Positions 1 to 64,000 of a DNA stretch of 64,000 nt are shown piece by piece. The DNA is from Microvirga sp. TS319. GTDB taxonomy: Bacteria; Pseudomonadota; Alphaproteobacteria; Rhizobiales; Beijerinckiaceae. The position numbers and the translations under genes were made by a program. The DNA lies in the NCBI RefSeq assembly GCF_041276405.1, contig NZ_JBGGGT010000001.1, positions 107,501 through 171,500 of the forward strand, in the 5' to 3' direction. The notes beneath the pieces were generated by a model. The model saw only the letters and a program-made list of their open reading frames with translations. It had not been told where the DNA came from and searched no databases. Position 1 is the stretch's first letter, and each line of letters starts with the position of its first letter.

Positions 1-576
1 CAGCCTCGGCAGTTGAACAGTATTTATTATGCGACGGGGGATCCGACACGCCCTAAATGTTACGACATGGGTATCGCCGCGCAGCATGGGACACCGCGCA
101 GGTCGGGGCTCGTTCTCATCGAGGGCCCTCTCGTGCCGCATCTGAAGCGGGCGCAAGGCGGAATGCTCCGGCCGGGAATGGACGATGGCACGCTGACGGT
201 GAACCACTGCTATCGGCCCGAGCGCTTCGACCGTTGGGTTCGGGCGGGCGTTCACGTCAAGGGGCGGTCCGATTGGCTTTTCATCAAGCTATCCTGCCAC
301 GGGGCAGGAGACGGCGATCGCGAGGCCTTGTTGAGCCGTGATCTCGAGGCTCTCTTCTCCGATGCCGAGGCGCGCTACAATGACGGCGAGCGTTTCAGAC
401 TTCACTACGTGACAGCGCGGGAAATGTACAACCTCGTGGCCGCGTCCGAGGCCGGACTGGACGGCGAACCCGGTGCCTTGCGGGACTGGCTGATTCCGGC
501 TCCTGACACGGTCTCGCGCCGGCGCAGTGCCGCTACAGCATCGGACGTGAAGTCGAACCCACATCCGATGCTGTAA
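1..576 (+). CDS. C-terminal part of unknown exopolysaccharide-locus protein (5' end outside window)
   Basis: The frame is open from base 1, so the true start lies upstream and at least 191 residues are visible. The visible part has a segment with FIKLSCHGAG and then an acidic helix-rich stretch (DLEALFSDAEARY) and HYVTAREMYNLV. I do not recognise a defined domain; the combination recalls proteins related to polysaccharide deacetylases found in exopolysaccharide loci, which is only a resemblance. The last codons, coding for about 14 residues, lie within a dispersed palindromic repeat, so the C-terminus (SDVKSNPHPML) is repeat-encoded. It is followed by a glycosyltransferase gene on the other strand. 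Confidence 0.55.
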   Translation, partial: QPRQLNSIYYATGDPTRPKCYDMGIAAQHGTPRRSGLVLIEGPLVPHLKRAQGGMLRPGMDDGTLTVNHCYRPERFDRWVRAGVHVKGRSDWLFIKLSCHGAGDGDREALLSRDLEALFSDAEARYNDGERFRLHYVTAREMYNLVAASEAGLDGEPGALRDWLIPAPDTVSRRRSAATASDVKSNPHPML

Positions 577-643
577 CTCTGTGTTTTTGAGCATCTTTTC
601 ACGCGAAGCCGGTTCCCACTTTTGCGTCTGAGGCTCTAAGCGC
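535..643. repeat. Dispersed palindromic repeat, locus 1
   Basis: Two adjacent inverted-repeat units. The first is AGCATCGGACGTGAA with its partner CATCCGATGCT (535-573); the second starts near GAGCATCTTTTCACGC and contains CCGGTTCCCACTTTTGCG. The same outer words (GCATCGGAC, CCACTTTT, GATGCTC) recur at six other loci in this window. The stop codon of the preceding partial gene (574-576) lies inside it. Confidence 0.75.
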
Positions 644-679
644 ACCGGCTGAAACCGGGACTGCATCCTGATCGGGGCT

Positions 680-1789
680 CTATGAAGAGCGGGCGGGGGT
701 GGGCGATGCCACCCGGGTCGCGAGCTGAAGCAAATGGCGCAGATAATCCGTGTGAAGGCGCGATGCGTCTCCGGCGGCGAGAGCATGTCTGTGCCCCGCA
801 TGTGCGAGCTGCCGCCGCAGGTCCGCGGAGCCGTCCAGACGGAGGATGGTGCTTCGCAGAGCATCCGGATCCCCCGGCGGGACGATCAAGGCGGTGGTTT
901 CGTCGAGGAGACCGAGAGTGCTCGCGCCTTCCGAGATGATCAATGGCTTTTGCAGGGCCATGGCCGTCAGGTAGGTACTGACGCCAGAGGGGCTTATGCT
1001 CCGGGGATGGATCGGAAGGATAACGCCCCTCGCGCCGGCGACCCAATTCAGCCAGGAGCGCGGGTCCGCACAATGGCGCACGATCCGTACGTTCGAGGCT
1101 CCGAAGATCTCCTTCCGAGGCACGATCGGAGGCACGCCGCGTTGCCGCCGCTTCTTGCTGTCACTCTCCCCACGGCGGCGGAGCTCCTCGTCCTCGGGCA
1201 CCGTAATGACAATCTTGACATCGAGGCCCTCGACGGCTTGAGCCAAGGTTGCCCAGTCCCGGTATGTGACTCCTCCGGACCAATAATAATCGCCCTCGGA
1301 GGGCTCAAGGGCGTTCACCACGTCGAGATGATTGGTCTTGAACGGGACATGGATGGTCCGTTCCGGCTTGAGGCCATAATACTTCTGATAGTCCGAGAAG
1401 TCTTTCTGCAGCAGCAGAAACAGATCCACTCGTTGCAGCAGCACCCGTGTGATCGCCGCCACGATCAGGTCCCGCGTGCTGACGGGTCTGGGGAGATTGA
1501 GGTCGGCGCAAGCAAGCTTGCACCGGAATCCTCGCAGGAGCGAGGCGATGAGGCACCAGCTGAGCAGTTCACGGTGCGGGGCTTCCAAGAAGACGATATC
1601 GGACTGCTTCCAAAGGCGCATAGCATGACGCCAATACGCCAAGCGCTCCGTCCATGCGCCTTCCCGTGGGACGATACACTGGAGGTCGATCCGCTCGGCA
1701 AGAGAGGATTCGAACACAATGTTCGATGCGATGCGAGGCTTCCTTGAGACGTCACGACGATCGGTCGCCGCCTTGGGTTCGCTGGTCAT
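680..1789 (-). CDS. Glycosyltransferase (GT-B fold, GT4-like)
   Basis: About 369 residues. The C-terminal half reads like a GT-B nucleotide-sugar binding domain: SPSGVSTYLTAMALQKPLIIS followed by TTALIVPPGDPDALRSTI, the usual acceptor-side helix and the late VPPGDP element of family 4 enzymes. It is presumably cytoplasmic and adds a sugar to the lipid-linked repeat unit. The ATG at 1789 (MTSEPK) is chosen over upstream starts because GGAG lies 8 bases before it; the upstream extension is low-complexity. It is divergent from the GT2 gene at 2016, so the 226 bp between carry both promoters. The exact sugar cannot be told. Confidence 0.8.
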   Translation of the reverse strand: MTSEPKAATDRRDVSRKPRIASNIVFESSLAERIDLQCIVPREGAWTERLAYWRHAMRLWKQSDIVFLEAPHRELLSWCLIASLLRGFRCKLACADLNLPRPVSTRDLIVAAITRVLLQRVDLFLLLQKDFSDYQKYYGLKPERTIHVPFKTNHLDVVNALEPSEGDYYWSGGVTYRDWATLAQAVEGLDVKIVITVPEDEELRRRGESDSKKRRQRGVPPIVPRKEIFGASNVRIVRHCADPRSWLNWVAGARGVILPIHPRSISPSGVSTYLTAMALQKPLIISEGASTLGLLDETTALIVPPGDPDALRSTILRLDGSADLRRQLAHAGHRHALAAGDASRLHTDYLRHLLQLATRVASPTPARSS

Positions 1790-2015
1790 CGCAACCGCTC
1801 CGCCCATGACCGGTCTTGCCATGGCCAATCCTGCGCAGGTTACCGCCCTTGGGCCGCTAATTCTACACGTTGAAGCGGCGGCATCGTGGCAGGTGGGGTA
1901 GCCCGGAGCTGTCGCGTCGCGAGCCGATTGTCCCGCAGCTTCGCGCACGAACGGGGCTGGTACGAAGCGGTCAGCGCTCTATCCATGTGACACAGGGATT
2001 GCGACGAGGCTCGCC

Positions 2016-2954
2016 GTGTTCGTTTCTGTCATCATACCTCTCTTCAACAAAGGCCCGCACATCATCCGGTGCCTCGAGTCCGTCGCATCGCAGACGCTCG
2101 CCGACTTCGAAGTCATCGTCGTGGACGATGGCTCGACGGACGAGGGAGCAACGCTGGCCAGACGCTTTCCCGATGAGCGGGTCAGAGTGATATCCCAAAG
2201 GAACAGTGGCCCCGGACATGCGCGAAACCGCGGTGTGGATAGCGCTCGCGGAGACCTCGTCGCCTTCCTCGATGCCGATGACGAATGGCTGCCGTCCTAT
2301 CTGGCCGACAGCGTTCGGCTGCTCACGGATCATCCCGAGGCCGCGACAGTTTCTTCGGGGTACTTCGAAATGCCTGGCGGCCTGCCGACGGAAAACATGT
2401 GGCGTGACCGCGGAATCCGCTCGGGCCTTCACCGACTTCAGCCGGAGACGGCTCCCATGCTGGCGGTCCATATGCTGGCCTATATGTCGCCATGGTCGAC
2501 GGTCGTGAGGATGGGCACTTTCCGGAAGCATGGTGGATTCTATGAAAGGAACCGCTGCCTCTACGGAGAGGATGCCTTCCTGTGGCTCAAGGTCCTTCTG
2601 AACGAGCCGGTGCTGTTCAACCTGGAGCCGGAGGTCCGATATCACCGGGACGCATCGCAGCTGAGCGGCAACCTGGCCGCGCCGCGCCCGGTCGAGCCGT
2701 TCCTGAGCGAGCCCGAGGAAATCGAGGCATGCTGCCCCGAAGAGCTGAAGCCACTCCTCAGCAAGATCCTGGCGATTCGTGCCTACAAGACCGCTTGCGT
2801 GCTGGGACTTTGGGGGCGGCGCCAGCGAGCCGGCGATCTCAGGCGCCGCTTCCGCTCGCCGGGAATGCACCACCTCCCGTATTTCTGGAGTTCGCTGGTA
2901 TGCGCAAGTCCGGTCGGGGCAATGCTCGGCAAGCTTCTCTACGGGTTGAGGTGA
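2016..2954 (+). CDS. Glycosyltransferase family 2
   Basis: 312 residues from a GTG start with GAGG upstream. It opens with the GT-A core VSVIIPLFNKGPHI, the nucleotide-binding VVDDGSTDEG, the ARNRGVDSARGDLVAFLDADD segment holding the metal-binding DAD, and a C-terminal helix-rich part. GT2 enzymes transfer a sugar from a nucleotide donor by inversion. It is soluble, with no membrane segment visible, and likely acts on the undecaprenyl-linked oligosaccharide at the inner face of the membrane. It converges with the RTX protein gene at 3008. Confidence 0.88.
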   Translation: MFVSVIIPLFNKGPHIIRCLESVASQTLADFEVIVVDDGSTDEGATLARRFPDERVRVISQRNSGPGHARNRGVDSARGDLVAFLDADDEWLPSYLADSVRLLTDHPEAATVSSGYFEMPGGLPTENMWRDRGIRSGLHRLQPETAPMLAVHMLAYMSPWSTVVRMGTFRKHGGFYERNRCLYGEDAFLWLKVLLNEPVLFNLEPEVRYHRDASQLSGNLAAPRPVEPFLSEPEEIEACCPEELKPLLSKILAIRAYKTACVLGLWGRRQRAGDLRRRFRSPGMHHLPYFWSSLVCASPVGAMLGKLLYGLR

Positions 2955-3007
2955 ATTCCCCGTGCTCTCCACGAAGCGGATCGCGGAGAGCACGGGGCGG
3001 GACTTGG

Positions 3008-4603
3008 TCAGACGACGAAGAAGTCGGAATGGGACAGAGCAAGCCCCTTCGACAGAGTCGCGATCTGTACGGCAGCTCCGTGGCCGGAGCCGTCCGCATC
3101 GTAGAACAGCTTGCCCGTTCCCTTGTCGTAGATCACGTGGTCATTGGCGTCCTTCGCCTTGGTTCCCACGGTGAAGAAGGCCTTGTTCAAGGCTGCCGGG
3201 TCGCTGCTCGAACCGGCTTTGCCGAGCTTGGTGAAGATCGCGTTGTCGAGCCAGATGCTGTCTTCTCCATGCTTGAAGTCGACGATCTTGTCGATGTTCG
3301 TCTTCGCGTTCGGCTTGGCGTTGAAGACGAAGGCATCCTTGCCTGCGCCGCCGGTCAGCGTATCGTTCCCCGACGAGCCGGTGAGCCTGTCGTTACCCGA
3401 TCCGCCGCTGAGCGTGTCATTGCCTGCGCCGCCGTAGATCTTATTGGCGGCGGCATTGCCCTTGATCACGTTGTCGAGCGCGTTGCCCATCAGAGAGATC
3501 GCGCTCGAGCCGGTGGCCGTCAGGTTGATCTCGTCCGCTGCCAGGGTGTAGCTGACGTGGGTTTTCACGAGCGAAGTCTGCACGGGCTGAGGCGTCGGAG
3601 CGCTGACGTTCCCGTCGCCCAACGTGTAGGCCAGATATTTCAACGAGCTCGTGTATTGTTCGTTGAACTGTTTTGAACCTTCGAGCCATGCGCCGTTGAC
3701 GCCGCCGGTGAAGATCTTGTCGCCGCGCTCCTTGTAGGTGGCATCGCCGGTCATCTTGTAGACGAAGCCGAAGCCGTCGACGATCATGTTGTTGAGATCA
3801 GGCGCCGGCTCCTTGACCTCGCCCTTGGCGTTGAACTCGATGTAGTTGAAGGACTGGCTCTTCTCGTCCCAGGTGTGGCTCCAGAGATAATCGACCGACT
3901 TCTTGATCGCGGCGGGAATGCGCGCATCGGCCTTGTAGTTGGTGTAGTAGTCGATCAGGGTGTCGTTGAGCATGCCGGCCATGAACGGCACCACCGCGCC
4001 GTCCGAGTTCGAGAAGTGCCAGGCACCATCGGCCGATTGCGCCGACAGGATCTTGTCGAGGCTGGAGGTGAGCAGCTTGTCCCAGTTGTTGCCGGCGGCG
4101 CTGGGGGCATTGATCTGCTTGGCGTAGAGGAACGATTCCAGGGTGCGGGCCTGGATGCGCTGGTCCATCTCGGCCTTCACGTTGCCGACATTGTCGCTGT
4201 AGTAGGGCAGCGCGAAGGTGTCGGCGACGCGCCCGACGGCGGTGCGGCTGGCCTCGTCGCCGGTGGCGAGATAATGCAGCGCCACGCCGGCGATCTGCGA
4301 CCAGTGCGCCGACGTGCCGTAGTCGTTCGCCTCAAGATAGTTCGTCCGGTAATCAACCGCGAGGGCATTCGCCTTGGCGAGATAGGAGCTGTCACCAGTC
4401 CGGTTGTACCAGTTGTAGAAGATCTCAGCACGATCGTAGTAGTTCGCGTCCTCCCAGGAGGAGCCATCCTCACTCCAATGCTGGGCCGCATATTTGGAAA
4501 AATTGGACTCGTATGTGCTGTAGACGCCGCCCTTCGATGCCACTGAGCTGACAGAGATTTTGGGCCCAAGGAGGGACTGAAATGCAGGAGAAGATGTAGT
4601 CAT
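3008..4603 (-). CDS. Secreted toroid-like enzyme with RTX (haemolysin-type) calcium-binding tail
   Basis: 531 residues from ATG 4603; a TTG at 4618 is a possible longer start. There is no signal peptide. Residues about 35-325 are helix-rich with repeated Trp/Tyr pairs (NYYDRAEIFYNWYNRTG, YLWSHTWDEKSQSF), which resembles alpha/alpha-toroid glycan hydrolases, lyases or epimerases; the family is not identified. Residues about 373-425 carry RTX nonapeptides (GGAGNDTLS, GGSGNDRLT, GGAGKDAFV), followed by a C-terminal type I secretion-like domain ending DFFVV. RTX tails bind calcium outside the cell after ABC-exporter secretion; no exporter gene is in this window. A role in trimming or modifying the polysaccharide made by the neighbours, as for rhizobial glycanases, is inferred. 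Residues about 81-314 lie in a tract almost identical to the paralogue at 15357. Confidence 0.75.
   Translation of the reverse strand: MTTSSPAFQSLLGPKISVSSVASKGGVYSTYESNFSKYAAQHWSEDGSSWEDANYYDRAEIFYNWYNRTGDSSYLAKANALAVDYRTNYLEANDYGTSAHWSQIAGVALHYLATGDEASRTAVGRVADTFALPYYSDNVGNVKAEMDQRIQARTLESFLYAKQINAPSAAGNNWDKLLTSSLDKILSAQSADGAWHFSNSDGAVVPFMAGMLNDTLIDYYTNYKADARIPAAIKKSVDYLWSHTWDEKSQSFNYIEFNAKGEVKEPAPDLNNMIVDGFGFVYKMTGDATYKERGDKIFTGGVNGAWLEGSKQFNEQYTSSLKYLAYTLGDGNVSAPTPQPVQTSLVKTHVSYTLAADEINLTATGSSAISLMGNALDNVIKGNAAANKIYGGAGNDTLSGGSGNDRLTGSSGNDTLTGGAGKDAFVFNAKPNAKTNIDKIVDFKHGEDSIWLDNAIFTKLGKAGSSSDPAALNKAFFTVGTKAKDANDHVIYDKGTGKLFYDADGSGHGAAVQIATLSKGLALSHSDFFVV
3662..4363. repeat. 702-bp direct repeat, copy 1 (pairs with 15420-16121)
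   Basis: Aligned base by base with 15420-16121 without gaps, I see only three mismatches (around 3694, 3743 and 4210). The surrounding coding sequence of the two paralogues is clearly diverged on both sides, so the identity ends abruptly. Both copies have the same orientation and are offset by 11,758 bases. Confidence 0.92.
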
Positions 4604-5346
4604 TAGGTCTGCCCACAATGAATTGTTTTTGATATGAATTGTTTAAATTCGCGAAGAATTATTAATTTTACTGAAATTTGAACCGTCTGAGTCGCTGACT
4701 CCTTTCCCTAAAGCCGATCGAGTGCAGTCCGATATCCTGGACGCAGAGTTGACTCGACATGGTCCCGTGCAAAAACGGGCATGCCAGCGTGAAATGTGTC
4801 GTTGCAATAAGGTCAACCGGAACCGGTTGCTGCTAGGAAAAATTGGGCTCATGCCGGACTTGCGGTTCGGTGCCTGCAATCTTCCGATGTGGAAGAATTG
4901 ACACGCCCCAAACACCCAAGCTCAGGCTCATGGCATGGCTTTAGAAAAGGGAAATAAGGCGATATAGAGACGAGGCTCGTAGAGATTTTCCTCCGCTTAA
5001 GTTGAAGCGGGTCGCCGAGGCTCCTTATTCCTATGCGTGCTTCCGAATGATCAGAAGCGGAGCGCAGCGTTGCCTGCCGAATGTGCTCAGGCCCGAGACG
5101 GTTGCACGAAAAAAGTTCCGCCACTCACCCAATGCACCATCATCTCTTTATTCCCGTTGACCATGCGGCGGGCGCATTCTGTAATTCCCGATACTCAAGG
5201 CCGGTTTGCGGAAACAGGGGTGCGGCTCCACAGAGCACGCTCATGCGGGGAAACGGAAGCCGGACGGTGCAACGAACAACCATCGACAAATTGAGAATAT
5301 AAACCAGAGATTGAACGGGGAGCACTGAAACTTTGAGGTAAGTCGA
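4604..5346. promoter_or_regulatory. Long AT-richer divergent intergenic region
   Basis: 743 bp between the minus-strand RTX enzyme and the plus-strand sugar transferase. No convincing gene is seen: short open frames here lack a ribosome site and family features. The part at 4620-4680 is clearly AT-rich compared with the coding DNA and should hold the RTX gene promoter. An inverted repeat CTTCC-N5-GGAAG is at 4881-4895. Such a long spacer in an exopolysaccharide locus suggests transcription control, but I recognise no specific operator. Confidence 0.5.
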
Positions 5347-6039
5347 GTGCTTACGAATTTCTCCGCAGATACCAAGCAAGCATATGCTACGCCCGAGAGG
5401 GTTTCTCTCACGAAAGCAACGGCGGCCCAGGTGACGGAGGCCGTTGCTTCGAAGCGCGTCTATTGCCATGTGAAGAGAGCCATCGACATTGCGTTCGTCC
5501 TGCTTGCAGGACCGGCCGTCCTGGTGGTGATCGCCATCGCAGCGCTGGCGATCCGGACCAGCATGGGAGGGCCTGTCTTCTACGTTCAGGAGCGGGTCGG
5601 ATACAAGGGACGCATCTTCCGGATCTGGAAGTTGCGAACGATGAATCCGGCGCCGGAGCAGACGGGAATCGCGACCGCAATCAACGACAGCAGGGTCACC
5701 CCGCTCGGATACTTCTTACGAAGTACTCATCTCGACGAGCTGCCTCAGTTCTGGAATATCCTGTGCGGCGACATGACGCTGATCGGTCCAAGGCCCGAAC
5801 AGGTTCCTCTAGTGGAAGCCTACCGGCGCAAGCTCCCCTGCTATGATCTGAGACACCTCGTTCGGCCTGGGCTCACCGGCTGGGCGCAGGTTCGCTACGG
5901 CTATGCGGAAACGGTCCACGATACGCGCCACAAACTGGAATACGATCTCTTCTACCTGGTGCATCAGAGTCCTTCCCTGGATCTCTGGATCGGTGCGCTC
6001 ACCTTCTCGGTCCTGTGCGATCCCAAACTGGTTCGCTGA
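5347..6039 (+). CDS. Undecaprenyl-phosphate sugar phosphotransferase (bacterial sugar transferase, ExoY/WcaJ type)
   Basis: 230 residues from GTG 5347, with GAGG nine bases upstream. It has one hydrophobic membrane segment (about residues 48-72) and then the bacterial sugar transferase core: GGPVFYVQERVGYKGR, IWKLRTM, the LDELPQFWNIL catalytic stretch, MTLIGPRPEQVP and RPGLTGWAQV. Enzymes of this family start repeat-unit synthesis by moving a sugar phosphate onto undecaprenyl phosphate at the inner membrane. This short version lacks the extra N-terminal membrane domain of the WbaP type. It begins the biosynthetic direction of the locus and lies just before the flippase gene. Confidence 0.9.
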   Translation: MLTNFSADTKQAYATPERVSLTKATAAQVTEAVASKRVYCHVKRAIDIAFVLLAGPAVLVVIAIAALAIRTSMGGPVFYVQERVGYKGRIFRIWKLRTMNPAPEQTGIATAINDSRVTPLGYFLRSTHLDELPQFWNILCGDMTLIGPRPEQVPLVEAYRRKLPCYDLRHLVRPGLTGWAQVRYGYAETVHDTRHKLEYDLFYLVHQSPSLDLWIGALTFSVLCDPKLVR

Positions 6040-6093
6040 CGAAGAGGGCTGGCGGGCGTACGGTTCCAGGGATCGCGACGGCAAGGGAGGAGC

Positions 6094-7611
6094 ATGAGCA
6101 GGACGCGCCACAGATCCATCGTCAATGTGGGGATGACGGCGAGCGTCGCCGTCCTGCGGGCATGCGAGGGCCTCATCACAGTGGCCTATCTGCTCAAGGT
6201 GCTGGGGGCCGAGAATTTCGGAATCTGGGCGCTGATTTCGACGATGGCCGCCTATCTCCTGGTCCTCGATCTCGGAATTGTCGGCGCCCTCGGACGGCTC
6301 CTCGCGGGGCATCGGGGCGTCGGCGACATCGAGGGATTCAACCGAACCCTGTCGACCGCTCTCACGCTCCTCACCGGCGCCGGGGCGGTCACGTTGCTGG
6401 CGGCTGTCGGCCTGGCCGAAATCTTCCCGCTGATCTTTCATGTCCCCGACCATCAGCTCGCCGATGTCAGGATGGCCCTCATCATCGCCGGCGTCTGGGC
6501 CGCTCTCTATTTTCCCACTTCGGTTTTCGACGTCGTCCTGTGGAGCTACGAGCGCTTCGATCTCAGCAGCCTCATCGAAATGCCGATCATCGGCCTTCGT
6601 CTGAGTCTGATCCTTCTCCTGATCCACGAAGGGTCGCCTCTGTCGCATCTGGCCGCCATCGGATTGACCGCCAACGTCACGATGGTCACCCTGCAGGCGG
6701 CGTGCGCATGGTGGGTCGAGCCTCGCCTGAGGCCGATACCCGGTGTCATGAGCCGTGCCGCACTCAAGGAGATCTATCCGATTGGCGTCTGGTTCTCCGC
6801 GCTCTCGATGGCGCGATCCCTCACTCAGCAGATTGGGCCGACCCTCGTCGGCCACAGCCTCGGCAACCGCGCGGTGGCGACTTTTTCCATCGCCCGGCAG
6901 CTTACCACCTATTGCGCCACGGTGATGCTGTCCCTGACCCAGATCGCAGCGCCACGAGCGGCTGTCCTGTTCTTCGGGCGACATGGGGACGAGCAGAAGA
7001 TCCTGTTCGTCGGGGGCGGACGCGCCGCTACGGCGCTGGCTCTCTTTTTCGCCGGAGGCTTCCTGAGCCTGGGCGCCCCGTTCATTTCCGTCTGGCAGGG
7101 CGGACGCCAGGACGCCGCTTTCGCACCGCTCGTGGTGCTCATGCTGGGCGAGGCCTTTCCCATGGCCCAGGGGGTCACCTACAGCATCCTGACCGCGATG
7201 GGCCGGCATCGGACGCTGGCGCGTTTCGCCATCATGGAGGGCATAGGCACCCTCTGTCTCGCGGCTCTCCTGATGCGGCCGTTCGGGATTCTCGGCGTCT
7301 GCTGCGCCATCGCGGTCTCGGCGACCGTGTTCCGCGGCCTGTGTCCGTGGCTCCTCGCCTGCAGGTTGCTCGGCGTGGCGCCGTTGGCCTATCTGCGCGA
7401 CGCCGTCGCTCCGGTCGTCGTCTGTTGGTGCGGCGCGATTCTCCTTACCGTGATGATGGCGGCCGAGTGGCCGGTTCGCGGGTGGATCTCCCTGATCGGA
7501 TACGGGATGCTGTACGCGGCGCTCTACATGCCCGCCTGCGCCATCCTCCTCCTCGGCCGCGGAGCCCTTGCCCCTGCCAAGAGCCTCATCCACCGCCTGA
7601 GGATCTCGTAA
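6094..7611 (+). CDS. Wzx-type polysaccharide flippase (MOP superfamily)
   Basis: 505 residues with about 12-14 hydrophobic segments along the whole length, starting with ASVAVLRACEGLITVAYLLKVLGAENFGIWALISTM, the usual N-terminal element of polysaccharide-biosynthesis membrane proteins. The start has AAGGGAGGAGC before ATG. Such proteins translocate undecaprenyl-linked oligosaccharide across the inner membrane. It is 54 bp downstream of the sugar transferase gene and likely co-transcribed; it converges with the amidotransferase gene at 7625. Confidence 0.88.
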   Translation: MSRTRHRSIVNVGMTASVAVLRACEGLITVAYLLKVLGAENFGIWALISTMAAYLLVLDLGIVGALGRLLAGHRGVGDIEGFNRTLSTALTLLTGAGAVTLLAAVGLAEIFPLIFHVPDHQLADVRMALIIAGVWAALYFPTSVFDVVLWSYERFDLSSLIEMPIIGLRLSLILLLIHEGSPLSHLAAIGLTANVTMVTLQAACAWWVEPRLRPIPGVMSRAALKEIYPIGVWFSALSMARSLTQQIGPTLVGHSLGNRAVATFSIARQLTTYCATVMLSLTQIAAPRAAVLFFGRHGDEQKILFVGGGRAATALALFFAGGFLSLGAPFISVWQGGRQDAAFAPLVVLMLGEAFPMAQGVTYSILTAMGRHRTLARFAIMEGIGTLCLAALLMRPFGILGVCCAIAVSATVFRGLCPWLLACRLLGVAPLAYLRDAVAPVVVCWCGAILLTVMMAAEWPVRGWISLIGYGMLYAALYMPACAILLLGRGALAPAKSLIHRLRIS

Positions 7612-7624
7612 GCGGGGCCGGCTT

Positions 7625-9559
7625 TTACTCCGCAGCTTCCCTGACGAGGTTGGGATCGACGGCTCCTGCCGCCGAGGACTCCAGCCACTGATCGAGGACC
7701 AGCAGGGCATAGAGCCGATGACTGTGGTCGCGGGTTCCGGCGATATGTTCGTCCGCGAGCCTGCGGATGCCGCTCGGATCGAAAAGGCCGAGGGCTCGCA
7801 GACGTTCGCTGCCTGCCAGGCTTTCGATGCGCGGGCGCAAGCCGCTGCGGAACCAGGGCGCGAGAGGGACCGTGAAGCCTCGCTTCGGCCGCTCGACCAA
7901 GGGGCGCGGCAGATATCGCAGCAGGAGGTCGCGCAGGATGCGCTTGCCGCCGCGCTCGTCGACGAGGTATTCGTCCGGCAGCGAGAGCCCGAACCGGACC
8001 ACTGCATGATCGAGGAGAGGAGCGCGGACCTCGAGCCCATGCGCCATGGAGGCCACGTCGATCTTGGGCATGAGATCATCCGCCAGATAGGTCTCAAGGT
8101 CGGCATAGCGCATCTTTCTGAGAGGCGAGCCCGAGGCGCGCCAGAAGGCACCGCGAATCGATTGCTCCGAGTCCTGCCGCCGCAGCTCTGCGCGGGCGGC
8201 AATGCTGCGCCGATAGAGAAAGGCTGCCTCTCCCGCTCCGAGACAGCAACGCAGGGCGGCAAAGCGGGCCCCGAAATCCTCCGCGGCGAGAAAGCCCAGC
8301 CCGCGTGCGAAACGCCCGATCCCTCGTGCATTCCCGAGCAGCCCCGCGGCCGTGGCGGCAGAGGCCGCGGCACGAACGGGCCCACGCGGGATCCGGCCGG
8401 CCCAATCTCCCAGGCGGCTTGCCGTCGCGTACCATTCGTAGCCGCCGAAGCCCTCGTCGCCGCCATCTCCGCCGAGCGCTACGGTCACGTGGCGCCGGGC
8501 CAATCCCGCGAGCGCCCAGGAGGGCAGCGCGGACGAGTCGGCATAAGGCTCTCCGAAATGCGCAACGGCCCGGGGAATCAGGTCGGTCAGGTCGCTTTCG
8601 AGACGAAGGACGTGGTGGCGGGCGCCGAGATGGCGCGCGACTTCGGCGGCCTGGTGGCTTTCGTCATAGCTGCTTTCCCCGAAGCCGATGGAAAACGTGT
8701 CCACCGGATGCGCACTTTGTCGGACGGCGAGCGCCGTCACGAGACTGGAATCGATGCCGCCGCTGAGCAGGATTCCGAGTTGCACGTCGCTGCGAAGACG
8801 AATTCTCACCGCTGTCTCCAGAAGCTCCTCGAGCTGGTCGACGGCGTGTTCATAGGGGCCCTCGAAAGGTTCCGGCTCCGTGGCAATGTCCCAATAGCGC
8901 CGCAGCGCGATCGAATCCCGATCCGAAATCATGACGGTCGCGGCAGGAAGCTTGCAAATGCCCTGATAGATCGTGCGCGGCGCCGGGATGTAGCCGAGAG
9001 CAAGGTATCGATCGAGCGCCTCCGGGTCGATGGCTCGCGTCCCGCCGATGCCCGCGCGCAAAGCGCCCAGCGACGACGCGAAATAAAGGCAGCCATCCTC
9101 CACCACGAAGAACAGGGGCTTCTTGCCGATGCGGTCCCGCGCTGCGATGAGGGTGCCTTTCTCGTCGTCCCAGGCGACGAAGGCGAACATCCCCCCGAGT
9201 GCGTTGACGCATCCTTCGCCGTCTCGGGTGACGAGGCGCAAGAGAACCTCGGTATCGGACGCCGTGCGGAACGTTTCGCCGTTTCGCGTCAGGGCGTCCC
9301 GGAGCTCCAGGTAGTTGTAGATCTCGCCGTTGAAGACGATGCCGTGGGCGCCGGAGCCGTCGACCATGGGCTGGCCGCCTCCGGCGATGTCGATGACGGC
9401 GAGCCGCCGATGGGCCAGGCAGGCACGCCCCGACGGCGAGATCCAAAGGCCCTCGCCGTCGGGCCCCCGGTGGGCGAGAAGCCCGGCCATCGCCCTGACC
9501 TTGTCCGGATCCGGCCGGCAGTTCGTCGAAAGGGCGACTCCTCCTGCGATGCCGCACAT
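7625..9559 (-). CDS. Asparagine synthetase-like glutamine amidotransferase (AsnB family)
   Basis: 644 residues from the ATG at 9559, which places Cys2 (MCGIAGG) as the N-terminal nucleophile that releases ammonia from glutamine; the longer open frame would bury it. The C-terminal synthetase domain has the ATP-binding SGGIDSS loop near residue 265 and GGDGGDE further on. In housekeeping use this makes asparagine. Inside polysaccharide loci, AsnB-like enzymes amidate uronic acids, and the nearby UDP-HexNAc dehydrogenase and epimerase fit that use. It is last in a three-gene minus-strand run with two glycosyltransferases, with a gap of one base to the gene before. Confidence 0.88.
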   Translation of the reverse strand: MCGIAGGVALSTNCRPDPDKVRAMAGLLAHRGPDGEGLWISPSGRACLAHRRLAVIDIAGGGQPMVDGSGAHGIVFNGEIYNYLELRDALTRNGETFRTASDTEVLLRLVTRDGEGCVNALGGMFAFVAWDDEKGTLIAARDRIGKKPLFFVVEDGCLYFASSLGALRAGIGGTRAIDPEALDRYLALGYIPAPRTIYQGICKLPAATVMISDRDSIALRRYWDIATEPEPFEGPYEHAVDQLEELLETAVRIRLRSDVQLGILLSGGIDSSLVTALAVRQSAHPVDTFSIGFGESSYDESHQAAEVARHLGARHHVLRLESDLTDLIPRAVAHFGEPYADSSALPSWALAGLARRHVTVALGGDGGDEGFGGYEWYATASRLGDWAGRIPRGPVRAAASAATAAGLLGNARGIGRFARGLGFLAAEDFGARFAALRCCLGAGEAAFLYRRSIAARAELRRQDSEQSIRGAFWRASGSPLRKMRYADLETYLADDLMPKIDVASMAHGLEVRAPLLDHAVVRFGLSLPDEYLVDERGGKRILRDLLLRYLPRPLVERPKRGFTVPLAPWFRSGLRPRIESLAGSERLRALGLFDPSGIRRLADEHIAGTRDHSHRLYALLVLDQWLESSAAGAVDPNLVREAAE

Positions 9560-9560
9560 G

Positions 9561-10706
9561 TCACGCCTTCCTTCGCGTCGCGCCGGCGTCCGCTCCGGCA
9601 ACCTGCCGGTAGAGCCTCTCGTAGGCGCGCACCATGTCCGCATGACTGAACCTGTCCAGGACTCGCTTGCGCGCAGCCTGGGCTATGCGGGAGCGCCCGG
9701 TGGGGTCGGCGAGGAGGCCCCGGATGGCGTCTGCAAGAGCCTGGGCGTCTCCCGAAGGCACGAGCATGCCACAGCCGTCGCCGAGCAGCTGCGGCGTTCC
9801 TCCTACGGCCGTCGCCACCACGGGAGTTCCACTCGCCATGGCCTCAAGGGCGCTGATCGACGTTCCCTCGGACACGGACGGCAGGACGAAGATGTCGAGG
9901 TCGCGATAGATGGGGGCCGTGTCGGCGAAGGCTCCGGGAAACAGAACCCTGTCGCCAAGGCCCGCGACTTGCGCCTGCTCGCGCAGGGACTCGCGTAAAG
10001 GGCCATCGCCCACGAGCACGAGCCGGGCGTCGGGGAGATCGCGAACCATGAGCGCCATCGCGTCGATGAGCAGGGCAAGGTTCTTGACCGGATCGAGCCG
10101 GGCCACGCAGCCGACGAGGGGGACGTCCGGTCCGACTCCGACGGCTCCTCGCAGGATCCCGCTCGTACCGTGCGGCGCAAAGCGCATCGTGTCGATGCCG
10201 TTGATGATCGTGGTCACGCGTGAGGCCGGGATCCGCGCCTTGTGGACCAGGTGCTCGCGCAAGGGGGCCGACACCGCCGCGACCATATCGGTGCGCAGAC
10301 CGGCCCACCAGCGCAACGCATCCTCGAACCACGGCTCGCCGAAAGCGAACCCGTGGGCCGTATGAACGACCGCCGGAACGCCCGCGGCCCTGGCCGCCAG
10401 AGCGGCCTTGACCCAGACTCCGTTATGCGCGTGGACGACGTCGAGCGGCTGCGCGGCGAAGTGCTCCCGCAGCCCCGGATGTGGGCGAAGGAGTGGAACC
10501 GTTCCGGGGCAGGGGACGAGCGAGACCGGGATTCCGGTCCGCCGCAGGTCCTCCGCAAGATCTCCCTCGCTTTCGAGACACGTGACGCCGACGCGGTGTC
10601 CCCGCCGGGCCAGGGCCCGGGCGAGGGCGGTCGCCATCGTCTCCATGCCTCCGGTCGCGAGGGAGGGCAGGATCATCTCGATGGCAAGGGGGGCGCCCGC
10701 CGTCAT
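9561..10706 (-). CDS. Glycosyltransferase family 4
   Basis: 381 residues. It begins IEMILPSLATGGMETMATALARAL, the glycine-rich N-terminal loop of GT4 retaining enzymes, and includes VVHAHNGVW, VGCVARLDPVKNLALLIDAM, LVGDGPLRESL and the E-x7-E element in EGTSISALEAMASG. The start ATG overlaps the stop of the preceding glycosyltransferase gene (ATGA), so the two are translationally coupled. The open frame continues far upstream in this reading frame, but that part is antisense-type shadow over the upstream gene. It is cytoplasmic and works on the lipid-linked repeat. Confidence 0.88.
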   Translation of the reverse strand: MTAGAPLAIEMILPSLATGGMETMATALARALARRGHRVGVTCLESEGDLAEDLRRTGIPVSLVPCPGTVPLLRPHPGLREHFAAQPLDVVHAHNGVWVKAALAARAAGVPAVVHTAHGFAFGEPWFEDALRWWAGLRTDMVAAVSAPLREHLVHKARIPASRVTTIINGIDTMRFAPHGTSGILRGAVGVGPDVPLVGCVARLDPVKNLALLIDAMALMVRDLPDARLVLVGDGPLRESLREQAQVAGLGDRVLFPGAFADTAPIYRDLDIFVLPSVSEGTSISALEAMASGTPVVATAVGGTPQLLGDGCGMLVPSGDAQALADAIRGLLADPTGRSRIAQAARKRVLDRFSHADMVRAYERLYRQVAGADAGATRRKA

Positions 10707-11902
10707 GGGGCAGTCATGACGGGCGGGCCGACAGGGGCCCAGGCCAGCATGTCGGGCCGCATCTCCGCATACAGCGACAGATGGGCGGCGACCCGGCGCT
10801 CCAGCGAGAACCGGCCGATCGCCGCCGCCCGGGCGGCGGCGGCCGTAGGCGAGCGGCCATGCGCAAGGGCGGCCTCGATGCCCTCGACCAGCGCGTCGAC
10901 GTCCCCGGGCTGGACGAGCTCGCCGGAGCCGGGAATGGCGAGCACCTCCGGGACCGATCCTGCCGCGGTGGCAACCACGGGCGCATCTGCCCGCATCGCT
11001 TCGAGCAGAACGTTCGGCAGCCCCTCCCGTCCGGGGCGGGACGGGAGGACGACGGCATCGACCTCGGAATAGAGCGACGTCACGTTCAAGACCGTGCCGA
11101 GGAAGTGGACGCGGTCGCCGATGTCCAGCGCCGCCGCCTGCCTCTCGAGCGCCGTCCGTTCCTGCCCGTCGCCCGCGATCGCCAGGGAAACGGGCTTTCC
11201 TCGCGTCCGAAGGCGCGCGACGGCTTCGATCAGGAGGTCGAGCCCCTTCTCGGGGCTGAGCCGGGATACGGCGGCGATGAGGGGCTCGTCCGCTCGGCGC
11301 AGACGGTCGAGCCGGACCGGCTCGCCGTCCGGCGGGATGGGAAACGACGCGTTGTGGATCAGCCTGAGCCGCCCTCCCACATCGGCGAACACGCGGCGGT
11401 TCTCCTCGGACAGGACGACGAGCCGGTCCGCCCGGCGCAGCAACGTCCCGTCGAGCCGGTTGTAGAGCCGCATCTTCCAGTTCTCGTCGGTGGCGCCGTG
11501 AAAGAAGGCGATCCAGGGCAGCCTCAGGCCGGAGCGACGCAGCAGAAACAACAGCGTGGTCATGCGGTAGCCATGGGTCTGCACGATGTCCGGCTGAAAC
11601 GCACCAAAAGCCCGCCCGAGCCGCCCGGGAAGGGACATGTCCAGGGGACCGCCATCGGGGATCACCACATGCGAAACGCCGGCCCGCTCGAGATAGCCGA
11701 TGAAGGGGGACGGATCGCGCCCTGTGCGCTGGAACATGAAGATGCAAAGGTCCACATCGTGACTCTTCAGCGCCTGCGCGAGAGCCGCGAGCTGACGCCC
11801 GGGACCCGACACAATCCACGTGTCCATGACGGCGGCGACGCGCAGGCGGGGGGAGGCCGGTTTCGACGGGAGGATGGCGGAAGATGTCTCATGAGCCATC
11901 AT
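10703..11902 (-). CDS. Glycosyltransferase family 4
   Basis: 399 residues from ATG 11902, chosen because GGAG lies 7 bases before; an ATG directly after it is equally possible. The GT-B pattern is clear: DTWIVSGPGRQLAALAQAL at the N-terminus, IVQTHGYRMTTLLF, SRLSPEKGLDLLIEAV, IAGDGQERTALE and EGLPNVLLEAMRADAPVVAT with the family E-x7-E. It is the first gene of the minus-strand run 11902 to 7625. Its promoter must be in the 234 bp shared with the divergent membrane glycosyltransferase gene. Donor and acceptor are unknown. Confidence 0.88.
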   Translation of the reverse strand: MMAHETSSAILPSKPASPRLRVAAVMDTWIVSGPGRQLAALAQALKSHDVDLCIFMFQRTGRDPSPFIGYLERAGVSHVVIPDGGPLDMSLPGRLGRAFGAFQPDIVQTHGYRMTTLLFLLRRSGLRLPWIAFFHGATDENWKMRLYNRLDGTLLRRADRLVVLSEENRRVFADVGGRLRLIHNASFPIPPDGEPVRLDRLRRADEPLIAAVSRLSPEKGLDLLIEAVARLRTRGKPVSLAIAGDGQERTALERQAAALDIGDRVHFLGTVLNVTSLYSEVDAVVLPSRPGREGLPNVLLEAMRADAPVVATAAGSVPEVLAIPGSGELVQPGDVDALVEGIEAALAHGRSPTAAAARAAAIGRFSLERRVAAHLSLYAEMRPDMLAWAPVGPPVMTAP

Positions 11903-12136
11903 CGTTTGTCTCCATGGCCGTCTCGCGGGCGAGGATACCGGGGGCTTTCTCTGCAGGCTTGCCCGGGAGCCGGCACGCAATGCGCGTCGGCAGCAGGTCG
12001 GCGCATGATGGTCAGCATGTCGCCGCTCATGATGTTGCGCGTGACATGGCCCGGCAAGGCACGCGGTCGGCAATTGCGAGGTATCTTGCTGTTCCCACGA
12101 CACAGCCTATCTGGCTCAACCATTGTTGGGGAAACG
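11903..12136. promoter_or_regulatory. Divergent promoter region between glycosyltransferase operons
   Basis: 234 bp between start codons on opposite strands (11902 minus and 12137 plus). Both operons are polysaccharide genes, so shared control is plausible. I see no repeat or recognisable operator. Confidence 0.4.
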
Positions 12137-13306
12137 ATGATCGAGCTGGTCTTCTGGACGTGCGTCGTCCTGATCCTCTATCACCATGTCGGATATCCCA
12201 TCGCCATCCGGGCGATCGCGGCGCGGTGCGGCCGGAAGCCGCCCGTCTCGACGGAGGAGCCCGCCGTTTCGCATTCGGTCACGATCATCGTTCCGGCTCA
12301 CAACGAAGAGGCCGTGATCGCCGCCAAAATCCGCAACCTTTCTCGGCTCGACTATCCGCGCGACCGATTGACCATCGTGCTGGCTCTCGACGGTTGCACC
12401 GATGGGACCGCGGCCATCGCGCAAAGCTTTGCTGGGAGAACGGATGGGCTCGATCTGCGCATCGTCGAGTATGCCGGCAACATCGGCAAGGTGGCGGTGC
12501 TCAACGAGCAGATCGGTAAGGCCCGTTCCGATCTCATCGCTCTCAGCGATGCCTCCGCGCTCCTCGAACCGCAGGCCCTATCCCGGGCCGTCCGTCATTT
12601 CGGGAGATCCTCTGTCGGCGTGGTCTGCCCGACCTACGCGCTCGTCCGCCCCGGAAGCGAGGGAGAGCGAGCGTATTGGGCTTACCAGACACGTGTGAAG
12701 GCCGCCGAGGGCGCGGTTGGCGCGCCGATGGGCGCACATGGATCCTTCTATCTTTTCAGACGGGACATGTGGGAGCCACTCCCGCCGGACACGATCAACG
12801 ACGACTTCGTTCTGCCGATGCGGATCGTGCTGCGAGGATATGATGCCGTCTACGATCCGGGCATCGTCGCGACGGAGCTGGAGACCAGCACCGCGCGGCA
12901 GGATTTCCGCCGGCGGATCCGCATCGGCGCGGGCAATCTCCAGCAGGTCCTGCATCTTCCCGGCCTTGCCGATCCGCGCCGGCCGGGGATCGCTTTCGCG
13001 TTTCTGTCCGGCAAGGCCTTGCGCGCGTTCATGCCCTTCCTCCTGCTGATGGCCGCCGTCCTCCTTCCGGTTCTCGCGATGCGGGAGGGTGGTTTCTATA
13101 TCCCGGCTTCTGCGGGAGAGGCCGTGATCGGCGCGGCCGCTTTCGCCGGCTATTTCGGAGTACCCAGGACGATGCCTCGCCACGCTCGGTGGGCGGGCTA
13201 TTTTGTGCAGGGTCATGCAGCGGGATTCATCGGAGCGTTGATCCTGCTCTGCGGTTTGCAAGGGCAGGCCTGGAAGATGTCGGCTGCAGCCAAGGCCAAG
13301 GCGTGA
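12137..13306 (+). CDS. Membrane-anchored glycosyltransferase family 2
   Basis: 389 residues. An N-terminal membrane segment (IELVFWTCVVLILYHHVGYP) precedes a GT2 domain with VTIIVPAHNEEAVIAAKI, VLALDGCTDGTAAIA, LIALSDASALLEPQAL and a later NDDFVLPMRI, where the terminal catalytic Asp pair sits. C-terminal hydrophobic segments anchor it (about residues 285-310, 320-340 and 355-375). Layout is like ExoO/IcaA-type processive or lipid-linked transferases. ATG 12137 follows GGGGAAACG; the open frame upstream of it is shadow. It is followed after 56 bp by the export protein gene, likely in one operon. Confidence 0.85.
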   Translation: MIELVFWTCVVLILYHHVGYPIAIRAIAARCGRKPPVSTEEPAVSHSVTIIVPAHNEEAVIAAKIRNLSRLDYPRDRLTIVLALDGCTDGTAAIAQSFAGRTDGLDLRIVEYAGNIGKVAVLNEQIGKARSDLIALSDASALLEPQALSRAVRHFGRSSVGVVCPTYALVRPGSEGERAYWAYQTRVKAAEGAVGAPMGAHGSFYLFRRDMWEPLPPDTINDDFVLPMRIVLRGYDAVYDPGIVATELETSTARQDFRRRIRIGAGNLQQVLHLPGLADPRRPGIAFAFLSGKALRAFMPFLLLMAAVLLPVLAMREGGFYIPASAGEAVIGAAAFAGYFGVPRTMPRHARWAGYFVQGHAAGFIGALILLCGLQGQAWKMSAAAKAKA

Positions 13307-13362
13307 GGGCTCGGACATCACGAACCTGTCTGGGCGACGATGACGTCTTAGAGTAACGCGAG

Positions 13363-14589
13363 ATGAGTGACCGCATGCGCCGCCTGCCTCTCCTGACCGT
13401 TCTGTTGTGTCTCTCCGTTCCGGCATGGTCTCAGTCGCCGCCAGCGCCGCCCGCGTCTGGACAGGATAGTGTCGATGTCGCGAATGCCGAGAAACTCGCC
13501 TTGCGATTTCCCGGCAATCCGGAGATGAGCGGCGATTACCGGATCGGTGCCGACGGTACGATCTCGATCCCGCTCCTGGGCCGCATGCCGGTCGGGGGCA
13601 TGTCCTCGGCGCAGCTCGAGGATGCTCTCTCCAAACGGCTGGAGCAGATGACGGGGCGGCCGAATTCCGTCACCGTCGAGATCGCCGCCTACAAACCCGT
13701 CTTCGTGACGGGGCTGGTGACGCGCTCCGGGGCGGTCCCATGGTATCCCGGCATGACCGTGCTCCAGGCGGTCGCTCTTTCGGGCGGGCTGTTTCGCGCA
13801 ACCGGTCCCAATATCGCCGGGCCCACGGCGGGCGATGCCGAGATGCTTCGCTACCGCCGCGCCGTGGAGGACCGCAAGCAGGCCCTTGCGTCTCTTGCGC
13901 GGCTGCAGGCGGAGCGCGAGAATTCGACGGATATCCAGGTCCCTCAGGCTCTCGTCGCGATTGCGGGACAGCGGGAGGCGCAGGATCTCGTCGCCGCGCA
14001 AAAGAACCTGCTGCTGACCCGGCAGAGATCGGTGTCGAACCAGGTGGCGACGCTCAATCGCGGCATGGAGCTTGCGGCGCAGGAACTGGAAGGCTTACGC
14101 GAGCAAGGCAAGCGCGTCGCCGAACAGCTTCAGATGCGGCGTGAGGCGCGACAAAAGTTCGAAGAGTTGCAGCAAAGGGGGGTCGTGATCGCGCAGCGCG
14201 CCTTCGAAGAGGACATGAAAGTCTCGGAGCTGGAGGAGAAGACCGCGAACGTCGCGGTGTCGACCGCGCGCGTGCAGGCGACGATCGCCGCCATGCAGCG
14301 GGACTCCGTCGCCCTCACCGAGGAGCGCAAGGCATCCATCGAGGCCGAGATCGACCGTCTTCAGAAACAGGCGGCTCAGCTTGCGGACGAGGCGGCTGCG
14401 GCACGCCAGGCCTACAACACGCTCGCAGGCGCTTCTCTCGAGGCGGAGCGGGGCGACAAAACCGAGATCGTCTATTCGGTGGTGCGCCGCGAGGAGGCGG
14501 GAGAGACGACCGAGAGGGCGGGGCAGTCCACGCCGTTGAGGCCTGGGGATGTGCTGGTCGTCTCTCAGAATTTCAGGGAGGGAGAATGA
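13363..14589 (+). CDS. Polysaccharide export protein with long coiled coil (ExoF/Wza-like)
   Basis: 408 residues. A signal peptide is evident (LLTVLLCLSVPAWSQ). Residues about 48-140 are the polysaccharide export/SLBB domain: SGDYRIGADGTISIPLLGRMPVGGM, then TVEIAAYKPVFVTGLVTRSGAVPWYPGMTVLQAVALSGG. A long helical coiled coil follows (about 155-365, many AQ/EE heptads) before a short C-terminal part ending LRPGDVLVVSQ. This order matches rhizobial ExoF rather than enterobacterial Wza, as there is no lipobox Cys. It lies in the periplasm/outer membrane and forms the export path. Its last bases overlap the next start (ATGA). Confidence 0.83.
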   Translation: MSDRMRRLPLLTVLLCLSVPAWSQSPPAPPASGQDSVDVANAEKLALRFPGNPEMSGDYRIGADGTISIPLLGRMPVGGMSSAQLEDALSKRLEQMTGRPNSVTVEIAAYKPVFVTGLVTRSGAVPWYPGMTVLQAVALSGGLFRATGPNIAGPTAGDAEMLRYRRAVEDRKQALASLARLQAERENSTDIQVPQALVAIAGQREAQDLVAAQKNLLLTRQRSVSNQVATLNRGMELAAQELEGLREQGKRVAEQLQMRREARQKFEELQQRGVVIAQRAFEEDMKVSELEEKTANVAVSTARVQATIAAMQRDSVALTEERKASIEAEIDRLQKQAAQLADEAAAARQAYNTLAGASLEAERGDKTEIVYSVVRREEAGETTERAGQSTPLRPGDVLVVSQNFREGE

Positions 14590-15296
14590 TCCAGGGAACG
14601 CCCCCGCGAGGAGAGAGCATGGACGGTTCCCGCATCAGAGCCGCCGAGGAGACGATCCTCGCCCTGAGACGGGCGGAAGCGCGCACGATCGCGTTCGCTG
14701 CTCCCGAGCCCGTCTCCGGCACCAGTGCTTTCGCGGCCCTTGCCGCAAGCGTTCTGGCGCGCTCCGGGCAGCCGACGATGCTGCTCGACATCTCGAAAGG
14801 TGTCCAGGAAACTCCCGTCGAGGCGGCTTGGGTGCCGGGCCGGGAGGAGCCGAAGATCGTCATCGTGTCGCCGCAGAATGACTTCGCACGCCTGACCGTT
14901 CAGGCCGATCCGGATGTCCGCTTTCTCTTCGACAACACCCTGTGGTTCAGACGGGTGCTCGACAACGATCTGGCGTCCTACGACACCGTCGTTCTCGACC
15001 TCGCTCCTCTGTTCGACAGGCCGGCGGATACGGTCAATCCCTTTGCCGTGGCGGCGGCCTGCGATGCTCTCGTTCTCGTCTGCCGAAGAGGAACGGTCTC
15101 GAAGGAGAAACTCAGGAACGCGGTGGACATGGCGCGCGCCACGGGCGGCAAACCGTTCGGCATCGTCATGACGCAGGGGGGATATATCTCCGCCGGGGAA
15201 GAGATCGCCCGCACGCTGCGCAGAATGTTCTTCTTCGCCCCGTGGATTGCGAAGCGGATCGGCCGGAAGGCGACGGCAAGCGGCATTCTCGGCTGA
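14586..15296 (+). CDS. BY-kinase-like (CpsD/ParA-type) protein with degraded P-loop
   Basis: 236 residues. The gene overlaps the export protein gene by ATGA; a second ATG at 14619 also has a strong GAGGAG site, so the start is ambiguous. The position and fold pattern (RTIAFAAPEPVSGTSAFAALAASVLARSG, then TMLLDIS, then YDTVVLDLAPLFDRPAD and a LVCRRGTVSKEKLRNAV tail) match the chain-length/tyrosine-kinase ATPases of polysaccharide loci. The GK(S/T) of Walker A is replaced by GTS, so the key Lys is absent, and no C-terminal Tyr cluster is seen. It may be a regulatory or scaffolding subunit without ATPase activity, partner of the chain-length protein at 18066. Function is inferred. Confidence 0.65.
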   Translation: MIQGTPPRGESMDGSRIRAAEETILALRRAEARTIAFAAPEPVSGTSAFAALAASVLARSGQPTMLLDISKGVQETPVEAAWVPGREEPKIVIVSPQNDFARLTVQADPDVRFLFDNTLWFRRVLDNDLASYDTVVLDLAPLFDRPADTVNPFAVAAACDALVLVCRRGTVSKEKLRNAVDMARATGGKPFGIVMTQGGYISAGEEIARTLRRMFFFAPWIAKRIGRKATASGILG

Positions 15297-15300
15297 TGTC

Positions 15301-15360
15301 AGCGCATCGTTCTTGCGGAAAGCCATGTCCGGTTTCCACTTTTCATGTCCGATGCCCTAG
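15301..15360. repeat. Dispersed palindromic repeat, locus 2 (half element)
   Basis: Starts GCGCATCGTTCTTGCGG and contains CCGGTTTCCACTTTTCATGTCCGATGC, the same words as in the other loci. It lies between two converging genes, and the stop codon of the minus-strand gene (15357-15359) is at its edge. Likely acts at transcript ends. Confidence 0.6.
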
Positions 15361-16499
15361 CGCTTCGCCTCACCCTGTTCGCGGAGGGATGCGTATCTGT
15401 AGGATGTCGTATATTGCTGGTTGAACTGTTTTGAACCTTCGAGCCATGCGCCATTGACGCCGCCGGTGAAGATCTTGTCGCCGCGCTCCTTGTAGGTGGC
15501 GTCGCCGGTCATCTTGTAGACGAAGCCGAAGCCGTCGACGATCATGTTGTTGAGATCAGGCGCCGGCTCCTTGACCTCGCCCTTGGCGTTGAACTCGATG
15601 TAGTTGAAGGACTGGCTCTTCTCGTCCCAGGTGTGGCTCCAGAGATAATCGACCGACTTCTTGATCGCGGCGGGAATGCGCGCATCGGCCTTGTAGTTGG
15701 TGTAGTAGTCGATCAGGGTGTCGTTGAGCATGCCGGCCATGAACGGCACCACCGCGCCGTCCGAGTTCGAGAAGTGCCAGGCACCATCGGCCGATTGCGC
15801 CGACAGGATCTTGTCGAGGCTGGAGGTGAGCAGCTTGTCCCAGTTGTTGCCGGCGGCGCTGGGGGCATTGATCTGCTTGGCGTAGAGGAACGATTCCAGG
15901 GTGCGGGCCTGGATGCGCTGGTCCATCTCGGCCTTCACGTTGCCGACATTGTCGCTGTAGTAGGGCAACGCGAAGGTGTCGGCGACGCGCCCGACGGCGG
16001 TGCGGCTGGCCTCGTCGCCGGTGGCGAGATAATGCAGCGCCACGCCGGCGATCTGCGACCAGTGCGCCGACGTGCCGTAGTCGTTCGCCTCAAGATAGTT
16101 CGTCCGGTAATCAACCGCGAGATCGCCTGCGCGCTTCAGAAGCGTATCGTCCCCCGTTCGCGCCCACCAGACATAGAAGATCTTCGCCCGGTCGTAGTAA
16201 TTCGCCGCATCCCAAGCGTGTCCGTCGGAGCGCCAGTGACGCTCCGCGAAAACGCGGAAACGATTCTCGTAGCGCTGGAACGGCTCGCCGAGAATCGTCG
16301 CCTGCTGGACGGAAAGGGCAGGGCCTGCCGTGCGAAGAACCGTGTCACGCACGTCACTGGCGCGTCGGGAGCTGCCGTCATTCTGCGCAACCGGAGAGGG
16401 GCTTCCGGTATCGACGGCCCGTGCGCGCTCGGACGCGGCCGGCTCTGCCGCGCAGAGGAGCGCCGTCACGGCCAAGGTCGGAATCGCGCTTCGGCGCAT
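15357..16499 (-). CDS. Exported toroid-like enzyme, paralogue of the RTX protein without RTX tail
   Basis: 380 residues from ATG 16499, which gives a classic signal peptide (RRSAIPTLAVTALLCAAEPAAS); an ATG at 16574 would add 25 residues before it, and neither has a strong ribosome site. The mature part begins ERFRVFAERHWRSDGHAWDAANYYDRAKIFYVWW in character, clearly homologous to but diverged from the paralogue at 3008. Residues about 127-360 are encoded by the near-identical tract. It ends about 20 residues after this tract, so the RTX tail is missing. It would be periplasmic and may act on the same polymer as the secreted paralogue. Enzyme family not recognised. Confidence 0.72.
   Translation of the reverse strand: MRRSAIPTLAVTALLCAAEPAASERARAVDTGSPSPVAQNDGSSRRASDVRDTVLRTAGPALSVQQATILGEPFQRYENRFRVFAERHWRSDGHAWDAANYYDRAKIFYVWWARTGDDTLLKRAGDLAVDYRTNYLEANDYGTSAHWSQIAGVALHYLATGDEASRTAVGRVADTFALPYYSDNVGNVKAEMDQRIQARTLESFLYAKQINAPSAAGNNWDKLLTSSLDKILSAQSADGAWHFSNSDGAVVPFMAGMLNDTLIDYYTNYKADARIPAAIKKSVDYLWSHTWDEKSQSFNYIEFNAKGEVKEPAPDLNNMIVDGFGFVYKMTGDATYKERGDKIFTGGVNGAWLEGSKQFNQQYTTSYRYASLREQGEAKR
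15420..16121. repeat. 702-bp direct repeat, copy 2 (pairs with 3662-4363)
   Basis: Ungapped match to 3662-4363 with three mismatches seen. The mismatches are scattered, and flanking coding DNA is diverged, as expected of a recent gene conversion tract. Confidence 0.92.
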
Positions 16500-16672
16500 A
16501 CCTATTCGGGATCGACGGTCGAGACCAATAATCGCCTCGATCTTGGCGCCGAAATCGTTTCCCTTATATGCCATGAGGCATCCATCCAGTCGGAAAGCGG
16601 TGACGCTGTGTGGGACTACCTTGAATTCTCCCGCGGAAAATCAAGCGCGGCATTCCGTGCCGTGGAGCGCGG

Positions 16673-18061
16673 ATGTCGATAATCGCCCGCTTCTGGCAGA
16701 TCCCTGTCGCCATTCTCGCCTGCGTGGCCGCGTCCCTGCCATGGCTTGTGACCTCGTCGCCCTTCGCGCCCCTGGCGATCGCCGTCGGCCTCGTCGCCCT
16801 GCTGGTCGCCATTCAGTGGCCGCTTCTCGTGTGCATCGGGTTCGTGGCCTTTTCCCTCTTCCGTCTCCACGAGGCCTATCCGATCCTGATGCCGCTGCAA
16901 TTGCCCCTCGGCTTGGCGGCGCTCACGGCCATCGCCCTGGCGTGCAACGCTCTTGCCGGGCGCATCGAGGCCGTCTGGCCCGTTGAGATCCGGCTCTTCC
17001 TCGTCTTCTTCACCCTTGCCACCCTCGGCAGCGTCTTCGCCCTGAACCCGAAGCTGTCCTTCGAGTTCTGGAACGAGGTCTACGTCAAGATCGCGTTGAT
17101 GACGCTCGCGCTGACATGGCTCACGCGGACGGAGGAGGATTTCAATCTTGTCGCACGGGTGATCGCCATCAGCGGGTTGCTGGTGGCCGCCGTCGCGATC
17201 CGCAACAAACTCAACGGCACCGATCTCGTCGAGGGCACCCGCGTGACCATCGGCCTGCAGATCAAGTCGGCCCTGTCGGACCCGAACGATCTCGCATTCC
17301 TGCTGCTCACGACCTTGAGCTTTTCGATGGCCCTTCTGACGGGCAGGACCGGGTGGACGAACAGGATCATCGGAGCTGCCTGCGTGCCGGCGGTTCTCGT
17401 CGCGATCGTCTACACGCAAAGCCGGGGCGCCGTCCTCGGGGTTCTCGCGGTCTTTGTCGTCTACGGACTTCGCTTCGTGCGCTCGAAGGCGGCCCTGGTC
17501 GCTATCGGCATCATCGGGGTCGCGGCGCTCTATCTTGCGATGGGGCTCTCCGAACGCATGTCGCGCGCGGCCCCGGGCATCGGGCTGGATCCTTCCGCCG
17601 CGGGCCGGCTGGACTTCTGGATCACGGCCCTGAAGGCCGCTCTTCTGCGCCCAGTCACGGGGGTCGGGCTCGCGAACTTCTCGTGGTTCAACTATCTTGA
17701 GACCGGCCAGGACATGACCACACACAACACGTGGCTGCAGGTCCTGGCGGAGGTCGGCATTCCGGGTTTCGTCGTGTTCGTCCTCATGATCGCGAGCGCG
17801 TTTCGCACGAGTCTGCACGCGCACCGCACCTTGCGTGCGGCGAATGTCCGCTCTCCGGTCCAGGCCGTGGCGTATGGCCTGGTCGCCGCCATCGCGGGAT
17901 TCTGCGCATCGGGAAACTTCCTGTCGCAGGGATTCACGTGGTCGATCTATGTGCTCGTCGCCCTTGCCGCCGCGGTCGGGCGATATGTCGACGAGGCCGT
18001 TCAGGCACCGGCCCCGTATCGCGCAAGCATCGACGGCGGCATGGTGGCGCAGCGAGGATGA
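16673..18061 (+). CDS. O-antigen polymerase/ligase family membrane protein (Wzy-like)
   Basis: 462 residues with about ten to twelve membrane segments, preceded by GTGGAGCGCGG before ATG 16673. The Wzy_C-type loop is seen in the C-terminal half: TQSRGAVLGVLAVFVVYG, then DFWITALKAALLRPVTGVGLANF and a MTTHNTWLQVLAEVGIPGF segment with the conserved His-Asn. Such proteins join repeat units in the periplasm or attach the polymer to an acceptor; the pathway here (flippase, chain-length protein, export protein) fits polymerase. The stop is four bases before the chain-length protein ATG, suggesting one operon. Confidence 0.85.
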   Translation: MSIIARFWQIPVAILACVAASLPWLVTSSPFAPLAIAVGLVALLVAIQWPLLVCIGFVAFSLFRLHEAYPILMPLQLPLGLAALTAIALACNALAGRIEAVWPVEIRLFLVFFTLATLGSVFALNPKLSFEFWNEVYVKIALMTLALTWLTRTEEDFNLVARVIAISGLLVAAVAIRNKLNGTDLVEGTRVTIGLQIKSALSDPNDLAFLLLTTLSFSMALLTGRTGWTNRIIGAACVPAVLVAIVYTQSRGAVLGVLAVFVVYGLRFVRSKAALVAIGIIGVAALYLAMGLSERMSRAAPGIGLDPSAAGRLDFWITALKAALLRPVTGVGLANFSWFNYLETGQDMTTHNTWLQVLAEVGIPGFVVFVLMIASAFRTSLHAHRTLRAANVRSPVQAVAYGLVAAIAGFCASGNFLSQGFTWSIYVLVALAAAVGRYVDEAVQAPAPYRASIDGGMVAQRG

Positions 18062-18065
18062 CGGC

Positions 18066-19472
18066 ATGCATTCGGTGACGAGAACCCAAGCAGGACAGCC
18101 GGATGGAAGGGCACTCCCCCTCACCGACAGGCCGGCGGGAGCGGACGGGCCCAAGCGCGTGACGCGCATCCTTCGCGATCTCGTGCAGGGCGCATGGCGG
18201 CGTCGCCTCCTGATCCTGCTTCCCGTTCTCCTGATGACGCCCATCGGCATCGCGGCGGCCTTCGTCCTGCCCAAAGCCTATGTGGCGAGGTCTCTCATGC
18301 AGCTGCAGGAGGCCGGGCGCGACAACCCGTTCTCCCGTGAAGGAGAAGCCGGCGGCGTCTATCGCGTTCAGGAGCGCTTCGAGGGGTTGCGGGCGCTGTT
18401 CTTGAGCGACAGCGTTCTGGCCAGGGCGATCGGCGAGGGCGAAGGCAGCCTTCCGCCAGCCGAGAGAGAGGGGAGGATCGGCGAGCTGCGCCAGGCGCTG
18501 TCGCTCGATCTCATCGGCGGTGATTTCATCGAGGTGAAGCTCGCCGGCGCGGCGCCCGAGGGCCTCGGCAAGACGCTGGAAGCGGTCATGGCGAGCTTCC
18601 TGGAGGCGCTCGTTCCCGAGCAGGGCGGTGCGACGGCCGCGCAGCTCATGGTGAGTGCGCGCCGCCAGGAGCTCGATGCCTTGCTGCGGGCGAAGGAAAC
18701 GGCGCAGCGTGAGCTCGCCGGCGTCCTTCCGGGCGGCTCGGAGGATGCGGCGCATCAGCTCGCCGCGATCGAGGCCGACCGGCGCGACAAGGGCGATCTG
18801 CTCAACCAGACCGAAACGGAGATCGCCCGCCGACGCAGCGCTCTCGGCAACCCGAGCGACGAGCAACTGGAGAAGGACATCGCGGCCCTGCCCGGGGAAG
18901 GGGCCGCGCAGGCCGCCCCGCCGGCCGGAACGGGACGGCAGGATGACGAGCGGATCCAGAACCTGTTCGCCCTCAGGTCGCTGCTCTCTCTCCGGCAAAG
19001 TCTCGCGTCCCAGACCCAGGGGCTGGGATCCAATGCCTCGGCGCTCAGCGAGCGGATGACGCGATCCCGTGAGCTCCAGGAACGCATCGCCACGCTGGAC
19101 AAGGTTATCGCTGTCGCGCGCGAGACCTATGAGAACTACCGGAATCGCTTCTCGGGCACGAATGCCGTGCGGAGCGTCGGCATTCTCAAGGCGCCGGAGC
19201 TGATCCGGATCGTCGATCCGCCGCGCGATCCGTCGAGCGCCAGCCGCTCGCGCTTCGTCTACGTTCTCTCGGGCATCACGGCCGGCGGGCTGATCGGCCT
19301 CGGTCTCGCTTTCGTCGCCGAGAGGCTCGACCAGCGCATCCGGCACGCGGACGAGGCGTCGGAAGCGACAGGCCTTCCCGTTCTGGCCGTGGTGCCCGAC
19401 AAGGACGAGACGATCGGCCGAGGCGACGGAAGGGCCGGAAAGCCGCGCCGTTCGTCCGCGGCCACGGGCTGA
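18066..19472 (+). CDS. Chain-length determinant protein (Wzz/GumC-like)
   Basis: 468 residues from ATG 18066 (GAGG upstream); the open frame before it is shadow. N-terminal membrane segment LLILLPVLLMTPIGIAAAFVLPKAY with the Wzz-type periplasmic start YVARSLMQLQEAGRDNPF, long coiled coil (about 195-390), and second membrane segment near residues 420-440 (VLSGITAGGLIGLGLAFVAE) followed by RLDQRIRHADEASEATGLPVLAVVP. The latter is the typical cytoplasmic end that contacts a BY-kinase. It is polysaccharide co-polymerase in function, setting chain length with the polymerase encoded directly before it. The tail is short and has no kinase domain. Confidence 0.87.
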   Translation: MHSVTRTQAGQPDGRALPLTDRPAGADGPKRVTRILRDLVQGAWRRRLLILLPVLLMTPIGIAAAFVLPKAYVARSLMQLQEAGRDNPFSREGEAGGVYRVQERFEGLRALFLSDSVLARAIGEGEGSLPPAEREGRIGELRQALSLDLIGGDFIEVKLAGAAPEGLGKTLEAVMASFLEALVPEQGGATAAQLMVSARRQELDALLRAKETAQRELAGVLPGGSEDAAHQLAAIEADRRDKGDLLNQTETEIARRRSALGNPSDEQLEKDIAALPGEGAAQAAPPAGTGRQDDERIQNLFALRSLLSLRQSLASQTQGLGSNASALSERMTRSRELQERIATLDKVIAVARETYENYRNRFSGTNAVRSVGILKAPELIRIVDPPRDPSSASRSRFVYVLSGITAGGLIGLGLAFVAERLDQRIRHADEASEATGLPVLAVVPDKDETIGRGDGRAGKPRRSSAATG

Positions 19473-19493
19473 CCCGGCAAAGCCCGGACCGTT

Positions 19494-20246
19494 TCATTCG
19501 GCCGGGCGGCGAAGGGCGCAGATGAGCGTTTGCCCGTGCGATGCGAGGTGCGGGCGCCGCATCACTTGCCGCAGATAGAGCAGTTCGATGACGGCAAGCG
19601 GCGGGACGAGGGAGAAGACGGGCGTCGACGCCGTGAACCTGATCGACACGACATCGAGCCCGGCACGATCGGCGATGGACCTGACCTTGTCGGCCGTATT
19701 GGCGCGATAATGCGTCGGATAGACGTCCTCCTCCTTCCGTCCTTCGAGCACGCGCGCCAGGGGCTTCTTCATGCGGTCGGGGAGAAGCCTCGCGATCCGG
19801 ATCACATAGCTCTTCAGGTTCGGGGTGTGGAACAGAAAGACCCCGCCCGGCCGGAGGACGCGGCCGATTTCCCGGAACTGGTGCAGGGGATCGTCGAGGT
19901 GCTCGATGACCATGTTCGCGGTCACCAGATCGAAGCTCATCTCCTGGAAAGGCAGCATCCCGATATCCGCCTGGAGGACGTTCCGGATCGTCCGGTGCTT
20001 GCGCAATGCGTCGTAGTCGCGGTCGATGCCGGCCGCGAACGGCACGCTTGCGAGGAGATCCGCCTCCGCTTCCGAACGCCACTCCGGAAGCAGACGATGT
20101 CCGCATCCGACATCGAGCCATGCCTGGGCGCGCGGGAGATGGCGGCGGAGCTCGTCCTCGTAGGAGGCTTGGGAATATTTCAGCTCGGGGACGATCCGGC
20201 GCTGCAACGCGCTGGTCGTCCGGTATAGTCTTTCCCTCACGGTCAT
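19494..20246 (-). CDS. Class I SAM-dependent methyltransferase
   Basis: 250 residues from ATG 20246 (MTVRERL), chosen since GGAG precedes it by 8 bases. The Rossmann SAM-binding motif is WLDVGCGHRLLPEW, with acidic loop AGIDRDYDALR, then DLVTANMVIEHLDDP and VLRPGGVFLFHTPN, as in type 11 methyltransferases. Probably modifies a sugar or the terminal residue of the polysaccharide, as its neighbours are all glycan genes. It is last in the minus-strand run with the epimerase and dehydrogenase genes. Confidence 0.82.
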   Translation of the reverse strand: MTVRERLYRTTSALQRRIVPELKYSQASYEDELRRHLPRAQAWLDVGCGHRLLPEWRSEAEADLLASVPFAAGIDRDYDALRKHRTIRNVLQADIGMLPFQEMSFDLVTANMVIEHLDDPLHQFREIGRVLRPGGVFLFHTPNLKSYVIRIARLLPDRMKKPLARVLEGRKEEDVYPTHYRANTADKVRSIADRAGLDVVSIRFTASTPVFSLVPPLAVIELLYLRQVMRRPHLASHGQTLICALRRPAE

Positions 20247-20279
20247 GGAGGGCGTCTCCGGGCGCCGCTGACGCATCGG

Positions 20280-21401
20280 CTATGGGATTGCGGGAATGGT
20301 CGGCGCCTGCGCCGAAACCGACGGCGATGTCTTGCGGGCGAAGGCGAGATACCAATCCATCGCGGCGTCGAGACCCTCGCGCACGTCGTGGACAGGATCG
20401 TATCCGAGAAGCCGACGGGCCTTGCCGATATCGGCCTGGGAGTGAGGGACGTCGCCGGTCCTGAATGCGCGATAAAGGGGCGTCGCCTGCCGGACCTTCA
20501 CGTGCCGCGTTTCGAGAAGCTCCCGAATGAGATCGTAGAGTTCGCTCAATGTCGTTCTGCCGCCGCAGGCGACGTTGTAGACCTGACCGGCGGCATGCTC
20601 CGCCTCCGCGGTCGCCGCGAGAATATTGGCCTGGACGGCGTTCTCGACGAAGCAGAAATCGCGGGTCGTTGCGCCGTCGCCATAGATGAAGACCTCGTCC
20701 TCACCGATCATGGCCGCGATCCATTTCGGAATCACGGCCGCATAGGCACCCTCAGGGTCCTGGCGCTTTCCGAATACGTTGAAATAGCGAAGCCCGATGC
20801 AGCTCGTTCCGTAGGTCCGCGCGAAGACGTCGGCATAAAGCTCGTTGACGTATTTGGTGATGGCATACGGGGAGAGGGGCCTGCCGATCACGTCCTCGAC
20901 TTTCGGAAGGCCGGGATGATCGCCATAGGTCGAGCTGCTGGCCGCGTAGACGAAGCGCCGGACGCCGGCATCGCGCGCCGCAACGAGCATGTTGAGGAAA
21001 CCGTCGATGTTGTTCGCGTTCGTAAAGAGGGGGTCCTCGATCGATCGCGGCACGCTGCCGATCGCCGCCTGATGAAGGACATAATCGACCGCCGCGGAGG
21101 AGCGGCCGCGATCCGCCCGCACGGCTCTCCGGCAGGCCTTCAGGTCGCGAATGTCGCCTTCGATGAAGCGAAACCGGCTCCATTGCTCCGGCGAGACCTG
21201 GTCACGCACCTCGTTCAGGTTGCGCCGGTGCCCGGTCGCGAAATTGTCGAGGCCGACGACATGCTGGTCGAGCGCGAGGAGCGCCTCCAGGAGATTGCTT
21301 CCGATAAAGCCTGCGACCCCGGTCACGAGCCATCGTCGCGGAGCCCTCATCAGATGCTGCCGCTCTGTCCGGTAGGCGTTCGTGCGAGAGGTGCTCATCA
21401 T
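20280..21401 (-). CDS. UDP-N-acetylglucosamine(-uronic acid) 4-epimerase, WbpP/TviC-like
   Basis: 373 residues. Extended SDR: NAD-binding [15 protein letters not shown] near residue 28, [26 protein letters not shown], the SSSTYGD stretch with the catalytic Ser and the [11 protein letters not shown] stretch with YxxxK. The SVPRS and YGDHPGLPK elements fit the WbpP/TviC clade, which interconverts UDP-GlcNAc/GalNAc or the uronic acids. It lies between the methyltransferase gene and the sugar dehydrogenase gene. Two tandem ATGs (21401, 21398) are both plausible. With the dehydrogenase it would provide UDP-HexNAcA for the polymer. Confidence 0.85.
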
Positions 21402-21463
21402 CGGCTCTCTGCTGTTGTTCTCGACGACACGGTTACGCCGGGTCCGGAGCGGATCGGGCGCCG

Positions 21464-22828
21464 TCAGACCTTGACGACGCGATCGTTCACGATGCCGGCC
21501 TTTGCGAAGACATTGCGCGTATCGATGACGAGACGGGCATGGTCGGCTACCAGATGGTAATCCACGCCGTCGTGGTCGGTGGCGATCAGCACGGCGTCAT
21601 GGGCGCTGACGGCTCCCGGTGTCAGGGCGATGGAGCGCAGCCCTGCGAGTTCACCATGTTTGCGGGTTCGGGGGAGCTGGGGAATGTGAGGATCATGGTA
21701 GGCGACCTCGGCCCCGCGCGACTCGATCAGCTCGATCAGCTTCAGGGCCGGGCTTTCGCGCAGATCGTCGACGTTCTTCTTGTACGCCACCCCGAGCACC
21801 AGAATGCGCGCCCCGGTGAGCGGCCGCCCGCTTCGGTCCACCGCCTCCGCCAGCCGCTCGACCACGTAATAGGGCATGTGCGCGTTGACCTGCCCGGCCA
21901 GCTCGATGAAGCGCGTGGTGATGTCGTATTCGCGCGCCTTCCAGGTCAGGTAGAACGGATCCACCGGAATGCAGTGCCCGCCCAAGCCCGGCCCGGGATA
22001 AAACGGCATGAACCCGAACGGCTTGGTCTTGGCCGCCTCGATCACCTCCCAGATGTCGATGCCCATCGCGGCGTAGACCACCTTGAGCTCGTTCACGAGC
22101 GCGATGTTGACGGCCCGGAAGATGTTCTCGGTCAGCTTGACCGCCTCGGCGGCGGCGGGCGAGGACACCGGCACGGTCGCGACCACGAGCGCGCCGTAGA
22201 GCGCTTCGGTCAGCGCCCGCGCGGCCGTGCCGTCGCCGCCCACCACCTTGGGGATCGCCGCGGTGGCAAAGTCGGGATTGCCGGGATCCTCGCGCTCGGG
22301 CGAGAAGGCGAGAAAGAAGTCGCGCCCGCTTTGCAGGCCGGCGCTCTCCAGGATCGGCTTGAGCACCTCGGTGGTGGTGCCGGGATAGGAAGTCGATTCG
22401 AGCACCACCAGCTGGCCCTGGCGCAGCCGTGCGGCGATCGCGCGGGCGGTTTGCACGACATAGGACAGGTCGGGCTCGCGATGCTTCGTGAGCGGGGTCG
22501 GCACGCAGATGAGCAGAGCGTCGGGCTCGTCGAGGCGGTGGAAATCGGCCGAGGCGGCGAGCGCCTGGGCGGCGACGGCAGCGGCGACCGTCTCGGCCGG
22601 AATATGGCGGATGGTGCTCTCGCCGCGGTTGAGGCGGGCAACAGTGGCGGCATCGATGTCGAAGCCCAGAACCCGGAAGCCAGCGCGTACGGCGGTGAGC
22701 GCGAGCGGCAGGCCGACATAGCCCAGCCCGATGATCCCGAGCGTTGCCTGCCGGCCACGAAACCGCTCCACCAGACCCGTCACATCGGGGTCGCGCGTCG
22801 CATCGAGAGTGGTCCGCTCAGCCGGCAT
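21464..22828 (-). CDS. UDP-N-acetyl-hexosamine 6-dehydrogenase (WbpA/WbpO/TviB family)
   Basis: 454 residues from ATG 22828, six bases after GGAG; a GTG directly before is too close. NAD-binding [21 protein letters not shown], the substrate-binding [13 protein letters not shown], and the catalytic Cys in [14 protein letters not shown] are complete, and the C-terminal UDP-binding domain has [17 protein letters not shown]. It oxidises C6 of a UDP-sugar twice with NAD. The sequence is closer in feel to the UDP-HexNAc enzymes than to UDP-glucose dehydrogenases, a judgement that needs a tree. The first gene of a minus-strand run; promoter expected in 22829-23032. Confidence 0.88.
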
Positions 22829-23032
22829 CACAGTCTCCGACGAAGCCTGTGGAGGCCTCCTCGCCGGTACCTAGATCAGACGACCGAGGGCCAAATCCCC
22901 CGTAATCTCCGCCGATGTAACAACTTCGGGGTATCCTTGCAGCGCCGCTGTTGCGGCAAGGACGCGGATGCCGATATCCTCACCGTCTGCGGGAGCACCG
23001 CAGGGCGGCGCGGCGTCGCACGCGCCCTCGGA

Positions 23033-23593
23033 TCACGCGGACGAGACGGCTCGGCCGATGCGGATGTTCGCCGGCGTTGCGGCCGTGACGACGCCCGTCG
23101 CGACGGCTTTGACGATATCGCCCGGAAGGAAGACGAGGCTCGCGACGGCCGCTTGCGTCAGGGGCATTCCCGAGATCAGCGACAGGCCCGCGATTCCGAA
23201 GGCGTAGATCACGACCACGCCGCCGAGGAAGGCCGCCACGGCGGCCGTCAGGCCGACCGGGAGGGTCCGGGGAAGCGACCGGAAGATCAGGCCGGTGACA
23301 TAGGCGCCCGGAAGCCATCCGAGAAGAAAGCCGACCGTCGGGCCGACGAAAACGCCCAGGCCTCCCCGGCCGCCCGCAAGAAGAGGGGCTCCGAGAGCGA
23401 CCACGAAGATGACGAGCAGAACGGCCGCCGCCGCCTGCCGGGGCCCCAGGAGAACGCCTGCCAGCATGACGCCGAGCGTCTGCGCCGTGATGGGGACGCC
23501 GCCCGCGAAGGGGAGGTCGAATTTCGGCAACAGGCCGAGAGCCGCGATAATGGCGGCGAACAAGGCGATGCGAACGAGGCTGCGGGTGGTCAT
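23033..23593 (-). CDS. bioY: Biotin transporter substrate-binding subunit BioY
   Basis: 186 residues, integral membrane with about six segments. The BioY pattern is present: PFAGGVPITAQTLGVMLAGVLLGPRQ near residue 30 and GGRGGLGVFVGPTVGFLLGWLPGAYVTG, followed by FLPGDIVKA near the C-terminus. It is the S-component of the energy-coupling factor biotin uptake system; bioM and bioN are directly upstream in the same operon, with ATGA overlap to bioN. The long open frame upstream of ATG 23593 is shadow. I see no BioR box (TTAT-type palindrome) upstream of the operon. Confidence 0.93.
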   Translation of the reverse strand: MTTRSLVRIALFAAIIAALGLLPKFDLPFAGGVPITAQTLGVMLAGVLLGPRQAAAAVLLVIFVVALGAPLLAGGRGGLGVFVGPTVGFLLGWLPGAYVTGLIFRSLPRTLPVGLTAAVAAFLGGVVVIYAFGIAGLSLISGMPLTQAAVASLVFLPGDIVKAVATGVVTAATPANIRIGRAVSSA

Positions 23594-24222
23594 AGGTGCT
23601 TTCCTGGTTTCCCGTCCGAGGACGTGGATGGGTCGAAGCCTCGGGCCTCGAGGGCTTCGGCGATCTGGTCGGCCATGCGCATGGTTTCTCCGACGAACGG
23701 TGCGAGCAACCGAATGGAGACCGGACGGCCCGTCCTTGCGCGCCAGGCTTCCTCCCGCCGGCTCCATGCTTCCAGCAGGACCGGAACGAACCGCAGGAGA
23801 AGGGCGATGGCCAGGGCAGGGGCCCGGGGATTGACGCCCACATATGCCAGAGGCTTGAACGCCGGCGCAACCGCCGCCATCAGGTCCTGCATCGTCGTGG
23901 TGAGCGTGACGAGGTTGGCCGCTGCGACCATGAGGAGGATGCGCAGAACGGACGCGGCGGCGCTCGACCACGTCTCCATCCAGGCCTGGATCAGCGCGAT
24001 CACGATCAGAAACGGCAGCAGCGGCTTGAGCAGGGCGAGCCGGCGAAAGATGTCCCGCCCGAGGCTTGCATAGACCAGCAGCAGGGCTGCGCAGCCGAGG
24101 GCGAGCCAGCGCCAATCGGACACGGGCAGAACTACGAGGCTCAAAACCGCGATCGCAATGAGCTTGAGGCCTGCGGGCAAGCGATGCAGCCATCCGGCGC
24201 GGGAGACATAGGTGGAGATCAC
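23590..24222 (-). CDS. bioN: Energy-coupling factor transmembrane protein BioN
   Basis: 210 residues from GTG 24222, overlapping the bioM stop (GTGA). CbiQ/EcfT-type membrane protein with segments at about 17-50, 60-80 and 90-110, and the Ala-Arg coupling motif in EALEARGFDPS near the C-terminus. It links the ATPase to the biotin-binding BioY. The order bioM-bioN-bioY with overlapping genes is the usual alphaproteobacterial layout. Confidence 0.92.
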   Translation of the reverse strand: MISTYVSRAGWLHRLPAGLKLIAIAVLSLVVLPVSDWRWLALGCAALLLVYASLGRDIFRRLALLKPLLPFLIVIALIQAWMETWSSAAASVLRILLMVAAANLVTLTTTMQDLMAAVAPAFKPLAYVGVNPRAPALAIALLLRFVPVLLEAWSRREEAWRARTGRPVSIRLLAPFVGETMRMADQIAEALEARGFDPSTSSDGKPGKHL

Positions 24223-24929
24223 GGCATGACCTCCGGCCGCGCGCGCGCAGCCGCCTCATAGGCGCTCAGAACGGTTTCCGGGGGGCCATCAGCCTGGATG
24301 CGGCCGCCCTCGAGCCAGATGATGCGGTCAAACCGCGTCAGGAAGTCGAAATCGTGGCTTGCCATGACCAGAGGCTGAGGCAAGGCCTCCAGCTGATCCG
24401 CGAAGGCGAGGCGCGTGCGCAGGTCCAGGCTCGCGAACGGCTCGTCGAGCAGGATCAGGCCGGGCTCGAGGGCGATGACGGAGATCAGGCAGACGAGCTG
24501 CCTCTGCCCCTCCGATAATTCCTGAACGCCCCGTTCCAGCCAGTCGCTTCTCCCGTAGCGGGACAGCCAGGAGAGCGCCTCGTTCCGCGCTTCCCGGCGC
24601 GTGTGTCCCTGCTCCTCGAATCCGAACGCGATTTCCTCGCCGACGGTCGGGAAAATGATCTGCCGGTCGGGGTCCTGAAACAGGAAGCCGACCCGGGACG
24701 GGATCTTTTTCCGGTCGGATTTCGTGCTGAGGCCCAATGTGGTCACGGCCCCCTTCACGGGCTGCGCCAATCCGTGGATCAGCCGCAGCAGCGAGCTCTT
24801 TCCCGAGCCGTTCGAGCCGATCAGGCCCACCCGCCGCTCCTTCAGCGCAAGGGACAGATCGGAGATGACGACCCGCTCGCCGTAAGCGAAGCTCACCTGG
24901 TCGAGAATGACATGAGGGGACACGATCAC
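24219..24929 (-). CDS. bioM: Biotin transporter ATP-binding protein BioM
   Basis: 236 residues from GTG 24929. ABC ATPase with Walker A GSNGSGKSS (near residue 38), Q-loop GFLFQDPDRQIIFPTV, signature LSEGQRQ, Walker B LILLDEPFASLD and H-loop MASHDFD, all complete. It powers biotin uptake with BioN and BioY. AAAGGA lies about ten bases before the GTG; a GTG two codons downstream is an alternative. It is the first gene of the operon. Confidence 0.93.
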   Translation of the reverse strand: MIVSPHVILDQVSFAYGERVVISDLSLALKERRVGLIGSNGSGKSSLLRLIHGLAQPVKGAVTTLGLSTKSDRKKIPSRVGFLFQDPDRQIIFPTVGEEIAFGFEEQGHTRREARNEALSWLSRYGRSDWLERGVQELSEGQRQLVCLISVIALEPGLILLDEPFASLDLRTRLAFADQLEALPQPLVMASHDFDFLTRFDRIIWLEGGRIQADGPPETVLSAYEAAARARPEVMP

Positions 24930-25300
24930 GAATGAAGAGATCCTTTGGCGCCGGCTGTGGCTCTAGAGCATCGGACCCAAAAGTGGAATCCACTTTTGGG
25001 TCCGATCCGATGCTCGGTGCTTGGAGTGAGCGCATCGTGCGAAAACCGGGGCCACTTTTTCGCACGATGCGCCAGCCGGACACGAACTTAATCCTTCCTC
25101 CGCGGCCATGCGGTTTCGCGGGAGCCGGGATGGGCCACAGTGGTGTGCCGCGCAACCGGCCGGATTGCGGAGAGCCATTTCCCTCGACCTGGCATGGACT
25201 TATCCAGAACCTTGCCGTTCCCCCCGCATGGACGGGCTGGAGATATTCGTTAGAGTGACGCGGAATCGCATTGCTGCGGTTATGCTTTACGAGGGAAAAG
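24930..25300. other. Intergenic region bioM / TAXI binding protein
   Basis: 371 bp with the starts of bioM and the TRAP operon on either side, so promoters in both directions must lie here. Most of 24964-25072 is a palindromic repeat. The rest shows no gene and no recognised operator. Confidence 0.6.
24964..25072. repeat. Dispersed palindromic repeat, locus 3 (two full elements)
   Basis: Element A runs AGAGCATCGGACCCAAAAGT to its mirror image ending CCGATGCTC (24965-25016), with a CCACTTTTGGGTCC arm. Element B runs GCGCATCGTGCGAAAA to TTTTTCGCACGATGCGC (25031-25072). Both are near-perfect inverted repeats able to form long hairpins. These are the two prototypes of the family seen at the other loci. 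Confidence 0.88.
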
Positions 25301-26284
25301 ATGTCCATGAAACTGACCCGTCGCGATCTGGCCAAGCTCGGTCTTGGCGTCGGCGCCGCTGCCGCTCTGGGCCGCAACGCCTTTGCGCAGGCCCCCGCCT
25401 TCTTCCGGATTGGCACCGGCGGCACCGCAGGCACCTATTACCCCATCGGTGGCCTGATCGCGAATGCCGTTTCGAACCCGCCGCAGCTCGTCCTGACGGC
25501 TCAGGCCTCGAACGGATCCGTGGCCAACATCAATTCCATCATGTCGGGCGCTCTCGAATCCGGCTTCACCCAGGCCGACGTCGCCGCCTGGGCCTATGCG
25601 GGCACCGGCCTGTTCGACGGCAAGGGGAAGATGGAGGATCTGCGCCTCATCGCCACCCTCTACCCCGAGAGCATTCACCTGGTCGCCGCCAAATCCGCCA
25701 ACATCAAGTCCGTGTCCGACCTGAAGGGCAAGCGCGTGTCGCTCGACGAGCCGGGCTCGGGAACCCTGGTCGATGCACGCATCATCATGGGTGGCTGGGG
25801 CGTCAAGGAAAGCGACGTGAAGGCGGACTTCCTGAAGCCGAACCAGGCTGCCGAACGCATGCGCGACGGGGGCCTCGACGCCTTCTTCTTCGTCGGCGGC
25901 TATCCGACCAGCGCGATCACGGAACTCGCGGCGACGGGCGGGGGCATCGACATCGTGCCCCTGGCGGGCCCCGAAGCGGACGCCATCCGCAAGCAATACA
26001 GCTTCTTCGCCGCCGACGAGATCCCGGCCGGCACCTACAAGGATGTCGGCGCCGCGAAGACGCTCGCCGTCGGCGCGCAATGGGTCACCTCGGCTAAGGT
26101 GCCGGATGCGGTCGTCTACGAGATCACGAAGAGCCTCTGGAGCGACAAGACCCGCGCGGCCCTCGATGCGGGACACGCCAAGGGCAAGATGATCCGCAAG
26201 GAGAACGCCGTGGCCGGCGCTGGTCTCCCCCTTCATGCCGGTGCGGAGCGCTTCTACAAGGAAGCCGGCCTCATCAAGGGCTGA
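25301..26284 (+). CDS. TAXI family TRAP transporter solute-binding protein
   Basis: 327 residues from ATG 25301, six bases after GAGGG. The N-terminus has a Tat-type signal (TRRDLAKLGLGVGAAAALG, cleavage near AQA). The TAXI pattern follows: FFRIGTGGTAGTYYPIGGLIANAVS, then ITLxx-like IMSGALESGFTQADVAAWAY, VSLDEPGSGT and GGYPTSAITELA. These periplasmic proteins deliver a carboxylate or amino acid to a TRAP permease; the ligand is not known. The fused permease gene follows after 123 bp and should be its partner. Confidence 0.9.
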   Translation: MSMKLTRRDLAKLGLGVGAAAALGRNAFAQAPAFFRIGTGGTAGTYYPIGGLIANAVSNPPQLVLTAQASNGSVANINSIMSGALESGFTQADVAAWAYAGTGLFDGKGKMEDLRLIATLYPESIHLVAAKSANIKSVSDLKGKRVSLDEPGSGTLVDARIIMGGWGVKESDVKADFLKPNQAAERMRDGGLDAFFFVGGYPTSAITELAATGGGIDIVPLAGPEADAIRKQYSFFAADEIPAGTYKDVGAAKTLAVGAQWVTSAKVPDAVVYEITKSLWSDKTRAALDAGHAKGKMIRKENAVAGAGLPLHAGAERFYKEAGLIKG

Positions 26285-26407
26285 GTTCCTCACGGCTTGT
26301 GAAAAGGGTCTCCCGCGCCGCGAGCCGCGGGGGACTCCAATACATCACTCAGTTCTGAAGAGCGGCGCCCGCCACGACGGGAAAGCCGCCTCCACACGGG
26401 AACCCCC

Positions 26408-28579
26408 ATGTCCGCACCAGACACGTCCGCCCTGATCGAGAACCGCAGCCTCGAGGAAAAATTCGATCCCGAGATGCGCTTCCGTCCCCTTCTGCCGGGA
26501 ACGGCCTGGCTCGTGGCGGGGCTCCTGCTCACGCTCTCGATGTTCCATTACTACACGGCGGGATTCGGCCTGCTGCGCGAGGCCACCCATCGCGGCATTC
26601 ACATGGCCTTCGTGCTGGGCCTCATCTTCCTCGTGTTCTCCGCCTTCAAGTCCAATCAGGACCGGATCGTCCCGTCGAGCCTGTGGCGGCCGGGCGGCAT
26701 CTCCCTCGTCGACTGGGGATTTGCCGTCGCGGTTGCGATCGCGAGCCTTTACGTTCCGTGGATTTTCAACGAGCTCGCCTTCCGGGTCGGCAACCCTTCC
26801 ACGACGGATGTCGTCATGGGAACGATCCTGATCGTGCTCCTGCTCGAAGCGACGCGCCGATCGGTCGGCTGGCCGCTCCCCGTCATCGGCATCGGCATGA
26901 TGCTCTATGCCTATTTCGGGCCGTCCATGCCCGGCATCCTGCAGCATCCCGGGGCGTCCTGGTCGAACATCGTCAACCACCTCTACCTCACGAGCCAGGG
27001 CATCTATGGCATCGCGCTTGGCGTGGTGGCGACCTATGTCTTCCATTACGTGCTCTTCGGCGTGCTGGCGACGCGCGTCGGGCTCGGCAAGCTCTTCATC
27101 GATCTCGCGACCTGTCTCGCGGGCCGCTATGCGGGTGGGCCCGCGAAGGTGTCGATCTTCGGATCGGCCCTGTTCGGCATGATCTCGGGTTCGTCCATCG
27201 CCAACACGGTGACGGTCGGCTCCCTGACGATTCCCGCCATGATCCGCGTCGGCTACAAGCGCCATTTCGCGGCGGCGGTCGAATCCGCGGCGTCGACGGG
27301 CGGGCAGATCACGCCGCCGATCATGGGCGCGGCCGCGTTCCTCATGGTCGAGTTCCTGAACGTCTCGTATCAGACAGTCATTCTCGCGGCGCTGGTTCCC
27401 GCCTGCATGCACTTCTTCGGCGTCTTCATGCAGGTGCATCTGGAGGCGAAGCGCGCGGGCCTGCGCGGGCTGCCGGCCGAGGAGCTTCCGAACGCCGCCA
27501 AGGTGATCCGCGAAGGCTGGCAGACGATCATGCCGCTCGCCGTTCTTCTGATGGTGCTGTTCTCGGGCTTCACGCCCTATCTCGCGGCGTTCTGGGGCAT
27601 CACCGCCTGCATCGTGGTCGGGGTGAGCCGCATTCCCGCCGTGACGCTGGGCTTCCTCGCGGCCGTCGCCGTCGGCATCGCTGCCGGGCTCCTGACCCAG
27701 ATCGCCTTCGTCCTGCCGCTGCTGCTCCTGGTCGTGGCGCTCCTGATCTACGCCTATGTCACAAGCGACGCCGGCAAGGCAAAGGTGATCGATCTCGTCG
27801 ACGCCTTCGTGGTCGGCGCCAAATACGCCATCGGCGTGGGCGCCGCGGCGGCCACGGTCGGCATCATCGTGGGCATCGTGACGCTCACCGGCGTGGGCTT
27901 CAAGATCTCCTTCATCGTGACGTCGTTCGCCGCCCAGATGGCCCAGACCATGAGCGAGATCCTGCCCGTGTGGTTCATGGACGTGAAGAGCATGACCCTG
28001 TTCTTCACGCTGCTGATGACGGCGGTCGTCTGCATCCTTCTCGGCTGCGGCGTTCCGACCACGGCGAACTACATCATCATGGTGACCGTGGCGGCTCCCG
28101 CTCTCGGCCTGCTCGGGGTGGTTCCGATCGTGGCGCATTTCTTCGTGTTCTATTACGGAGTGCTCGCCGACATCACGCCGCCCGTGGCGCTGGCGGCCTA
28201 TGCGGGCGCGAGCATGGCGGGGGCCGATCCGTTCAAGACCGGCAACACCGCGTTCCGCCTCGGCCTCGGCAAGGCGCTGGTGCCCTTCGTCTTCGTGTAC
28301 GGCCCGGCCATGCTGCTGGTGACGCCGGACTTCACCTGGGCGAGCTTCTTCCTGGTGACCGCAGGCGCCATGGCCGGCATCCTGTGCCTGTCGGCGGCGT
28401 TCGCCGGCTACGCACTGACGGAGATGCGGGCCTGGGAGCGCTGGCTTATCGGCATCGCGGCCCTGCCGATCATCGCGCCCGATCTGCGCACCACCCTGGT
28501 CGGCCTCGCGATCGCCTCCCCGGTCGTTGCGTCCCAGATTCTGAAGGTGCGCGCGCAGACGGTTTCCGCTCCGGCCTGA
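26408..28579 (+). CDS. TRAP transporter fused permease (DctQ-DctM type, 4TM+12TM)
   Basis: 723 residues, strongly hydrophobic throughout with about 17-18 membrane segments. The large subunit signature is visible near the centre: FGSALFGMISGSSIANTVTVGSLTIPAMIRVGYKRHFAAAVESAASTGGQITPPIMGAAAF, here only quoted in parts as GSSIANTVTVG and STGGQITPPIMGAAAF. A second repeat has GCGVPTTANYIIM. Fused permeases pair with TAXI binding proteins, as the gene before. Secondary sodium- or proton-driven uptake is the family role. Confidence 0.9.
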   Translation: MSAPDTSALIENRSLEEKFDPEMRFRPLLPGTAWLVAGLLLTLSMFHYYTAGFGLLREATHRGIHMAFVLGLIFLVFSAFKSNQDRIVPSSLWRPGGISLVDWGFAVAVAIASLYVPWIFNELAFRVGNPSTTDVVMGTILIVLLLEATRRSVGWPLPVIGIGMMLYAYFGPSMPGILQHPGASWSNIVNHLYLTSQGIYGIALGVVATYVFHYVLFGVLATRVGLGKLFIDLATCLAGRYAGGPAKVSIFGSALFGMISGSSIANTVTVGSLTIPAMIRVGYKRHFAAAVESAASTGGQITPPIMGAAAFLMVEFLNVSYQTVILAALVPACMHFFGVFMQVHLEAKRAGLRGLPAEELPNAAKVIREGWQTIMPLAVLLMVLFSGFTPYLAAFWGITACIVVGVSRIPAVTLGFLAAVAVGIAAGLLTQIAFVLPLLLLVVALLIYAYVTSDAGKAKVIDLVDAFVVGAKYAIGVGAAAATVGIIVGIVTLTGVGFKISFIVTSFAAQMAQTMSEILPVWFMDVKSMTLFFTLLMTAVVCILLGCGVPTTANYIIMVTVAAPALGLLGVVPIVAHFFVFYYGVLADITPPVALAAYAGASMAGADPFKTGNTAFRLGLGKALVPFVFVYGPAMLLVTPDFTWASFFLVTAGAMAGILCLSAAFAGYALTEMRAWERWLIGIAALPIIAPDLRTTLVGLAIASPVVASQILKVRAQTVSAPA

Positions 28580-28616
28580 CCGGAGTCGGCCGGATCCATT
28601 CCGGTTATCGCCTGTT

Positions 28617-28652
28617 GTCCCTGCGGGGCCTTCCAAGGGCCCCCGCAGGGAC
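28617..28652. terminator. Hairpin terminator after the TRAP operon
   Basis: GTCCCTGCGGGGCC, loop TTCCAAG, then GGCCCCCGCAGGGAC: a 14-bp stem with one bulged base, 37 bases after the permease stop. No T tract follows, so it is intrinsic-like but may need Rho or serve as an RNA-stabilising hairpin. Confidence 0.5.
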
Positions 28653-28657
28653 GTGCG

Positions 28658-29575
28658 ATGGAGTTGGTATCCGCCTTTCAGATCATTCGGGGGGAGGGCG
28701 AGCGCCCGGGCGCCTTCGCGGCGTTTCCCTATGACCGCGATCTCGTGCGCCGGTTTCGCGAGGCGTTCCCGCGGGCGCGCTGGCGCGGCGAGGAGCAGGG
28801 CTGGTTCGTGCCGGGCACCACGGCCGAGCAGCGGCTCAATGCCTGGATGGCCCAGGAACTCGCCGATCTCGACCGTCACGCGGACGCGAAGGGGCGCGAC
28901 GCCTATTTCTTCGAGCCCCTGGAAAGCCCGTATCTGAGCATCGGCGAGGACCTGAGAATCCGCACGCCCTACTCGCGGACGGTCGTCGAGACGCTGCGCT
29001 CCATTCCCTGGGCCTCCTGGAACCCGGAGGACAAGGTCTGGCACGTGCCGTTCCGCTCCTACGAGGCGCTGCGGCAGAAATGGTCCGTGATCGAGGAAGC
29101 GGCCCGGCGCAACGAGCCGGCCGCGAGGCAGCGGCGCCGCGAGGAGCAGAGGCAAGCCGGCGCGGCGCGGATCGACCCGGCTCAGGCGGAACGCCGCCGG
29201 AGGCGCTATCCGGTTCTGGGGGACGACCTCCCGCCCGTCGAAACGCCGCTCATGACGATTCCCTGGGGCGTCGTGGTGTTCGACGAGATCGATGATCATG
29301 TGATCGAGGAGGCGCTGGACGCGAACCTCTATCCGCACGCGGCGGCGGATCCGGGGCGCCATGTCTGGGCCCATTGGAGGATGCCTGCCCTGCAGGAGGT
29401 CTACCGGGCACGGCCCGCCCGGGACGCGGAAGAGCTCTCCCTGCGGGAGAGCCGAGGCTGGTGGCGGCCGAGCCGGGACGAGCTCCAGGAACGGGCCCGC
29501 CGGCTGCGCCAGAGCGAGCGAGCGCAGCGCGCCCGCCATGCGGGGCACAAGGATTTGCGAGGGGCTGGAGATTGA
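28658..29575 (+). CDS. Protein with two HARP-like repeats, function unknown
   Basis: 305 residues, ATG 28658 with GGGACGTGCG upstream. Two related segments have the spacing of HARP (SMARCAL1-type) domains: FPYDRDLVRRFREAFPRARW...GWFVPG (residues about 23-55) and YSRTVVETLRSIPWASWNPEDKVWHVPF (about 107-135). HARP domains bind fork or single-strand junction DNA in annealing helicases, but no helicase motifs are present here. A basic Arg-rich linker and C-terminus follow. It is close to ssb and other DNA-metabolism genes, which fits a DNA-binding role; this is inference. The product was not otherwise recognised. Confidence 0.5.
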   Translation: MELVSAFQIIRGEGERPGAFAAFPYDRDLVRRFREAFPRARWRGEEQGWFVPGTTAEQRLNAWMAQELADLDRHADAKGRDAYFFEPLESPYLSIGEDLRIRTPYSRTVVETLRSIPWASWNPEDKVWHVPFRSYEALRQKWSVIEEAARRNEPAARQRRREEQRQAGAARIDPAQAERRRRRYPVLGDDLPPVETPLMTIPWGVVVFDEIDDHVIEEALDANLYPHAAADPGRHVWAHWRMPALQEVYRARPARDAEELSLRESRGWWRPSRDELQERARRLRQSERAQRARHAGHKDLRGAGD

Positions 29576-29752
29576 AGGTCATAAGGGGAGGGGCGCGAGG
29601 ACGGATGACGCGGCGCCTCACGACACCCTCCGCCGTCATGGCCGGGACACGCCCGGCCATGACGAGAGAGCAGTGACGGGCCTGCGAGCAGCAGGCCGGT
29701 CCCGAAAGCGGGAGCGGCTTTTGACGTGCGGTGCTCTCTCCAGGCCGTCCGA

Positions 29753-30259
29753 TCAGAACGGAATGTCGTCGTCGAAATCGCTGCGGCGGGAGCTCGCGCC
29801 TGCCGGTTCGGGCCGGCGTTCCATGGGAGAGGAACGGCCGAAATCGCCACCGCGGCTGATCTGGCCCGGCTCCTCGTCGCCGTATTCCGACGACGCGCCG
29901 CCGCCCGAGCGCCCGTCCAGGATCGTCATCTCGCCGCGGAAGCGCTGCAGCACCACCTCGGTGGTGTACTTCTCCTGGCCCGACTGGTCGGTCCATTTGC
30001 GGGTCTGGAGCTGGCCTTCGATGTAAACCTTCGAGCCCTTCTTGAGATATTGCTCGGCCACCCGGCCCAGGTTCTCGTTGAAGATCACCACCGAGTGCCA
30101 CTCGGTCTTTTCCTTGCGCTCGCCCGTGGCCTTGTCCTTCCAGGTCTCCGAGGTGGCAATGCGCAGGTTCACCACCGGCTCGCCGTTGCTCAGCCGGCGC
30201 ACCTCCGGGTCGCGCCCCAGATTGCCCACCAATATCACCTTGTTCACGCTGCCTGCCAT
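29753..30259 (-). CDS. ssb: Single-stranded DNA-binding protein SSB
   Basis: 168 residues from ATG 30259, with CAGGAG upstream. OB-fold start [62 protein letters not shown], glycine/acidic linker and the acidic C-terminal tip DDDIPF that recruits repair partners. A LexA-type box is centred 87 bases before the start. SSB coats single strands in replication and recombination. The region around it is rich in DNA-processing genes. Confidence 0.96.
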
Positions 30260-30338
30260 CGGGCACTCTCCTGTCCGTCTCTCCCGGACGCGGTCCGGGT
30301 CTGTTGCACTCTCCTGCCCATGAGGGGCATCACCTAAT

Positions 30339-30353
30339 GTTCTATCTTTGTTC
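30339..30353 (-). promoter_or_regulatory. LexA-type SOS box upstream of ssb
   Basis: GTTC-N7-GTTC direct repeat with the AT-rich spacer TATCTTT, the known alphaproteobacterial LexA box form. On the ssb strand it reads GAAC-N7-GAAC followed by ATTAGG. It sits 80 bases before the ssb ATG, so ssb is likely induced by DNA damage. Confidence 0.75.
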
Positions 30354-30569
30354 CAAACGAATTGCAAGGGCGAAGACGCGGGCGAGGGCGATCCGGGAGG
30401 GAATGGGCCGGCCCATGAGCGCAGCCGGCGACGCGTCCGAAGACCCACGTCGGAGGCATGGAGATCGGTATCCGATGGCGGTGACGAATGAGGCGGGCGA
30501 TCGCCGCCGTGCTCTTTCGTGGAACGGCGCGGATATGCATCGCCGGACGAAGCGAAAGCTCATGCGAAA

Positions 30570-30589
30570 CGAGCCGCGATGGCGGCTCG
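30570..30589 (-). terminator. Hairpin at end of left operon
   Basis: CGAGCCGC-GATG-GCGGCTCG, an 8-bp stem. Reading on the minus strand, it lies 21 bases after the stop of the 91-residue gene and is followed by GTTTCGC. Plausible intrinsic terminator. Confidence 0.4.
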
Positions 30590-30609
30590 CTGCTTGTGAG
30601 GATTGCGCG

Positions 30610-30885
30610 TTACTCGGCGGCCTGGAGATAGACCACCTTGGATTGCTCGCTCTGGATCTCGCGGAGGGTGCGGGCCATGTAGGTCAGCTGCTCGATGGCC
30701 TTGTCGAGATCGGCCTTCGTGCCTTGGCTGAGATCATAGGCCTGCCGACCGCGATAGAGGCGGTTGACCTGGCTTTCCATATCGACCGCGGCTTCGCGGA
30801 TGCGATGGACGAGATTGTCGGCGATGACGTTCGCGTTGCCGTCGACGACGCAGAAGCCGACATCGCTTGCACGGATCTTGGACAT
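30610..30885 (-). CDS. Small conserved-looking protein of unknown function (91 aa), left SOS operon
   Basis: 91 residues from ATG 30885 with AGAGG upstream. No recognised domain. The sequence is helix-rich and soluble: a short beta-like start (DVGFCVVDGNANVIADNLVHRI) and two amphipathic helices (REAAVDMESQVNRLYRGRQAYDL; KADLDKAIEQLTYMARTLREIQSEQS). It is third in the minus-strand operon from 31957, after the HhH gene (32-bp gap), and so shares the SOS-type promoter. Function cannot be proposed. Confidence 0.6.
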   Translation of the reverse strand: MSKIRASDVGFCVVDGNANVIADNLVHRIREAAVDMESQVNRLYRGRQAYDLSQGTKADLDKAIEQLTYMARTLREIQSEQSKVVYLQAAE

Positions 30886-30917
30886 GGGCTGAACCTCTTC
30901 TTGTTGTTGTTTCTTCT

Positions 30918-31331
30918 TCACGCAACGGCCTTGTCGCGCAGATCGCCGTAAAGGCCGAGGCGGCGCGCCAGGGAATGTTTCGTCACCGGCCCGATCCCGG
31001 GAAGCGTGCTCAGGAAACGCACCTTGTCCGGGCTCTCGGCGTAGTCGTGAAAAAGCCGGTCGCGGTCTTGCCAGATCCGGTCGATGGCGGCGGCCTTGGC
31101 CGGATGACGCAAGCCGACCCGGGCGGTCGATCCGCACGAGAGCGCACGCATGCAGCGCTCGAACGTGCGGCGGCCGGCGCCTGGCGTAACGCTCGCCCGG
31201 CAGATGGTGGCGATGACGCTTCTTGCAAATTCCTCCGCCGTTTCGGGCGCAGAGACATCGAGGTCCGACGCACCGCCGAACGCAGCGCTCCAACCGGAAA
31301 AGGATCTCTCATCGTGCCCTAGATCTGGCAT
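30918..31331 (-). CDS. Helix-hairpin-helix protein of unknown function
   Basis: 137 residues. The C-terminal part has a helix-hairpin-helix: KVRFLSTLPGIGPVTKHSLARRLG (PGIGPVT hairpin near residue 108-115), as in DNA glycosylases and ligases, but neither catalytic Lys/Asp nor Fe-S Cys follow. Residues 30-75 (SVIATICRASVTPGAGRRTFERCMRAL) are helical. The protein is short and lacks a catalytic domain, so it may be a DNA-binding accessory. It lies five bases after the preceding gene in the operon. I recall similar HhH proteins in rhizobial mobile elements, but only as a general likeness. Confidence 0.6.
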   Translation of the reverse strand: MPDLGHDERSFSGWSAAFGGASDLDVSAPETAEEFARSVIATICRASVTPGAGRRTFERCMRALSCGSTARVGLRHPAKAAAIDRIWQDRDRLFHDYAESPDKVRFLSTLPGIGPVTKHSLARRLGLYGDLRDKAVA

Positions 31332-31336
31332 TCACA

Positions 31337-31957
31337 TCACCGTAGGTTCCAGGCTGCCTGAAGCAATCGAACGAGTTTCGTTCCGGTCCTGCGGATTCGA
31401 TAAGGTGCCTGCCATGCGGGGGCCGGAACCCTTTCCATGGTGTAGCGTGCGGAACGGATACGCGTTGTCGTCGAAAAGGGGCGCGCGCCTGTCTGACCGC
31501 GCATGCGCCAGGTATCGTCGAGCTTGGTATCGTCAAGTTTGCGAAAACCCGTGTCTGCCAAGGAGTTTTCGAAAGAACCCGACTCCCAGAAGATGGGAAT
31601 TCGATCATCGTTTCGCAAGATCGGAGCCATCGCCGGAGCAGGAATTCGCGGCTCCCGAGCGACCTGCGGCCAAGCCGAGATTTCGTAGCGCGCGACCTTG
31701 AAGGTCTGCGCGAATTCCGGATCCGTCTCCACACGGTAGGCGGACGCCGCGCGCGAGAACGCCTCTGCGAAGGGCGTCATCGCGCACCATTGCTTTTCCG
31801 CCATGTGCAGCGGCCATGTCCACAGGCCGTCCTCGCGCCGCTGGCCGAGACTCTCGCGCTCGATGAAATAGCCGGTCGTCTTGTGCTCAAGACCATCCTC
31901 GCTCACGAGCCACTCTTGGTTCTCGAAGATCGGGCGAACGTCCGTCATGGCGGTCAT
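31337..31957 (-). CDS. Unknown protein, first gene of left SOS operon
   Basis: 206 residues (an ATG at 31948 is an alternative start). The sequence is rich in Trp (VRPIFENQEWLVSEDGLEHKTTGYFI; DGLWTWPLHMAEKQWCAMTPF; YEISAWPQVAREPRI) and ends with a basic region (RIRRTGTKLVRLLQAAWNLR). No domain recognised. It is directly downstream of a LexA-type box and begins a three-gene run. The compact Trp-rich first half suggests a folded domain, not disorder. Nothing shows catalytic residues. Confidence 0.6.
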   Translation of the reverse strand: MTAMTDVRPIFENQEWLVSEDGLEHKTTGYFIERESLGQRREDGLWTWPLHMAEKQWCAMTPFAEAFSRAASAYRVETDPEFAQTFKVARYEISAWPQVAREPRIPAPAMAPILRNDDRIPIFWESGSFENSLADTGFRKLDDTKLDDTWRMRGQTGARPFSTTTRIRSARYTMERVPAPAWQAPYRIRRTGTKLVRLLQAAWNLR

Positions 31958-32320
31958 ACCATCATCCTTCCGGCGCGGAGCCGCTGGGCTCCAGAGGAAC
32001 TTGGCTCCAGGGCATCCCGGGCCCCGGGGCGTCGCCCATGAATCACTGTCATCACTGAATCACGCTCATCACTCGCGGGAATCAGGTCCATGATTGATGC
32101 GCGAACAAAACAAGAACATAATGCCGGCCGGTAAGGTGTCAAGCAAAGTTCGTTGTCTTGGTCTGTAATCTTGGAGTAACCGATATTATGTGGAGGTCTG
32201 GACGGCAGGATTGAAGAGATGGTCCTTAATCCAGAGCGAAATAAGGCGAAGAAGTTGCGACGAAATATCGCCGTTCTAAACTGAAGCTAGACCACTCACC
32301 TGCAACGGAGCCAATCTTTC
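31958..32320. promoter_or_regulatory. Divergent intergenic region with SOS box between left and right operons
   Basis: 363 bp with both flanking operons pointing away, so it must hold both promoters. A LexA-type box (32103-32117) is near its left third. No ORF is supported; the DNA around 32180-32290 is AT-richer than the flanks. Confidence 0.65.
32103..32117 (+). promoter_or_regulatory. LexA-type SOS box, divergent promoter
   Basis: GAAC-AAAACAA-GAAC followed by ATAATG. This is the same GAAC-N7-GAAC direct repeat and the same A-rich spacer as the boxes at 36166 and 36360. It is 145 bases before the minus-strand gene and 203 bases before the plus-strand gene, so it can affect one or both. 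Confidence 0.72.
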
Positions 32321-32617
32321 ATGACGAGTCGGACACGCCTGGAATCGGACAGCCTCAGGCGTCTCGAAGACCTGCGCAAAACCTTCGACAAGCTCCGGGC
32401 GGAGCGCATCCGCGCGGAAGGTGAAGTCGAGCGACTGGCGCGCGACCTGGACGAGGCGAAGGCGCTCGCCAAGGCCGAGCTGGGCACCGACGACGAGGAT
32501 GAAATCCGCGGCCTCATCGAGACCGCCGCAGCGCAAAATGCGACGCTCGTCGAGGAGTTCGGCGCGGCACTCGGCGAAGTCGAGGCGCGTCTGCGCCAGC
32601 TCGGGGAAGAGCGCTGA
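32321..32617 (+). CDS. Small coiled-coil protein, first gene of right operon
   Basis: 98 residues, wholly helical with heptad repeats (RLEDLRKTFDKLRAERIRAEGEVERLARDLDEAKALAKAEL; ATLVEEFGAALGEVEARLRQLGEER). No other motif. Its stop TGA overlaps the ATG of the ATPase gene by one base (TGATG), so the products are probably made in fixed ratio. It may supply the missing coiled-coil arm of the permuted ATPase encoded next, since that protein has only a short coil before its signature domain. This is inference. The start has GGAG about 11 bases upstream. Confidence 0.72.
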   Translation: MTSRTRLESDSLRRLEDLRKTFDKLRAERIRAEGEVERLARDLDEAKALAKAELGTDDEDEIRGLIETAAAQNATLVEEFGAALGEVEARLRQLGEER

Positions 32618-34446
32618 TGGAGCGTTCCGCCGATCACGATCTGAGCCGCGCCGAGTCGTCCCTCGCGCGGCTGGAAGGCCGGCGCGATGCGATCGCGCTG
32701 CGCCTTGCGGAGCTGACGCGCGAGATTGAGCTCGCCAAGGGGCGCCTTGCGGTCAAGGACGAGGTGGAAGCCTTCATCGAGGCGGTGCACGGCAATGCCA
32801 GCCGCCGCAATCTCGCAGCCTTCGAGACCCTGCTCACGGCTCTCGTGCAGGAGGTGCTGCCGGGCGAGAAGCCCGTAGCGCTGGAGCTGTCGACGGAGCG
32901 GGGTCTCGCGTCCCTCGACATCTGCGTCCGCCGCCCGGACGGGACGCTCGAGGATGTGCTCGAGGACAATGGCGGCGCGCTCACCAATGTCGTCGGCATG
33001 GCGCTGCGGCTCATTGCCGTGGTGAAGGCCGATGTGGCGCGATTCCTCGCGCTCGACGAGGCCGATTGCTGGATCGCGCCCGACCGCGTGTCCTCGTTCT
33101 ACAAGGTTCTGGAGGACGGCGCGGCGCGTCTCGGCGTGCAGTGTTTCGCCGTGTCCCATCACGATCTGTCGCAGTTCTCCGGCACGTTTCATATCGCCCG
33201 CATCGCCGGAGAGCCGGTCGGCGGCGTGAGCGTGCAGTCGGCGGATTGCAGCGCGGCCTGGAACGATGGGCAGCCGGGCCTGCGCTTCATCCGCCTCGTC
33301 AATGTCCAGGCTTATCAGGATGCGACGCTTTCCTTGAGCCCTGGCGTGAACGCGCTGATCGGTCCGAACAACCGCGGCAAGTCCACCTTCATCCGCGCGT
33401 TGCGCGCCGTGTTCTACGGAGAAGCGCGCGACAGCCTCGTGCGTGCGGGCGCGAAATCCGCCATCGTCGAGATCGGCGTCGTGGGCAGGCGTCTGTTGCG
33501 CTTCACCCGTCAGCCGCGCCGTTCTCCGGTGAACGTCTGGTCCCTCCACGAGGCCGATGGATCGGTCGTGGAGGAGAAGGGCATGCGCTACGAGACCGGC
33601 GGGCGCAACGTGCCGGACTGGGTGGGCGATCTGATGCGCATCACCAAAGTGGAGGATCTCGACGTCCATGTCGCGCACCAGAAGTTCCCGGTGTTCCTGC
33701 TGGGCGAAAGCGCCTCGCGCCGCTCCGCCGTTCTCTCCATCGGGCAGGAAGCGAGCTATATCCGCGACATGCTGATGATCCATCGCGAGCGCTGCACCCG
33801 CGACAACGCCGTGGTCCGCAACGGCGAGCGGGAGCTCGTCGCGCTGCGGGAACGGTTCGAGAGCCTCGAAGAGATCGGCGCTTTGAAAACCCGGCTGAGC
33901 ACCCTTCGCGGCAAGGCGCAGGAGATCGCGTCCGCCTCGGAGGCCCTGAGGACCCGGCAGGATCACGCGGCCCGGCTCACAGGCCTGGTGCGGCAGCTCG
34001 ATGCCGCCCGGGCGCGTCTTTCGGCGACCGATGCTCTACCGCAGGCGGAGCGTGCCGCCGAGCTGGCGCGCCGGGTCGGGCAGGCGCGCGAGCGCGAGCG
34101 CATCGGCCGCCGGGTCCTCGAACTCGGCAGGGAGCTTTCCTCGGGCAGGCAGCGCCTTCATGCGCTTCGGTCGCTGCCCGACGCGGCGCCGGTTCTTGAA
34201 GACCCGTCGGGGGCGCAAGCCATGGCCAAGCGCATCGCCGATCTGCGGAGCGCCGCCCTGATCGCGAAAAGCCGCGTGGCGCAGATCGACGAGGGCCTGA
34301 CATCCGTCCAGGCCGAAATGGCGCGTTTCGTCGCGGAGACCGGCGGGCTTTGCCCGACCTGCGGATCGCCCGTGAGCGCGGAGAACCTCCTGGACCATCA
34401 CGCCCATTCCTCTCATTCCTCGCCGTCGGAGCGGCTGATCGCATGA
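32617..34446 (+). CDS. Circularly permuted SMC/Rad50 (SbcC)-like ATPase
   Basis: 609 residues in one open frame. Elements of a Rad50-type ATPase are all visible but in a swapped order: short N-terminal coil (1-45), signature-like DNGGALTNVVGMALR (117-131), Walker B RFLALDEADCW (142-152), H-loop AVSHHD (178-183), then a link (about 200-222) and IRLVNVQAYQDATLSL, Walker A IGPNNRGKST (248-257), a Q-loop candidate in VHVAHQKFPVFLLG (350-363), coiled coil (about 395-560) and a zinc-hook CPTC (579-582). Normally Walker A is N-terminal and the signature/Walker B C-terminal, with the hook in the middle. The head would be intact but the hook at the C-terminus. Overlaps the next gene by ATGA. DNA-end tethering with the phosphoesterase is inferred. 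Confidence 0.85.
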   Translation: MERSADHDLSRAESSLARLEGRRDAIALRLAELTREIELAKGRLAVKDEVEAFIEAVHGNASRRNLAAFETLLTALVQEVLPGEKPVALELSTERGLASLDICVRRPDGTLEDVLEDNGGALTNVVGMALRLIAVVKADVARFLALDEADCWIAPDRVSSFYKVLEDGAARLGVQCFAVSHHDLSQFSGTFHIARIAGEPVGGVSVQSADCSAAWNDGQPGLRFIRLVNVQAYQDATLSLSPGVNALIGPNNRGKSTFIRALRAVFYGEARDSLVRAGAKSAIVEIGVVGRRLLRFTRQPRRSPVNVWSLHEADGSVVEEKGMRYETGGRNVPDWVGDLMRITKVEDLDVHVAHQKFPVFLLGESASRRSAVLSIGQEASYIRDMLMIHRERCTRDNAVVRNGERELVALRERFESLEEIGALKTRLSTLRGKAQEIASASEALRTRQDHAARLTGLVRQLDAARARLSATDALPQAERAAELARRVGQARERERIGRRVLELGRELSSGRQRLHALRSLPDAAPVLEDPSGAQAMAKRIADLRSAALIAKSRVAQIDEGLTSVQAEMARFVAETGGLCPTCGSPVSAENLLDHHAHSSHSSPSERLIA

Positions 34447-35441
34447 TCCTGTCCGGAAACCGCCTGCCCCCTCTCTCCTGCAGCGGCCTTCTCGTGATCG
34501 GTGACCCTCACGTGGGGTCGCGGCGCCCTGGACGGCGCAAGGATGCAGTCTGGCCGCAGGCTCTGCTCGCCAAGCTCGAGCGCTGCGTCGCCATCGCCAA
34601 TGAGCGCGGCCTCGCGCCGGTGATCCTCGGCGACCTGTTCGACCGACCCGTGGAGCCGGACGAGGCGCTGAAGAGCCAGCTCATCCGCACGCTCAAGAGC
34701 TTCCGCCACCGTCCGCTCGTGAATGTGGGCAATCACGATATCCAGCACACGATGCTGACCGATGGCGACACGCTGGCGCTGCTCGGCCTATGCGACGTGG
34801 TGGACGTGGTCTCGGCATCCGGTCCGGTGACCGAGTTTCACATCGGGACGCGGCGCGTGGGCGTCGGCATGACGCCCTACGGTCAGGCGATCCCGACCGA
34901 TCTGCGCGGCTCCTTCTCGGACGTCGATCTCAACGCCTGGTTCACGCATCACGACATCGCCTTCGACGGCGGCTATCCGGGCGCAGTGCCGCCCTTCGCG
35001 GTCGAGGGCTGCGACGTGCTCGTCAACGGGCACATTCACAAGACCCAGAAGGCCGTGACGGCCGGGCGCACCCGCTGGCTCAACCCGGGCAACATCAACC
35101 GCCAGTCGGTGGATCTGGCGAACCATGTTCCCCGTGCCTGGATTCTCGACGCGGGTGGCGGGCTCGAGGCGCAGGATCTGCCGCATGAGCGCGACGTGTT
35201 CGATCTCACGGGGCGGATCGTGGAGGCGGCCGACGGCGGCATGGTGGCGCGCGAGGTGGAGAGCGCCTTCGTCACGCTGCTCCAGGCCGAATCCTCGACC
35301 GAGCTGAAACGCAGCGGCGACGGCTCCATCGTTCGCGACGAGGTCGAGGCGAAATTCGTGCAGGACGACACGCCGGATGCCGTGCGCGCGATCGTGCGCT
35401 CGCTCCTGAGCGAGGCCGTGGAACGGCACGCGGGGTCTTAA
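34443..35441 (+). CDS. SbcD/Mre11-like metallophosphoesterase
   Basis: 332 residues. Calcineurin-type metal ligands are complete: GDPHVG (residues about 20-25), GDLFDRP, NVGNHDIQH, the THHDIAF His and GHIHK. The length is shorter than SbcD, with a C-terminal acidic cap region (residues about 240-330). It overlaps the permuted ATPase by ATGA, so a two-protein complex of SbcCD type is likely, although in normal sbcDC operons the nuclease is encoded first. Family enzymes cut DNA ends and hairpins with manganese. Its stop and that of the converging gene at 35438 share four bases. Confidence 0.85.
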   Translation: MILSGNRLPPLSCSGLLVIGDPHVGSRRPGRRKDAVWPQALLAKLERCVAIANERGLAPVILGDLFDRPVEPDEALKSQLIRTLKSFRHRPLVNVGNHDIQHTMLTDGDTLALLGLCDVVDVVSASGPVTEFHIGTRRVGVGMTPYGQAIPTDLRGSFSDVDLNAWFTHHDIAFDGGYPGAVPPFAVEGCDVLVNGHIHKTQKAVTAGRTRWLNPGNINRQSVDLANHVPRAWILDAGGGLEAQDLPHERDVFDLTGRIVEAADGGMVAREVESAFVTLLQAESSTELKRSGDGSIVRDEVEAKFVQDDTPDAVRAIVRSLLSEAVERHAGS

Positions 35442-36088
35442 AACGCGAAGGGATCCGCATAGGGCAGGCGCCGCCTGCGGACCGGGGTTTCAGGCAGGAT
35501 CGGCCGGTTGATATCGACGGCAATGAGCCCTTCGCAGGCGAGCGCCAGGACGGCCGCGACGCCGTCCTGGGTGTTCATCACGGCGCCTGCGCAATCCACC
35601 AGCCGCATCGTGCCGGCCTCGTCGAGCTGATGCAGGACGCGGACCCGGTCTCCCGCCGTCACGGGCGTGCGCCTGCAGGCCTTGACGAGCCGCACCGTCG
35701 TAAAGCGCGGCTCGGCGCGGATGCTCGCGGCGGTCTCGATGGAAAAGTGACGGCCGTCCTCGGAGACGAGCCCATGGATCGCCGCCGTCCTCAAGGGATG
35801 GGCGAGAAGGTCCTCGTCGGTCAGCACGTCGACGAGGCAGGCCTGCCCGTCGCGGACGACCTCGAAATCCGCGACGTGCTCGATGGCGGAATCCCCGATC
35901 CTGAACGTGGCGGCTCCCGCCGGTGCGCGTAAGCTCTCGATCTCCGGGTCGAGCTCGCAGATCGCGAGAAAATCGGCCACGAGGCTGCTGCGCGTCAGCG
36001 GCACCGTGGGCTTCCTGGCGGCACGGCGGGGCCCCTGGCGCCGCTCCGGGCGGCGGTCGGACAGATCGAGGATCGCTGGCGCGGACAT
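35438..36088 (-). CDS. TnsA-like (endonuclease-fold) protein, possibly inactive
   Basis: 216 residues from ATG 36088, which follows AGGAGG by six bases. Residues about 80-105 (IEHVADFEVVRDGQACLVDVLTD) match the core strand pair of TnsA-type nucleases (DF...VDVK), but the Lys is replaced by Leu. The C-terminus (VAAVLALACEGLIAVDINRPILPETPV) resembles the TnsA winged-helix tail. It is preceded by a LexA-type box at 36166 and is divergent from the Rad52-like gene. DNA binding without cutting, or a different active site, are options. Assignment is by motif likeness only. Confidence 0.45.
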   Translation of the reverse strand: MSAPAILDLSDRRPERRQGPRRAARKPTVPLTRSSLVADFLAICELDPEIESLRAPAGAATFRIGDSAIEHVADFEVVRDGQACLVDVLTDEDLLAHPLRTAAIHGLVSEDGRHFSIETAASIRAEPRFTTVRLVKACRRTPVTAGDRVRVLHQLDEAGTMRLVDCAGAVMNTQDGVAAVLALACEGLIAVDINRPILPETPVRRRRLPYADPFAF

Positions 36089-36165
36089 TCGGGCCTCCTG
36101 GGACGAGGTGTTTGGCAGGAGAGGGCGGGGAGCATCACGATGGAGCAATTCCCCTCGACAGATAT

Positions 36166-36180
36166 GAACAAATAGGGAAC
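36166..36180. promoter_or_regulatory. LexA-type SOS box upstream of TnsA-like gene
   Basis: GAAC-AAATAGG-GAAC, then ATAATC. It matches the box at 32103 in spacing and in the following ATAAT. It is 78 bases before the minus-strand start at 36088. Confidence 0.75.
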
Positions 36181-36359
36181 ATAATCGCTCGTGTCAAACA
36201 CCATGAACCCGGCAACGACCCGTGGGGGGCAATATGCGGCGGCGCCACGGGCAACTGCCGTTGGGACACAATGACGCTGGGGTAACTGACTGAAGGATAT
36301 ACACATTTAAGCGCGCCTCACGGCCGCTTCAGTGGACCTCAAGAGCAGAATTTGCTATA

Positions 36360-36374
36360 GAACAAACGAAGAAC
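36360..36374. promoter_or_regulatory. LexA-type SOS box upstream of Rad52-like gene
   Basis: GAAC-AAACGAA-GAAC, 74 bases before ATG 36448. Same direct-repeat form as the three other boxes. Confidence 0.75.
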
Positions 36375-36447
36375 GTGCAGACCTCTCCGAAGAGGCCGCC
36401 GAAGAGCGCAGGACCGATTTTTGCGGGCAGTGAGAGATAGGATCGAG

Positions 36448-37113
36448 ATGAATACAGCAGACAAGAAAATCGCCGAGGTGCTTGCAAAATTCGATGAGCC
36501 GATCGCCGGCAATGTCTGGCGCGTCCAGGGCACGGCGGTCATCTATCACAAGACGCTCGAGCGCATCGCCGCCCAGGCCAGGATCAACTTCGACGAGCCG
36601 AAGATCATCCGGGCCGAACGCGACGAGGCTGTCATTCAGGTGACGGGCCGCATGGGCGAACGCGTGGAATGGTCGATCGGCGAGGCTCTGGTGGGCGTGA
36701 ACTATCGCGTATCAGGCAAGCAGGCGGCCTATGTCTATGCCATGGCCGAGAAGCGCGCGAAGGACCGCGTCATCCTCAAGCTCATCGAGCTCCACGGCTT
36801 CGTCTATTCAGAGGAAGAGGCCGACGAGTTCAAGCAGAGCCGTCCCGGCTCTGCCGAGCAGGCGGTGGAAGTCGAGCGCGCCGAGCCCGAGACGACGAAG
36901 GTCGAGGTGACGGCCGACGGCCGCAGCGAAGACGAATTGAAGCAGAAGATCAAGAAGGCCAAGACCATCAACGCCGTCACGGACCTTATGCTTCATGCCG
37001 ACACGCAGAAGCTGCTCTCGGCAATGCCGGAAGGCATTCGCGACGAGATCCGCGATTTCGCCAAGGCGCGTCTCGTGGAGCTCGGGTGGCCGACCAAGAA
37101 GGCGGCCGCCTAA
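36448..37113 (+). CDS. Candidate single-strand annealing protein (Rad52/ERF-like), SOS-controlled
   Basis: 221 residues from ATG 36448, with AGGA upstream. The middle segment (AAYVYAMAEKRAKDRVILKLIELHGFVYSEEEADEF) has the layout of Rad52-superfamily phage annealing proteins, where a helix ending in an RA..R motif precedes a Gly and acidic turn. Residues 40-80 (KTLERIAAQARINFDEPKIIRAERDEAVIQVTGRMG) give beta-alpha elements. The C-terminal 60 residues are helical (DELKQKIKKAKTINAVTDLMLHADTQKLLSAMPEGI). Match is partial, so the name is tentative. Near ssb and under a LexA-type box, an annealing role would fit. Confidence 0.5.
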   Translation: MNTADKKIAEVLAKFDEPIAGNVWRVQGTAVIYHKTLERIAAQARINFDEPKIIRAERDEAVIQVTGRMGERVEWSIGEALVGVNYRVSGKQAAYVYAMAEKRAKDRVILKLIELHGFVYSEEEADEFKQSRPGSAEQAVEVERAEPETTKVEVTADGRSEDELKQKIKKAKTINAVTDLMLHADTQKLLSAMPEGIRDEIRDFAKARLVELGWPTKKAAA

Positions 37114-37131
37114 TTGTGGTCTCCCGCTCAT

Positions 37132-37162
37132 GACGAGGCGGCTGACGCCGCCTCGTCTTTTA
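37132..37162 (+). terminator. Intrinsic terminator after the Rad52-like gene
   Basis: GACGAGGCGG, short loop, CCGCCTCGTC, then TTTTAT: a 10-bp perfect stem followed directly by a T tract, 18 bases after the stop. Confidence 0.85.
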
Positions 37163-37213
37163 TGCGATTTCTTTCTATCATGCACCGTCCCGGCATGAGA
37201 GGACGGAGCCTGC

Positions 37214-37381
37214 ATGAGTATCGGCACAGAACAACCCACCACCGCCGAGCGGCGCGCCGGCCTTGCACTTGTTGCGGCAGCGATCCTGTGTCTTACGGCA
37301 TCCGGCGGACTGCTCTGGTGGCATTATGGCGGCGTCATCTTCAACGATATGGTCTCGGCCGCACTGGCCTGGTGTTTCTGA
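37214..37381 (+). CDS. Small single-span membrane protein (55 aa)
   Basis: ATG 37214 with GGACGGAGCCTGC before it. Residues about 14-37 (RAGLALVAAAILCLTASGGLLWW) form one membrane span, followed by HYGGVIFNDMVSAALAWCF, also mildly hydrophobic. No domain recognised. The gene lies after the terminator of the Rad52-like gene, so it has its own promoter. A frame with good ribosome site and coding-like start and end, but without a known family. Confidence 0.55.
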   Translation: MSIGTEQPTTAERRAGLALVAAAILCLTASGGLLWWHYGGVIFNDMVSAALAWCF

Positions 37382-37762
37382 AGCGCGACGTGCGGGCGAG
37401 GGCTCGTCCTGTTCCACGGGAAGGAAGCCATGACGCGCTCCCATAAGCCGCACCATGCGGCGAGACTGACGAAGCCGGCAGAGAGCGGCAGCACGGCAAC
37501 CCAGGGAAGAGGCGCCAACGGCCAAGGGCGCGAGCCCGGTCAGGATGCTCTCGGGACATCGGGCAGCAGGCGACACGCGAGAGGACGAGAGGAAAGATAG
37601 GTTGAATTCGGCGGTCATTGCCGCGTCGCGCAAGGGTATCCGGCCGTACGCCGTGATGGGGCAGAAATCCGATCTCGACCGGAAGCGCGGTTGACTGTCG
37701 GGCTTGCTCCGCTAGACCCTGCCTCATGCGTCCGGCACGCTCCTGGTGTGTGTGTGTGAACG
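37382..37762. other. Intergenic region, nothing recognised
   Basis: 381 bp. Open frames on both strands here (up to about 128 codons on the minus strand) look like GC-driven shadows with Arg/Ser-rich products. A short TGTG repeat (37744-37758) lies just before the next gene. Confidence 0.45.
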
Positions 37763-38680
37763 ATGCAGGGCAACCGACAAGAGAGTATCGTCTTCAAGAT
37801 GAGTTATATTGTGTCACTGGTCGCCTGCTTTGCGCGCAAGATCAAGCCGTCCGCAGCGGCATGGGGGAGCCTTATCCTGTTGGCATCGAGCGGCGCGGTT
37901 CAGGCCCAATCGGTCATGGTGCCCAATTTCTGGGACCCGAAGGCGCAGCTCGAGCGACCCGAGATCCCCGCAACGCGTACGATCCGCTTCCTTGTCGACG
38001 ACGATTTTCCACCCCTGCACTTCCCCGGCCTCGACGGCACGCCGACCGGCTTCTCGGTCGAGCTCGCCCGGGCGGCCTGCGAGAGGCTGGGTCTGACCTG
38101 CACCGTCCAGGTCCGCCGCTTCGATACTCTTCTCGATGCCCTGGCCGAGAAGCAGGGCGACGTGGTCGCTGCGGCCATCCCGGTCACCCCGGACCTGCGC
38201 CGGCGTTTCGCGGTCACGGCCCCCTATTTCAAGATTCCCGCGCGGCTCGTCACGAAGTCCGCCCAGACGAAGGATCTCCCGGCATTCTCGCCCAAGGACC
38301 TCCAGGGCAAGACCATCGGCCTCGTCGAGGGGACGGCGCATGAGGCTTTCGCCAAGTCCTTTATGAAAACGTCCGTCCTCAAGCCCTATCCGGAACTCGC
38401 CGCCGCCGAGGCGGAGCTCAAGGCGGGCGCGATCGATTATGTCTTTGCGGATGGGCTCAGCCTGGCCCTCTGGATCGGCGGCGAGGATGCGGGCGGATGC
38501 TGCGTCTTTGCAGGCGGGCCCTATCTCGAGAGCCGGTTCTTCGGGGAAGGGATCGGTTTCGTGTCGCGCAACGAGGACGAGAATTTGCGCCGCGCGCTGG
38601 ATTATGCCCTGCAGCAACTCTGGAAAGAGGGCAAATACGCCGAGCTATACCTGCGGTTCTTCCCCATCAGCCCCTTTTGA
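37763..38680 (+). CDS. Periplasmic amino-acid-type binding protein (SBP family 3)
   Basis: 305 residues (or 293 from ATG 37799; neither has a clear ribosome site). Signal peptide SAAAWGSLILLASSGAVQAQ, then the family 3 pattern: TIRFLVDDDFPPLHFPGLDGTPTGFSVELARAACERLGL and LAEKQGDVVAAAIPVTPDLRRRFAVTAPYF. It has LQGKTIGLVEGTAHEAF and AGAIDYVFADGLSLALWIGG. A Cys pair (GGCCVFAG) is unusual for the group. No permease or ATPase genes are next to it, so it may be an orphan or a sensor-type binding protein. Confidence 0.82.
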   Translation: MQGNRQESIVFKMSYIVSLVACFARKIKPSAAAWGSLILLASSGAVQAQSVMVPNFWDPKAQLERPEIPATRTIRFLVDDDFPPLHFPGLDGTPTGFSVELARAACERLGLTCTVQVRRFDTLLDALAEKQGDVVAAAIPVTPDLRRRFAVTAPYFKIPARLVTKSAQTKDLPAFSPKDLQGKTIGLVEGTAHEAFAKSFMKTSVLKPYPELAAAEAELKAGAIDYVFADGLSLALWIGGEDAGGCCVFAGGPYLESRFFGEGIGFVSRNEDENLRRALDYALQQLWKEGKYAELYLRFFPISPF

Positions 38681-38804
38681 GAACCCGAGAGTCTCGATTC
38701 AGAGCCCCGCCGGGCCGCAAACCGTGTCGAGCCGCATTGACCCATGAGAGGCTCGCCCCTAGTGTGCCGCGCTTCCGGAAGCATTTTCCCCGAAGCTCAG
38801 GACC

Positions 38805-40526
38805 ATGTCTCGACCCATTATTCTCGATCCCGCCCTTATTGAAGCCGCTCAGACCGCGACTGCCTGGCCTTTCGAGGAGGCCCGCAAGCTCGTGGAGCGT
38901 CTCAAACGGACGGGCAAGAAGGAGGCTCTGTTCGAGACCGGCTACGGCCCGTCCGGCCTGCCGCACATCGGCACCTTCGGTGAAGTGGCCCGCACCAGCA
39001 TGGTGCGCCATGCCTTCCGTGTGCTGACGGGGGATTCCATTCCCACCCATCTGGTCGCGTTCTCGGACGATATGGACGGCCTGCGCAAGGTTCCGGACAA
39101 CATTCCGAACAAGGAGCTGGTGGCCTCCGCTCTTGGCAAGCCCCTGACACAGGTGCCGGATCCGTTCGGCACGCATGAGAGCTTCGCTCATCACAACAAT
39201 GCGCGCCTGCGCGAATTCCTCGATGCTTTCGGCTTCGACTACGAATTCAAGTCGGCGACCGAGTGCTACAGGTCAGGCGTTTTCGACAAGGCGCTTCTGA
39301 CGGTGCTCGAGCGCTACGACGCGGTGATGGCGATCATGCTGCCGTCGCTGCGGGAGGAGCGTCAGCAATCCTACTCGCCGTTCCTGCCGATCCATCCGAA
39401 GACCGGAATCGTGATGCAGGTGGCGATCGACGAGCGCAAGCTCGACGCCGGGACCATCGTCTGGCGCGACCCGGAAACGGGAGAGCGTTTCGAGACGCCT
39501 GTCACCGGCGGACATGCCAAGCTGCAATGGAAGCCCGACTGGGCCATGCGTTGGGTGGCGCTTGGCGTCGATTACGAGATGGCCGGCAAGGATCTCATCG
39601 ACAGCGTGAAGCTCTCGGGAGAGATCGCCAAAGCGCTCGGCGGCCTGCCGCCGGAGGGCTTCAACTACGAGCTCTTCCTCGACGAGAAGGGCCAGAAGAT
39701 CTCGAAGTCCAAGGGCAATGGCCTCACGATCGACGAGTGGCTGACCTATGGTACGCCGGACAGTCTCGCGCTCTTCATGTTCAACAAGCCGCGTGAGGCG
39801 AAGAAGCTCTATTTCGACGTCATCCCGCGCCAAGTGGACGACTACCTGACCTTCCTGGAGAAGTATCCGGGGCAGGATGCCAAGGCACGCCTGATGAATC
39901 CGGTCTGGCACCTTCATGCGGGCGACCCGCCCGCGCCGGAGCTCGTTTCGTCCGGCGGAGGCAATCAGCCCGGCACGACGATCTCGTTCTCCATGCTTCT
40001 CAACCTCGTGGCCGTTGCGAATTCAGAAGACCCGTCGGTGCTCTGGGGCTTCATTCGCCGCTATGCGCCCGGCGTGTCACCCGAGACGCATCCGCGCCTC
40101 GACAGCCTCGTGAAGCGCGCCGTGCGCTACTTCGAGGATTTCGTGAAGCCGCAGAAGACCTATCGCCTGGCGGACGACGTGGAAGCCGCCTCGCTCCAGC
40201 GGCTGAGCGATGTGCTGGCCTCGTTCGAAAGCGGCGCGCGCCCTGCCACCGCAGAGGCGATTCAGGAGGAAATCTACAACGTCGGCCGTGCGGAGCCGCG
40301 CTACCAGGATCTCAAGGCCAAGGGCGCGACGCCCGAGCGCCCGGGCGTTTCCATCGAGTGGTTCAATACGATCTACCAGGTGCTGCTCGGCGAACCGCGC
40401 GGTCCCCGCTTCGGCTCGTTCGTCGCACTCTATGGTGTGAAGGAAACGCGTGCGCTCATCGCGAAGGCGCTGGCCGGAGACCTCGTGCGCGAGCATGAGG
40501 CATTCCTGAACTCGCGCGCGGCTTGA
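38805..40526 (+). CDS. lysK: Class I lysyl-tRNA synthetase
   Basis: 573 residues. Class I signature [19 protein letters not shown] (HIGH-like HIGT near residue 52-55) and [11 protein letters not shown] (KMSKS-like, near residue 300). The archaeal-type class I enzyme is typical of Alphaproteobacteria and replaces LysS/LysU. It charges tRNA-Lys in the cytoplasm. Length matches the family. It converges with the S24 repressor gene. Confidence 0.95.
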
Positions 40527-40557
40527 GGCATCGATCCCACGCGTGTCATGCGCTTCG

Positions 40558-40585
40558 GGGATCGACCAGAGACGTGATCGATCCC
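40558..40585. terminator. Bidirectional hairpin between lysK and S24 repressor
   Basis: GGGATCGA, 12-base loop, TCGATCCC: an 8-bp perfect stem located between the two convergent stop codons. No clear T tract. Confidence 0.4.
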
Positions 40586-41217
40586 TATTGCCGGGCCCAC
40601 ATGATACGGGCGATCCAGGCGATTTCCTCGGCGGGAATCGCCCGGCCCTCGCTCTCCTTGGTAAGGGCCGACAGTTCCAGAGTCTTGGCGGAACGGCGCC
40701 TCAGTTCCTGGGCGATAATCTCGCCCGCAGTGGTGCAGACGACCACGCGGTCGCCCTTGCGCGGACTTGCTGTCGGCGACACGATGAGCACGTCCCCGTC
40801 CCGATAGAGGGGGGCCATCGCGTCGCCCGTCACCTCGAGGGCAAAGACCTTTTCCTGTCCGAAATCGGGAAACTCGATCTCGTCCCAACCTGGGCCGCCT
40901 GCCGGAAGGCCCTCATCGGTGAGGATCTTGCCGGAACTGGCCTGCGCCATGCCGATCATCGGAATCATGGACCGGCGCAAAGAGCCCGAGGGCTCGACGA
41001 GGCGCAGGAAATCCTCCAGCGTCGCCCCCGTGGCGCGAAGGATCTTCGAGATGGATTCCGTCGAGGGCCAGCGCTCCCGGCCTTCGGGACTCACGCGCTT
41101 CGATTTGTTGAAACTGGTGGCGTCGAGACCGGCTTTACGAGCCAACCCGGACGCGGTCATTCCGTGGCGGGCAGCGAGTGCATCGATAGCAGCCCAAACG
41201 CGCTCGTGAGATAACAT
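40585..41217 (-). CDS. HTH repressor with S24 (LexA-like) domain lacking catalytic residues
   Basis: 210 residues from ATG 41217 (AAGG upstream); the longer frame adds residues without homology. N-terminal XRE-type HTH (VWAAIDALAARHGMTASGLARKAGLDATSFNKSKRV). Residues about 120-175 are the S24 fold: KVFALEVTGDAMAPLYRDGDVLIV and GDRVVVCTTAGEIIAQELRRR. In LexA-type proteases the GDSM Ser and a Lys about 37 residues on are the catalytic dyad; here these are Ala (GCG, 40819-40821) and Gln (EIIAQEL). It is therefore probably unable to cleave itself and acts as a permanent repressor or sensor. Targets unknown. Confidence 0.82.
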   Translation of the reverse strand: MLSHERVWAAIDALAARHGMTASGLARKAGLDATSFNKSKRVSPEGRERWPSTESISKILRATGATLEDFLRLVEPSGSLRRSMIPMIGMAQASSGKILTDEGLPAGGPGWDEIEFPDFGQEKVFALEVTGDAMAPLYRDGDVLIVSPTASPRKGDRVVVCTTAGEIIAQELRRRSAKTLELSALTKESEGRAIPAEEIAWIARIMWARQ

Positions 41218-41375
41218 TTTAGGAACCTTCGCAAAGGAGCGAAAAATAAAACTGAAAGCGAACTTATGCCTAGGAATTAAGGTTGTTCTGTGGCTCTTGC
41301 AACCTGCGAAAAATCGCCGAGACATCATGGCTAGTAAGGGTTGCTCCGTAAGCAGTGCCGAGTGGTAGGAATTCC

Positions 41376-41720
41376 ATGCACATCATTTATAAAATTTGTC
41401 CGGAAAGCCTTTGGCGCGAGGCGGAATCCGCTCATTCCTTTGATGGAGCCCCTATAGATATACAGGATGGCTACCTCCATTTTTCCACGGCGGGGCAGGT
41501 GCGGGAAACTGCGGATAGGCACTTCGCGGGACTGCGCGATCTTTTGCTGATCGCAATCGATGCCGACAAGCTCGGTCCGGCTCTGCGATACGAACCGTCA
41601 CGGGGAGGCGATCTCTTTCCCCACCTTTACGCGCCGCTTGCATTGTCGGCGGTCCTGTGGGTAAAGCCGCTGCCGATCGGCCAAGACGGCCGCCATGTAT
41701 TCCCGGACCTCGATTCATGA
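41376..41720 (+). CDS. DUF952 family protein
   Basis: 114 residues from ATG 41376 after TAGGAA. The pattern [69 protein letters not shown] and [16 protein letters not shown] matches DUF952 (glutathione S-transferase-like small fold). No biochemical role is known to me. Its stop overlaps the pyrD start (ATGA), so the two are translated together, as is seen in other Alphaproteobacteria. Confidence 0.9.
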
Positions 41721-42802
41721 TCGGCGCGCTCTTCTCCCTGGCAAGACCCGCACTGCACGCACTCGATGCGGAAACGGCGCATCAGCTGACGATCCGCAGT
41801 CTGACTCTCATGCCGGCGGCACCCGCGTCGAAGGACGATGCCCGTTTGGCCATCGACGTTTTCAGGCATCACTTTCCCAATCCGGTAGGGCTTGCAGCAG
41901 GCTTCGACAAGCAATGCGAGGTGCCGGATCAGCTGCTATCCCTGGGCTTCGGTTTCGTGGAGCTCGGTGGTGTCGTGCCAAAGCCTCAGCTAGGCAATCC
42001 GCGCCCGCGGGTTTTCCGGCTGACGCGGGACGAGGCCGTCATCAACCGCTTCGGACTGAATAGCGAGGGGGTGGAGGCTGCACGCGAACGTCTCGCCCAT
42101 CGTTTCGGGCGCCCCGGCGTGGTGGGCGTGAATATCGGGGCGAACAAGGATTCCAACGATCGCATTTCCGATTACGTCACCTGCATCCAGGCGTTGAGCG
42201 GTCTCGTCGATTTTCTCACGATCAACGTATCCTCGCCCAACACGCCGGGTCTTCGCGACCTGCAAGGGGAGGCGTTCCTCGACGATCTGCTCGCCCGTAG
42301 CATCGAGGCGCGCAATCAGGTCGATGAAGGTCGCAGGAAGACGACAATCCTCCTGAAGATTGCGCCGGACATCTCGCTCGAAACACTCGATGCCATCGTG
42401 GCGACGGCCCTGAGGCGCGGGGTCGATGGGCTCACCGTCTCCAACACCACGGTTGCGCGGCCCGACACCTTGAAGGAGAAGGCATTGGCCGCAGAGACCG
42501 GCGGCCTGTCCGGCAAGCCGCTCTTCGTGCCATCCACCAGGATCCTGGCGGAGACCTTCCTGCGCGTCGATCGGAGGATCCCGCTTGTCGGAGTCGGGGG
42601 CGTGGATTCGGCGGAGGCCGCCTGGGCGAAGATCCGTGCGGGCGCGAGCCTCGTGCAGCTCTACTCGGCAATGGTCTACAAAGGCCCGGGCCTGATCGGC
42701 GACATCAAGCGCGGACTCGTGCAGAAGCTCGACCAGGAAAAGACATCGCTGACGCAGGCTGTCGGCCGCGATGCATCGGCCATCGCACAGGGGCGGTTCT
42801 GA
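41717..42802 (+). CDS. pyrD: Dihydroorotate dehydrogenase, class 2 (quinone)
   Basis: 361 residues from ATG 41717. Membrane-binding N-terminus ([19 protein letters not shown]), TIM barrel with [26 protein letters not shown], the FMN/orotate loop [15 protein letters not shown] with the catalytic Ser, [16 protein letters not shown] [13 protein letters not shown] and [34 protein letters not shown]. Oxidises dihydroorotate to orotate, passing electrons to quinone. The dispersed repeat starts right at its stop codon. Confidence 0.95.
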
Positions 42803-42854
42803 GAGCATCGGACGTGAAAAGTGGACTCCGCTTTTGGGATCGCATCCGATGCTC
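42803..42854. repeat. Dispersed palindromic repeat, locus 4
   Basis: GAGCATCGGACGTGAAAAGT, then CTCCGCTTTTGGGATCGCATCCGATGCTC. Directly follows the pyrD stop, in the space between converging genes, so may work as terminator. Confidence 0.82.
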
Positions 42855-42874
42855 CCTTCTTGGAAAGAGCGGGC

Positions 42875-44212
42875 TTAACAGGGACCGGCGAAGGTCTGCC
42901 TCGCCAGTCTCGGGTAAAGCAGGGCCTGGCCGATTCCGCGTGCGCCCAGGAACAGGAGCAGCGCGATCCATAATCCGGCATTGCCGATGCTTCCCAGCGC
43001 CAGCAGGATGGCTCCATAGATGGCGAATGCCATCACCATGAGGTTGCGCATCGCCTTGGTCCAGGTCGCTCCGGTATAGATGCCGTCGAACGCGAATGCG
43101 GCGGCGCCGACGAAAGGCGACAGCGCCGCGAAGACCAGATAGTCGCGGGCATAGGCGCGTACGTCGGGATTGGTCGACACGAAATCGATGAACAATCCGC
43201 CGCCGATCAGGAAGATTGACGAAACGGCAAGACCGAACCCGAGGCTCCAGCCGAGGCTGAGATGGATCGTGCGCCGAAAGCCGCGCTCGTCGCGGGCGCC
43301 GATGCTCTGGCCGCAGAGGGTCTCGGCGGCGGTCGCGAAGCCGTCGAGAAAGTACCCGCCGATCAGGAACATGTTGTAGAGCACCGCATTCGCCGCGAGC
43401 GTCACGTCGCCCGCACGGGCGCCGAGGGCGCTGAAGATCGAAAAGGCCAGGATCAGCGCCACGTTCCGGACCATGATGTCCCGGTTCATGGCGAGCGTCT
43501 GCAGGATGGCCGCCCGGTGCATCACTTCCGCCCAGGTCACGGCGAGCGGGTTCGAGCCGAGACGGCGCAGCACCAGGATGCCGAGGCCGACACCCAGGAC
43601 CTCCGCGATGGCCGTCCCGATGGCAGCCCCCGCGATGCCGAGATGAAAGATCAGCACCAGGCCGGCCGTCAGAACGACGTTGGCGATGTTGATCGCGACC
43701 TGCAGGAGCAGGCCGAGATCCGTCCGGCCGCGCCCGAGGGTCGAGCCCAGGATCACATAATTCGCCAACGTGAACGGCGCCGCCCAGATGCGGATGAAGA
43801 AATAGGTCGAGAGGGCGCCGGTGACCGCTTCGCTCGCGCCGGCGAAGGAAAAGGCGACGGCCGCGATGGGCCATTGCAGCAGGATCAGCAGGAGGCCCGT
43901 GATCCCCGCCACCAGGAAGGCGCGGGCGAGCGCCAGGTCGACCTCGTGCCGGTTCCCCGCGCCGGTCGCCTGCGCGGTCAGGCCCGCGGTCGCCATGCGA
44001 AGGGAGCCGAAACTCCAGAATACGAAATCGAAGATCACGGCCCCCAAGGCGACCGCGCCGAGGAGATGGGCTTCGCCGAGACGCCCGATCACCGTCGCGT
44101 CGACGAGCCCCAGGAGGGGCGTCGTCACGTGCGACAGGGTCATCGGAAGGGCGAGGGTAAGGATGCGCCGGTGGGAGACTTCCGGGCGCCGGAGTTTCAG
44201 GGAGCCGTCCAT
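42875..44212 (-). CDS. MATE family efflux protein (DinF-like)
   Basis: 445 residues with 12 hydrophobic segments (first LALPMTLSHVTTPLLGLVDATVIGRLG). The DinF clade pattern is seen in DIMVRNVALILAFSIF (about residue 245) and ANAVLYNMFLIGGYFLDGFATAAETL. Cation-coupled export of organic cations or lipid-like compounds is the family role; the true substrate is unknown. In other bacteria dinF is linked to lexA, but no LexA-type box is seen before this gene. Confidence 0.88.
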   Translation of the reverse strand: MDGSLKLRRPEVSHRRILTLALPMTLSHVTTPLLGLVDATVIGRLGEAHLLGAVALGAVIFDFVFWSFGSLRMATAGLTAQATGAGNRHEVDLALARAFLVAGITGLLLILLQWPIAAVAFSFAGASEAVTGALSTYFFIRIWAAPFTLANYVILGSTLGRGRTDLGLLLQVAINIANVVLTAGLVLIFHLGIAGAAIGTAIAEVLGVGLGILVLRRLGSNPLAVTWAEVMHRAAILQTLAMNRDIMVRNVALILAFSIFSALGARAGDVTLAANAVLYNMFLIGGYFLDGFATAAETLCGQSIGARDERGFRRTIHLSLGWSLGFGLAVSSIFLIGGGLFIDFVSTNPDVRAYARDYLVFAALSPFVGAAAFAFDGIYTGATWTKAMRNLMVMAFAIYGAILLALGSIGNAGLWIALLLFLGARGIGQALLYPRLARQTFAGPC

Positions 44213-44228
44213 GGGCTGGGATGTCCGA

Positions 44229-44489
44229 TTAACGTTGGCCGAAGATCCGGGTCAGGAGCCAGAGCGGCACCACGATGACGGCTCCATAGACGACCCAGAG
44301 GCCGACCTCCTTCACCGTATCCAGGCTCAGGTCGAGGACGGAACTGATCCAGTCGAACAATCCTTGGATCAGTCCGATCGGCGTGATGTCGAGATAATGC
44401 ATGAAGGCGCCGACGAGAAGCGACAGGAAAATGAGCTTGGCCAGCACGGAGCCGGGCGAGCCGCCGAGAAACCGGGTCAGGTTGGACAT
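44229..44489 (-). CDS. DUF6460 family small membrane protein
   Basis: 86 residues with two membrane spans (FLSLLVGAFMHYLDI; VGLWVVYGAVIVVPLWLLTRI) and the conserved start MSNLTRFLGGSPGSVLAKL that I associate with DUF6460 in Rhizobiales. Function unknown. It lies 16 bases before the MATE gene on the same strand and may share its transcript. Confidence 0.78.
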   Translation of the reverse strand: MSNLTRFLGGSPGSVLAKLIFLSLLVGAFMHYLDITPIGLIQGLFDWISSVLDLSLDTVKEVGLWVVYGAVIVVPLWLLTRIFGQR

Positions 44490-44585
44490 GTCGTCTCATC
44501 TCGTCAGAAAGCGTCACTGGACGCGGGGGGGCGCGTGTGCTTCATCGCAAGGGCCGATGATGAACGCAACCCTGTCGAGCATCCC

Positions 44586-45527
44586 ATGATCGATCCTCAT
44601 CTCTTCGACCCCGCCGCCGTCAGCGAGGAGATCCGCGCCCAGAACGCGGACATCGTGGCCAAGCTCGCGGCTCTTCCCGATCCCATGTCCGTGCCGCCGT
44701 CCGTCGTGCGGGAACGGCGCGCGCAGGGCCTCGGGCCGTTTCCCCTGATGCCCTCGAGCCCCAGGGCCGAGGTCATCGAGATCGCCGGGCCCGCCGGGCC
44801 GCTTCCGCTGCGGATCATCGCCCCCGACAACCCACGGGGTGTTTATTTCCATATTCATGGCGGCGGCTGGACCTGGGGGACCGCTGCCGAGCAGGATCCC
44901 TGGCTCGACCGTCTCGCGGATCGCTGCGGGCTCGCCGTCGTGTCGGTGGAATACAGGCTCGCGCCCGAGAGCCCGTATCCTGCGGGGCCGGACGATTGCG
45001 AGGCGGCCGCCCTCTGGGTCATCCGCGAGGCTGAAAGCCGCTTCGGCACGTTCCGGCTGTTCATCGGCGGCGAATCGGCGGGGGCTCATCTCTCGGCCGT
45101 GACGCTCCTGCGTCTGCGCGACAAGCATGGCCTTACGCCGTTCCGGGGCGCGAACCTCTTCGCGGGCTGCTACGACCTGAACCTGACCCCGAGCGTCCGG
45201 CATTGGGGCCCGGAACGGCTGATCCTCAATACCAATGATATCCGGGTTTTCGCCGACAATTTCTGCGGTCGGATGAGCGACCGGACCAATCCGGACGTTT
45301 CGCCCCTCTACGCGGACCTGGAGGGGCTCCCACCGGCGCTGTTCTCGGCCGGCACGAAGGACATGCTGCTCGACGACACGCTCTTCATGGCCTCGCGCTG
45401 GGCGGCGGCGGGCAATCGGGCGGAGCTCGCCCTCTGGCCGGGCGGATGCCATGTGTTCATCCGCTTCGACAGCGCCCTGAGCGAACAGGCGCTGTCCCGG
45501 ATCGATGCCTTCCTGGAGGCGCTTTAG
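44586..45527 (+). CDS. Alpha/beta hydrolase (HSL-type esterase)
   Basis: 313 residues from ATG 44586. HSL signature: oxyanion HIHGGGW (near residue 85), VVSVEYRLAPESPYPA, nucleophile elbow GGESAGAHL, Asp in SAGTKDMLLDD, and His in GGCHVF. It hydrolyses short ester substrates; the specific one is not known. The open frame before the ATG runs back into the MATE gene region as shadow. A repeat follows immediately after the stop. Confidence 0.88.
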   Translation: MIDPHLFDPAAVSEEIRAQNADIVAKLAALPDPMSVPPSVVRERRAQGLGPFPLMPSSPRAEVIEIAGPAGPLPLRIIAPDNPRGVYFHIHGGGWTWGTAAEQDPWLDRLADRCGLAVVSVEYRLAPESPYPAGPDDCEAAALWVIREAESRFGTFRLFIGGESAGAHLSAVTLLRLRDKHGLTPFRGANLFAGCYDLNLTPSVRHWGPERLILNTNDIRVFADNFCGRMSDRTNPDVSPLYADLEGLPPALFSAGTKDMLLDDTLFMASRWAAAGNRAELALWPGGCHVFIRFDSALSEQALSRIDAFLEAL

Positions 45528-45584
45528 CGCATCGTGGGAGCATCGGACCCAAAAGTGCAAATCCACTTTTGGGTCCGATGCTCC
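45528..45584. repeat. Dispersed palindromic repeat, locus 5
   Basis: Starts right after the stop codon of the esterase: GCGCATCGTG, then GAGCATCGGACCCAAAAGTG and its mirror CCACTTTTGGGTCCGATGCTCC. Perfect palindrome arms of about 20 bases. Confidence 0.85.
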
Positions 45585-45655
45585 GAGCCGCCACCCGAAG
45601 CCCTCATGCGGAGGTCCGGGGTGGGGACGATGATCTTGTGCGGGATCTTGGCGCT

Positions 45656-46327
45656 CTAATCCGCGCCGGCCGGAGAGGGGCGCTGGGTCACGCCGATCTT
45701 GGAGGCGGCGATCACGGCCTGGGTGCGGCTGTCGACGCCGAGCTTGTCGAGAATGGCGGAAACGTGGGCCTTCACGGTCGCTTCGGATACGCCAAGCTCA
45801 TAGGCGATCTGCTTGTTGAGCAGTCCCTCCGAGAGCATGGTCAGCACGCGGACCTGCTGGGGGGTGAGGGTGCCGAGGCGGCGGACCAGGTCGGCGGTCT
45901 CCACGTCCTCGGCGGCGGAGAGGTCCACATCCGGCGGGGTCCAGGTGTCACCGGCCAGCACCGCCTGGATGGCGCCGCCGATACTGTCGATGTCGATGGA
46001 TTTCGGGATAAAGCCCGAGGCGCCGAAATCCATGGCCCGGCGGATCACATTGGGCTCTTCCGTGGCGGACACGATGACGACCGGCAGTTCGGGATACTGC
46101 GCCCTCAACGACATGAGCCCGGAAAAACCCTGGACGCCGGGCATCGTCAGATCCAGCAGGATCAGATCGACGTCCCGCTCCTGGGCCAGGGATGCGTTGA
46201 GGTCGTCCATGCCGCTCGCCTCGATGACCCGGGCCTCGGGCATGATGGAAGCGACGGACTGCCTCAGCGCGCCGCGAAACAGCGGATGGTCATCGGCGAT
46301 GATGATCGTGGTGTTCTGACCCTGCAC
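45656..46327 (-). CDS. NarL/FixJ-type response regulator
   Basis: 223 residues. Receiver domain with acidic pair ADDHP, phosphoacceptor Asp in DLILLDLTMPG (near residue 58), and Lys in GFIPKSI. C-terminal LuxR HTH: LTPQQVRVLTMLSEGLLNKQIAYELGVSEATVKAHVSAILDKL. Its partner kinase is not nearby. Target genes unknown; the neighbours on either side are on other transcripts. Confidence 0.92.
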   Translation of the reverse strand: MQGQNTTIIIADDHPLFRGALRQSVASIMPEARVIEASGMDDLNASLAQERDVDLILLDLTMPGVQGFSGLMSLRAQYPELPVVIVSATEEPNVIRRAMDFGASGFIPKSIDIDSIGGAIQAVLAGDTWTPPDVDLSAAEDVETADLVRRLGTLTPQQVRVLTMLSEGLLNKQIAYELGVSEATVKAHVSAILDKLGVDSRTQAVIAASKIGVTQRPSPAGAD

Positions 46328-46463
46328 TGCTGCCTTCTCCCACGAGAGCTTTTGTGAGCCTTAGCCGCATCCTCGCCGAAATGGCAAGGCGGCAATCGCG
46401 GGCCCTGCTCATTCTACCGGGAAAGATCGGCGGATAATATATGGAAACATACGGGGGGTAGAG

Positions 46464-46916
46464 TTATGCCCCGATGAGATGAAGGATGATGTCCCGTCGA
46501 TGCGGGCTGTCCCGGTGCTCGGCGAGGTAAAGGCCCTGCCAAGTGCCGAGGGCCATCTGTCCCTCCATGACGGGAATGCTCAGGGAGACGCCCGACAGGA
46601 CGGTGCGGATATGGGCGGGCATGTCGTCTGGACCTTCCGTGGAATGGATATAGTCCGCGTCCCGGGGCGCCAGCCGGTCGAAGGCCGCCATCAGGTCGAC
46701 GCGAACGTCGGGGTCGGCGTTCTCCTGGATGAGCAGGGAGGCGGAGGTATGGCGGCAGAAGACCGTCAGAAGGCCGTGCAGGATGCCCGTGCCGAAGACC
46801 CAGCGGGAAACCGCGTCGGTGATGTCGACGAGACCCTGGCCTTCGGTATCCACGAGGAGCCGCCCATTAACCTGCTGGGTTACGCTGCCTTCGGAAAGGG
46901 TTTCCACGTTCAGCAT
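46464..46916 (-). CDS. YjbQ family protein (UPF0047)
   Basis: 150 residues. Matches YjbQ: FCRHTSASLLIQENADPDVRVDLMAAFDRLAP, EGPDDMPAHIRTVLSGVSLSIPVMEGQMALGTWQGLYLAEHRD, the latter with the conserved H and GTWQ. Members show weak thiamine-phosphate-synthase-like activity, but the physiological role is unclear. It lies two bases after the ligase gene on the same strand, likely co-transcribed. Confidence 0.9.
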   Translation of the reverse strand: MLNVETLSEGSVTQQVNGRLLVDTEGQGLVDITDAVSRWVFGTGILHGLLTVFCRHTSASLLIQENADPDVRVDLMAAFDRLAPRDADYIHSTEGPDDMPAHIRTVLSGVSLSIPVMEGQMALGTWQGLYLAEHRDSPHRRDIILHLIGA

Positions 46917-46918
46917 CG

Positions 46919-48685
46919 TCAGGACTCCTGACTTTTGAGGGGGTGAATTTCCTTTTCGCCCCGTTCCAGGATCTTTTCCAGGGTCTCGATCCGGTCTGCC
47001 TCGGCAGCAGGCTTGTCCCAGCGGATGCGGTTGATCCGGGGAAACCGCATGGCGACCCCCGACTTGTGCCGGGTCGAACGCTGCAGGCCTTCGAAAGCGA
47101 CTTCCAGAACGAGCCCGCGATCCCTCCCGTATTCGACCTCCCGCACGGGGCCGAAGCGGTTGACCGTGTGGTTGCGGACATAGCGGTCCAGTTTCACGAG
47201 TTCCTCATCGGTGAAGCCGTGATAGGCCTTGCCGACGGGCACCAGCTCCTCCCCATTCGCGCCATCGCGCCAAACGCCGAAGGTGTAGTCGGAATAGAAG
47301 GACGAGCGCTTCCCGTGCCCCCGCTGTCCGTACATCATCACCGCATCGACAAGGTAAGGATCGCGTTTCCACTTATACCAGTAACCCTTGGGCCGGCCAG
47401 GGAGGTACGGGCTGTTCGCCCGTTTGATCATGCAGCCCTCGATCGCGTCCGCGTCGGGGCCTGCGCCGACGGAGGCCGGATCGGCGCGGGCGGCCGCCAG
47501 CTCCTCCCAGGTCTCGAACGGGACCATCGGTGAGAGGTCGATGCGCGGATCTCCGATGCGGGCCACGAGCGCCTCGAGCCGTTTGCGCCGCTCGACGAAG
47601 GGACGATCGCGCAGGTCCTCATCGCCTTCGGTGAGAATGTCGTAAACGCGCAGATGCGCCGGAAACTCGGCGATGAGCTTTGGCGTGACCGCCTTCCGGT
47701 TGAGCCGCTGCTGCAAGACGTTGAAGCTCTGCACCAGGCCGTTGCGCACGATCAGCAACTCGCCGTCGATGGCGCCTTCGAAATCCAAGGCTTCCAACAG
47801 GTCGGGAAAGGCGCGCGAGACGTCCTCGCCCGTCCGGGAGTAGATGCGCCGTACCGGTCGCCCGTGGCTGTCATGGCCTGCGACCGCCTGCAGGCGAATG
47901 CCGTCCCATTTCCACTCGGCGAGAAAATCGGAAGGGTCAAGCTTCTCGAAATCCTCGTCCTCCAGCGGATGGGAGAGCATCGGCGGGCGAAACGGAGCAG
48001 GATTGCCGGATTCGGGCTTCGGTCCGAGACCCTCGACCCAGGCGAAGAGATCTGCATAGGGCGCGTCCAGCCCGTGCCAGATCAACTCGACTTCGTCGGG
48101 CTCGATATCGCCGAGCTGTGCGACCGCCGTTTTCGCCAGCCGGGCCGAAACGCCTACCCGCAGCTCCCGGGTGATCAGCTTCAGGAGCGCCCAGCGTCCG
48201 GTCTCGTCGAGGGCATCGAGCCAGCCTGCGACTTTCGCGGGCAGATCGCTCTTGCCCGTCGTCGCCAGGGTCTCGACCACTTCGGTGAGAGTGGGGACAT
48301 GCGGGGGCGGGTTGTTGTGGCCGACAGAGGGCAGAGCCTGTTCCTCCGTCCCTTCCGGGGAAGAGGGAGCCGTGGGGGCATCGTGGACGACGCGGGCCGC
48401 CTCGGCATGCCCGGGCGAAGGCCAGATCAACGCCACCGTTTCGGCGAGGTCGCCCACATAGTGATAGGACATTCGGAACAGTTCCGGATCCGTACGCTCC
48501 TCCACGAGACCCCGGATCAGACCGGGCTTCGCCTCCTTGAACATCAGCGAATTGGTCATGGCGGCCAGCGCATAGCCGCGCTCCGGATCGGGCGTGTGGC
48601 GGAAATAATCCACGATGAGTCGGAGTTTCGCGTTGCGGCGCGGCTCATAAGCCAGGCGGTCGAGAAGAGCGGCGAAACGGTTCAT
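46919..48685 (-). CDS. ATP-dependent DNA ligase (ligase-associated damage response set)
   Basis: 588 residues from ATG 48685. The adenylation Lys is in AEWKWDGIR (motif I, near residue 255), motif III has FEGAIDGELL, motif IV EGCMIKR, motif V YWYKWKR; N-terminal domain typical of bacterial LigC-like ligases; C-terminal OB fold ends in RINRIRWDKPAAEAD. It seals nicks with ATP. In this set it is encoded after the exonuclease (ATGA overlap), with a Lhr-like helicase and PdeM nearby on the other strand. The order matches the cisplatin-damage-type set. Confidence 0.92.
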   Translation of the reverse strand: MNRFAALLDRLAYEPRRNAKLRLIVDYFRHTPDPERGYALAAMTNSLMFKEAKPGLIRGLVEERTDPELFRMSYHYVGDLAETVALIWPSPGHAEAARVVHDAPTAPSSPEGTEEQALPSVGHNNPPPHVPTLTEVVETLATTGKSDLPAKVAGWLDALDETGRWALLKLITRELRVGVSARLAKTAVAQLGDIEPDEVELIWHGLDAPYADLFAWVEGLGPKPESGNPAPFRPPMLSHPLEDEDFEKLDPSDFLAEWKWDGIRLQAVAGHDSHGRPVRRIYSRTGEDVSRAFPDLLEALDFEGAIDGELLIVRNGLVQSFNVLQQRLNRKAVTPKLIAEFPAHLRVYDILTEGDEDLRDRPFVERRKRLEALVARIGDPRIDLSPMVPFETWEELAAARADPASVGAGPDADAIEGCMIKRANSPYLPGRPKGYWYKWKRDPYLVDAVMMYGQRGHGKRSSFYSDYTFGVWRDGANGEELVPVGKAYHGFTDEELVKLDRYVRNHTVNRFGPVREVEYGRDRGLVLEVAFEGLQRSTRHKSGVAMRFPRINRIRWDKPAAEADRIETLEKILERGEKEIHPLKSQES

Positions 48686-49725
48686 GCCTCGCCTCCGGCC
48701 TGCTGTGCTTCCTCTCCTTCGCCTTCGTCGCCGTAGCCCAGCATATGCAGGGGACGCGCCTTGATGCCGTGGGTGCCGCACCAATGGACCAGCGCATCCT
48801 CCTGGCCATGGGTGACCCAGACCTCGCCCGCGCCGGTTTCCCGGATCGTGCGGCACAGATCGTCCCAATCGGAATGGTCGGAGATCACCAGCGGCAGTTC
48901 CACGCCCTTCTGGCGCGCCCGCGCCCGCACGCGCATCCAGCCCGAGGCGAAGCACGTCACCGGATCGGGAAAGCGGCGGGACCAGAGGTCTTGAATGGAG
49001 GAGGGCGGGCAGATGACGATGGCGCCGGCGAGCTTCGAGCGCTCCGACGCCACGACCTTCGGCGTGTCTCCCAAGGGAATGCCTTCGGATTTATAGAACT
49101 CCGTCAGCCTTTCCATGGCGCCGTGCAGATAGATCGGAGGGTCGTAGCCCTCTTCCCGCAGCAGCGCCATGACCCGTTGCGCCTTGCCCAGGGCATAGGC
49201 TCCGACGATGTGCGTGCGCTCGGGAAAGAGAGCGACGGAATCGAGGAGCTTGCGCACTTCGTCTCTCGTATCGGGATGACGGAAGACGGGAAGCCCGAAG
49301 GTGGCTTCCGTGATGAAGATGTCGCAGGGCACGAGTTCGTATGGCAGGCAGGTCGGGTCTTCGGCGCGCTTGTAGTCGCCCGAGACCACGACGCGCGTGC
49401 CGCCCGCCTCTATGGAGATCTGGGCCGAGCCCAGCACGTGCCCGGCGGGCGTGAAACGCACGGTCACGTCGCCGAGCCGCATGCCCTCGCCGAGCGGTGC
49501 TTCCTGCAGGCTTCCGGCAAAGTCCCCGCCGTAGCGCACCCCCATGATCAGCAAGGTCTCCCGGGTGGCCAGGACGGCCCCATGGCCCGAGCGCGCATGA
49601 TCGGAATGACCATGCGTGACGAGGGCCCGCTTCACGGGCCGGACCGGGTCGATATGGAAATCCCCGAGAGGGCAGTAGAGTCCTTGCGGGGTCTGGGTAA
49701 GGATGTCGGTGGAGCGCAACGCCAT
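48682..49725 (-). CDS. Ligase-associated DNA exonuclease (metallo-beta-lactamase fold)
   Basis: 347 residues from ATG 49725. MBL metal motif THGHSDH (near residue 38) followed by GDYKRAEDP and ITEATFGLPVF; C-terminal beta-CASP-type elements include AYALGKAQRVM, VICPPSSIQ, SDHSDWDDL and THGQEDALV. These are related to mRNA 3'-end processing factors and act on DNA ends in the ligase-associated pathway. The gene begins the minus-strand operon exo-lig-yjbQ. Confidence 0.9.
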   Translation of the reverse strand: MALRSTDILTQTPQGLYCPLGDFHIDPVRPVKRALVTHGHSDHARSGHGAVLATRETLLIMGVRYGGDFAGSLQEAPLGEGMRLGDVTVRFTPAGHVLGSAQISIEAGGTRVVVSGDYKRAEDPTCLPYELVPCDIFITEATFGLPVFRHPDTRDEVRKLLDSVALFPERTHIVGAYALGKAQRVMALLREEGYDPPIYLHGAMERLTEFYKSEGIPLGDTPKVVASERSKLAGAIVICPPSSIQDLWSRRFPDPVTCFASGWMRVRARARQKGVELPLVISDHSDWDDLCRTIRETGAGEVWVTHGQEDALVHWCGTHGIKARPLHMLGYGDEGEGEEAQQAGGEA

Positions 49726-49864
49726 GGATGGGAATATAGTATGCCGTTCGGCAATGTCAGGTTGCGCGGCCATCTGCCGTCGAACCTGGCCCTCACGGTC
49801 GAGCTTGGCTTGATCCAGGCCTCGCAGAAGCCCACATGGCAGGCGATGCAAGAGGAGCGACGGC

Positions 49865-50812
49865 ATGCGCGCGATGGTGATCACACGGTTCGGCGGTCCC
49901 GATGTCTTCGAGCTTCGGGATATCGAGCGCCCCGAGCCGGGGCCGGGCCAGGTTCTCGTGCGGGTCATCGCCTCCGGAACCAATCCCGTCGACGCCAAGA
50001 TCCGGCAGGCGGGATCCTGGGCCCAGATCCCGTTCCCGGCCGTGCTGGGCTATGACGTGTCCGGCGTCATCGAGGAGGTCGGTCCCGGCGTGACCGAGTT
50101 CAAGGCCGGCGACGAGGTGTTCTATACGCCCGAGATCTTCGGCAATCCGCTCGGCAGCTATGCGGAATACACCGTCGCCTCCGCCGGCATCGTGGCGCGC
50201 AAGCCTGCAAATCTGAGCCATGTCGAGGCTGCCGGAATCCCGCTGGCAGGCGGAACTGCCTGGGAGGCGGTCATCCGTCGTCTGAACGTAAGGCCAGGCG
50301 AGACCGTCCTCATTCATGGGGGCGCCGGAGGCGTAGGTTCCTTTGCGGTCCAATTCGCCAAAGCGGCCGGTGCGCGTGTGATCGCGACGGCCAGCAAGGC
50401 CAACCATCCGGCTCTGCGCGAGCTCGGGGCGGACGTGGCGATCGACTATCGCGCTCCCGATGCGGTCGAGCGGATCATGAAGGAGGCAGGCGGCAGCGTC
50501 GATGCCGCCTTCGATACCGCAGGCGGCAACGTGCCGATGAGCACGCTGGTCACCCGGCCCTTCGGGCGGATCGCCACCATTCTTCCGCCGAACGGCGATC
50601 TGAACGCCCTCTACACCAAGAACCAGACCCTTTTCGGCACGTTCCTGATGCGCGAGGGGGCGCGGTTGCGGGAGATGACGCCGCTCTTCGAGCGCGGGCA
50701 GGCCAAGGTCGTCGTGGACGAGGTTCTGCCGCTCGACGAGGTATCGATCGCCCATGAGCGGCTGGATTCGGGGCATGGCCGCGGCAAGGTCATCCTCCGC
50801 GTCGGCCATTAA
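49865..50812 (+). CDS. Zinc-independent quinone oxidoreductase (MDR family)
   Basis: 315 residues, ATG 49865 after GAGGAG. MDR fold with N-terminal GroES domain (FGGPDVFELRDIERPEPGPGQVLVRVIASGTNPVDAKIRQ) and Rossmann ILIHGGAGGVGSFAVQFAKAAGARVIATAS. No zinc ligands. It uses NADPH to reduce quinones or enones; substrate not known. It separates the two halves of the ligase-associated gene set. Confidence 0.9.
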   Translation: MRAMVITRFGGPDVFELRDIERPEPGPGQVLVRVIASGTNPVDAKIRQAGSWAQIPFPAVLGYDVSGVIEEVGPGVTEFKAGDEVFYTPEIFGNPLGSYAEYTVASAGIVARKPANLSHVEAAGIPLAGGTAWEAVIRRLNVRPGETVLIHGGAGGVGSFAVQFAKAAGARVIATASKANHPALRELGADVAIDYRAPDAVERIMKEAGGSVDAAFDTAGGNVPMSTLVTRPFGRIATILPPNGDLNALYTKNQTLFGTFLMREGARLREMTPLFERGQAKVVVDEVLPLDEVSIAHERLDSGHGRGKVILRVGH

Positions 50813-50880
50813 GGCTGTGCACGGCGCAAGGGCCGTGCTTCGGCATTGACAGCCCTTCGGCGCTGCCTCATGGCAAAGCA

Positions 50881-51810
50881 ATGCTGTTGCCCCACTCCTT
50901 CCGCTCCTCCGGCGATGTCCTTGCCGACCGACGCTACGAATATGCCAGCGCGGCTTTCGAGGAGCGCGATTTCGAGGCTGCCGCGGACCTGGCCCGGCAG
51001 GTCCTGGAGCTTGCCCCCGGTTTTGCTCCGGCCCATGCTCTCCTGGGGCGTGCAATGGCCGAGCTCGGAGCGCAGGAGCCGGCCGTCGCGGCCTTGCGGC
51101 GAGCACTGGAGCTCGAGCCGCAAGATGTCCTGGGCGTGCGCCTCGATCTTGCCCGTCTCGGTGCGGTCCCGGCCGATGCGGCGATGACCGACAGCTATGT
51201 GCGGGCGCTGTTCGACGAGTATGCCCCCAAGTTCGAGCGGCATCTCACCAGAGGCCTGGCCTATCGGGGGCCGGAGCTTATCGCCGATGCGCTGCGCCGG
51301 GCCTGTTCCGAGCGGATCAAGGATTACAGGTTCGGGCGAGGCATCGATCTCGGCTGCGGGACGGGCCTGATGGGGCAGGCGCTCGACGGCGCGTGCGCGT
51401 CGCTGGTGGGTGTCGATCTCTCGCCGCGCATGCTCGAGAAAGCGGCCGGGACGAAGCTCTATGACGCCCTCCATGAGGGCGAACTCGCCTCGTTTCTGAA
51501 GACGCGCCCGGATGGCGAGGCCGATCTCGTGGTGGCGGCGGACGTGTTCGTCTACATGGCTGCGCTCGACGAGGTTTTTCGGGAAGCCCATCGCGTCTTG
51601 AGGCGTGACGGGCTCTTCGCCTTCACGGTCCAGGCGCATGATGGAGACGGCTTCGTTCTCGGCGCCGACGCGCGCTATGCGCACAGCGAGCGCTATCTGC
51701 GCGGCCTGGCGGACGAGACCGGGTTCATGGCCGTGATCCTGGAACGGGTCTCGACCCGGGAAGACCGTGGCGTGCCGGTTCCCGGGCTTCTGGTGGTGAT
51801 GCAGCGTTGA
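50881..51810 (+). CDS. TPR-containing class I methyltransferase
   Basis: 309 residues. Tandem TPR helices at about 20-90 (RYEYASAAFEERDFEAAADLARQVLELAPGFAPAHALLGRAMAELG) then a SAM-binding domain with GIDLGCGTGLMGQAL (near residue 160), DLSPRMLEKA, DLVVAADVFVYMAALD and VLRRDGLFAFT. Arrangement suggests a small-molecule or protein methyltransferase that docks a partner with its TPR. Ribosome site is weak (AAAGCA); start uncertain. Stop lies five bases before the converging SDR gene. Confidence 0.82.
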   Translation: MLLPHSFRSSGDVLADRRYEYASAAFEERDFEAAADLARQVLELAPGFAPAHALLGRAMAELGAQEPAVAALRRALELEPQDVLGVRLDLARLGAVPADAAMTDSYVRALFDEYAPKFERHLTRGLAYRGPELIADALRRACSERIKDYRFGRGIDLGCGTGLMGQALDGACASLVGVDLSPRMLEKAAGTKLYDALHEGELASFLKTRPDGEADLVVAADVFVYMAALDEVFREAHRVLRRDGLFAFTVQAHDGDGFVLGADARYAHSERYLRGLADETGFMAVILERVSTREDRGVPVPGLLVVMQR

Positions 51811-51814
51811 ACGG

Positions 51815-52633
51815 TTACGCGTCGGGCATCGACGGGTGCGGCGCGGATTCCCAGCAGCCCAGCACCGATTGATCGAAATCGATGATCGAGCCCGTCATAA
51901 GGCCGGATTCGGCGCTGGCGAGGAATGCGACGGCACGCGCCACTTCCGCGGGATCGAGCAGCCGGCCGAAGGGCTGTTCCTTCGCGGCCTGTTCGAGCCA
52001 GCCGTCCTGCGCGCCGTGATAGGTGCGCATGATGCGATCCTCTCCCGGGGTGCTCATCCAGCCGATATTGAGGCCGTTCACCCGGATGCGCCACGGCATG
52101 AGACTGAAGGCGGCGTTCTTGGTGAGGGTCGCGAGCGCTCCCTTAGAGCCGCAATAGGCGGAGATGAAAGGCTGGCCGCCATGGGCCGACATGGAAAGGA
52201 TGTTGATCATCGCGCCTTCGATCTTCTCGCGGCGCATGATCTTGGCGGCCTCCTGCATGAGAAAGAAGGGGGCGCGCACGTTCACGGCGAACATGCGGTC
52301 GAACAGCTCAGGGCTCGTATCGAAGATCGTGCCGCGGTCGGTCATGCCAGCCGCATTCACCAGCACGTCGACCCGTCCGAACACGTCGTCCGCCCGTGCG
52401 GTCACGGCGCGTGCCGCGTCGAGATCGGCAAGATCGGCCCTGACGAACTCCGTGCGGCAGCCCTGCGCCGTGATGGCCCGCGCCACGGCCTCGCCCCGTT
52501 CCGCGTTGCGGCCGCAGATGACGAGGCCCGCGGCGCCGCGCTCGGCAAGCGTCCGGGCAATGGTTTCCCCGACGCCCTGGGTTCCTCCCGTGACGACGGC
52601 GATGGCGTTCTTGAATTGGTTCGAACTGGTCAT
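51815..52633 (-). CDS. SDR family oxidoreductase
   Basis: 272 residues. NAD(P)-binding TGGTQGVGETIARTL, NAAG (NVLVNAAGMTDR), Ser in LSMSAHGG and YxxxK in SAYCGSKGALATL. Classical short-chain dehydrogenase of unknown substrate. Followed on the upstream side by a palindromic repeat. Convergent with the methyltransferase gene. Confidence 0.9.
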   Translation of the reverse strand: MTSSNQFKNAIAVVTGGTQGVGETIARTLAERGAAGLVICGRNAERGEAVARAITAQGCRTEFVRADLADLDAARAVTARADDVFGRVDVLVNAAGMTDRGTIFDTSPELFDRMFAVNVRAPFFLMQEAAKIMRREKIEGAMINILSMSAHGGQPFISAYCGSKGALATLTKNAAFSLMPWRIRVNGLNIGWMSTPGEDRIMRTYHGAQDGWLEQAAKEQPFGRLLDPAEVARAVAFLASAESGLMTGSIIDFDQSVLGCWESAPHPSMPDA

Positions 52634-52665
52634 GGCGCTTCCTGTGGTAGTCGTTTTGCCGGCTT

Positions 52666-52782
52666 AGCGCATCGTGCGAAAAAGCGGACCCGGTTTTTCG
52701 CATAAACGATGCGCTCCCTTAGGAGGGAGCATCGGATTCAATCCCAAAAGTGCAAATCCACTTTTCACGTCCGATGCTCTAG
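52666..52782. repeat. Dispersed palindromic repeat, locus 6
   Basis: Two elements: GCGCATCGTGCGAAAA ... TTTTTCGCATAAACGATGCGC (52667-52714) and GAGCATCGGATT ... AAAAGTG ... CCACTTTTCACGTCCGATGCTC (52727-52780). It lies in the 254 bp between divergent SDR and helicase genes, so it also covers a promoter area. Confidence 0.82.
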
Positions 52783-52887
52783 GGTGAAGGCATCCCATGA
52801 CGGATAGCAAGCGGTCGAGGCCCGGGTTCACACGGGAAGTTCGCTTCCCGTGGCGAAACCTTTCTCCGGCGCCTATCTTGTCAGGGC

Positions 52888-55395
52888 ATGTCGAAAGCGT
52901 CCTCATCTTTCCTCCCCCAAATCTTCCGGGACTGGTTCAAAAGCCGAGGCTGGGAGCCTCGCGAGCATCAGTTGCAGCTCCTCGCGAAGGCAAAGGCGGG
53001 ACGCTCGGTGCTCCTCGTGGCGCCGACAGGCGCGGGAAAGACCCTCGCGGGCTTCCTCCCCAGCCTTGTCGAGCTTGCGGAGCGGGAACCGGTCCGGGGC
53101 ACGGCGAAGGACAGGCGCGGGCTCCACACCCTCTACATTTCGCCCCTGAAGGCGCTAGCCACCGATATCGCCCGCAATCTCGAAACCCCAGTCCAGGAGA
53201 TGGGGCTTCCGATCCGGATCGAGACCCGCACGGGCGACACCCCGTCCCACAAGCGGGCGCGGCAGATCGAGCGCCCCCCGGACATTCTGCTGACGACCCC
53301 CGAGCAGCTGGCGCTGCTTCTCGCCCATCGTGAGGCGCGCGAATTCTTCAAGGATCTGCGCCGTGTCGTCCTGGACGAGCTGCATTCGCTCGTGACCTCG
53401 AAGCGCGGGGACCTCCTGTCACTCGGGCTGGCGCGGCTCCTGAGCATCGCTCCGCAGGCGACAGCCGTCGGCTTGTCGGCCACGGTCCGCGAGCCGGACG
53501 ATCTGCGGCGTTATCTGGTGCCGCAACGGGAGGCGAACCTTGCCGATCTCGTCGTGGTGAAAGGCGGGGCGCAGCCCGACATCCGCATGCTGGAGCTCGA
53601 CGAGCACCTCCCGCTGGCCGGCCATACGGCCTCTCTTTCGATGCCTTCGATCTATCGGCTCATCAGGGAGCACAGGACGACCCTGGTCTTCGTGAACACG
53701 CGCCTGCAGGCGGAATACACGTTTCAGGAACTCTGGAAACTCAACGACGATGGCCTTGCGATCGCTCTCCATCACGGATCGCTCGATGTGGCGCAACGTC
53801 GCCGGGTCGAAGAGGCGATGGCGGCCGGGCGGCTCAAGGCGGTGGTGTGTACCGCAACGCTCGACCTCGGCATCGACTGGGGGGATGTGGATCTCGTCGT
53901 GAATGTGGGGGCCCCGAAGGGGGCGTCGCGCATCATGCAGCGCATCGGCCGGTCGAACCATCGCATGGACGAGCCGTCCGAGGCCTATCTCGTTCCGGCC
54001 AACCGCTTCGAAATCCTCGAATGTCGCGCCGCATTGGACGCCGTGCACGAGGCCGCGCAGGACACGCCCGACGCACGGATCGGCGCGCTCGATGTGCTCT
54101 GCCAGCATATTCTCGGCATGGCCTGCGCCGATCCTTTTCGGCTCGAGGATCTTTATGAGGAGGTGCGTTCGGCAGCACCCTATGCGGACCTGACCTGGGA
54201 GGATTTCGAGGCCTGTGTCGCCTTTGTCGCCACAGGCGGCTACGCCCTTCGCGCCTATGAGCGCTTCGCCAAGATCGTGAAGGGCAACGATGGCCTCTGG
54301 CGTGTGCGCGACGGCAAGGTCGCGCAGCAATACCGCCTGAATGTCGGCACCATCGTCGAATCCACCATGATCAAGGTCCGCCTCGGCAAGACCTCGCGGG
54401 CACGACCCGGGACCGTTCTGCCGCGCGGCCGCATTCTCGGGGAAATCGAGGAATATTTCGCCGAGACCCTGACGCCCGGCGACACCTTTCTCTTTGCGGG
54501 CGAGGTGCTTCGCTTCGAGGGGATCGCCGAGGACGAGGTGCTGGTGACCCGCGCGGCATCCGGAACGGATCCGATGATCCCATCCTACGAGGGCGGCAAG
54601 TTCCCACTGTCGACCTTTCTGGCAGCCCGCGTTCGCGAAATCCTGGCGGATCCCTTCGAATGGGATCGTCTGCCGCCGCAGATGACAGAGTGGCTCTTGC
54701 AGCAGCGCCGCCGTTCCATCGTCCCGGGGCCACGCGACCTTCTCGTCGAGACTTTTCCGCGCGGCAACCGGTTCTACATGACCTGCTTTCCCTTCGAGGG
54801 GCGGCTTGCGCACCAGACGCTCGGCATGCTGCTCACCCGCCGCCTGGAGCGCGCGCGGCTGAAGCCTCTCGGTTTCGTCGCGAACGATTACGGCATCGCC
54901 GTCTATGCCTCCGGCGACATCGCCGCACGGGCGGCGCGGGAGCCGGCCTTCCTGGACGAGCTGTTCTCCGAGGACATGCTGGGCGACGACCTGGAGGATT
55001 GGCTGGCGGAATCCTCCCTGATGAAGCGCACCTTCCGCCAATGCGCCGTGATCGCGGGATTGATCGAGCGCCGCTTCCCCGGCGAGCACAAGACGGGACG
55101 GCAGGTGACGATCTCGACCGACCTCGTCTACGACGTGCTGCGCAAGCACGAACCCGATCACGTCCTGCTGCGAGCCGCGCGGGCGGATGCGGCAACGGGA
55201 CTCCTGGACGTGAGGCGCCTCGGCATGATGCTTCAGCGCATCCGGGGGCGAATCATCCACAAACCGCTCGACCGGGTTTCTCCCTTGAGCGTGTCCGTCA
55301 TGCTGGAGATCGGCCGCGAGCGCGTCTATAGCGACAATGCGGACGAGATTCTGGCCGAGGCGGAAGCGGCGCTTCTCGACGAGGCTTTGGCGTGA
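52888..55395 (+). CDS. Ligase-associated DEXH-box helicase (Lhr-like)
   Basis: 835 residues. Walker A VAPTGAGKTLAG (near residue 46), DEXH-type VVLDELHSL, motif III VGLSATV, motif Ia RTGDTPSHKR and motif VI RIGRSNHRMD are complete. Winged-helix and C-terminal Lhr-type parts follow. It is an ATP-driven 3'-5' DNA helicase; with ligase, MBL exonuclease and PdeM it forms the ligase-associated DNA damage response. Its stop overlaps the pdeM GTG start by GTGA. Confidence 0.93.
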   Translation: MSKASSSFLPQIFRDWFKSRGWEPREHQLQLLAKAKAGRSVLLVAPTGAGKTLAGFLPSLVELAEREPVRGTAKDRRGLHTLYISPLKALATDIARNLETPVQEMGLPIRIETRTGDTPSHKRARQIERPPDILLTTPEQLALLLAHREAREFFKDLRRVVLDELHSLVTSKRGDLLSLGLARLLSIAPQATAVGLSATVREPDDLRRYLVPQREANLADLVVVKGGAQPDIRMLELDEHLPLAGHTASLSMPSIYRLIREHRTTLVFVNTRLQAEYTFQELWKLNDDGLAIALHHGSLDVAQRRRVEEAMAAGRLKAVVCTATLDLGIDWGDVDLVVNVGAPKGASRIMQRIGRSNHRMDEPSEAYLVPANRFEILECRAALDAVHEAAQDTPDARIGALDVLCQHILGMACADPFRLEDLYEEVRSAAPYADLTWEDFEACVAFVATGGYALRAYERFAKIVKGNDGLWRVRDGKVAQQYRLNVGTIVESTMIKVRLGKTSRARPGTVLPRGRILGEIEEYFAETLTPGDTFLFAGEVLRFEGIAEDEVLVTRAASGTDPMIPSYEGGKFPLSTFLAARVREILADPFEWDRLPPQMTEWLLQQRRRSIVPGPRDLLVETFPRGNRFYMTCFPFEGRLAHQTLGMLLTRRLERARLKPLGFVANDYGIAVYASGDIAARAAREPAFLDELFSEDMLGDDLEDWLAESSLMKRTFRQCAVIAGLIERRFPGEHKTGRQVTISTDLVYDVLRKHEPDHVLLRAARADAATGLLDVRRLGMMLQRIRGRIIHKPLDRVSPLSVSVMLEIGRERVYSDNADEILAEAEAALLDEALA

Positions 55396-56093
55396 CGGCT
55401 TTGCGAAAGAACAAACAGACAACCCACGAGATCGAGCTGGCGGGGCAGTTGGCCGTCCTGGATCTGTCCGGCGGCATGATCCTGCCCGCACATGATGCGC
55501 TGCTGGTTGCCGACCTGCATTTCGAAAAGGGCTCGTCCTTCGCGCGCCGCGGCATGATGCTGCCGCCTTACGACACCCGCGAGACCCTGAGCGCTCTGGC
55601 CGACGCGGTGTCGCGCTTCAACCCGCGCGTCGTCATTGCGCTGGGCGACAGCTTTCACGACATCGGCGGACCCGAGCGGCTCGGCGAGGAGGAACGCTCC
55701 ACCCTGGGCAGCGTTCAGACCGGTCGCGACTGGATCTGGGTGACGGGCAACCACGACCGCATTCTGCCGGAAAGCATCGGCGGGCAGGTCGTGGAGGAGA
55801 TGACGTTTGGCTCTTTGACCCTGCGGCACGAGCCGGCTGCGGGGGAGGTGGCAGAGATTGCGGGGCATCTGCATCCCGTTGGCAAGGTGGTGATGCGGGG
55901 GCGGGCGACGCGCCGCCGCTGTTTCCTGACGGACGGCACCCGCTGCATCATGCCCGCGCTCGGGGCCTATGCGGGAGGCCTCAACGCCTGCGATGCCGCC
56001 TTCAGGCCGCTCTTCCCGAAAGGTTTCACGGCCCATCTCATCGGAAGCGAGCGCATCTTCGCCATCGCGAAGGCGATGCTCTGCCGGGACTGA
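55392..56093 (+). CDS. pdeM: Ligase-associated metallophosphoesterase PdeM
   Basis: 233 residues from GTG 55392 overlapping the helicase stop. Metal ligands VADLHFEKG (near residue 37), ALGDSFHD, TGNHDR and AGHLHP are present, with the short PdeM-type length. Proposed endonuclease of the ligase-associated pathway. Function follows from its close linkage to the helicase. Confidence 0.92.
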   Translation: MTALRKNKQTTHEIELAGQLAVLDLSGGMILPAHDALLVADLHFEKGSSFARRGMMLPPYDTRETLSALADAVSRFNPRVVIALGDSFHDIGGPERLGEEERSTLGSVQTGRDWIWVTGNHDRILPESIGGQVVEEMTFGSLTLRHEPAAGEVAEIAGHLHPVGKVVMRGRATRRRCFLTDGTRCIMPALGAYAGGLNACDAAFRPLFPKGFTAHLIGSERIFAIAKAMLCRD

Positions 56094-56097
56094 CGGT

Positions 56098-56862
56098 TTA
56101 GTCTCGCCGGAAAATGACGCTGGCGAGCCAGCCGAACGCGATGGCGAGCAGCGCGGTGGCGAGGCCGTAGAGCAGCGACCAGTCCCGAGCCACGGCGCCG
56201 ACCTGCTCCTCGAAACCGGTCTTGACCAGCTCGAAGTGAGTGATCGTGCTCGCCAGGATCACCGTATCGGCGAGCAGAACGACCTGCACGTCGTATTCGC
56301 CCGGCGGCGCCGTCGCGGGGAGCGGGATGCTGGCCCGGAAGATGTCGGACGTGAGGAACGTGACCCCGCGCTCGTCCTCCAGATAGAGGCCTTCCTGGGC
56401 TCTGAGGCGATACAGAGCCTCGCGAAACTCCTTGTCTTCGCCATCGCCACGGTCATTCGTGAAATCCGGGGCGTTGATGATTGCCCTCAGGCCGATCTTC
56501 TGGCGCTGGCGCAACTGGTCGCTCGTGGTTTCCTCGATCGGCCTCGAACTCAGGACGCTCAAATAGGCCGGTGCCTGCGGGAATTTCTGCTGCTCCTGAT
56601 TGACCCAGACGGGACCCACTTTCTGCTTCTCGCGCACCGTGAGGAACTGCCGCGGGCCGCGGGCCGTGACGACTACGTCGTAGCCGGTGGCGCGGGCAAT
56701 GGTTTGCGCGTCCCGCTCGATGGCACCGAACACGGCAATGGACGTCCCCGTATAGTTCGAGTTGATGAGAACGCGATGGTTCGACAGGGACGTGATCAGC
56801 GTTTCCGCCGAGGCAGGACTCAGGGAGACGAGCGCCATCGAGAGAATCCAGAAAAGTCTCAC
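56098..56862 (-). CDS. TIGR02186 family exported membrane protein
   Basis: 254 residues. Signal peptide (LFWILSMALVSLSPASAE), periplasmic beta-rich domain (TLITSLSNHRVLINSNYTGTSIAVFG ... VVVTARGPRQFLTVREKQKVG) and one C-terminal membrane span (WSLLYGLATALLAIAFGWLASVIF). This is the TIGR02186 family of Alphaproteobacteria, which is regularly encoded beside a TauE/SafE permease, as here (ATGA-type overlap with the upstream gene). Role in sulfur or anion export is inferred from the pairing. Confidence 0.9.
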   Translation of the reverse strand: MRLFWILSMALVSLSPASAETLITSLSNHRVLINSNYTGTSIAVFGAIERDAQTIARATGYDVVVTARGPRQFLTVREKQKVGPVWVNQEQQKFPQAPAYLSVLSSRPIEETTSDQLRQRQKIGLRAIINAPDFTNDRGDGEDKEFREALYRLRAQEGLYLEDERGVTFLTSDIFRASIPLPATAPPGEYDVQVVLLADTVILASTITHFELVKTGFEEQVGAVARDWSLLYGLATALLAIAFGWLASVIFRRD

Positions 56863-57788
56863 TGGCGCCGTTCCTGCACGGTGAGCGAGAACGGTTCCCG
56901 GGGTTGGATGACGAGTTCCAGGGCGAAGCGCAGGCCCACGGCGAGCAGCAGGATGGCAAGGAGGAAACGGAACAGCTCTGCTCTCAGGTTCCGGCCCATG
57001 CGGGCGCCGAACTGGGCCCCGAAGACGCCGCCCACGATGAGCAGGATCGCCAGTACCATGTCGACTGCCTGATTCATCACCGCATGCAGGATGAGGGCGA
57101 CGAGGGTCGTACAGACGATCTGGAGATGCGAGGTTCCAACGACCACGGTGGTCGGTACGCGGAAGATGTAAAGCAGTGCCGGTACGACGATGAAGCCGCC
57201 GCCGATACCGAGCACGGCTCCGGCAAAGCCGATGAACAGGGAGAGCCCGAGAACGGGGATAACGCTGACGTAGAGCTTGGAGCGATAAAAGCGCATCCGC
57301 AGCGGCCAGCCGAGATAAGGGGCGTGTTCGCCGGCCTGGCGCCGCGGGCGCACGGCGCCGCCGCGACGCCTTGTCCAGAATTCGCGGATGCTTTCCTTCA
57401 GCATGAGGCTGCCGACGACCGTGAACAGCGTCACGTAGGAAAGGACAATCACGAGATCGAGCTGACCTGCCCGCCGGACGGCGGCGAAGAACCAGACGCC
57501 GAGTGCCGATCCGACAAGCCCCCCGGCGACCAGGATGGCGCCGAGCTTGTGATCGAGCGCGTTGCGCCGGAGCGCCCCGAGCACGCTGGTGGTCGAGGAC
57601 GCGACGATCTGGGCCGATTGGGTGGCGACCGCGACTGCGGGAGGGATGCCGAGGAAGATGAGGAGGGGCGTCATCAGGAAGCCGCCTCCGATGCCGAACA
57701 GGCCGGAGATGAAGCCCACCGCTGCACCCATCCCGAGGATGAGAAGAACGCTTACAGGCATTTCAGCGATCGGCAGATAGATTTGCAC
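56859..57788 (-). CDS. TauE/SafE family permease (TSUP)
   Basis: 309 residues, about eight membrane segments. Twin GIGGGF repeats (GLFGIGGGFLMTPLL near 30; AVLGIGGGFIVVPALL near 195) are the TSUP marks, plus a basic cytoplasmic loop (TRRRGGAVRPRRQ). Sulfite/sulfonate or other anion export. First gene of the pair with the TIGR02186 protein. Promoter is expected in 57789-57891. Confidence 0.92.
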   Translation of the reverse strand: MQIYLPIAEMPVSVLLILGMGAAVGFISGLFGIGGGFLMTPLLIFLGIPPAVAVATQSAQIVASSTTSVLGALRRNALDHKLGAILVAGGLVGSALGVWFFAAVRRAGQLDLVIVLSYVTLFTVVGSLMLKESIREFWTRRRGGAVRPRRQAGEHAPYLGWPLRMRFYRSKLYVSVIPVLGLSLFIGFAGAVLGIGGGFIVVPALLYIFRVPTTVVVGTSHLQIVCTTLVALILHAVMNQAVDMVLAILLIVGGVFGAQFGARMGRNLRAELFRFLLAILLLAVGLRFALELVIQPREPFSLTVQERRQ

Positions 57789-57891
57789 TCCGGATCCCCT
57801 TGGCCGGTGCAGCCTCGGCTTGTGACAATGATGCGAGGGGCGATTTAAAGGACAGGCGATGAACGTAAGCTGACCGCTTTGGGTTCAGTCA

Positions 57892-60800
57892 TCAACTCCT
57901 CTTGTCCGAGGTCTCGTTCAACGCCGCCGTCTGTCCGCCCGAGGGAGCGGGCACGCCGTTCGCGAAAGGGTCGACCGGGCGGGGTTGCCACCGCTCGATC
58001 GAGGCTTGGGTGGCCTTTCGTTCAGCAGCGCTGAGCCGTCCGGCGAGTTCGTCGCGCTTCTTGGCGGCCTCGGTATCGCCCTGAGCGGCCGCGAGAGCGA
58101 GCCACATATAGGCCTTCGCATAATCCTGCTTGGTCCCGATGCCGCGGGCGAGAAGCACGCCGACGTTGAACTGGCTGTCCTTGAGGCCGGCCTCGGCAGC
58201 CTCGCTGTACCAGCGGTAAGCCGTCGCATAATCAGGCTTGCCGTTCAGCCCCGACACGAGAAGCGTGGCGAGGTTGTGCATCGCATGGATGTTGCCTCCC
58301 TGCGCCGCCCGTTCGTACCAGATGGCCGCCTGCTTCGGATCGCGCTCGCGGCCGATGCCCTTTTCCATCAGCGTCGCAAGCCTTTCCTGCGCCGGCGGGA
58401 GGCCGGCCTGGGCTGCACGCTCATAGAGATGAGTGGCGAGGGGCATGTCCTGAGGAAGACCGCGGCCTTCGGCGGCACGGGACGCGATCTCGTAAAGGGC
58501 CGACGCGTCGCCTGCGCGCGCCGCCTCGCGGAGCGGGGCCGGAACGGTGACGGGGATGTCACCGACCGTTGCGGGGTCAATGAGGAACTTCGGCGTTGCG
58601 TCGGCGCCTGGCGCGGTGAGCGCCGGTTCGATCGTTGTGGCCAGGCTCGATGGCTGGAAGAGGTTCGTCGTCTCCAGAGGTGCGGCGATACTTCCCGTTT
58701 CGGTGGTCTCTTCGGAAGACCGCGCCTTGGGATGAGAATCGGCCCGCAAGGCGCTGCCCGAGACGATCAGCGGGAGAGAGGAGGGTACGAGGCCGCTCGA
58801 TACGACATGGACGGCGCCCGTGGCCAGAACGACAAGGCCCAGTCCCAGAAGAAGCGAGCGGCGGTGCGCGTCGAAGCTCCGGCGGATACGCTCCATGAGA
58901 GAGGCCGGTGAGACGGACGAACCTTGCTCTGCCGCCATGGCCCCGAATTCTTCGAGAGCCATCTCTTCCCCGGTTTCGGACGGGAGGGCGGAGTCATCCG
59001 CCTTGTCGACCTGTGCGGCGCGTCGGGCGGCTGCGATGAAGCTCGCCCGCACATTGCCGAAATCCTCATCCGCCGGCTGGTGCGTGATGACCTCGGATCC
59101 GATCGGCCCACCATGGGCTTCGGCACCTGTCGTTGCGACCTCTTCGACCTGGGACAGGGTGACCGCATGCAGGCGGCGTACGGCTGCCTCCAGACGGTCC
59201 GTCGGGGGCATCGGTCGAGAGGAGGGGTCGAGGCCGGACGGGCCGGGCGGGGCGGATCGGGGCTCTCCGGCGATCCGTTCCGGGAAGCGGGAGATGAGCG
59301 TTTCCAGGGCACCGTGGACCGCGCGCAAGGTCTCCTGCGTTTTCTTGTCGGCTCGGCTCTGCAAAGCCTTCAGCTCGACGAATCCTTGCTTCAACGCGTC
59401 GATATCGGCCGCAACGGGCAGGCTCGGCTGAAGATCCTTCAGGGCGGTCTTTGCGGCGCGCTCTGCAATTTCGGCAGCGTCGGTCTGGAGATGGCGCAGA
59501 TAGTGCGTGGCTTCGTCGAGAATTTTCTGCAGGGGCTCTCCCGATCTCTCGGCCAGCCGTTCTGCAAGGGCGCCGATCTGCTGATCGAGGGCCTCGAGGC
59601 TCAAGGGTGCGGACGAGGTGCGATCGAGCTTCTCGTCGATGCCGCGCAAGATGGGCTCCACCACTGAGATGTCGGCCCGCTCGCCGATCTGACGAAGGGT
59701 CTCTTCGACCGTATCGAATCGCTGCATCAGCGCCTCTCGTGGGAGAGGCTCCTTATCGGCGACGACTTGAACCTGAGCCGACAGGCGCTCGATCATGGCA
59801 CCGAGAGCATCGTTCTGCCGGAACCGGTCCTCTGACAGCTCGGCCATGCGCTCGGTCAGGAACGCCAGCTGATCGGCGATAGGATCGAGATCTGCGGTTT
59901 CCGGCGCCGGGCGGCTCGCCAGTGCCGCCAAGTCGCGGCTCATGGTGTCGAGCTGCGACGGCATGTCGGACGCTTCCTGCATCGCAGCGGTGCGGTTCAG
60001 AGCGGCGCACACATTTTCGAGCGATGTCTTGAGAGCGGAGAAATCGCTGCGCTCGACCTGATTGCCGCGGAGATCCGCGACCTGGTCGGCGATGGCCGTC
60101 ACTTCCTTCGATAGCCGTTCGATCTGGCGTGGCTCTGCGCGGTGCGAGAGATCATGGCGCAGGTCCACAATCTGACTGCTGAGAAAATCGATGACGCTGC
60201 GGTCGATGCCGGTTTCCGCGATCCGCTCGACCCGGGCTTTCAGCTCGTCGATCTCCCCTCCGATCCGCTCGTTCAGGGCGCCGCTGACATCCTCCGAGAG
60301 GGTCCGGATCTGGCGATATATGGCTGCCGTGGACTGCGCGAGGATCAGGAGATCCTTGCTGGCGGGGCCATGGGCGATCTCCTTGGCGATGTCCTTGAGG
60401 GCGCGGCCGAGCGAGGCAAGTTCCTCCTGAGTCGCAAGATTGTCCACGCTTGCGCGGAGCCGCTCCATTTCGGCCTGGATCGCATCGATAGCGGGATTCC
60501 ATGGAGCTTCAGGCTGCGCCTGCCGTTCGGCCACGGCTTGGCGCTCGACCGAGTCAAGGCGGCTCCTCAAGGTGGAAAGCGCCTGCGAGAGCGCGGTTGC
60601 CATGCGGTCCTGATGGTCTGCGGAGGCACGGGCGGTCTCGTTCAGCCGTTCCTCCGTCTGCTCGATCCAGCTCGCCATGGACTCCAGCGCAATCGCGGTG
60701 CGGGACGCATGATCCTGCGCCTGGCGTTCGCCTTGGGCCGCAACGGCCGCCATCAGGGTTTCGAACGTGCGTTCCAGCTCCGGCCGCGCGGTTCTGGCGT

Positions 60801-60999
60801 GACGAGGCGCAGCGCCACCTGGTTCAGGGCTATTGGGCTCGCGCTCCTGAAGAGGGGACGCTCGCCTGGCGTCCTTGTCCACCAGGATGGCAGCCGCCCA
60901 TTCCTCGAGGCTCAATCCAGCGCGACGGGCGGCACCTTTGGCCCATTGCCGGGCGTCGAGATCCGGTTCGTCGAGGTTCGGAAGGACAGGGTGTCTCAT
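57892..60999 (-). CDS. PodJ-like polarity protein with Sel1 repeats
   Basis: 1035 residues. N-terminal DLDARQWAKGAARRAGLSLEEWAAAIL, long coiled coils between about 70 and 640, a Pro-rich part, one membrane span near residues 714-736 (LLLGLGLVVLATGAVHVV) and, at about 830-985, four Sel1-type repeats (LYERAAQAGLPPAQERLATLMEKG; WYERAAQGGNIHAMHNLATLLVSG; WYSEAAEAGLKDSQFNVGVLLARG). This order is that of the alphaproteobacterial PodJ, a pole-localised scaffold with cytoplasmic coil and periplasmic Sel1 end. The length is near that of the family. Assignment by architecture. Confidence 0.82.
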   Translation of the reverse strand: MRHPVLPNLDEPDLDARQWAKGAARRAGLSLEEWAAAILVDKDARRASPLQEREPNSPEPGGAAPRHARTARPELERTFETLMAAVAAQGERQAQDHASRTAIALESMASWIEQTEERLNETARASADHQDRMATALSQALSTLRSRLDSVERQAVAERQAQPEAPWNPAIDAIQAEMERLRASVDNLATQEELASLGRALKDIAKEIAHGPASKDLLILAQSTAAIYRQIRTLSEDVSGALNERIGGEIDELKARVERIAETGIDRSVIDFLSSQIVDLRHDLSHRAEPRQIERLSKEVTAIADQVADLRGNQVERSDFSALKTSLENVCAALNRTAAMQEASDMPSQLDTMSRDLAALASRPAPETADLDPIADQLAFLTERMAELSEDRFRQNDALGAMIERLSAQVQVVADKEPLPREALMQRFDTVEETLRQIGERADISVVEPILRGIDEKLDRTSSAPLSLEALDQQIGALAERLAERSGEPLQKILDEATHYLRHLQTDAAEIAERAAKTALKDLQPSLPVAADIDALKQGFVELKALQSRADKKTQETLRAVHGALETLISRFPERIAGEPRSAPPGPSGLDPSSRPMPPTDRLEAAVRRLHAVTLSQVEEVATTGAEAHGGPIGSEVITHQPADEDFGNVRASFIAAARRAAQVDKADDSALPSETGEEMALEEFGAMAAEQGSSVSPASLMERIRRSFDAHRRSLLLGLGLVVLATGAVHVVSSGLVPSSLPLIVSGSALRADSHPKARSSEETTETGSIAAPLETTNLFQPSSLATTIEPALTAPGADATPKFLIDPATVGDIPVTVPAPLREAARAGDASALYEIASRAAEGRGLPQDMPLATHLYERAAQAGLPPAQERLATLMEKGIGRERDPKQAAIWYERAAQGGNIHAMHNLATLLVSGLNGKPDYATAYRWYSEAAEAGLKDSQFNVGVLLARGIGTKQDYAKAYMWLALAAAQGDTEAAKKRDELAGRLSAAERKATQASIERWQPRPVDPFANGVPAPSGGQTAALNETSDKRS

Positions 61000-61357
61000 G
61001 GCCGCGCTCGCGGGGGATACTATGAACTTCTGGCCCGCCCTAAGCCCCCTGCTTATGCTTGCCGCGACGCTCGTGACATTTGAGATCGAGGCGAATCACA
61101 TGGCCTCATGGGCACTCGAGCGACGATGCAACTTTCGGTCAACGTCGTAAAAAAGCCGTTAAGGGAACGGGCTTTAGCGCTCTACACCCCTCTCTGAACG
61201 GGCAGTTTCCCCTTGGGTAGAGGGCAAGCAAAACCGGGCCGCAATGCCAATAGCCGGCACTTGCCCTGAAGCTCTTGCAATGAACACGATTGATGTACTA
61301 TCATAACGTTACGGACAACGTGCCGATGCACATCAACAATAACTGACGGGGCATTCG
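61000..61357. promoter_or_regulatory. Divergent region PodJ-like / MerR gene
   Basis: 358 bp between starts on opposite strands; both promoters lie here. ACGTT-ACGGAC-AACGT (61306-61321) is an inverted repeat 37 bases before the merR-type start, a possible site for that regulator. No ORF is supported in the rest. Confidence 0.5.
61306..61321. promoter_or_regulatory. Inverted repeat, candidate MerR-type operator
   Basis: ACGTT and AACGT separated by six bases. Its place just before a MerR-family gene fits autoregulation. Not a known consensus to me. Confidence 0.35.
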
Positions 61358-61768
61358 ATGAGCCAAATTGTAGCGGATTTCAGTCACAATGAGTCGGGGG
61401 AAGGCGCCAAGGTCTACACCATCGGGGATCTGGCGCGCGAATTCAGCGTGACGTTGCGGACTTTGCGCTTCTACGAGGATCGCGGTCTCCTCTCACCACG
61501 TCGGGACGGTACCGCCCGCATCTACGATTCGCGCGATCGTGAGCGTCTCTCGGTGATTTTGAAGGGCAAGCAGCTCGGATTTACCCTTACTGAGATCCGC
61601 GCCATGCTGGCGGAGGAACGGTCGGTCAACGGTCCGGCTCTGAATCTCCGACTGTCGTTGGACCAGGTCGAGGATCAAATCCGCCATCTGGAGCAGCAGA
61701 AGGCGGAGATCGAAGAGGCCCTCGAAGAACTCAGAACCCGCCGCAGCAGCCTCGCCATCGCGGCATAG
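61358..61768 (+). CDS. MerR family transcriptional regulator
   Basis: 136 residues. N-terminal winged HTH YTIGDLAREFSVTLRTLRFYEDRGLLSPRRDGTARIYDSRDRERL and a C-terminal coiled coil (ALNLRLSLDQVEDQIRHLEQQKAEIEEALEELRTRRSS). There is no Cys metal-binding loop, so it is of the LiuR-like acyl-CoA metabolism type and not a metal sensor. It lies 299 bp before an acyl-CoA dehydrogenase gene in the same direction. A terminator between them suggests separate transcripts, with the dehydrogenase as possible target. Confidence 0.88.
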   Translation: MSQIVADFSHNESGEGAKVYTIGDLAREFSVTLRTLRFYEDRGLLSPRRDGTARIYDSRDRERLSVILKGKQLGFTLTEIRAMLAEERSVNGPALNLRLSLDQVEDQIRHLEQQKAEIEEALEELRTRRSSLAIAA

Positions 61769-61795
61769 AGCCGGTAGGTCTCAGGCATTGACGAC

Positions 61796-61842
61796 GAGCC
61801 CGGAGGGACGAGGATGAAGATCATCCTCGTCCCTCCGGGCTC
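61796..61842 (+). terminator. Strong hairpin terminator after MerR gene
   Basis: A 22-base perfect stem (GAGCCCGGAGGGACGAGGAT with its complement) with a three-base loop AGA, followed by ATTTG. Very stable; it lies 28 bases after the stop codon. Confidence 0.8.
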
Positions 61843-62067
61843 ATTTGCTTGAGGAAACGGCTATCGACTGGGCGCCGCCATTGCGTGCCTCCGCCAGGTC
61901 TTGTGCGTGAAGCCCCTTCCAGGCCCTGAACTTCTGTCCGTGTTCACGGAGATTTTGCGCCCTACCTCTTTCCAAAAGAACTTGATGGTTTATATCTAAA
62001 CTATCCGACGAGCTGGACTGATCGCATGACGAGCTGATGCCAGCGGCCGATCCTGGAGGAGGAGTGT

Positions 62068-63858
62068 ATGCCGGTTTACAAGGCCCCTGTCGAAGACGTC
62101 ATGTTTCTCTTGAACGACGTTTTCCAGCTCGAGCGTCACAACAATCTGCCGGGCTTTGCGGATGCCACGCCGGATGTGGTGGAGGCGATCCTCTCCGAGG
62201 GAGCCAGACTCTGCGAGGAGGTGTTCGCTCCCCTGAACCGCACGGGGGATCTGGAGGGCTGCACCCGCAATCCGGACGGTTCCGTGACGACGCCGAAAGG
62301 CTTCAGAGAGGCCTATGAGGCCTACGCGGCCGGCGGTTGGATGGGCCTGTCGATGCCGGAGGAATACGGCGGCCAGGGACTGCCCTCGACGCTGAACACC
62401 GTCATGCAGGAATTCGTCTCCTCCGCGAACCTGTCCCTCGGCATGTATCCGGGACTGACCCAGGGTGCCATCGCGGCCCTTCTGGTTCATGGGACCGAGC
62501 AGCAGAAGAAGACCTATCTGCCGAAGATGGTCGAGGGCGCCTGGACCGGCACCATGAACCTGACCGAGCCCCATTGCGGCACGGATCTGGGCCTGCTCAA
62601 GACCAAGGCGGTCCCGAACGGCGACGGTTCCTATGCGATCTCGGGCACCAAGATCTTCATCTCGGCCGGTGAGCACGACATGGCTGAGAACATCGTGCAT
62701 TTGGTGCTGGCCCGGATCGAGGGCGCGCCAGCGGGGACCAAGGGCATCTCGCTTTTCGTGGTGCCCAAGTTCCTCGTCGACAAGGATGGTTCGCTGGGAT
62801 CAAGGAACGGCGTGTCCTGCGGCTCGCTCGAGCACAAGATGGGCATTCACGGCAATGCCACCTGCGTCATGAACTACGACGGTGCGGTGGGCTGGCTCGT
62901 GGGCCAGGAGAACCGCGGCCTCAATGCCATGTTCGTGATGATGAACGAGGCACGTCTCGCGGTCGGCGTGCAGGGGCTGTCGCAATCGGAGGCCGCTTAC
63001 CAGAATGCTGTCGCCTACGCGAAGGAGCGTCTGCAGGGCCGCTCCCTCGATGGCCCGAAGTTCCCGGACAAACCTGCCGATCCGATCATCGTGCATCCCG
63101 ATGTGCGCCGCACGCTTCTGTCCATCAAGTCCTTCAACGAGGCCGGGCGCGCGCTCCTCGTCTGGACGGCGCTGAAGAGCGACATCGCGCATCGTTCGGC
63201 CGACGAGGCCGAGCGTCAGTCGGCGGACGACCATATGGGCCTCCTGACTCCGGTGGTGAAGGGCGTGCTGACCGATCTCGGCTTCGAGAATACCGTGAAG
63301 GCGCAGCAGATGTTCGGTGGCCACGGCTATATCGAGGAATGGGGCATGTCGCAGTTCGTGCGCGATGCCCGCATCCCCATGATCTACGAGGGCGCGAACG
63401 GAATCCAGGCGATGGACCTCGTGGGCCGCAAGCTCGGGAAGGATGGCGGCCGCGCCATCATGAGCTTCTTCAACGAGGTCGGCGCGTTCTGCCAGGAGAA
63501 CAGCGACGGGAACCTGAAGGGCTTCGTCACTCCCTTGCAGCAAGGTCTCGAACACCTGCAGCAGGCCACCATGTGGTTCATGCAGAACGCCATGGCGAAG
63601 CCCGACAATGCCGGCGCCGGCGCCACCGATTACATGCATCTCTTCGGCACTGTCGCGATGGGCTATATGTGGGCCAGAATCGCGAAGGCCGCGCATGCCA
63701 AGAAAGCCCATGGAGACGGCGCGGCCGAGAGAATGGACGCGAAACTGCTGACGGGACGGTTCTTCATGGAACGCATGATGCCGGAAACCGGCCTGCGCCT
63801 GGCGCGCATCACGTCCGGTGCGGATGTCACGATGGCGATGTCGGTGGAGGCATTCTGA
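62068..63858 (+). CDS. Acyl-CoA dehydrogenase (FadE-like, with C-terminal domain)
   Basis: 596 residues, ATG 62068 after GGAGGAGTGT. Flavin fold with MNLTEPHCGTDLGLLKTKA, GISLFVVPKFLVDKDGSLG and the C-terminal helical part RDARIPMIYEGANGIQAMDLVGRKL, whose Glu is the likely catalytic base. The extra C-terminal ~120 residues are typical of the long bacterial acyl-CoA dehydrogenases. Oxidises acyl-CoA to enoyl-CoA. Possibly under the MerR regulator encoded before it. Confidence 0.93.
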   Translation: MPVYKAPVEDVMFLLNDVFQLERHNNLPGFADATPDVVEAILSEGARLCEEVFAPLNRTGDLEGCTRNPDGSVTTPKGFREAYEAYAAGGWMGLSMPEEYGGQGLPSTLNTVMQEFVSSANLSLGMYPGLTQGAIAALLVHGTEQQKKTYLPKMVEGAWTGTMNLTEPHCGTDLGLLKTKAVPNGDGSYAISGTKIFISAGEHDMAENIVHLVLARIEGAPAGTKGISLFVVPKFLVDKDGSLGSRNGVSCGSLEHKMGIHGNATCVMNYDGAVGWLVGQENRGLNAMFVMMNEARLAVGVQGLSQSEAAYQNAVAYAKERLQGRSLDGPKFPDKPADPIIVHPDVRRTLLSIKSFNEAGRALLVWTALKSDIAHRSADEAERQSADDHMGLLTPVVKGVLTDLGFENTVKAQQMFGGHGYIEEWGMSQFVRDARIPMIYEGANGIQAMDLVGRKLGKDGGRAIMSFFNEVGAFCQENSDGNLKGFVTPLQQGLEHLQQATMWFMQNAMAKPDNAGAGATDYMHLFGTVAMGYMWARIAKAAHAKKAHGDGAAERMDAKLLTGRFFMERMMPETGLRLARITSGADVTMAMSVEAF

Positions 63859-63923
63859 TGGATTGGCGTCTTTCCGGCCGCAGCCAAGCGAAGGGCCGGA
63901 AACGCGAGACGAGTGAAGAGCCT

Positions 63924-64000
63924 AGAGCATCGAACGCGGGAAGTGGGAACCGGTTTCGCGTGCAAAGATGCTCAAGCAAGGAGAGCATCGAACGCGGGAA
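63924..64000. repeat. Dispersed palindromic repeat, locus 7 (runs off window)
   Basis: AGAGCATCGAACGCGGGAAG, then CCGGTTTCGCGTGCAAAGATGCTC, then a second GAGAGCATCGAACGCGGGAA at the window end. It is a variant of the repeat with GAACGCGGG in place of GGACCC. The full extent is outside the window. Confidence 0.7.

Follow-up and report, generated by a model that had tools for sequence, protein, structure and literature searches.

The window, a 64,000-nucleotide stretch of the genome of Microvirga sp. TS319, contains three overlapping genes that we term S, CN and M (Table 1). The middle gene, CN, encodes a Rad50-like ATPase. The stop codon of the small gene S overlaps the CN start (TGATG), and the CN end is in turn overlapped by the start of M (ATGA). 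CN matches once in its own 6.26-Mb genome, and its nearest named homologue is from Microvirga pakistanensis (86%). We know of no experiment on this family; its members are listed under names such as “AAA family ATPase”, “DNA repair protein” or “hypothetical protein”, and these uninformative names make it easy to overlook.

Translation of CN gives 609 codons from the ATG at 32617 to the TGA at 34446, with no internal stops. The full motif set of an ABC ATPase is present: the signature comes first, followed by Walker B, the H-loop, Walker A and the Q-loop, and then by the arm and CPTC. In an alignment of the window protein with 13 plasmid homologues (14 rows), the invariant columns include R131 and Q175 in addition to the motif residues marked in Table 1, and G119 and P580 are nearly invariant. 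A preliminary description of this DNA had claimed one continuous 609-residue frame in which the signature, Walker B and H-loop lie ahead of Walker A and the CPTC motif; the intact frame and the located motifs bear this out. The signature motif is in the place claimed for it, but its sequence is the degenerate NGGALTN rather than LSGG. Similarly, the coil placed after Walker A is there as the arm, but helices at residues 5-45 and 47-80 precede the C-lobe, so part of the coil is N-terminal.

Table 1. Features of the S-CN-M locus, with positions in the window
Feature	Position	Strand	Basis
S: 98-aa protein, helical hairpin/coiled coil, conserved GTDD turn	32321..32617	+	hairpin predicted from sequence
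CN: circularly permuted Rad50-like ABC ATPase, 609 aa	32617..34446	+	profiles, alignment, AF2 model, Foldseek
CN residues 5-80: helices preceding the C-lobe, corresponding to the last part of the return coil in Rad50	32629..32856	+	AF2 secondary structure; profile matches 3qkr_B from the start of 3qkr_B
CN residues 87-210: C-lobe	32875..33246	+	A3 profile against Rad50 C-terminal chain, E 5.6e-6; Foldseek 1f2u_B
CN residues 118-124: signature-like motif NGGALTN	32968..32988	+	G120, N124 invariant; G119 nearly so
CN residues 144-150: Walker B / D-loop LALDEAD	33046..33066	+	D147, E148, D150 invariant
CN His181: H-loop	33157..33159	+	invariant
CN residues 221-377: N-lobe	33277..33747	+	
CN residues 248-257: Walker A IGPNNRGKST	33358..33387	+	G249, G254, K255 invariant
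CN Gln355: Q-loop	33679..33681	+	invariant; Q-loop role by position
CN residues 378-574: four-helix arm	33748..34338	+	AF2 secondary structure
CN residues 579-582: putative hook CPTC, C-terminus 27 residues further	34351..34362	+	C579, C582 invariant; profile aligned to Rad50 hooks 6zff, 1l8d behind an unrelated maturase
M: Mre11/SbcD-like metallophosphoesterase, 332 aa	34443..35441	+	Pfam Metallophos, PHROG SbcD-like, Mre11 fold matches

Order and homology of the ATPase lobes

The swapped order of the lobes recurs throughout the family. A scan of genome contigs yielded 63 loci, 61 of which code for a fused CN; Walker B stands ahead of Walker A in all 61, and a C-terminal CxxC is found in 58, the remaining three ending at contig edges. 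The 49 rows of alignment A5 likewise all have the swapped order, and 48 have the C-terminal CxxC; the exception is a 531-aa protein on a 2.8-kb contig. A tblastn search of plasmids found 21 records carrying CN, collinear with the query down to about 25% identity, with at least 80% of the query covered in ten. The plasmid hosts are Bosea, Methylorubrum, Rhizobium, Acidiphilium, Variovorax, Pseudomonas, Vibrio, Aeromonas and Alteromonas. The preliminary description had allowed that the order could be spurious, two normal genes having been joined by a frameshift or an assembly error. An order common to 61 fused loci and 21 collinear plasmid records refutes that reading, and we give it practically no weight. 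One frame-shifted metagenomic protein (P0027) was encountered, but its shift is at the joint of S and CN rather than that of the C-lobe and N-lobe, and so lends no support to an error in CN itself. The order is no artefact, and the permutation is confirmed.

Each half of the protein, used separately, points to Rad50. The C-half profile A3 matched Rad50 C-terminal chains with E-values of 5.6e-6 and 2.1e-5, its positions 31-211 aligning with the Rad50 C-terminal chain, and UvrA and SMC ranked lower. The N-half profile A6 matched Rad50 (3aux/5f3w) at E 5e-17, ahead of SMC, RecF and RecN. Profile A4, built from the C-halves of split forms alone (see below), found SMC at E 0.007 and did not find Rad50. 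The SMC head 1e69 matched CN in swapped order, with each piece alone non-significant (0.45 and 35). In the AF2 model of CN (mean pLDDT 85.1, pTM 0.58), 21 of the 30 ten-residue blocks across residues 81-380 score at least 90 and the lowest scores 77. Its top four Foldseek matches were all Rad50, the best being 1f2u_B; we take this to be the Rad50 C-terminal chain because of the profile match and of the VIA-align comparison, which covered mainly CN residues 213-431 and in which 1f2u_C is the N-terminal chain.

The middle of the CN chain is the ATPase head, not a hinge as in SMC proteins of the condensin/cohesin type, and Pfam searched at 0.1 returned no hinge model among the CN matches. CN also falls under the cut-off of every curated Rad50 model that matched it (32.6 bits against a cut-off of 700 for the best). 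Taken together, the half profiles, which match the Rad50 C- and N-lobes best, support the earlier identification of CN as a permuted Rad50-type ATPase with a terminal putative hook.

The phosphoesterase partner, the arm and the hook

Of the 61 fused loci, 58 have M downstream of CN (as two pieces in L030), and the other three end at contig edges. The best 19 Foldseek matches of M are Mre11 or Mre11 complexes, purple acid phosphatases appearing from rank 20, and a phosphoesterase core and three C-terminal helices can be made out in its AF2 model (pLDDT 83.7, pTM 0.73), along with a low-confidence stretch. M combines an Mre11 fold with the Asp/His ligands that mark Mre11/SbcD proteins. A phmmer search of the PDB with M gave nothing significant. 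M has no match at 0.001 to the curated SbcD model TIGR00619 in the window genome, which as a whole gave no TIGR00619 match and no TIGR00618 (SbcC) match over the cut-off.

We counted ligands in 70 M proteins, leaving out L030 (two pieces), L051 (cut), L058, L063 and L076 (M past the contig), L079 (split) and L080 (fragment). A motif regular expression, all five motifs of which occurred in 53 of the 70, was too strict and was replaced by this aligned ligand count. Residues D21, H23, D64, H98, H169, H197 and H199 are kept in all 63 members outside a megaplasmid clade of Pseudomonas, Vibrio, Aeromonas and Alteromonas. Within that clade, which forms six rows of the C-half tree (support 94/88), none of seven M proteins, two of them near-identical, has the full ligand set, although single ligands persist. 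These ligand-less proteins are still recognised by a profile of the other M proteins (E 5e-7 to 4e-21; the best of 140 shuffles gave 0.63), four of them in the C-terminal part too. A form of M without nuclease activity seems to have evolved in the megaplasmid clade, as judged from the lost ligands; nuclease action would thus not be general to the family.

The arm of the window protein is modelled as helices at residues 378-416, 420-472, 477-517 and 531-574, opposite which lies the single N-terminal stretch of residues 5-80. A full return strand is absent from CN, making S the obvious candidate for part of it; S probably supplies the missing part of the return coil. Homologues of S were found at E <= 1e-3 in 59 of the 63 genome loci, as well as in split operons; at this threshold S was not detected in L073, L075, L078 and L080. 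At the far end of the arm, a profile built from the C-terminal 100 residues in 11 proteins aligned CPxCG to the Rad50 hooks 6zff and 1l8d (E 1e-4) at ranks 2-3, an unrelated maturase site (6me0, E 4e-5) coming first. We assign the putative hook from the CPxC motif and from where it stands, at the end of an arm like that of Rad50, and homology with the Rad50 hook is likely on these grounds.

Split relatives and distribution

The preliminary description had likened CN to a Rad50 opened by a cut at the hook and closed up again through the head, and had proposed that the two halves be searched separately for split versions. Such versions exist in other bacteria and in phages, and they are cut at just that point: the N-lobe, arm and CPxC are on one protein and the C-lobe on another. 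In locus L079, from a metagenome-assembled genome, the parts are separate genes: N (which encodes the N-lobe, the arm and CPTC) comes first, then M, S and C. At least six of 149 genomes sampled from the same phylum (that of G001) have a match below 1e-50, and all six strong loci show the N-M-S-C order, with L118 and L119 near-identical. When the C-half profile was used in a search limited by protein length, 1490 of the 8000 candidates scored had E <= 0.001, and the 120 matches listed are all of split size; their named sources include Crateriforma, Fuerstiella, Thalassoglobus, Rhodopirellula, Planctomicrobium, Waddliaceae, Sumerlaeia and Desulfosalsimonadaceae.

Among phages, Microcystis phage Mvi-JY20 has exactly the N-M-S-C order. 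Bacillus phage vB_BboS-125 carries N, an AP2 gene, S and C, with M not found in the region examined, and in the 485-kb phage LR745208 the parts are scattered over about 8 kb. Phage Magritte has a C-half and an S-like gene, and phage Tunturi_5 a C-half. The phage S genes were called by place and by eye, profile matches being weak. The PHROG families phrog_15167 (ATPase) and phrog_16465 (exonuclease) separately match the C-half and the N-half. A tblastn search of 50,697 phage records with CN found no match at 1e-5, and scans of viral contigs with P0001, A1 and A4 found no relative. On these searches, a phage origin of CN was rejected; the phage relatives surfaced via the split halves only.

A tree built from 53 C-halves separates three groups: 24 permuted rows (97/96), 24 split bacterial rows (93/91) and five phage rows (100/99). 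The simplest reading is that a split N-M-S-C ancestor gave rise to S-CN-M by rotation of the gene order and a single C-to-N fusion; with the root placed on the phages and several branches long, the tree suggests this direction rather than demonstrating it. The CN chain looks like one that was split at the hook, rotated in gene order and fused through the head.

Because the lobes are separate proteins in the split relatives, pairing in cis is not required, and the pTM of the CN model leaves the placement of the domains loose. The C-lobe of one chain might therefore complete the N-lobe of another, in an obligate intertwined dimer. However, if the two termini of Rad50 are close together, a short linker would suffice for a head formed in cis; we consider the swapped dimer unlikely.

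The arms of the split N-halves have a regularity of their own. A linker resembling L..L.sPP.L recurs at a spacing of about 39 residues, as counted with a search pattern written for it: 40, 39 and 39 in L117; 41, 40 and 38 in L118; 39, 39, 40 and 38 in L120; and 40, 38, 40 and 38 in L121, the first interval in these arms being 53-58. The spacing in L079 is less regular (51, 39, 66). Permuted arms are irregular, with no linker found in the window protein and spacings of 54, 31, 10, 24 and 35 in L007, and the 39-residue spacing is absent from two phage arms. A blastp self-comparison of three proteins gave no repeat at 0.01. In a hairpin-turn model of the arm, each linker would turn the chain back; with the PP linkers counted by eye (2, 4, 5, 6), such turns would not leave the hook at the tip in every case.

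Strong matches to CN occur in at least one of 289 Alphaproteobacteria genomes, and matches at 1e-15 in at least two of 398 genomes of the window's phylum. At 0.001, matches appear in at least 109 of 149 genomes (the G001 phylum) and at least 226 of 289 (Alphaproteobacteria), all but the strong ones being weak. In 80 genomes of the host's taxonomic family, CN (E <= 1e-30) was found in three, curated SbcD over the cut-off in nine and both in none. We considered whether CN replaces canonical SbcCD and set the idea aside: with about 0.34 shared genomes expected by chance, the zero overlap is no evidence for it. Among six split-bearing genomes, SbcD over the cut-off is found in none and weaker matches in four.

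The gene neighbourhood also bears on function. On megaplasmids, the annotated neighbours of CN are a helicase (UvrD-type in one) and a topoisomerase in Pseudomonas and Vibrio, RecQ with or without RdgC in Aeromonas and Alteromonas, RecJ and ParAB in Variovorax, and LigD in one Bosea. Neighbours in Acidiphilium and Bosea RAC05 give no hint of repair, and three plasmid records are without annotation. The CN gene is absent from G504, one of two sampled genomes of the window's genus, and is thus not fixed there. This variability, and a match of the PADLOC LmuB model to CN residues 236-589 (E 3.6e-10), would suit an anti-phage or anti-plasmid defence of the Lamassu, Gabija or Septu kind, with an SMC-like sensor and a nuclease effector. 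But of the 25 matches listed among 45 to PADLOC models, all 24 apart from LmuB fall inside residues 220-329, in the Walker A lobe common to such ATPases, and neither S nor M matches a PADLOC model at 0.01. Further, the annotated neighbours are mostly recombination genes, and the Microvirga loci occupy a conserved place, many with ssb and/or uvrA-like neighbours within the flank. Defence is therefore an improbable role.

Proposed complex and comparison with known systems

We consider it likely that S, CN and M assemble into a complex of the Mre11-Rad50 type, one whose ATPase chain is rewired and which would process or tether DNA ends; the Mre11-fold partner makes this the best reading. The three genes would act as one operon. 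Its head, arm and hook would correspond to those of Rad50, but the CN chain runs from the return helix through the C-lobe, a short linker, the N-lobe and the outgoing arm to the putative hook, which would leave the covalent join at the head and the tip of the arm open. Two CN heads would clamp together on ATP, each Walker A pairing with the partner’s signature motif, as in Rad50. M could sit at the base of the arm via its C-terminal helices and cut DNA ends, and two arms, each with a CPxC near its free C-terminus, could join through a shared zinc.

The same anatomy would serve a nuclease-independent tether or SMC-like DNA holder that bridges DNA or holds loops in an ATP-dependent manner, for example on megaplasmids, with cutting by M optional. 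M remains in place and recognisable in the megaplasmid clade despite the loss of its ligand set, and all 21 plasmid records with CN exceed 250 kb. On the other hand, large plasmids simply hold more genes, Microvirga sp. VF16 has a chromosomal CN gene, and the seven ligands are retained by every other M. This reading, which overlaps our preferred one, is thus plausible but the less probable account of the family.

A bolder generalisation is that these proteins represent a second, open-tipped Mre11-Rad50 architecture, with its parts separate in planctomycetes, in other bacteria and in phages but permuted and fused in proteobacteria. The arm would be a one-way rod (built of the ~39-residue units in split forms) rather than a coiled coil that folds back, and S a separable return strand or latch, allowing the arm to open at its tip or side without a chain break; the megaplasmid clade would be nuclease-free, a pure DNA holder. 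We offer this scheme as speculation and doubt that it holds in full.

Rad50, SMC proteins and their kin are usually described with a single chain layout, and models of arm opening, zipping and DNA tethering assume that the chain folds back at the tip without a break. A family whose fold-back is interrupted, with the join at the head instead, would offer a direct test of the need for a closed tip, and the clade with ligand-less M could part tethering from cutting. CN and its split relatives point to natural rewiring of a machine that is usually given one fixed layout.

The open PMC literature, surveyed by title and the start of the abstract (with subscription papers and preprints outside this scope), yielded no description of a Rad50 that is naturally permuted or split. 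Rearrangements of other kinds are the nearest precedents. Mre11-Rad50 fusions in Mimivirus, plasmids and elsewhere have an N-terminal Mre11 and a C-terminal Rad50, according to the available part of PMC3175470, which also mentions a Bacillus phage and Anaerostipes as cases where one SbcC P-loop segment was not observed. These fusions resemble the present family as rearranged Mre11/Rad50 genes on megaplasmids and in viruses, but that part of the source does not describe a permuted or split ATPase. Oceanic SMC variants without a hinge, which are reported to lack the zinc-hook CXXC as well, are likewise architectural variants of the SMC/Rad50 superfamily; permutation is not mentioned in the corresponding part of PMC12153180. 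In the corresponding part of PMC7824862, a survey of jumbo phages, SbcC and SbcD are described as practically universal in such phages, and “circularly permuted” is used for methylases only.

Among model families, the best NCBIfam match of CN is ASRP, the archaea-specific SMC-related protein (NF045487; 52.8 bits against a cut-off of 300). CN residue 229 aligns to position 1 of that model, so ASRP seems normal-ordered. phrog_15167 and phrog_16465 are split versions of the CN design as separate genes, annotated only as ATPase and exonuclease. Lamassu LmuB is, like CN, an SMC-like ATPase, but S and M match no LmuA or LmuC model at 0.01, and the LmuB, LmuA and LmuC set of that system is therefore incomplete here. 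The closest likeness is to Rad50/SbcC, with which CN shares an N-lobe bearing Walker A and the Q-loop, a C-lobe bearing Walker B, the D-loop and the H-loop, a CPxC near the end of the arm and an adjacent Mre11-fold partner. It differs in its degenerate signature, its short N-terminal return helix, the extra small gene beside it, its scores below the matching curated Rad50 cut-offs and its layout: Rad50/SbcC run N-lobe, coil, hook, coil, C-lobe, whereas CN runs C-lobe, N-lobe, arm and putative C-terminal hook.

Companion genes of the operon in Rhizobiales

Three unnamed genes accompany the operon of S (a small coiled-coil gene), CN (the circularly permuted Rad50-like ATPase) and M (an Mre11-like metallophosphoesterase) in Rhizobiales. 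Genes that are ssb-like, by Pfam, and presumably uvrA-like lie at 26345-30448 of the window and flank the locus in many Microvirga loci; the three companions are also present at loci where neither uvrA nor ssb was detected within the flank covered. Companion gene 1 shows a weak resemblance to TnsA (E 8e-4). For companion gene 2, which by eye looks like an annealing protein, PHROG gave no match at 0.1, and no Pfam hit exceeded its family's cut-off.

Companion and sliding-clamp-like genes
Gene	Locus	Coordinates	Strand	Remark
Companion gene 1	window	35438-36148	-	beside operon in 44/61 fused loci
Companion gene 2	window	36421-37113	+	beside operon in 44/61 fused loci
Companion gene 3	window	31337-31957	-	with operon in 50/61 fused loci
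Sliding-clamp-like phage gene	L123	4006-5244		by eye
Sliding-clamp-like phage gene	L126	7624-8757		by eye

Variation among homologues

The set of metal ligands is absent from the Mre11-like M of seven loci of the megaplasmid clade (L004, L005, L006, L010, L011, L012 and L013). In the N genes of the split bacterial loci L117, L118, L120 and L121, PP-containing arm linkers follow one another at a spacing of about 39 residues. In the metagenomic protein P0027, a frame-shifted stretch connects S to CN; this junction may be a sequencing error.

Sliding-clamp-like phage genes

Inspected by eye, gp247 of phage Magritte, annotated as an "ASCE ATPase", reads like a sliding clamp, and so does a gene located between S and C (the separate C-lobe gene) in phage genome LR745208.
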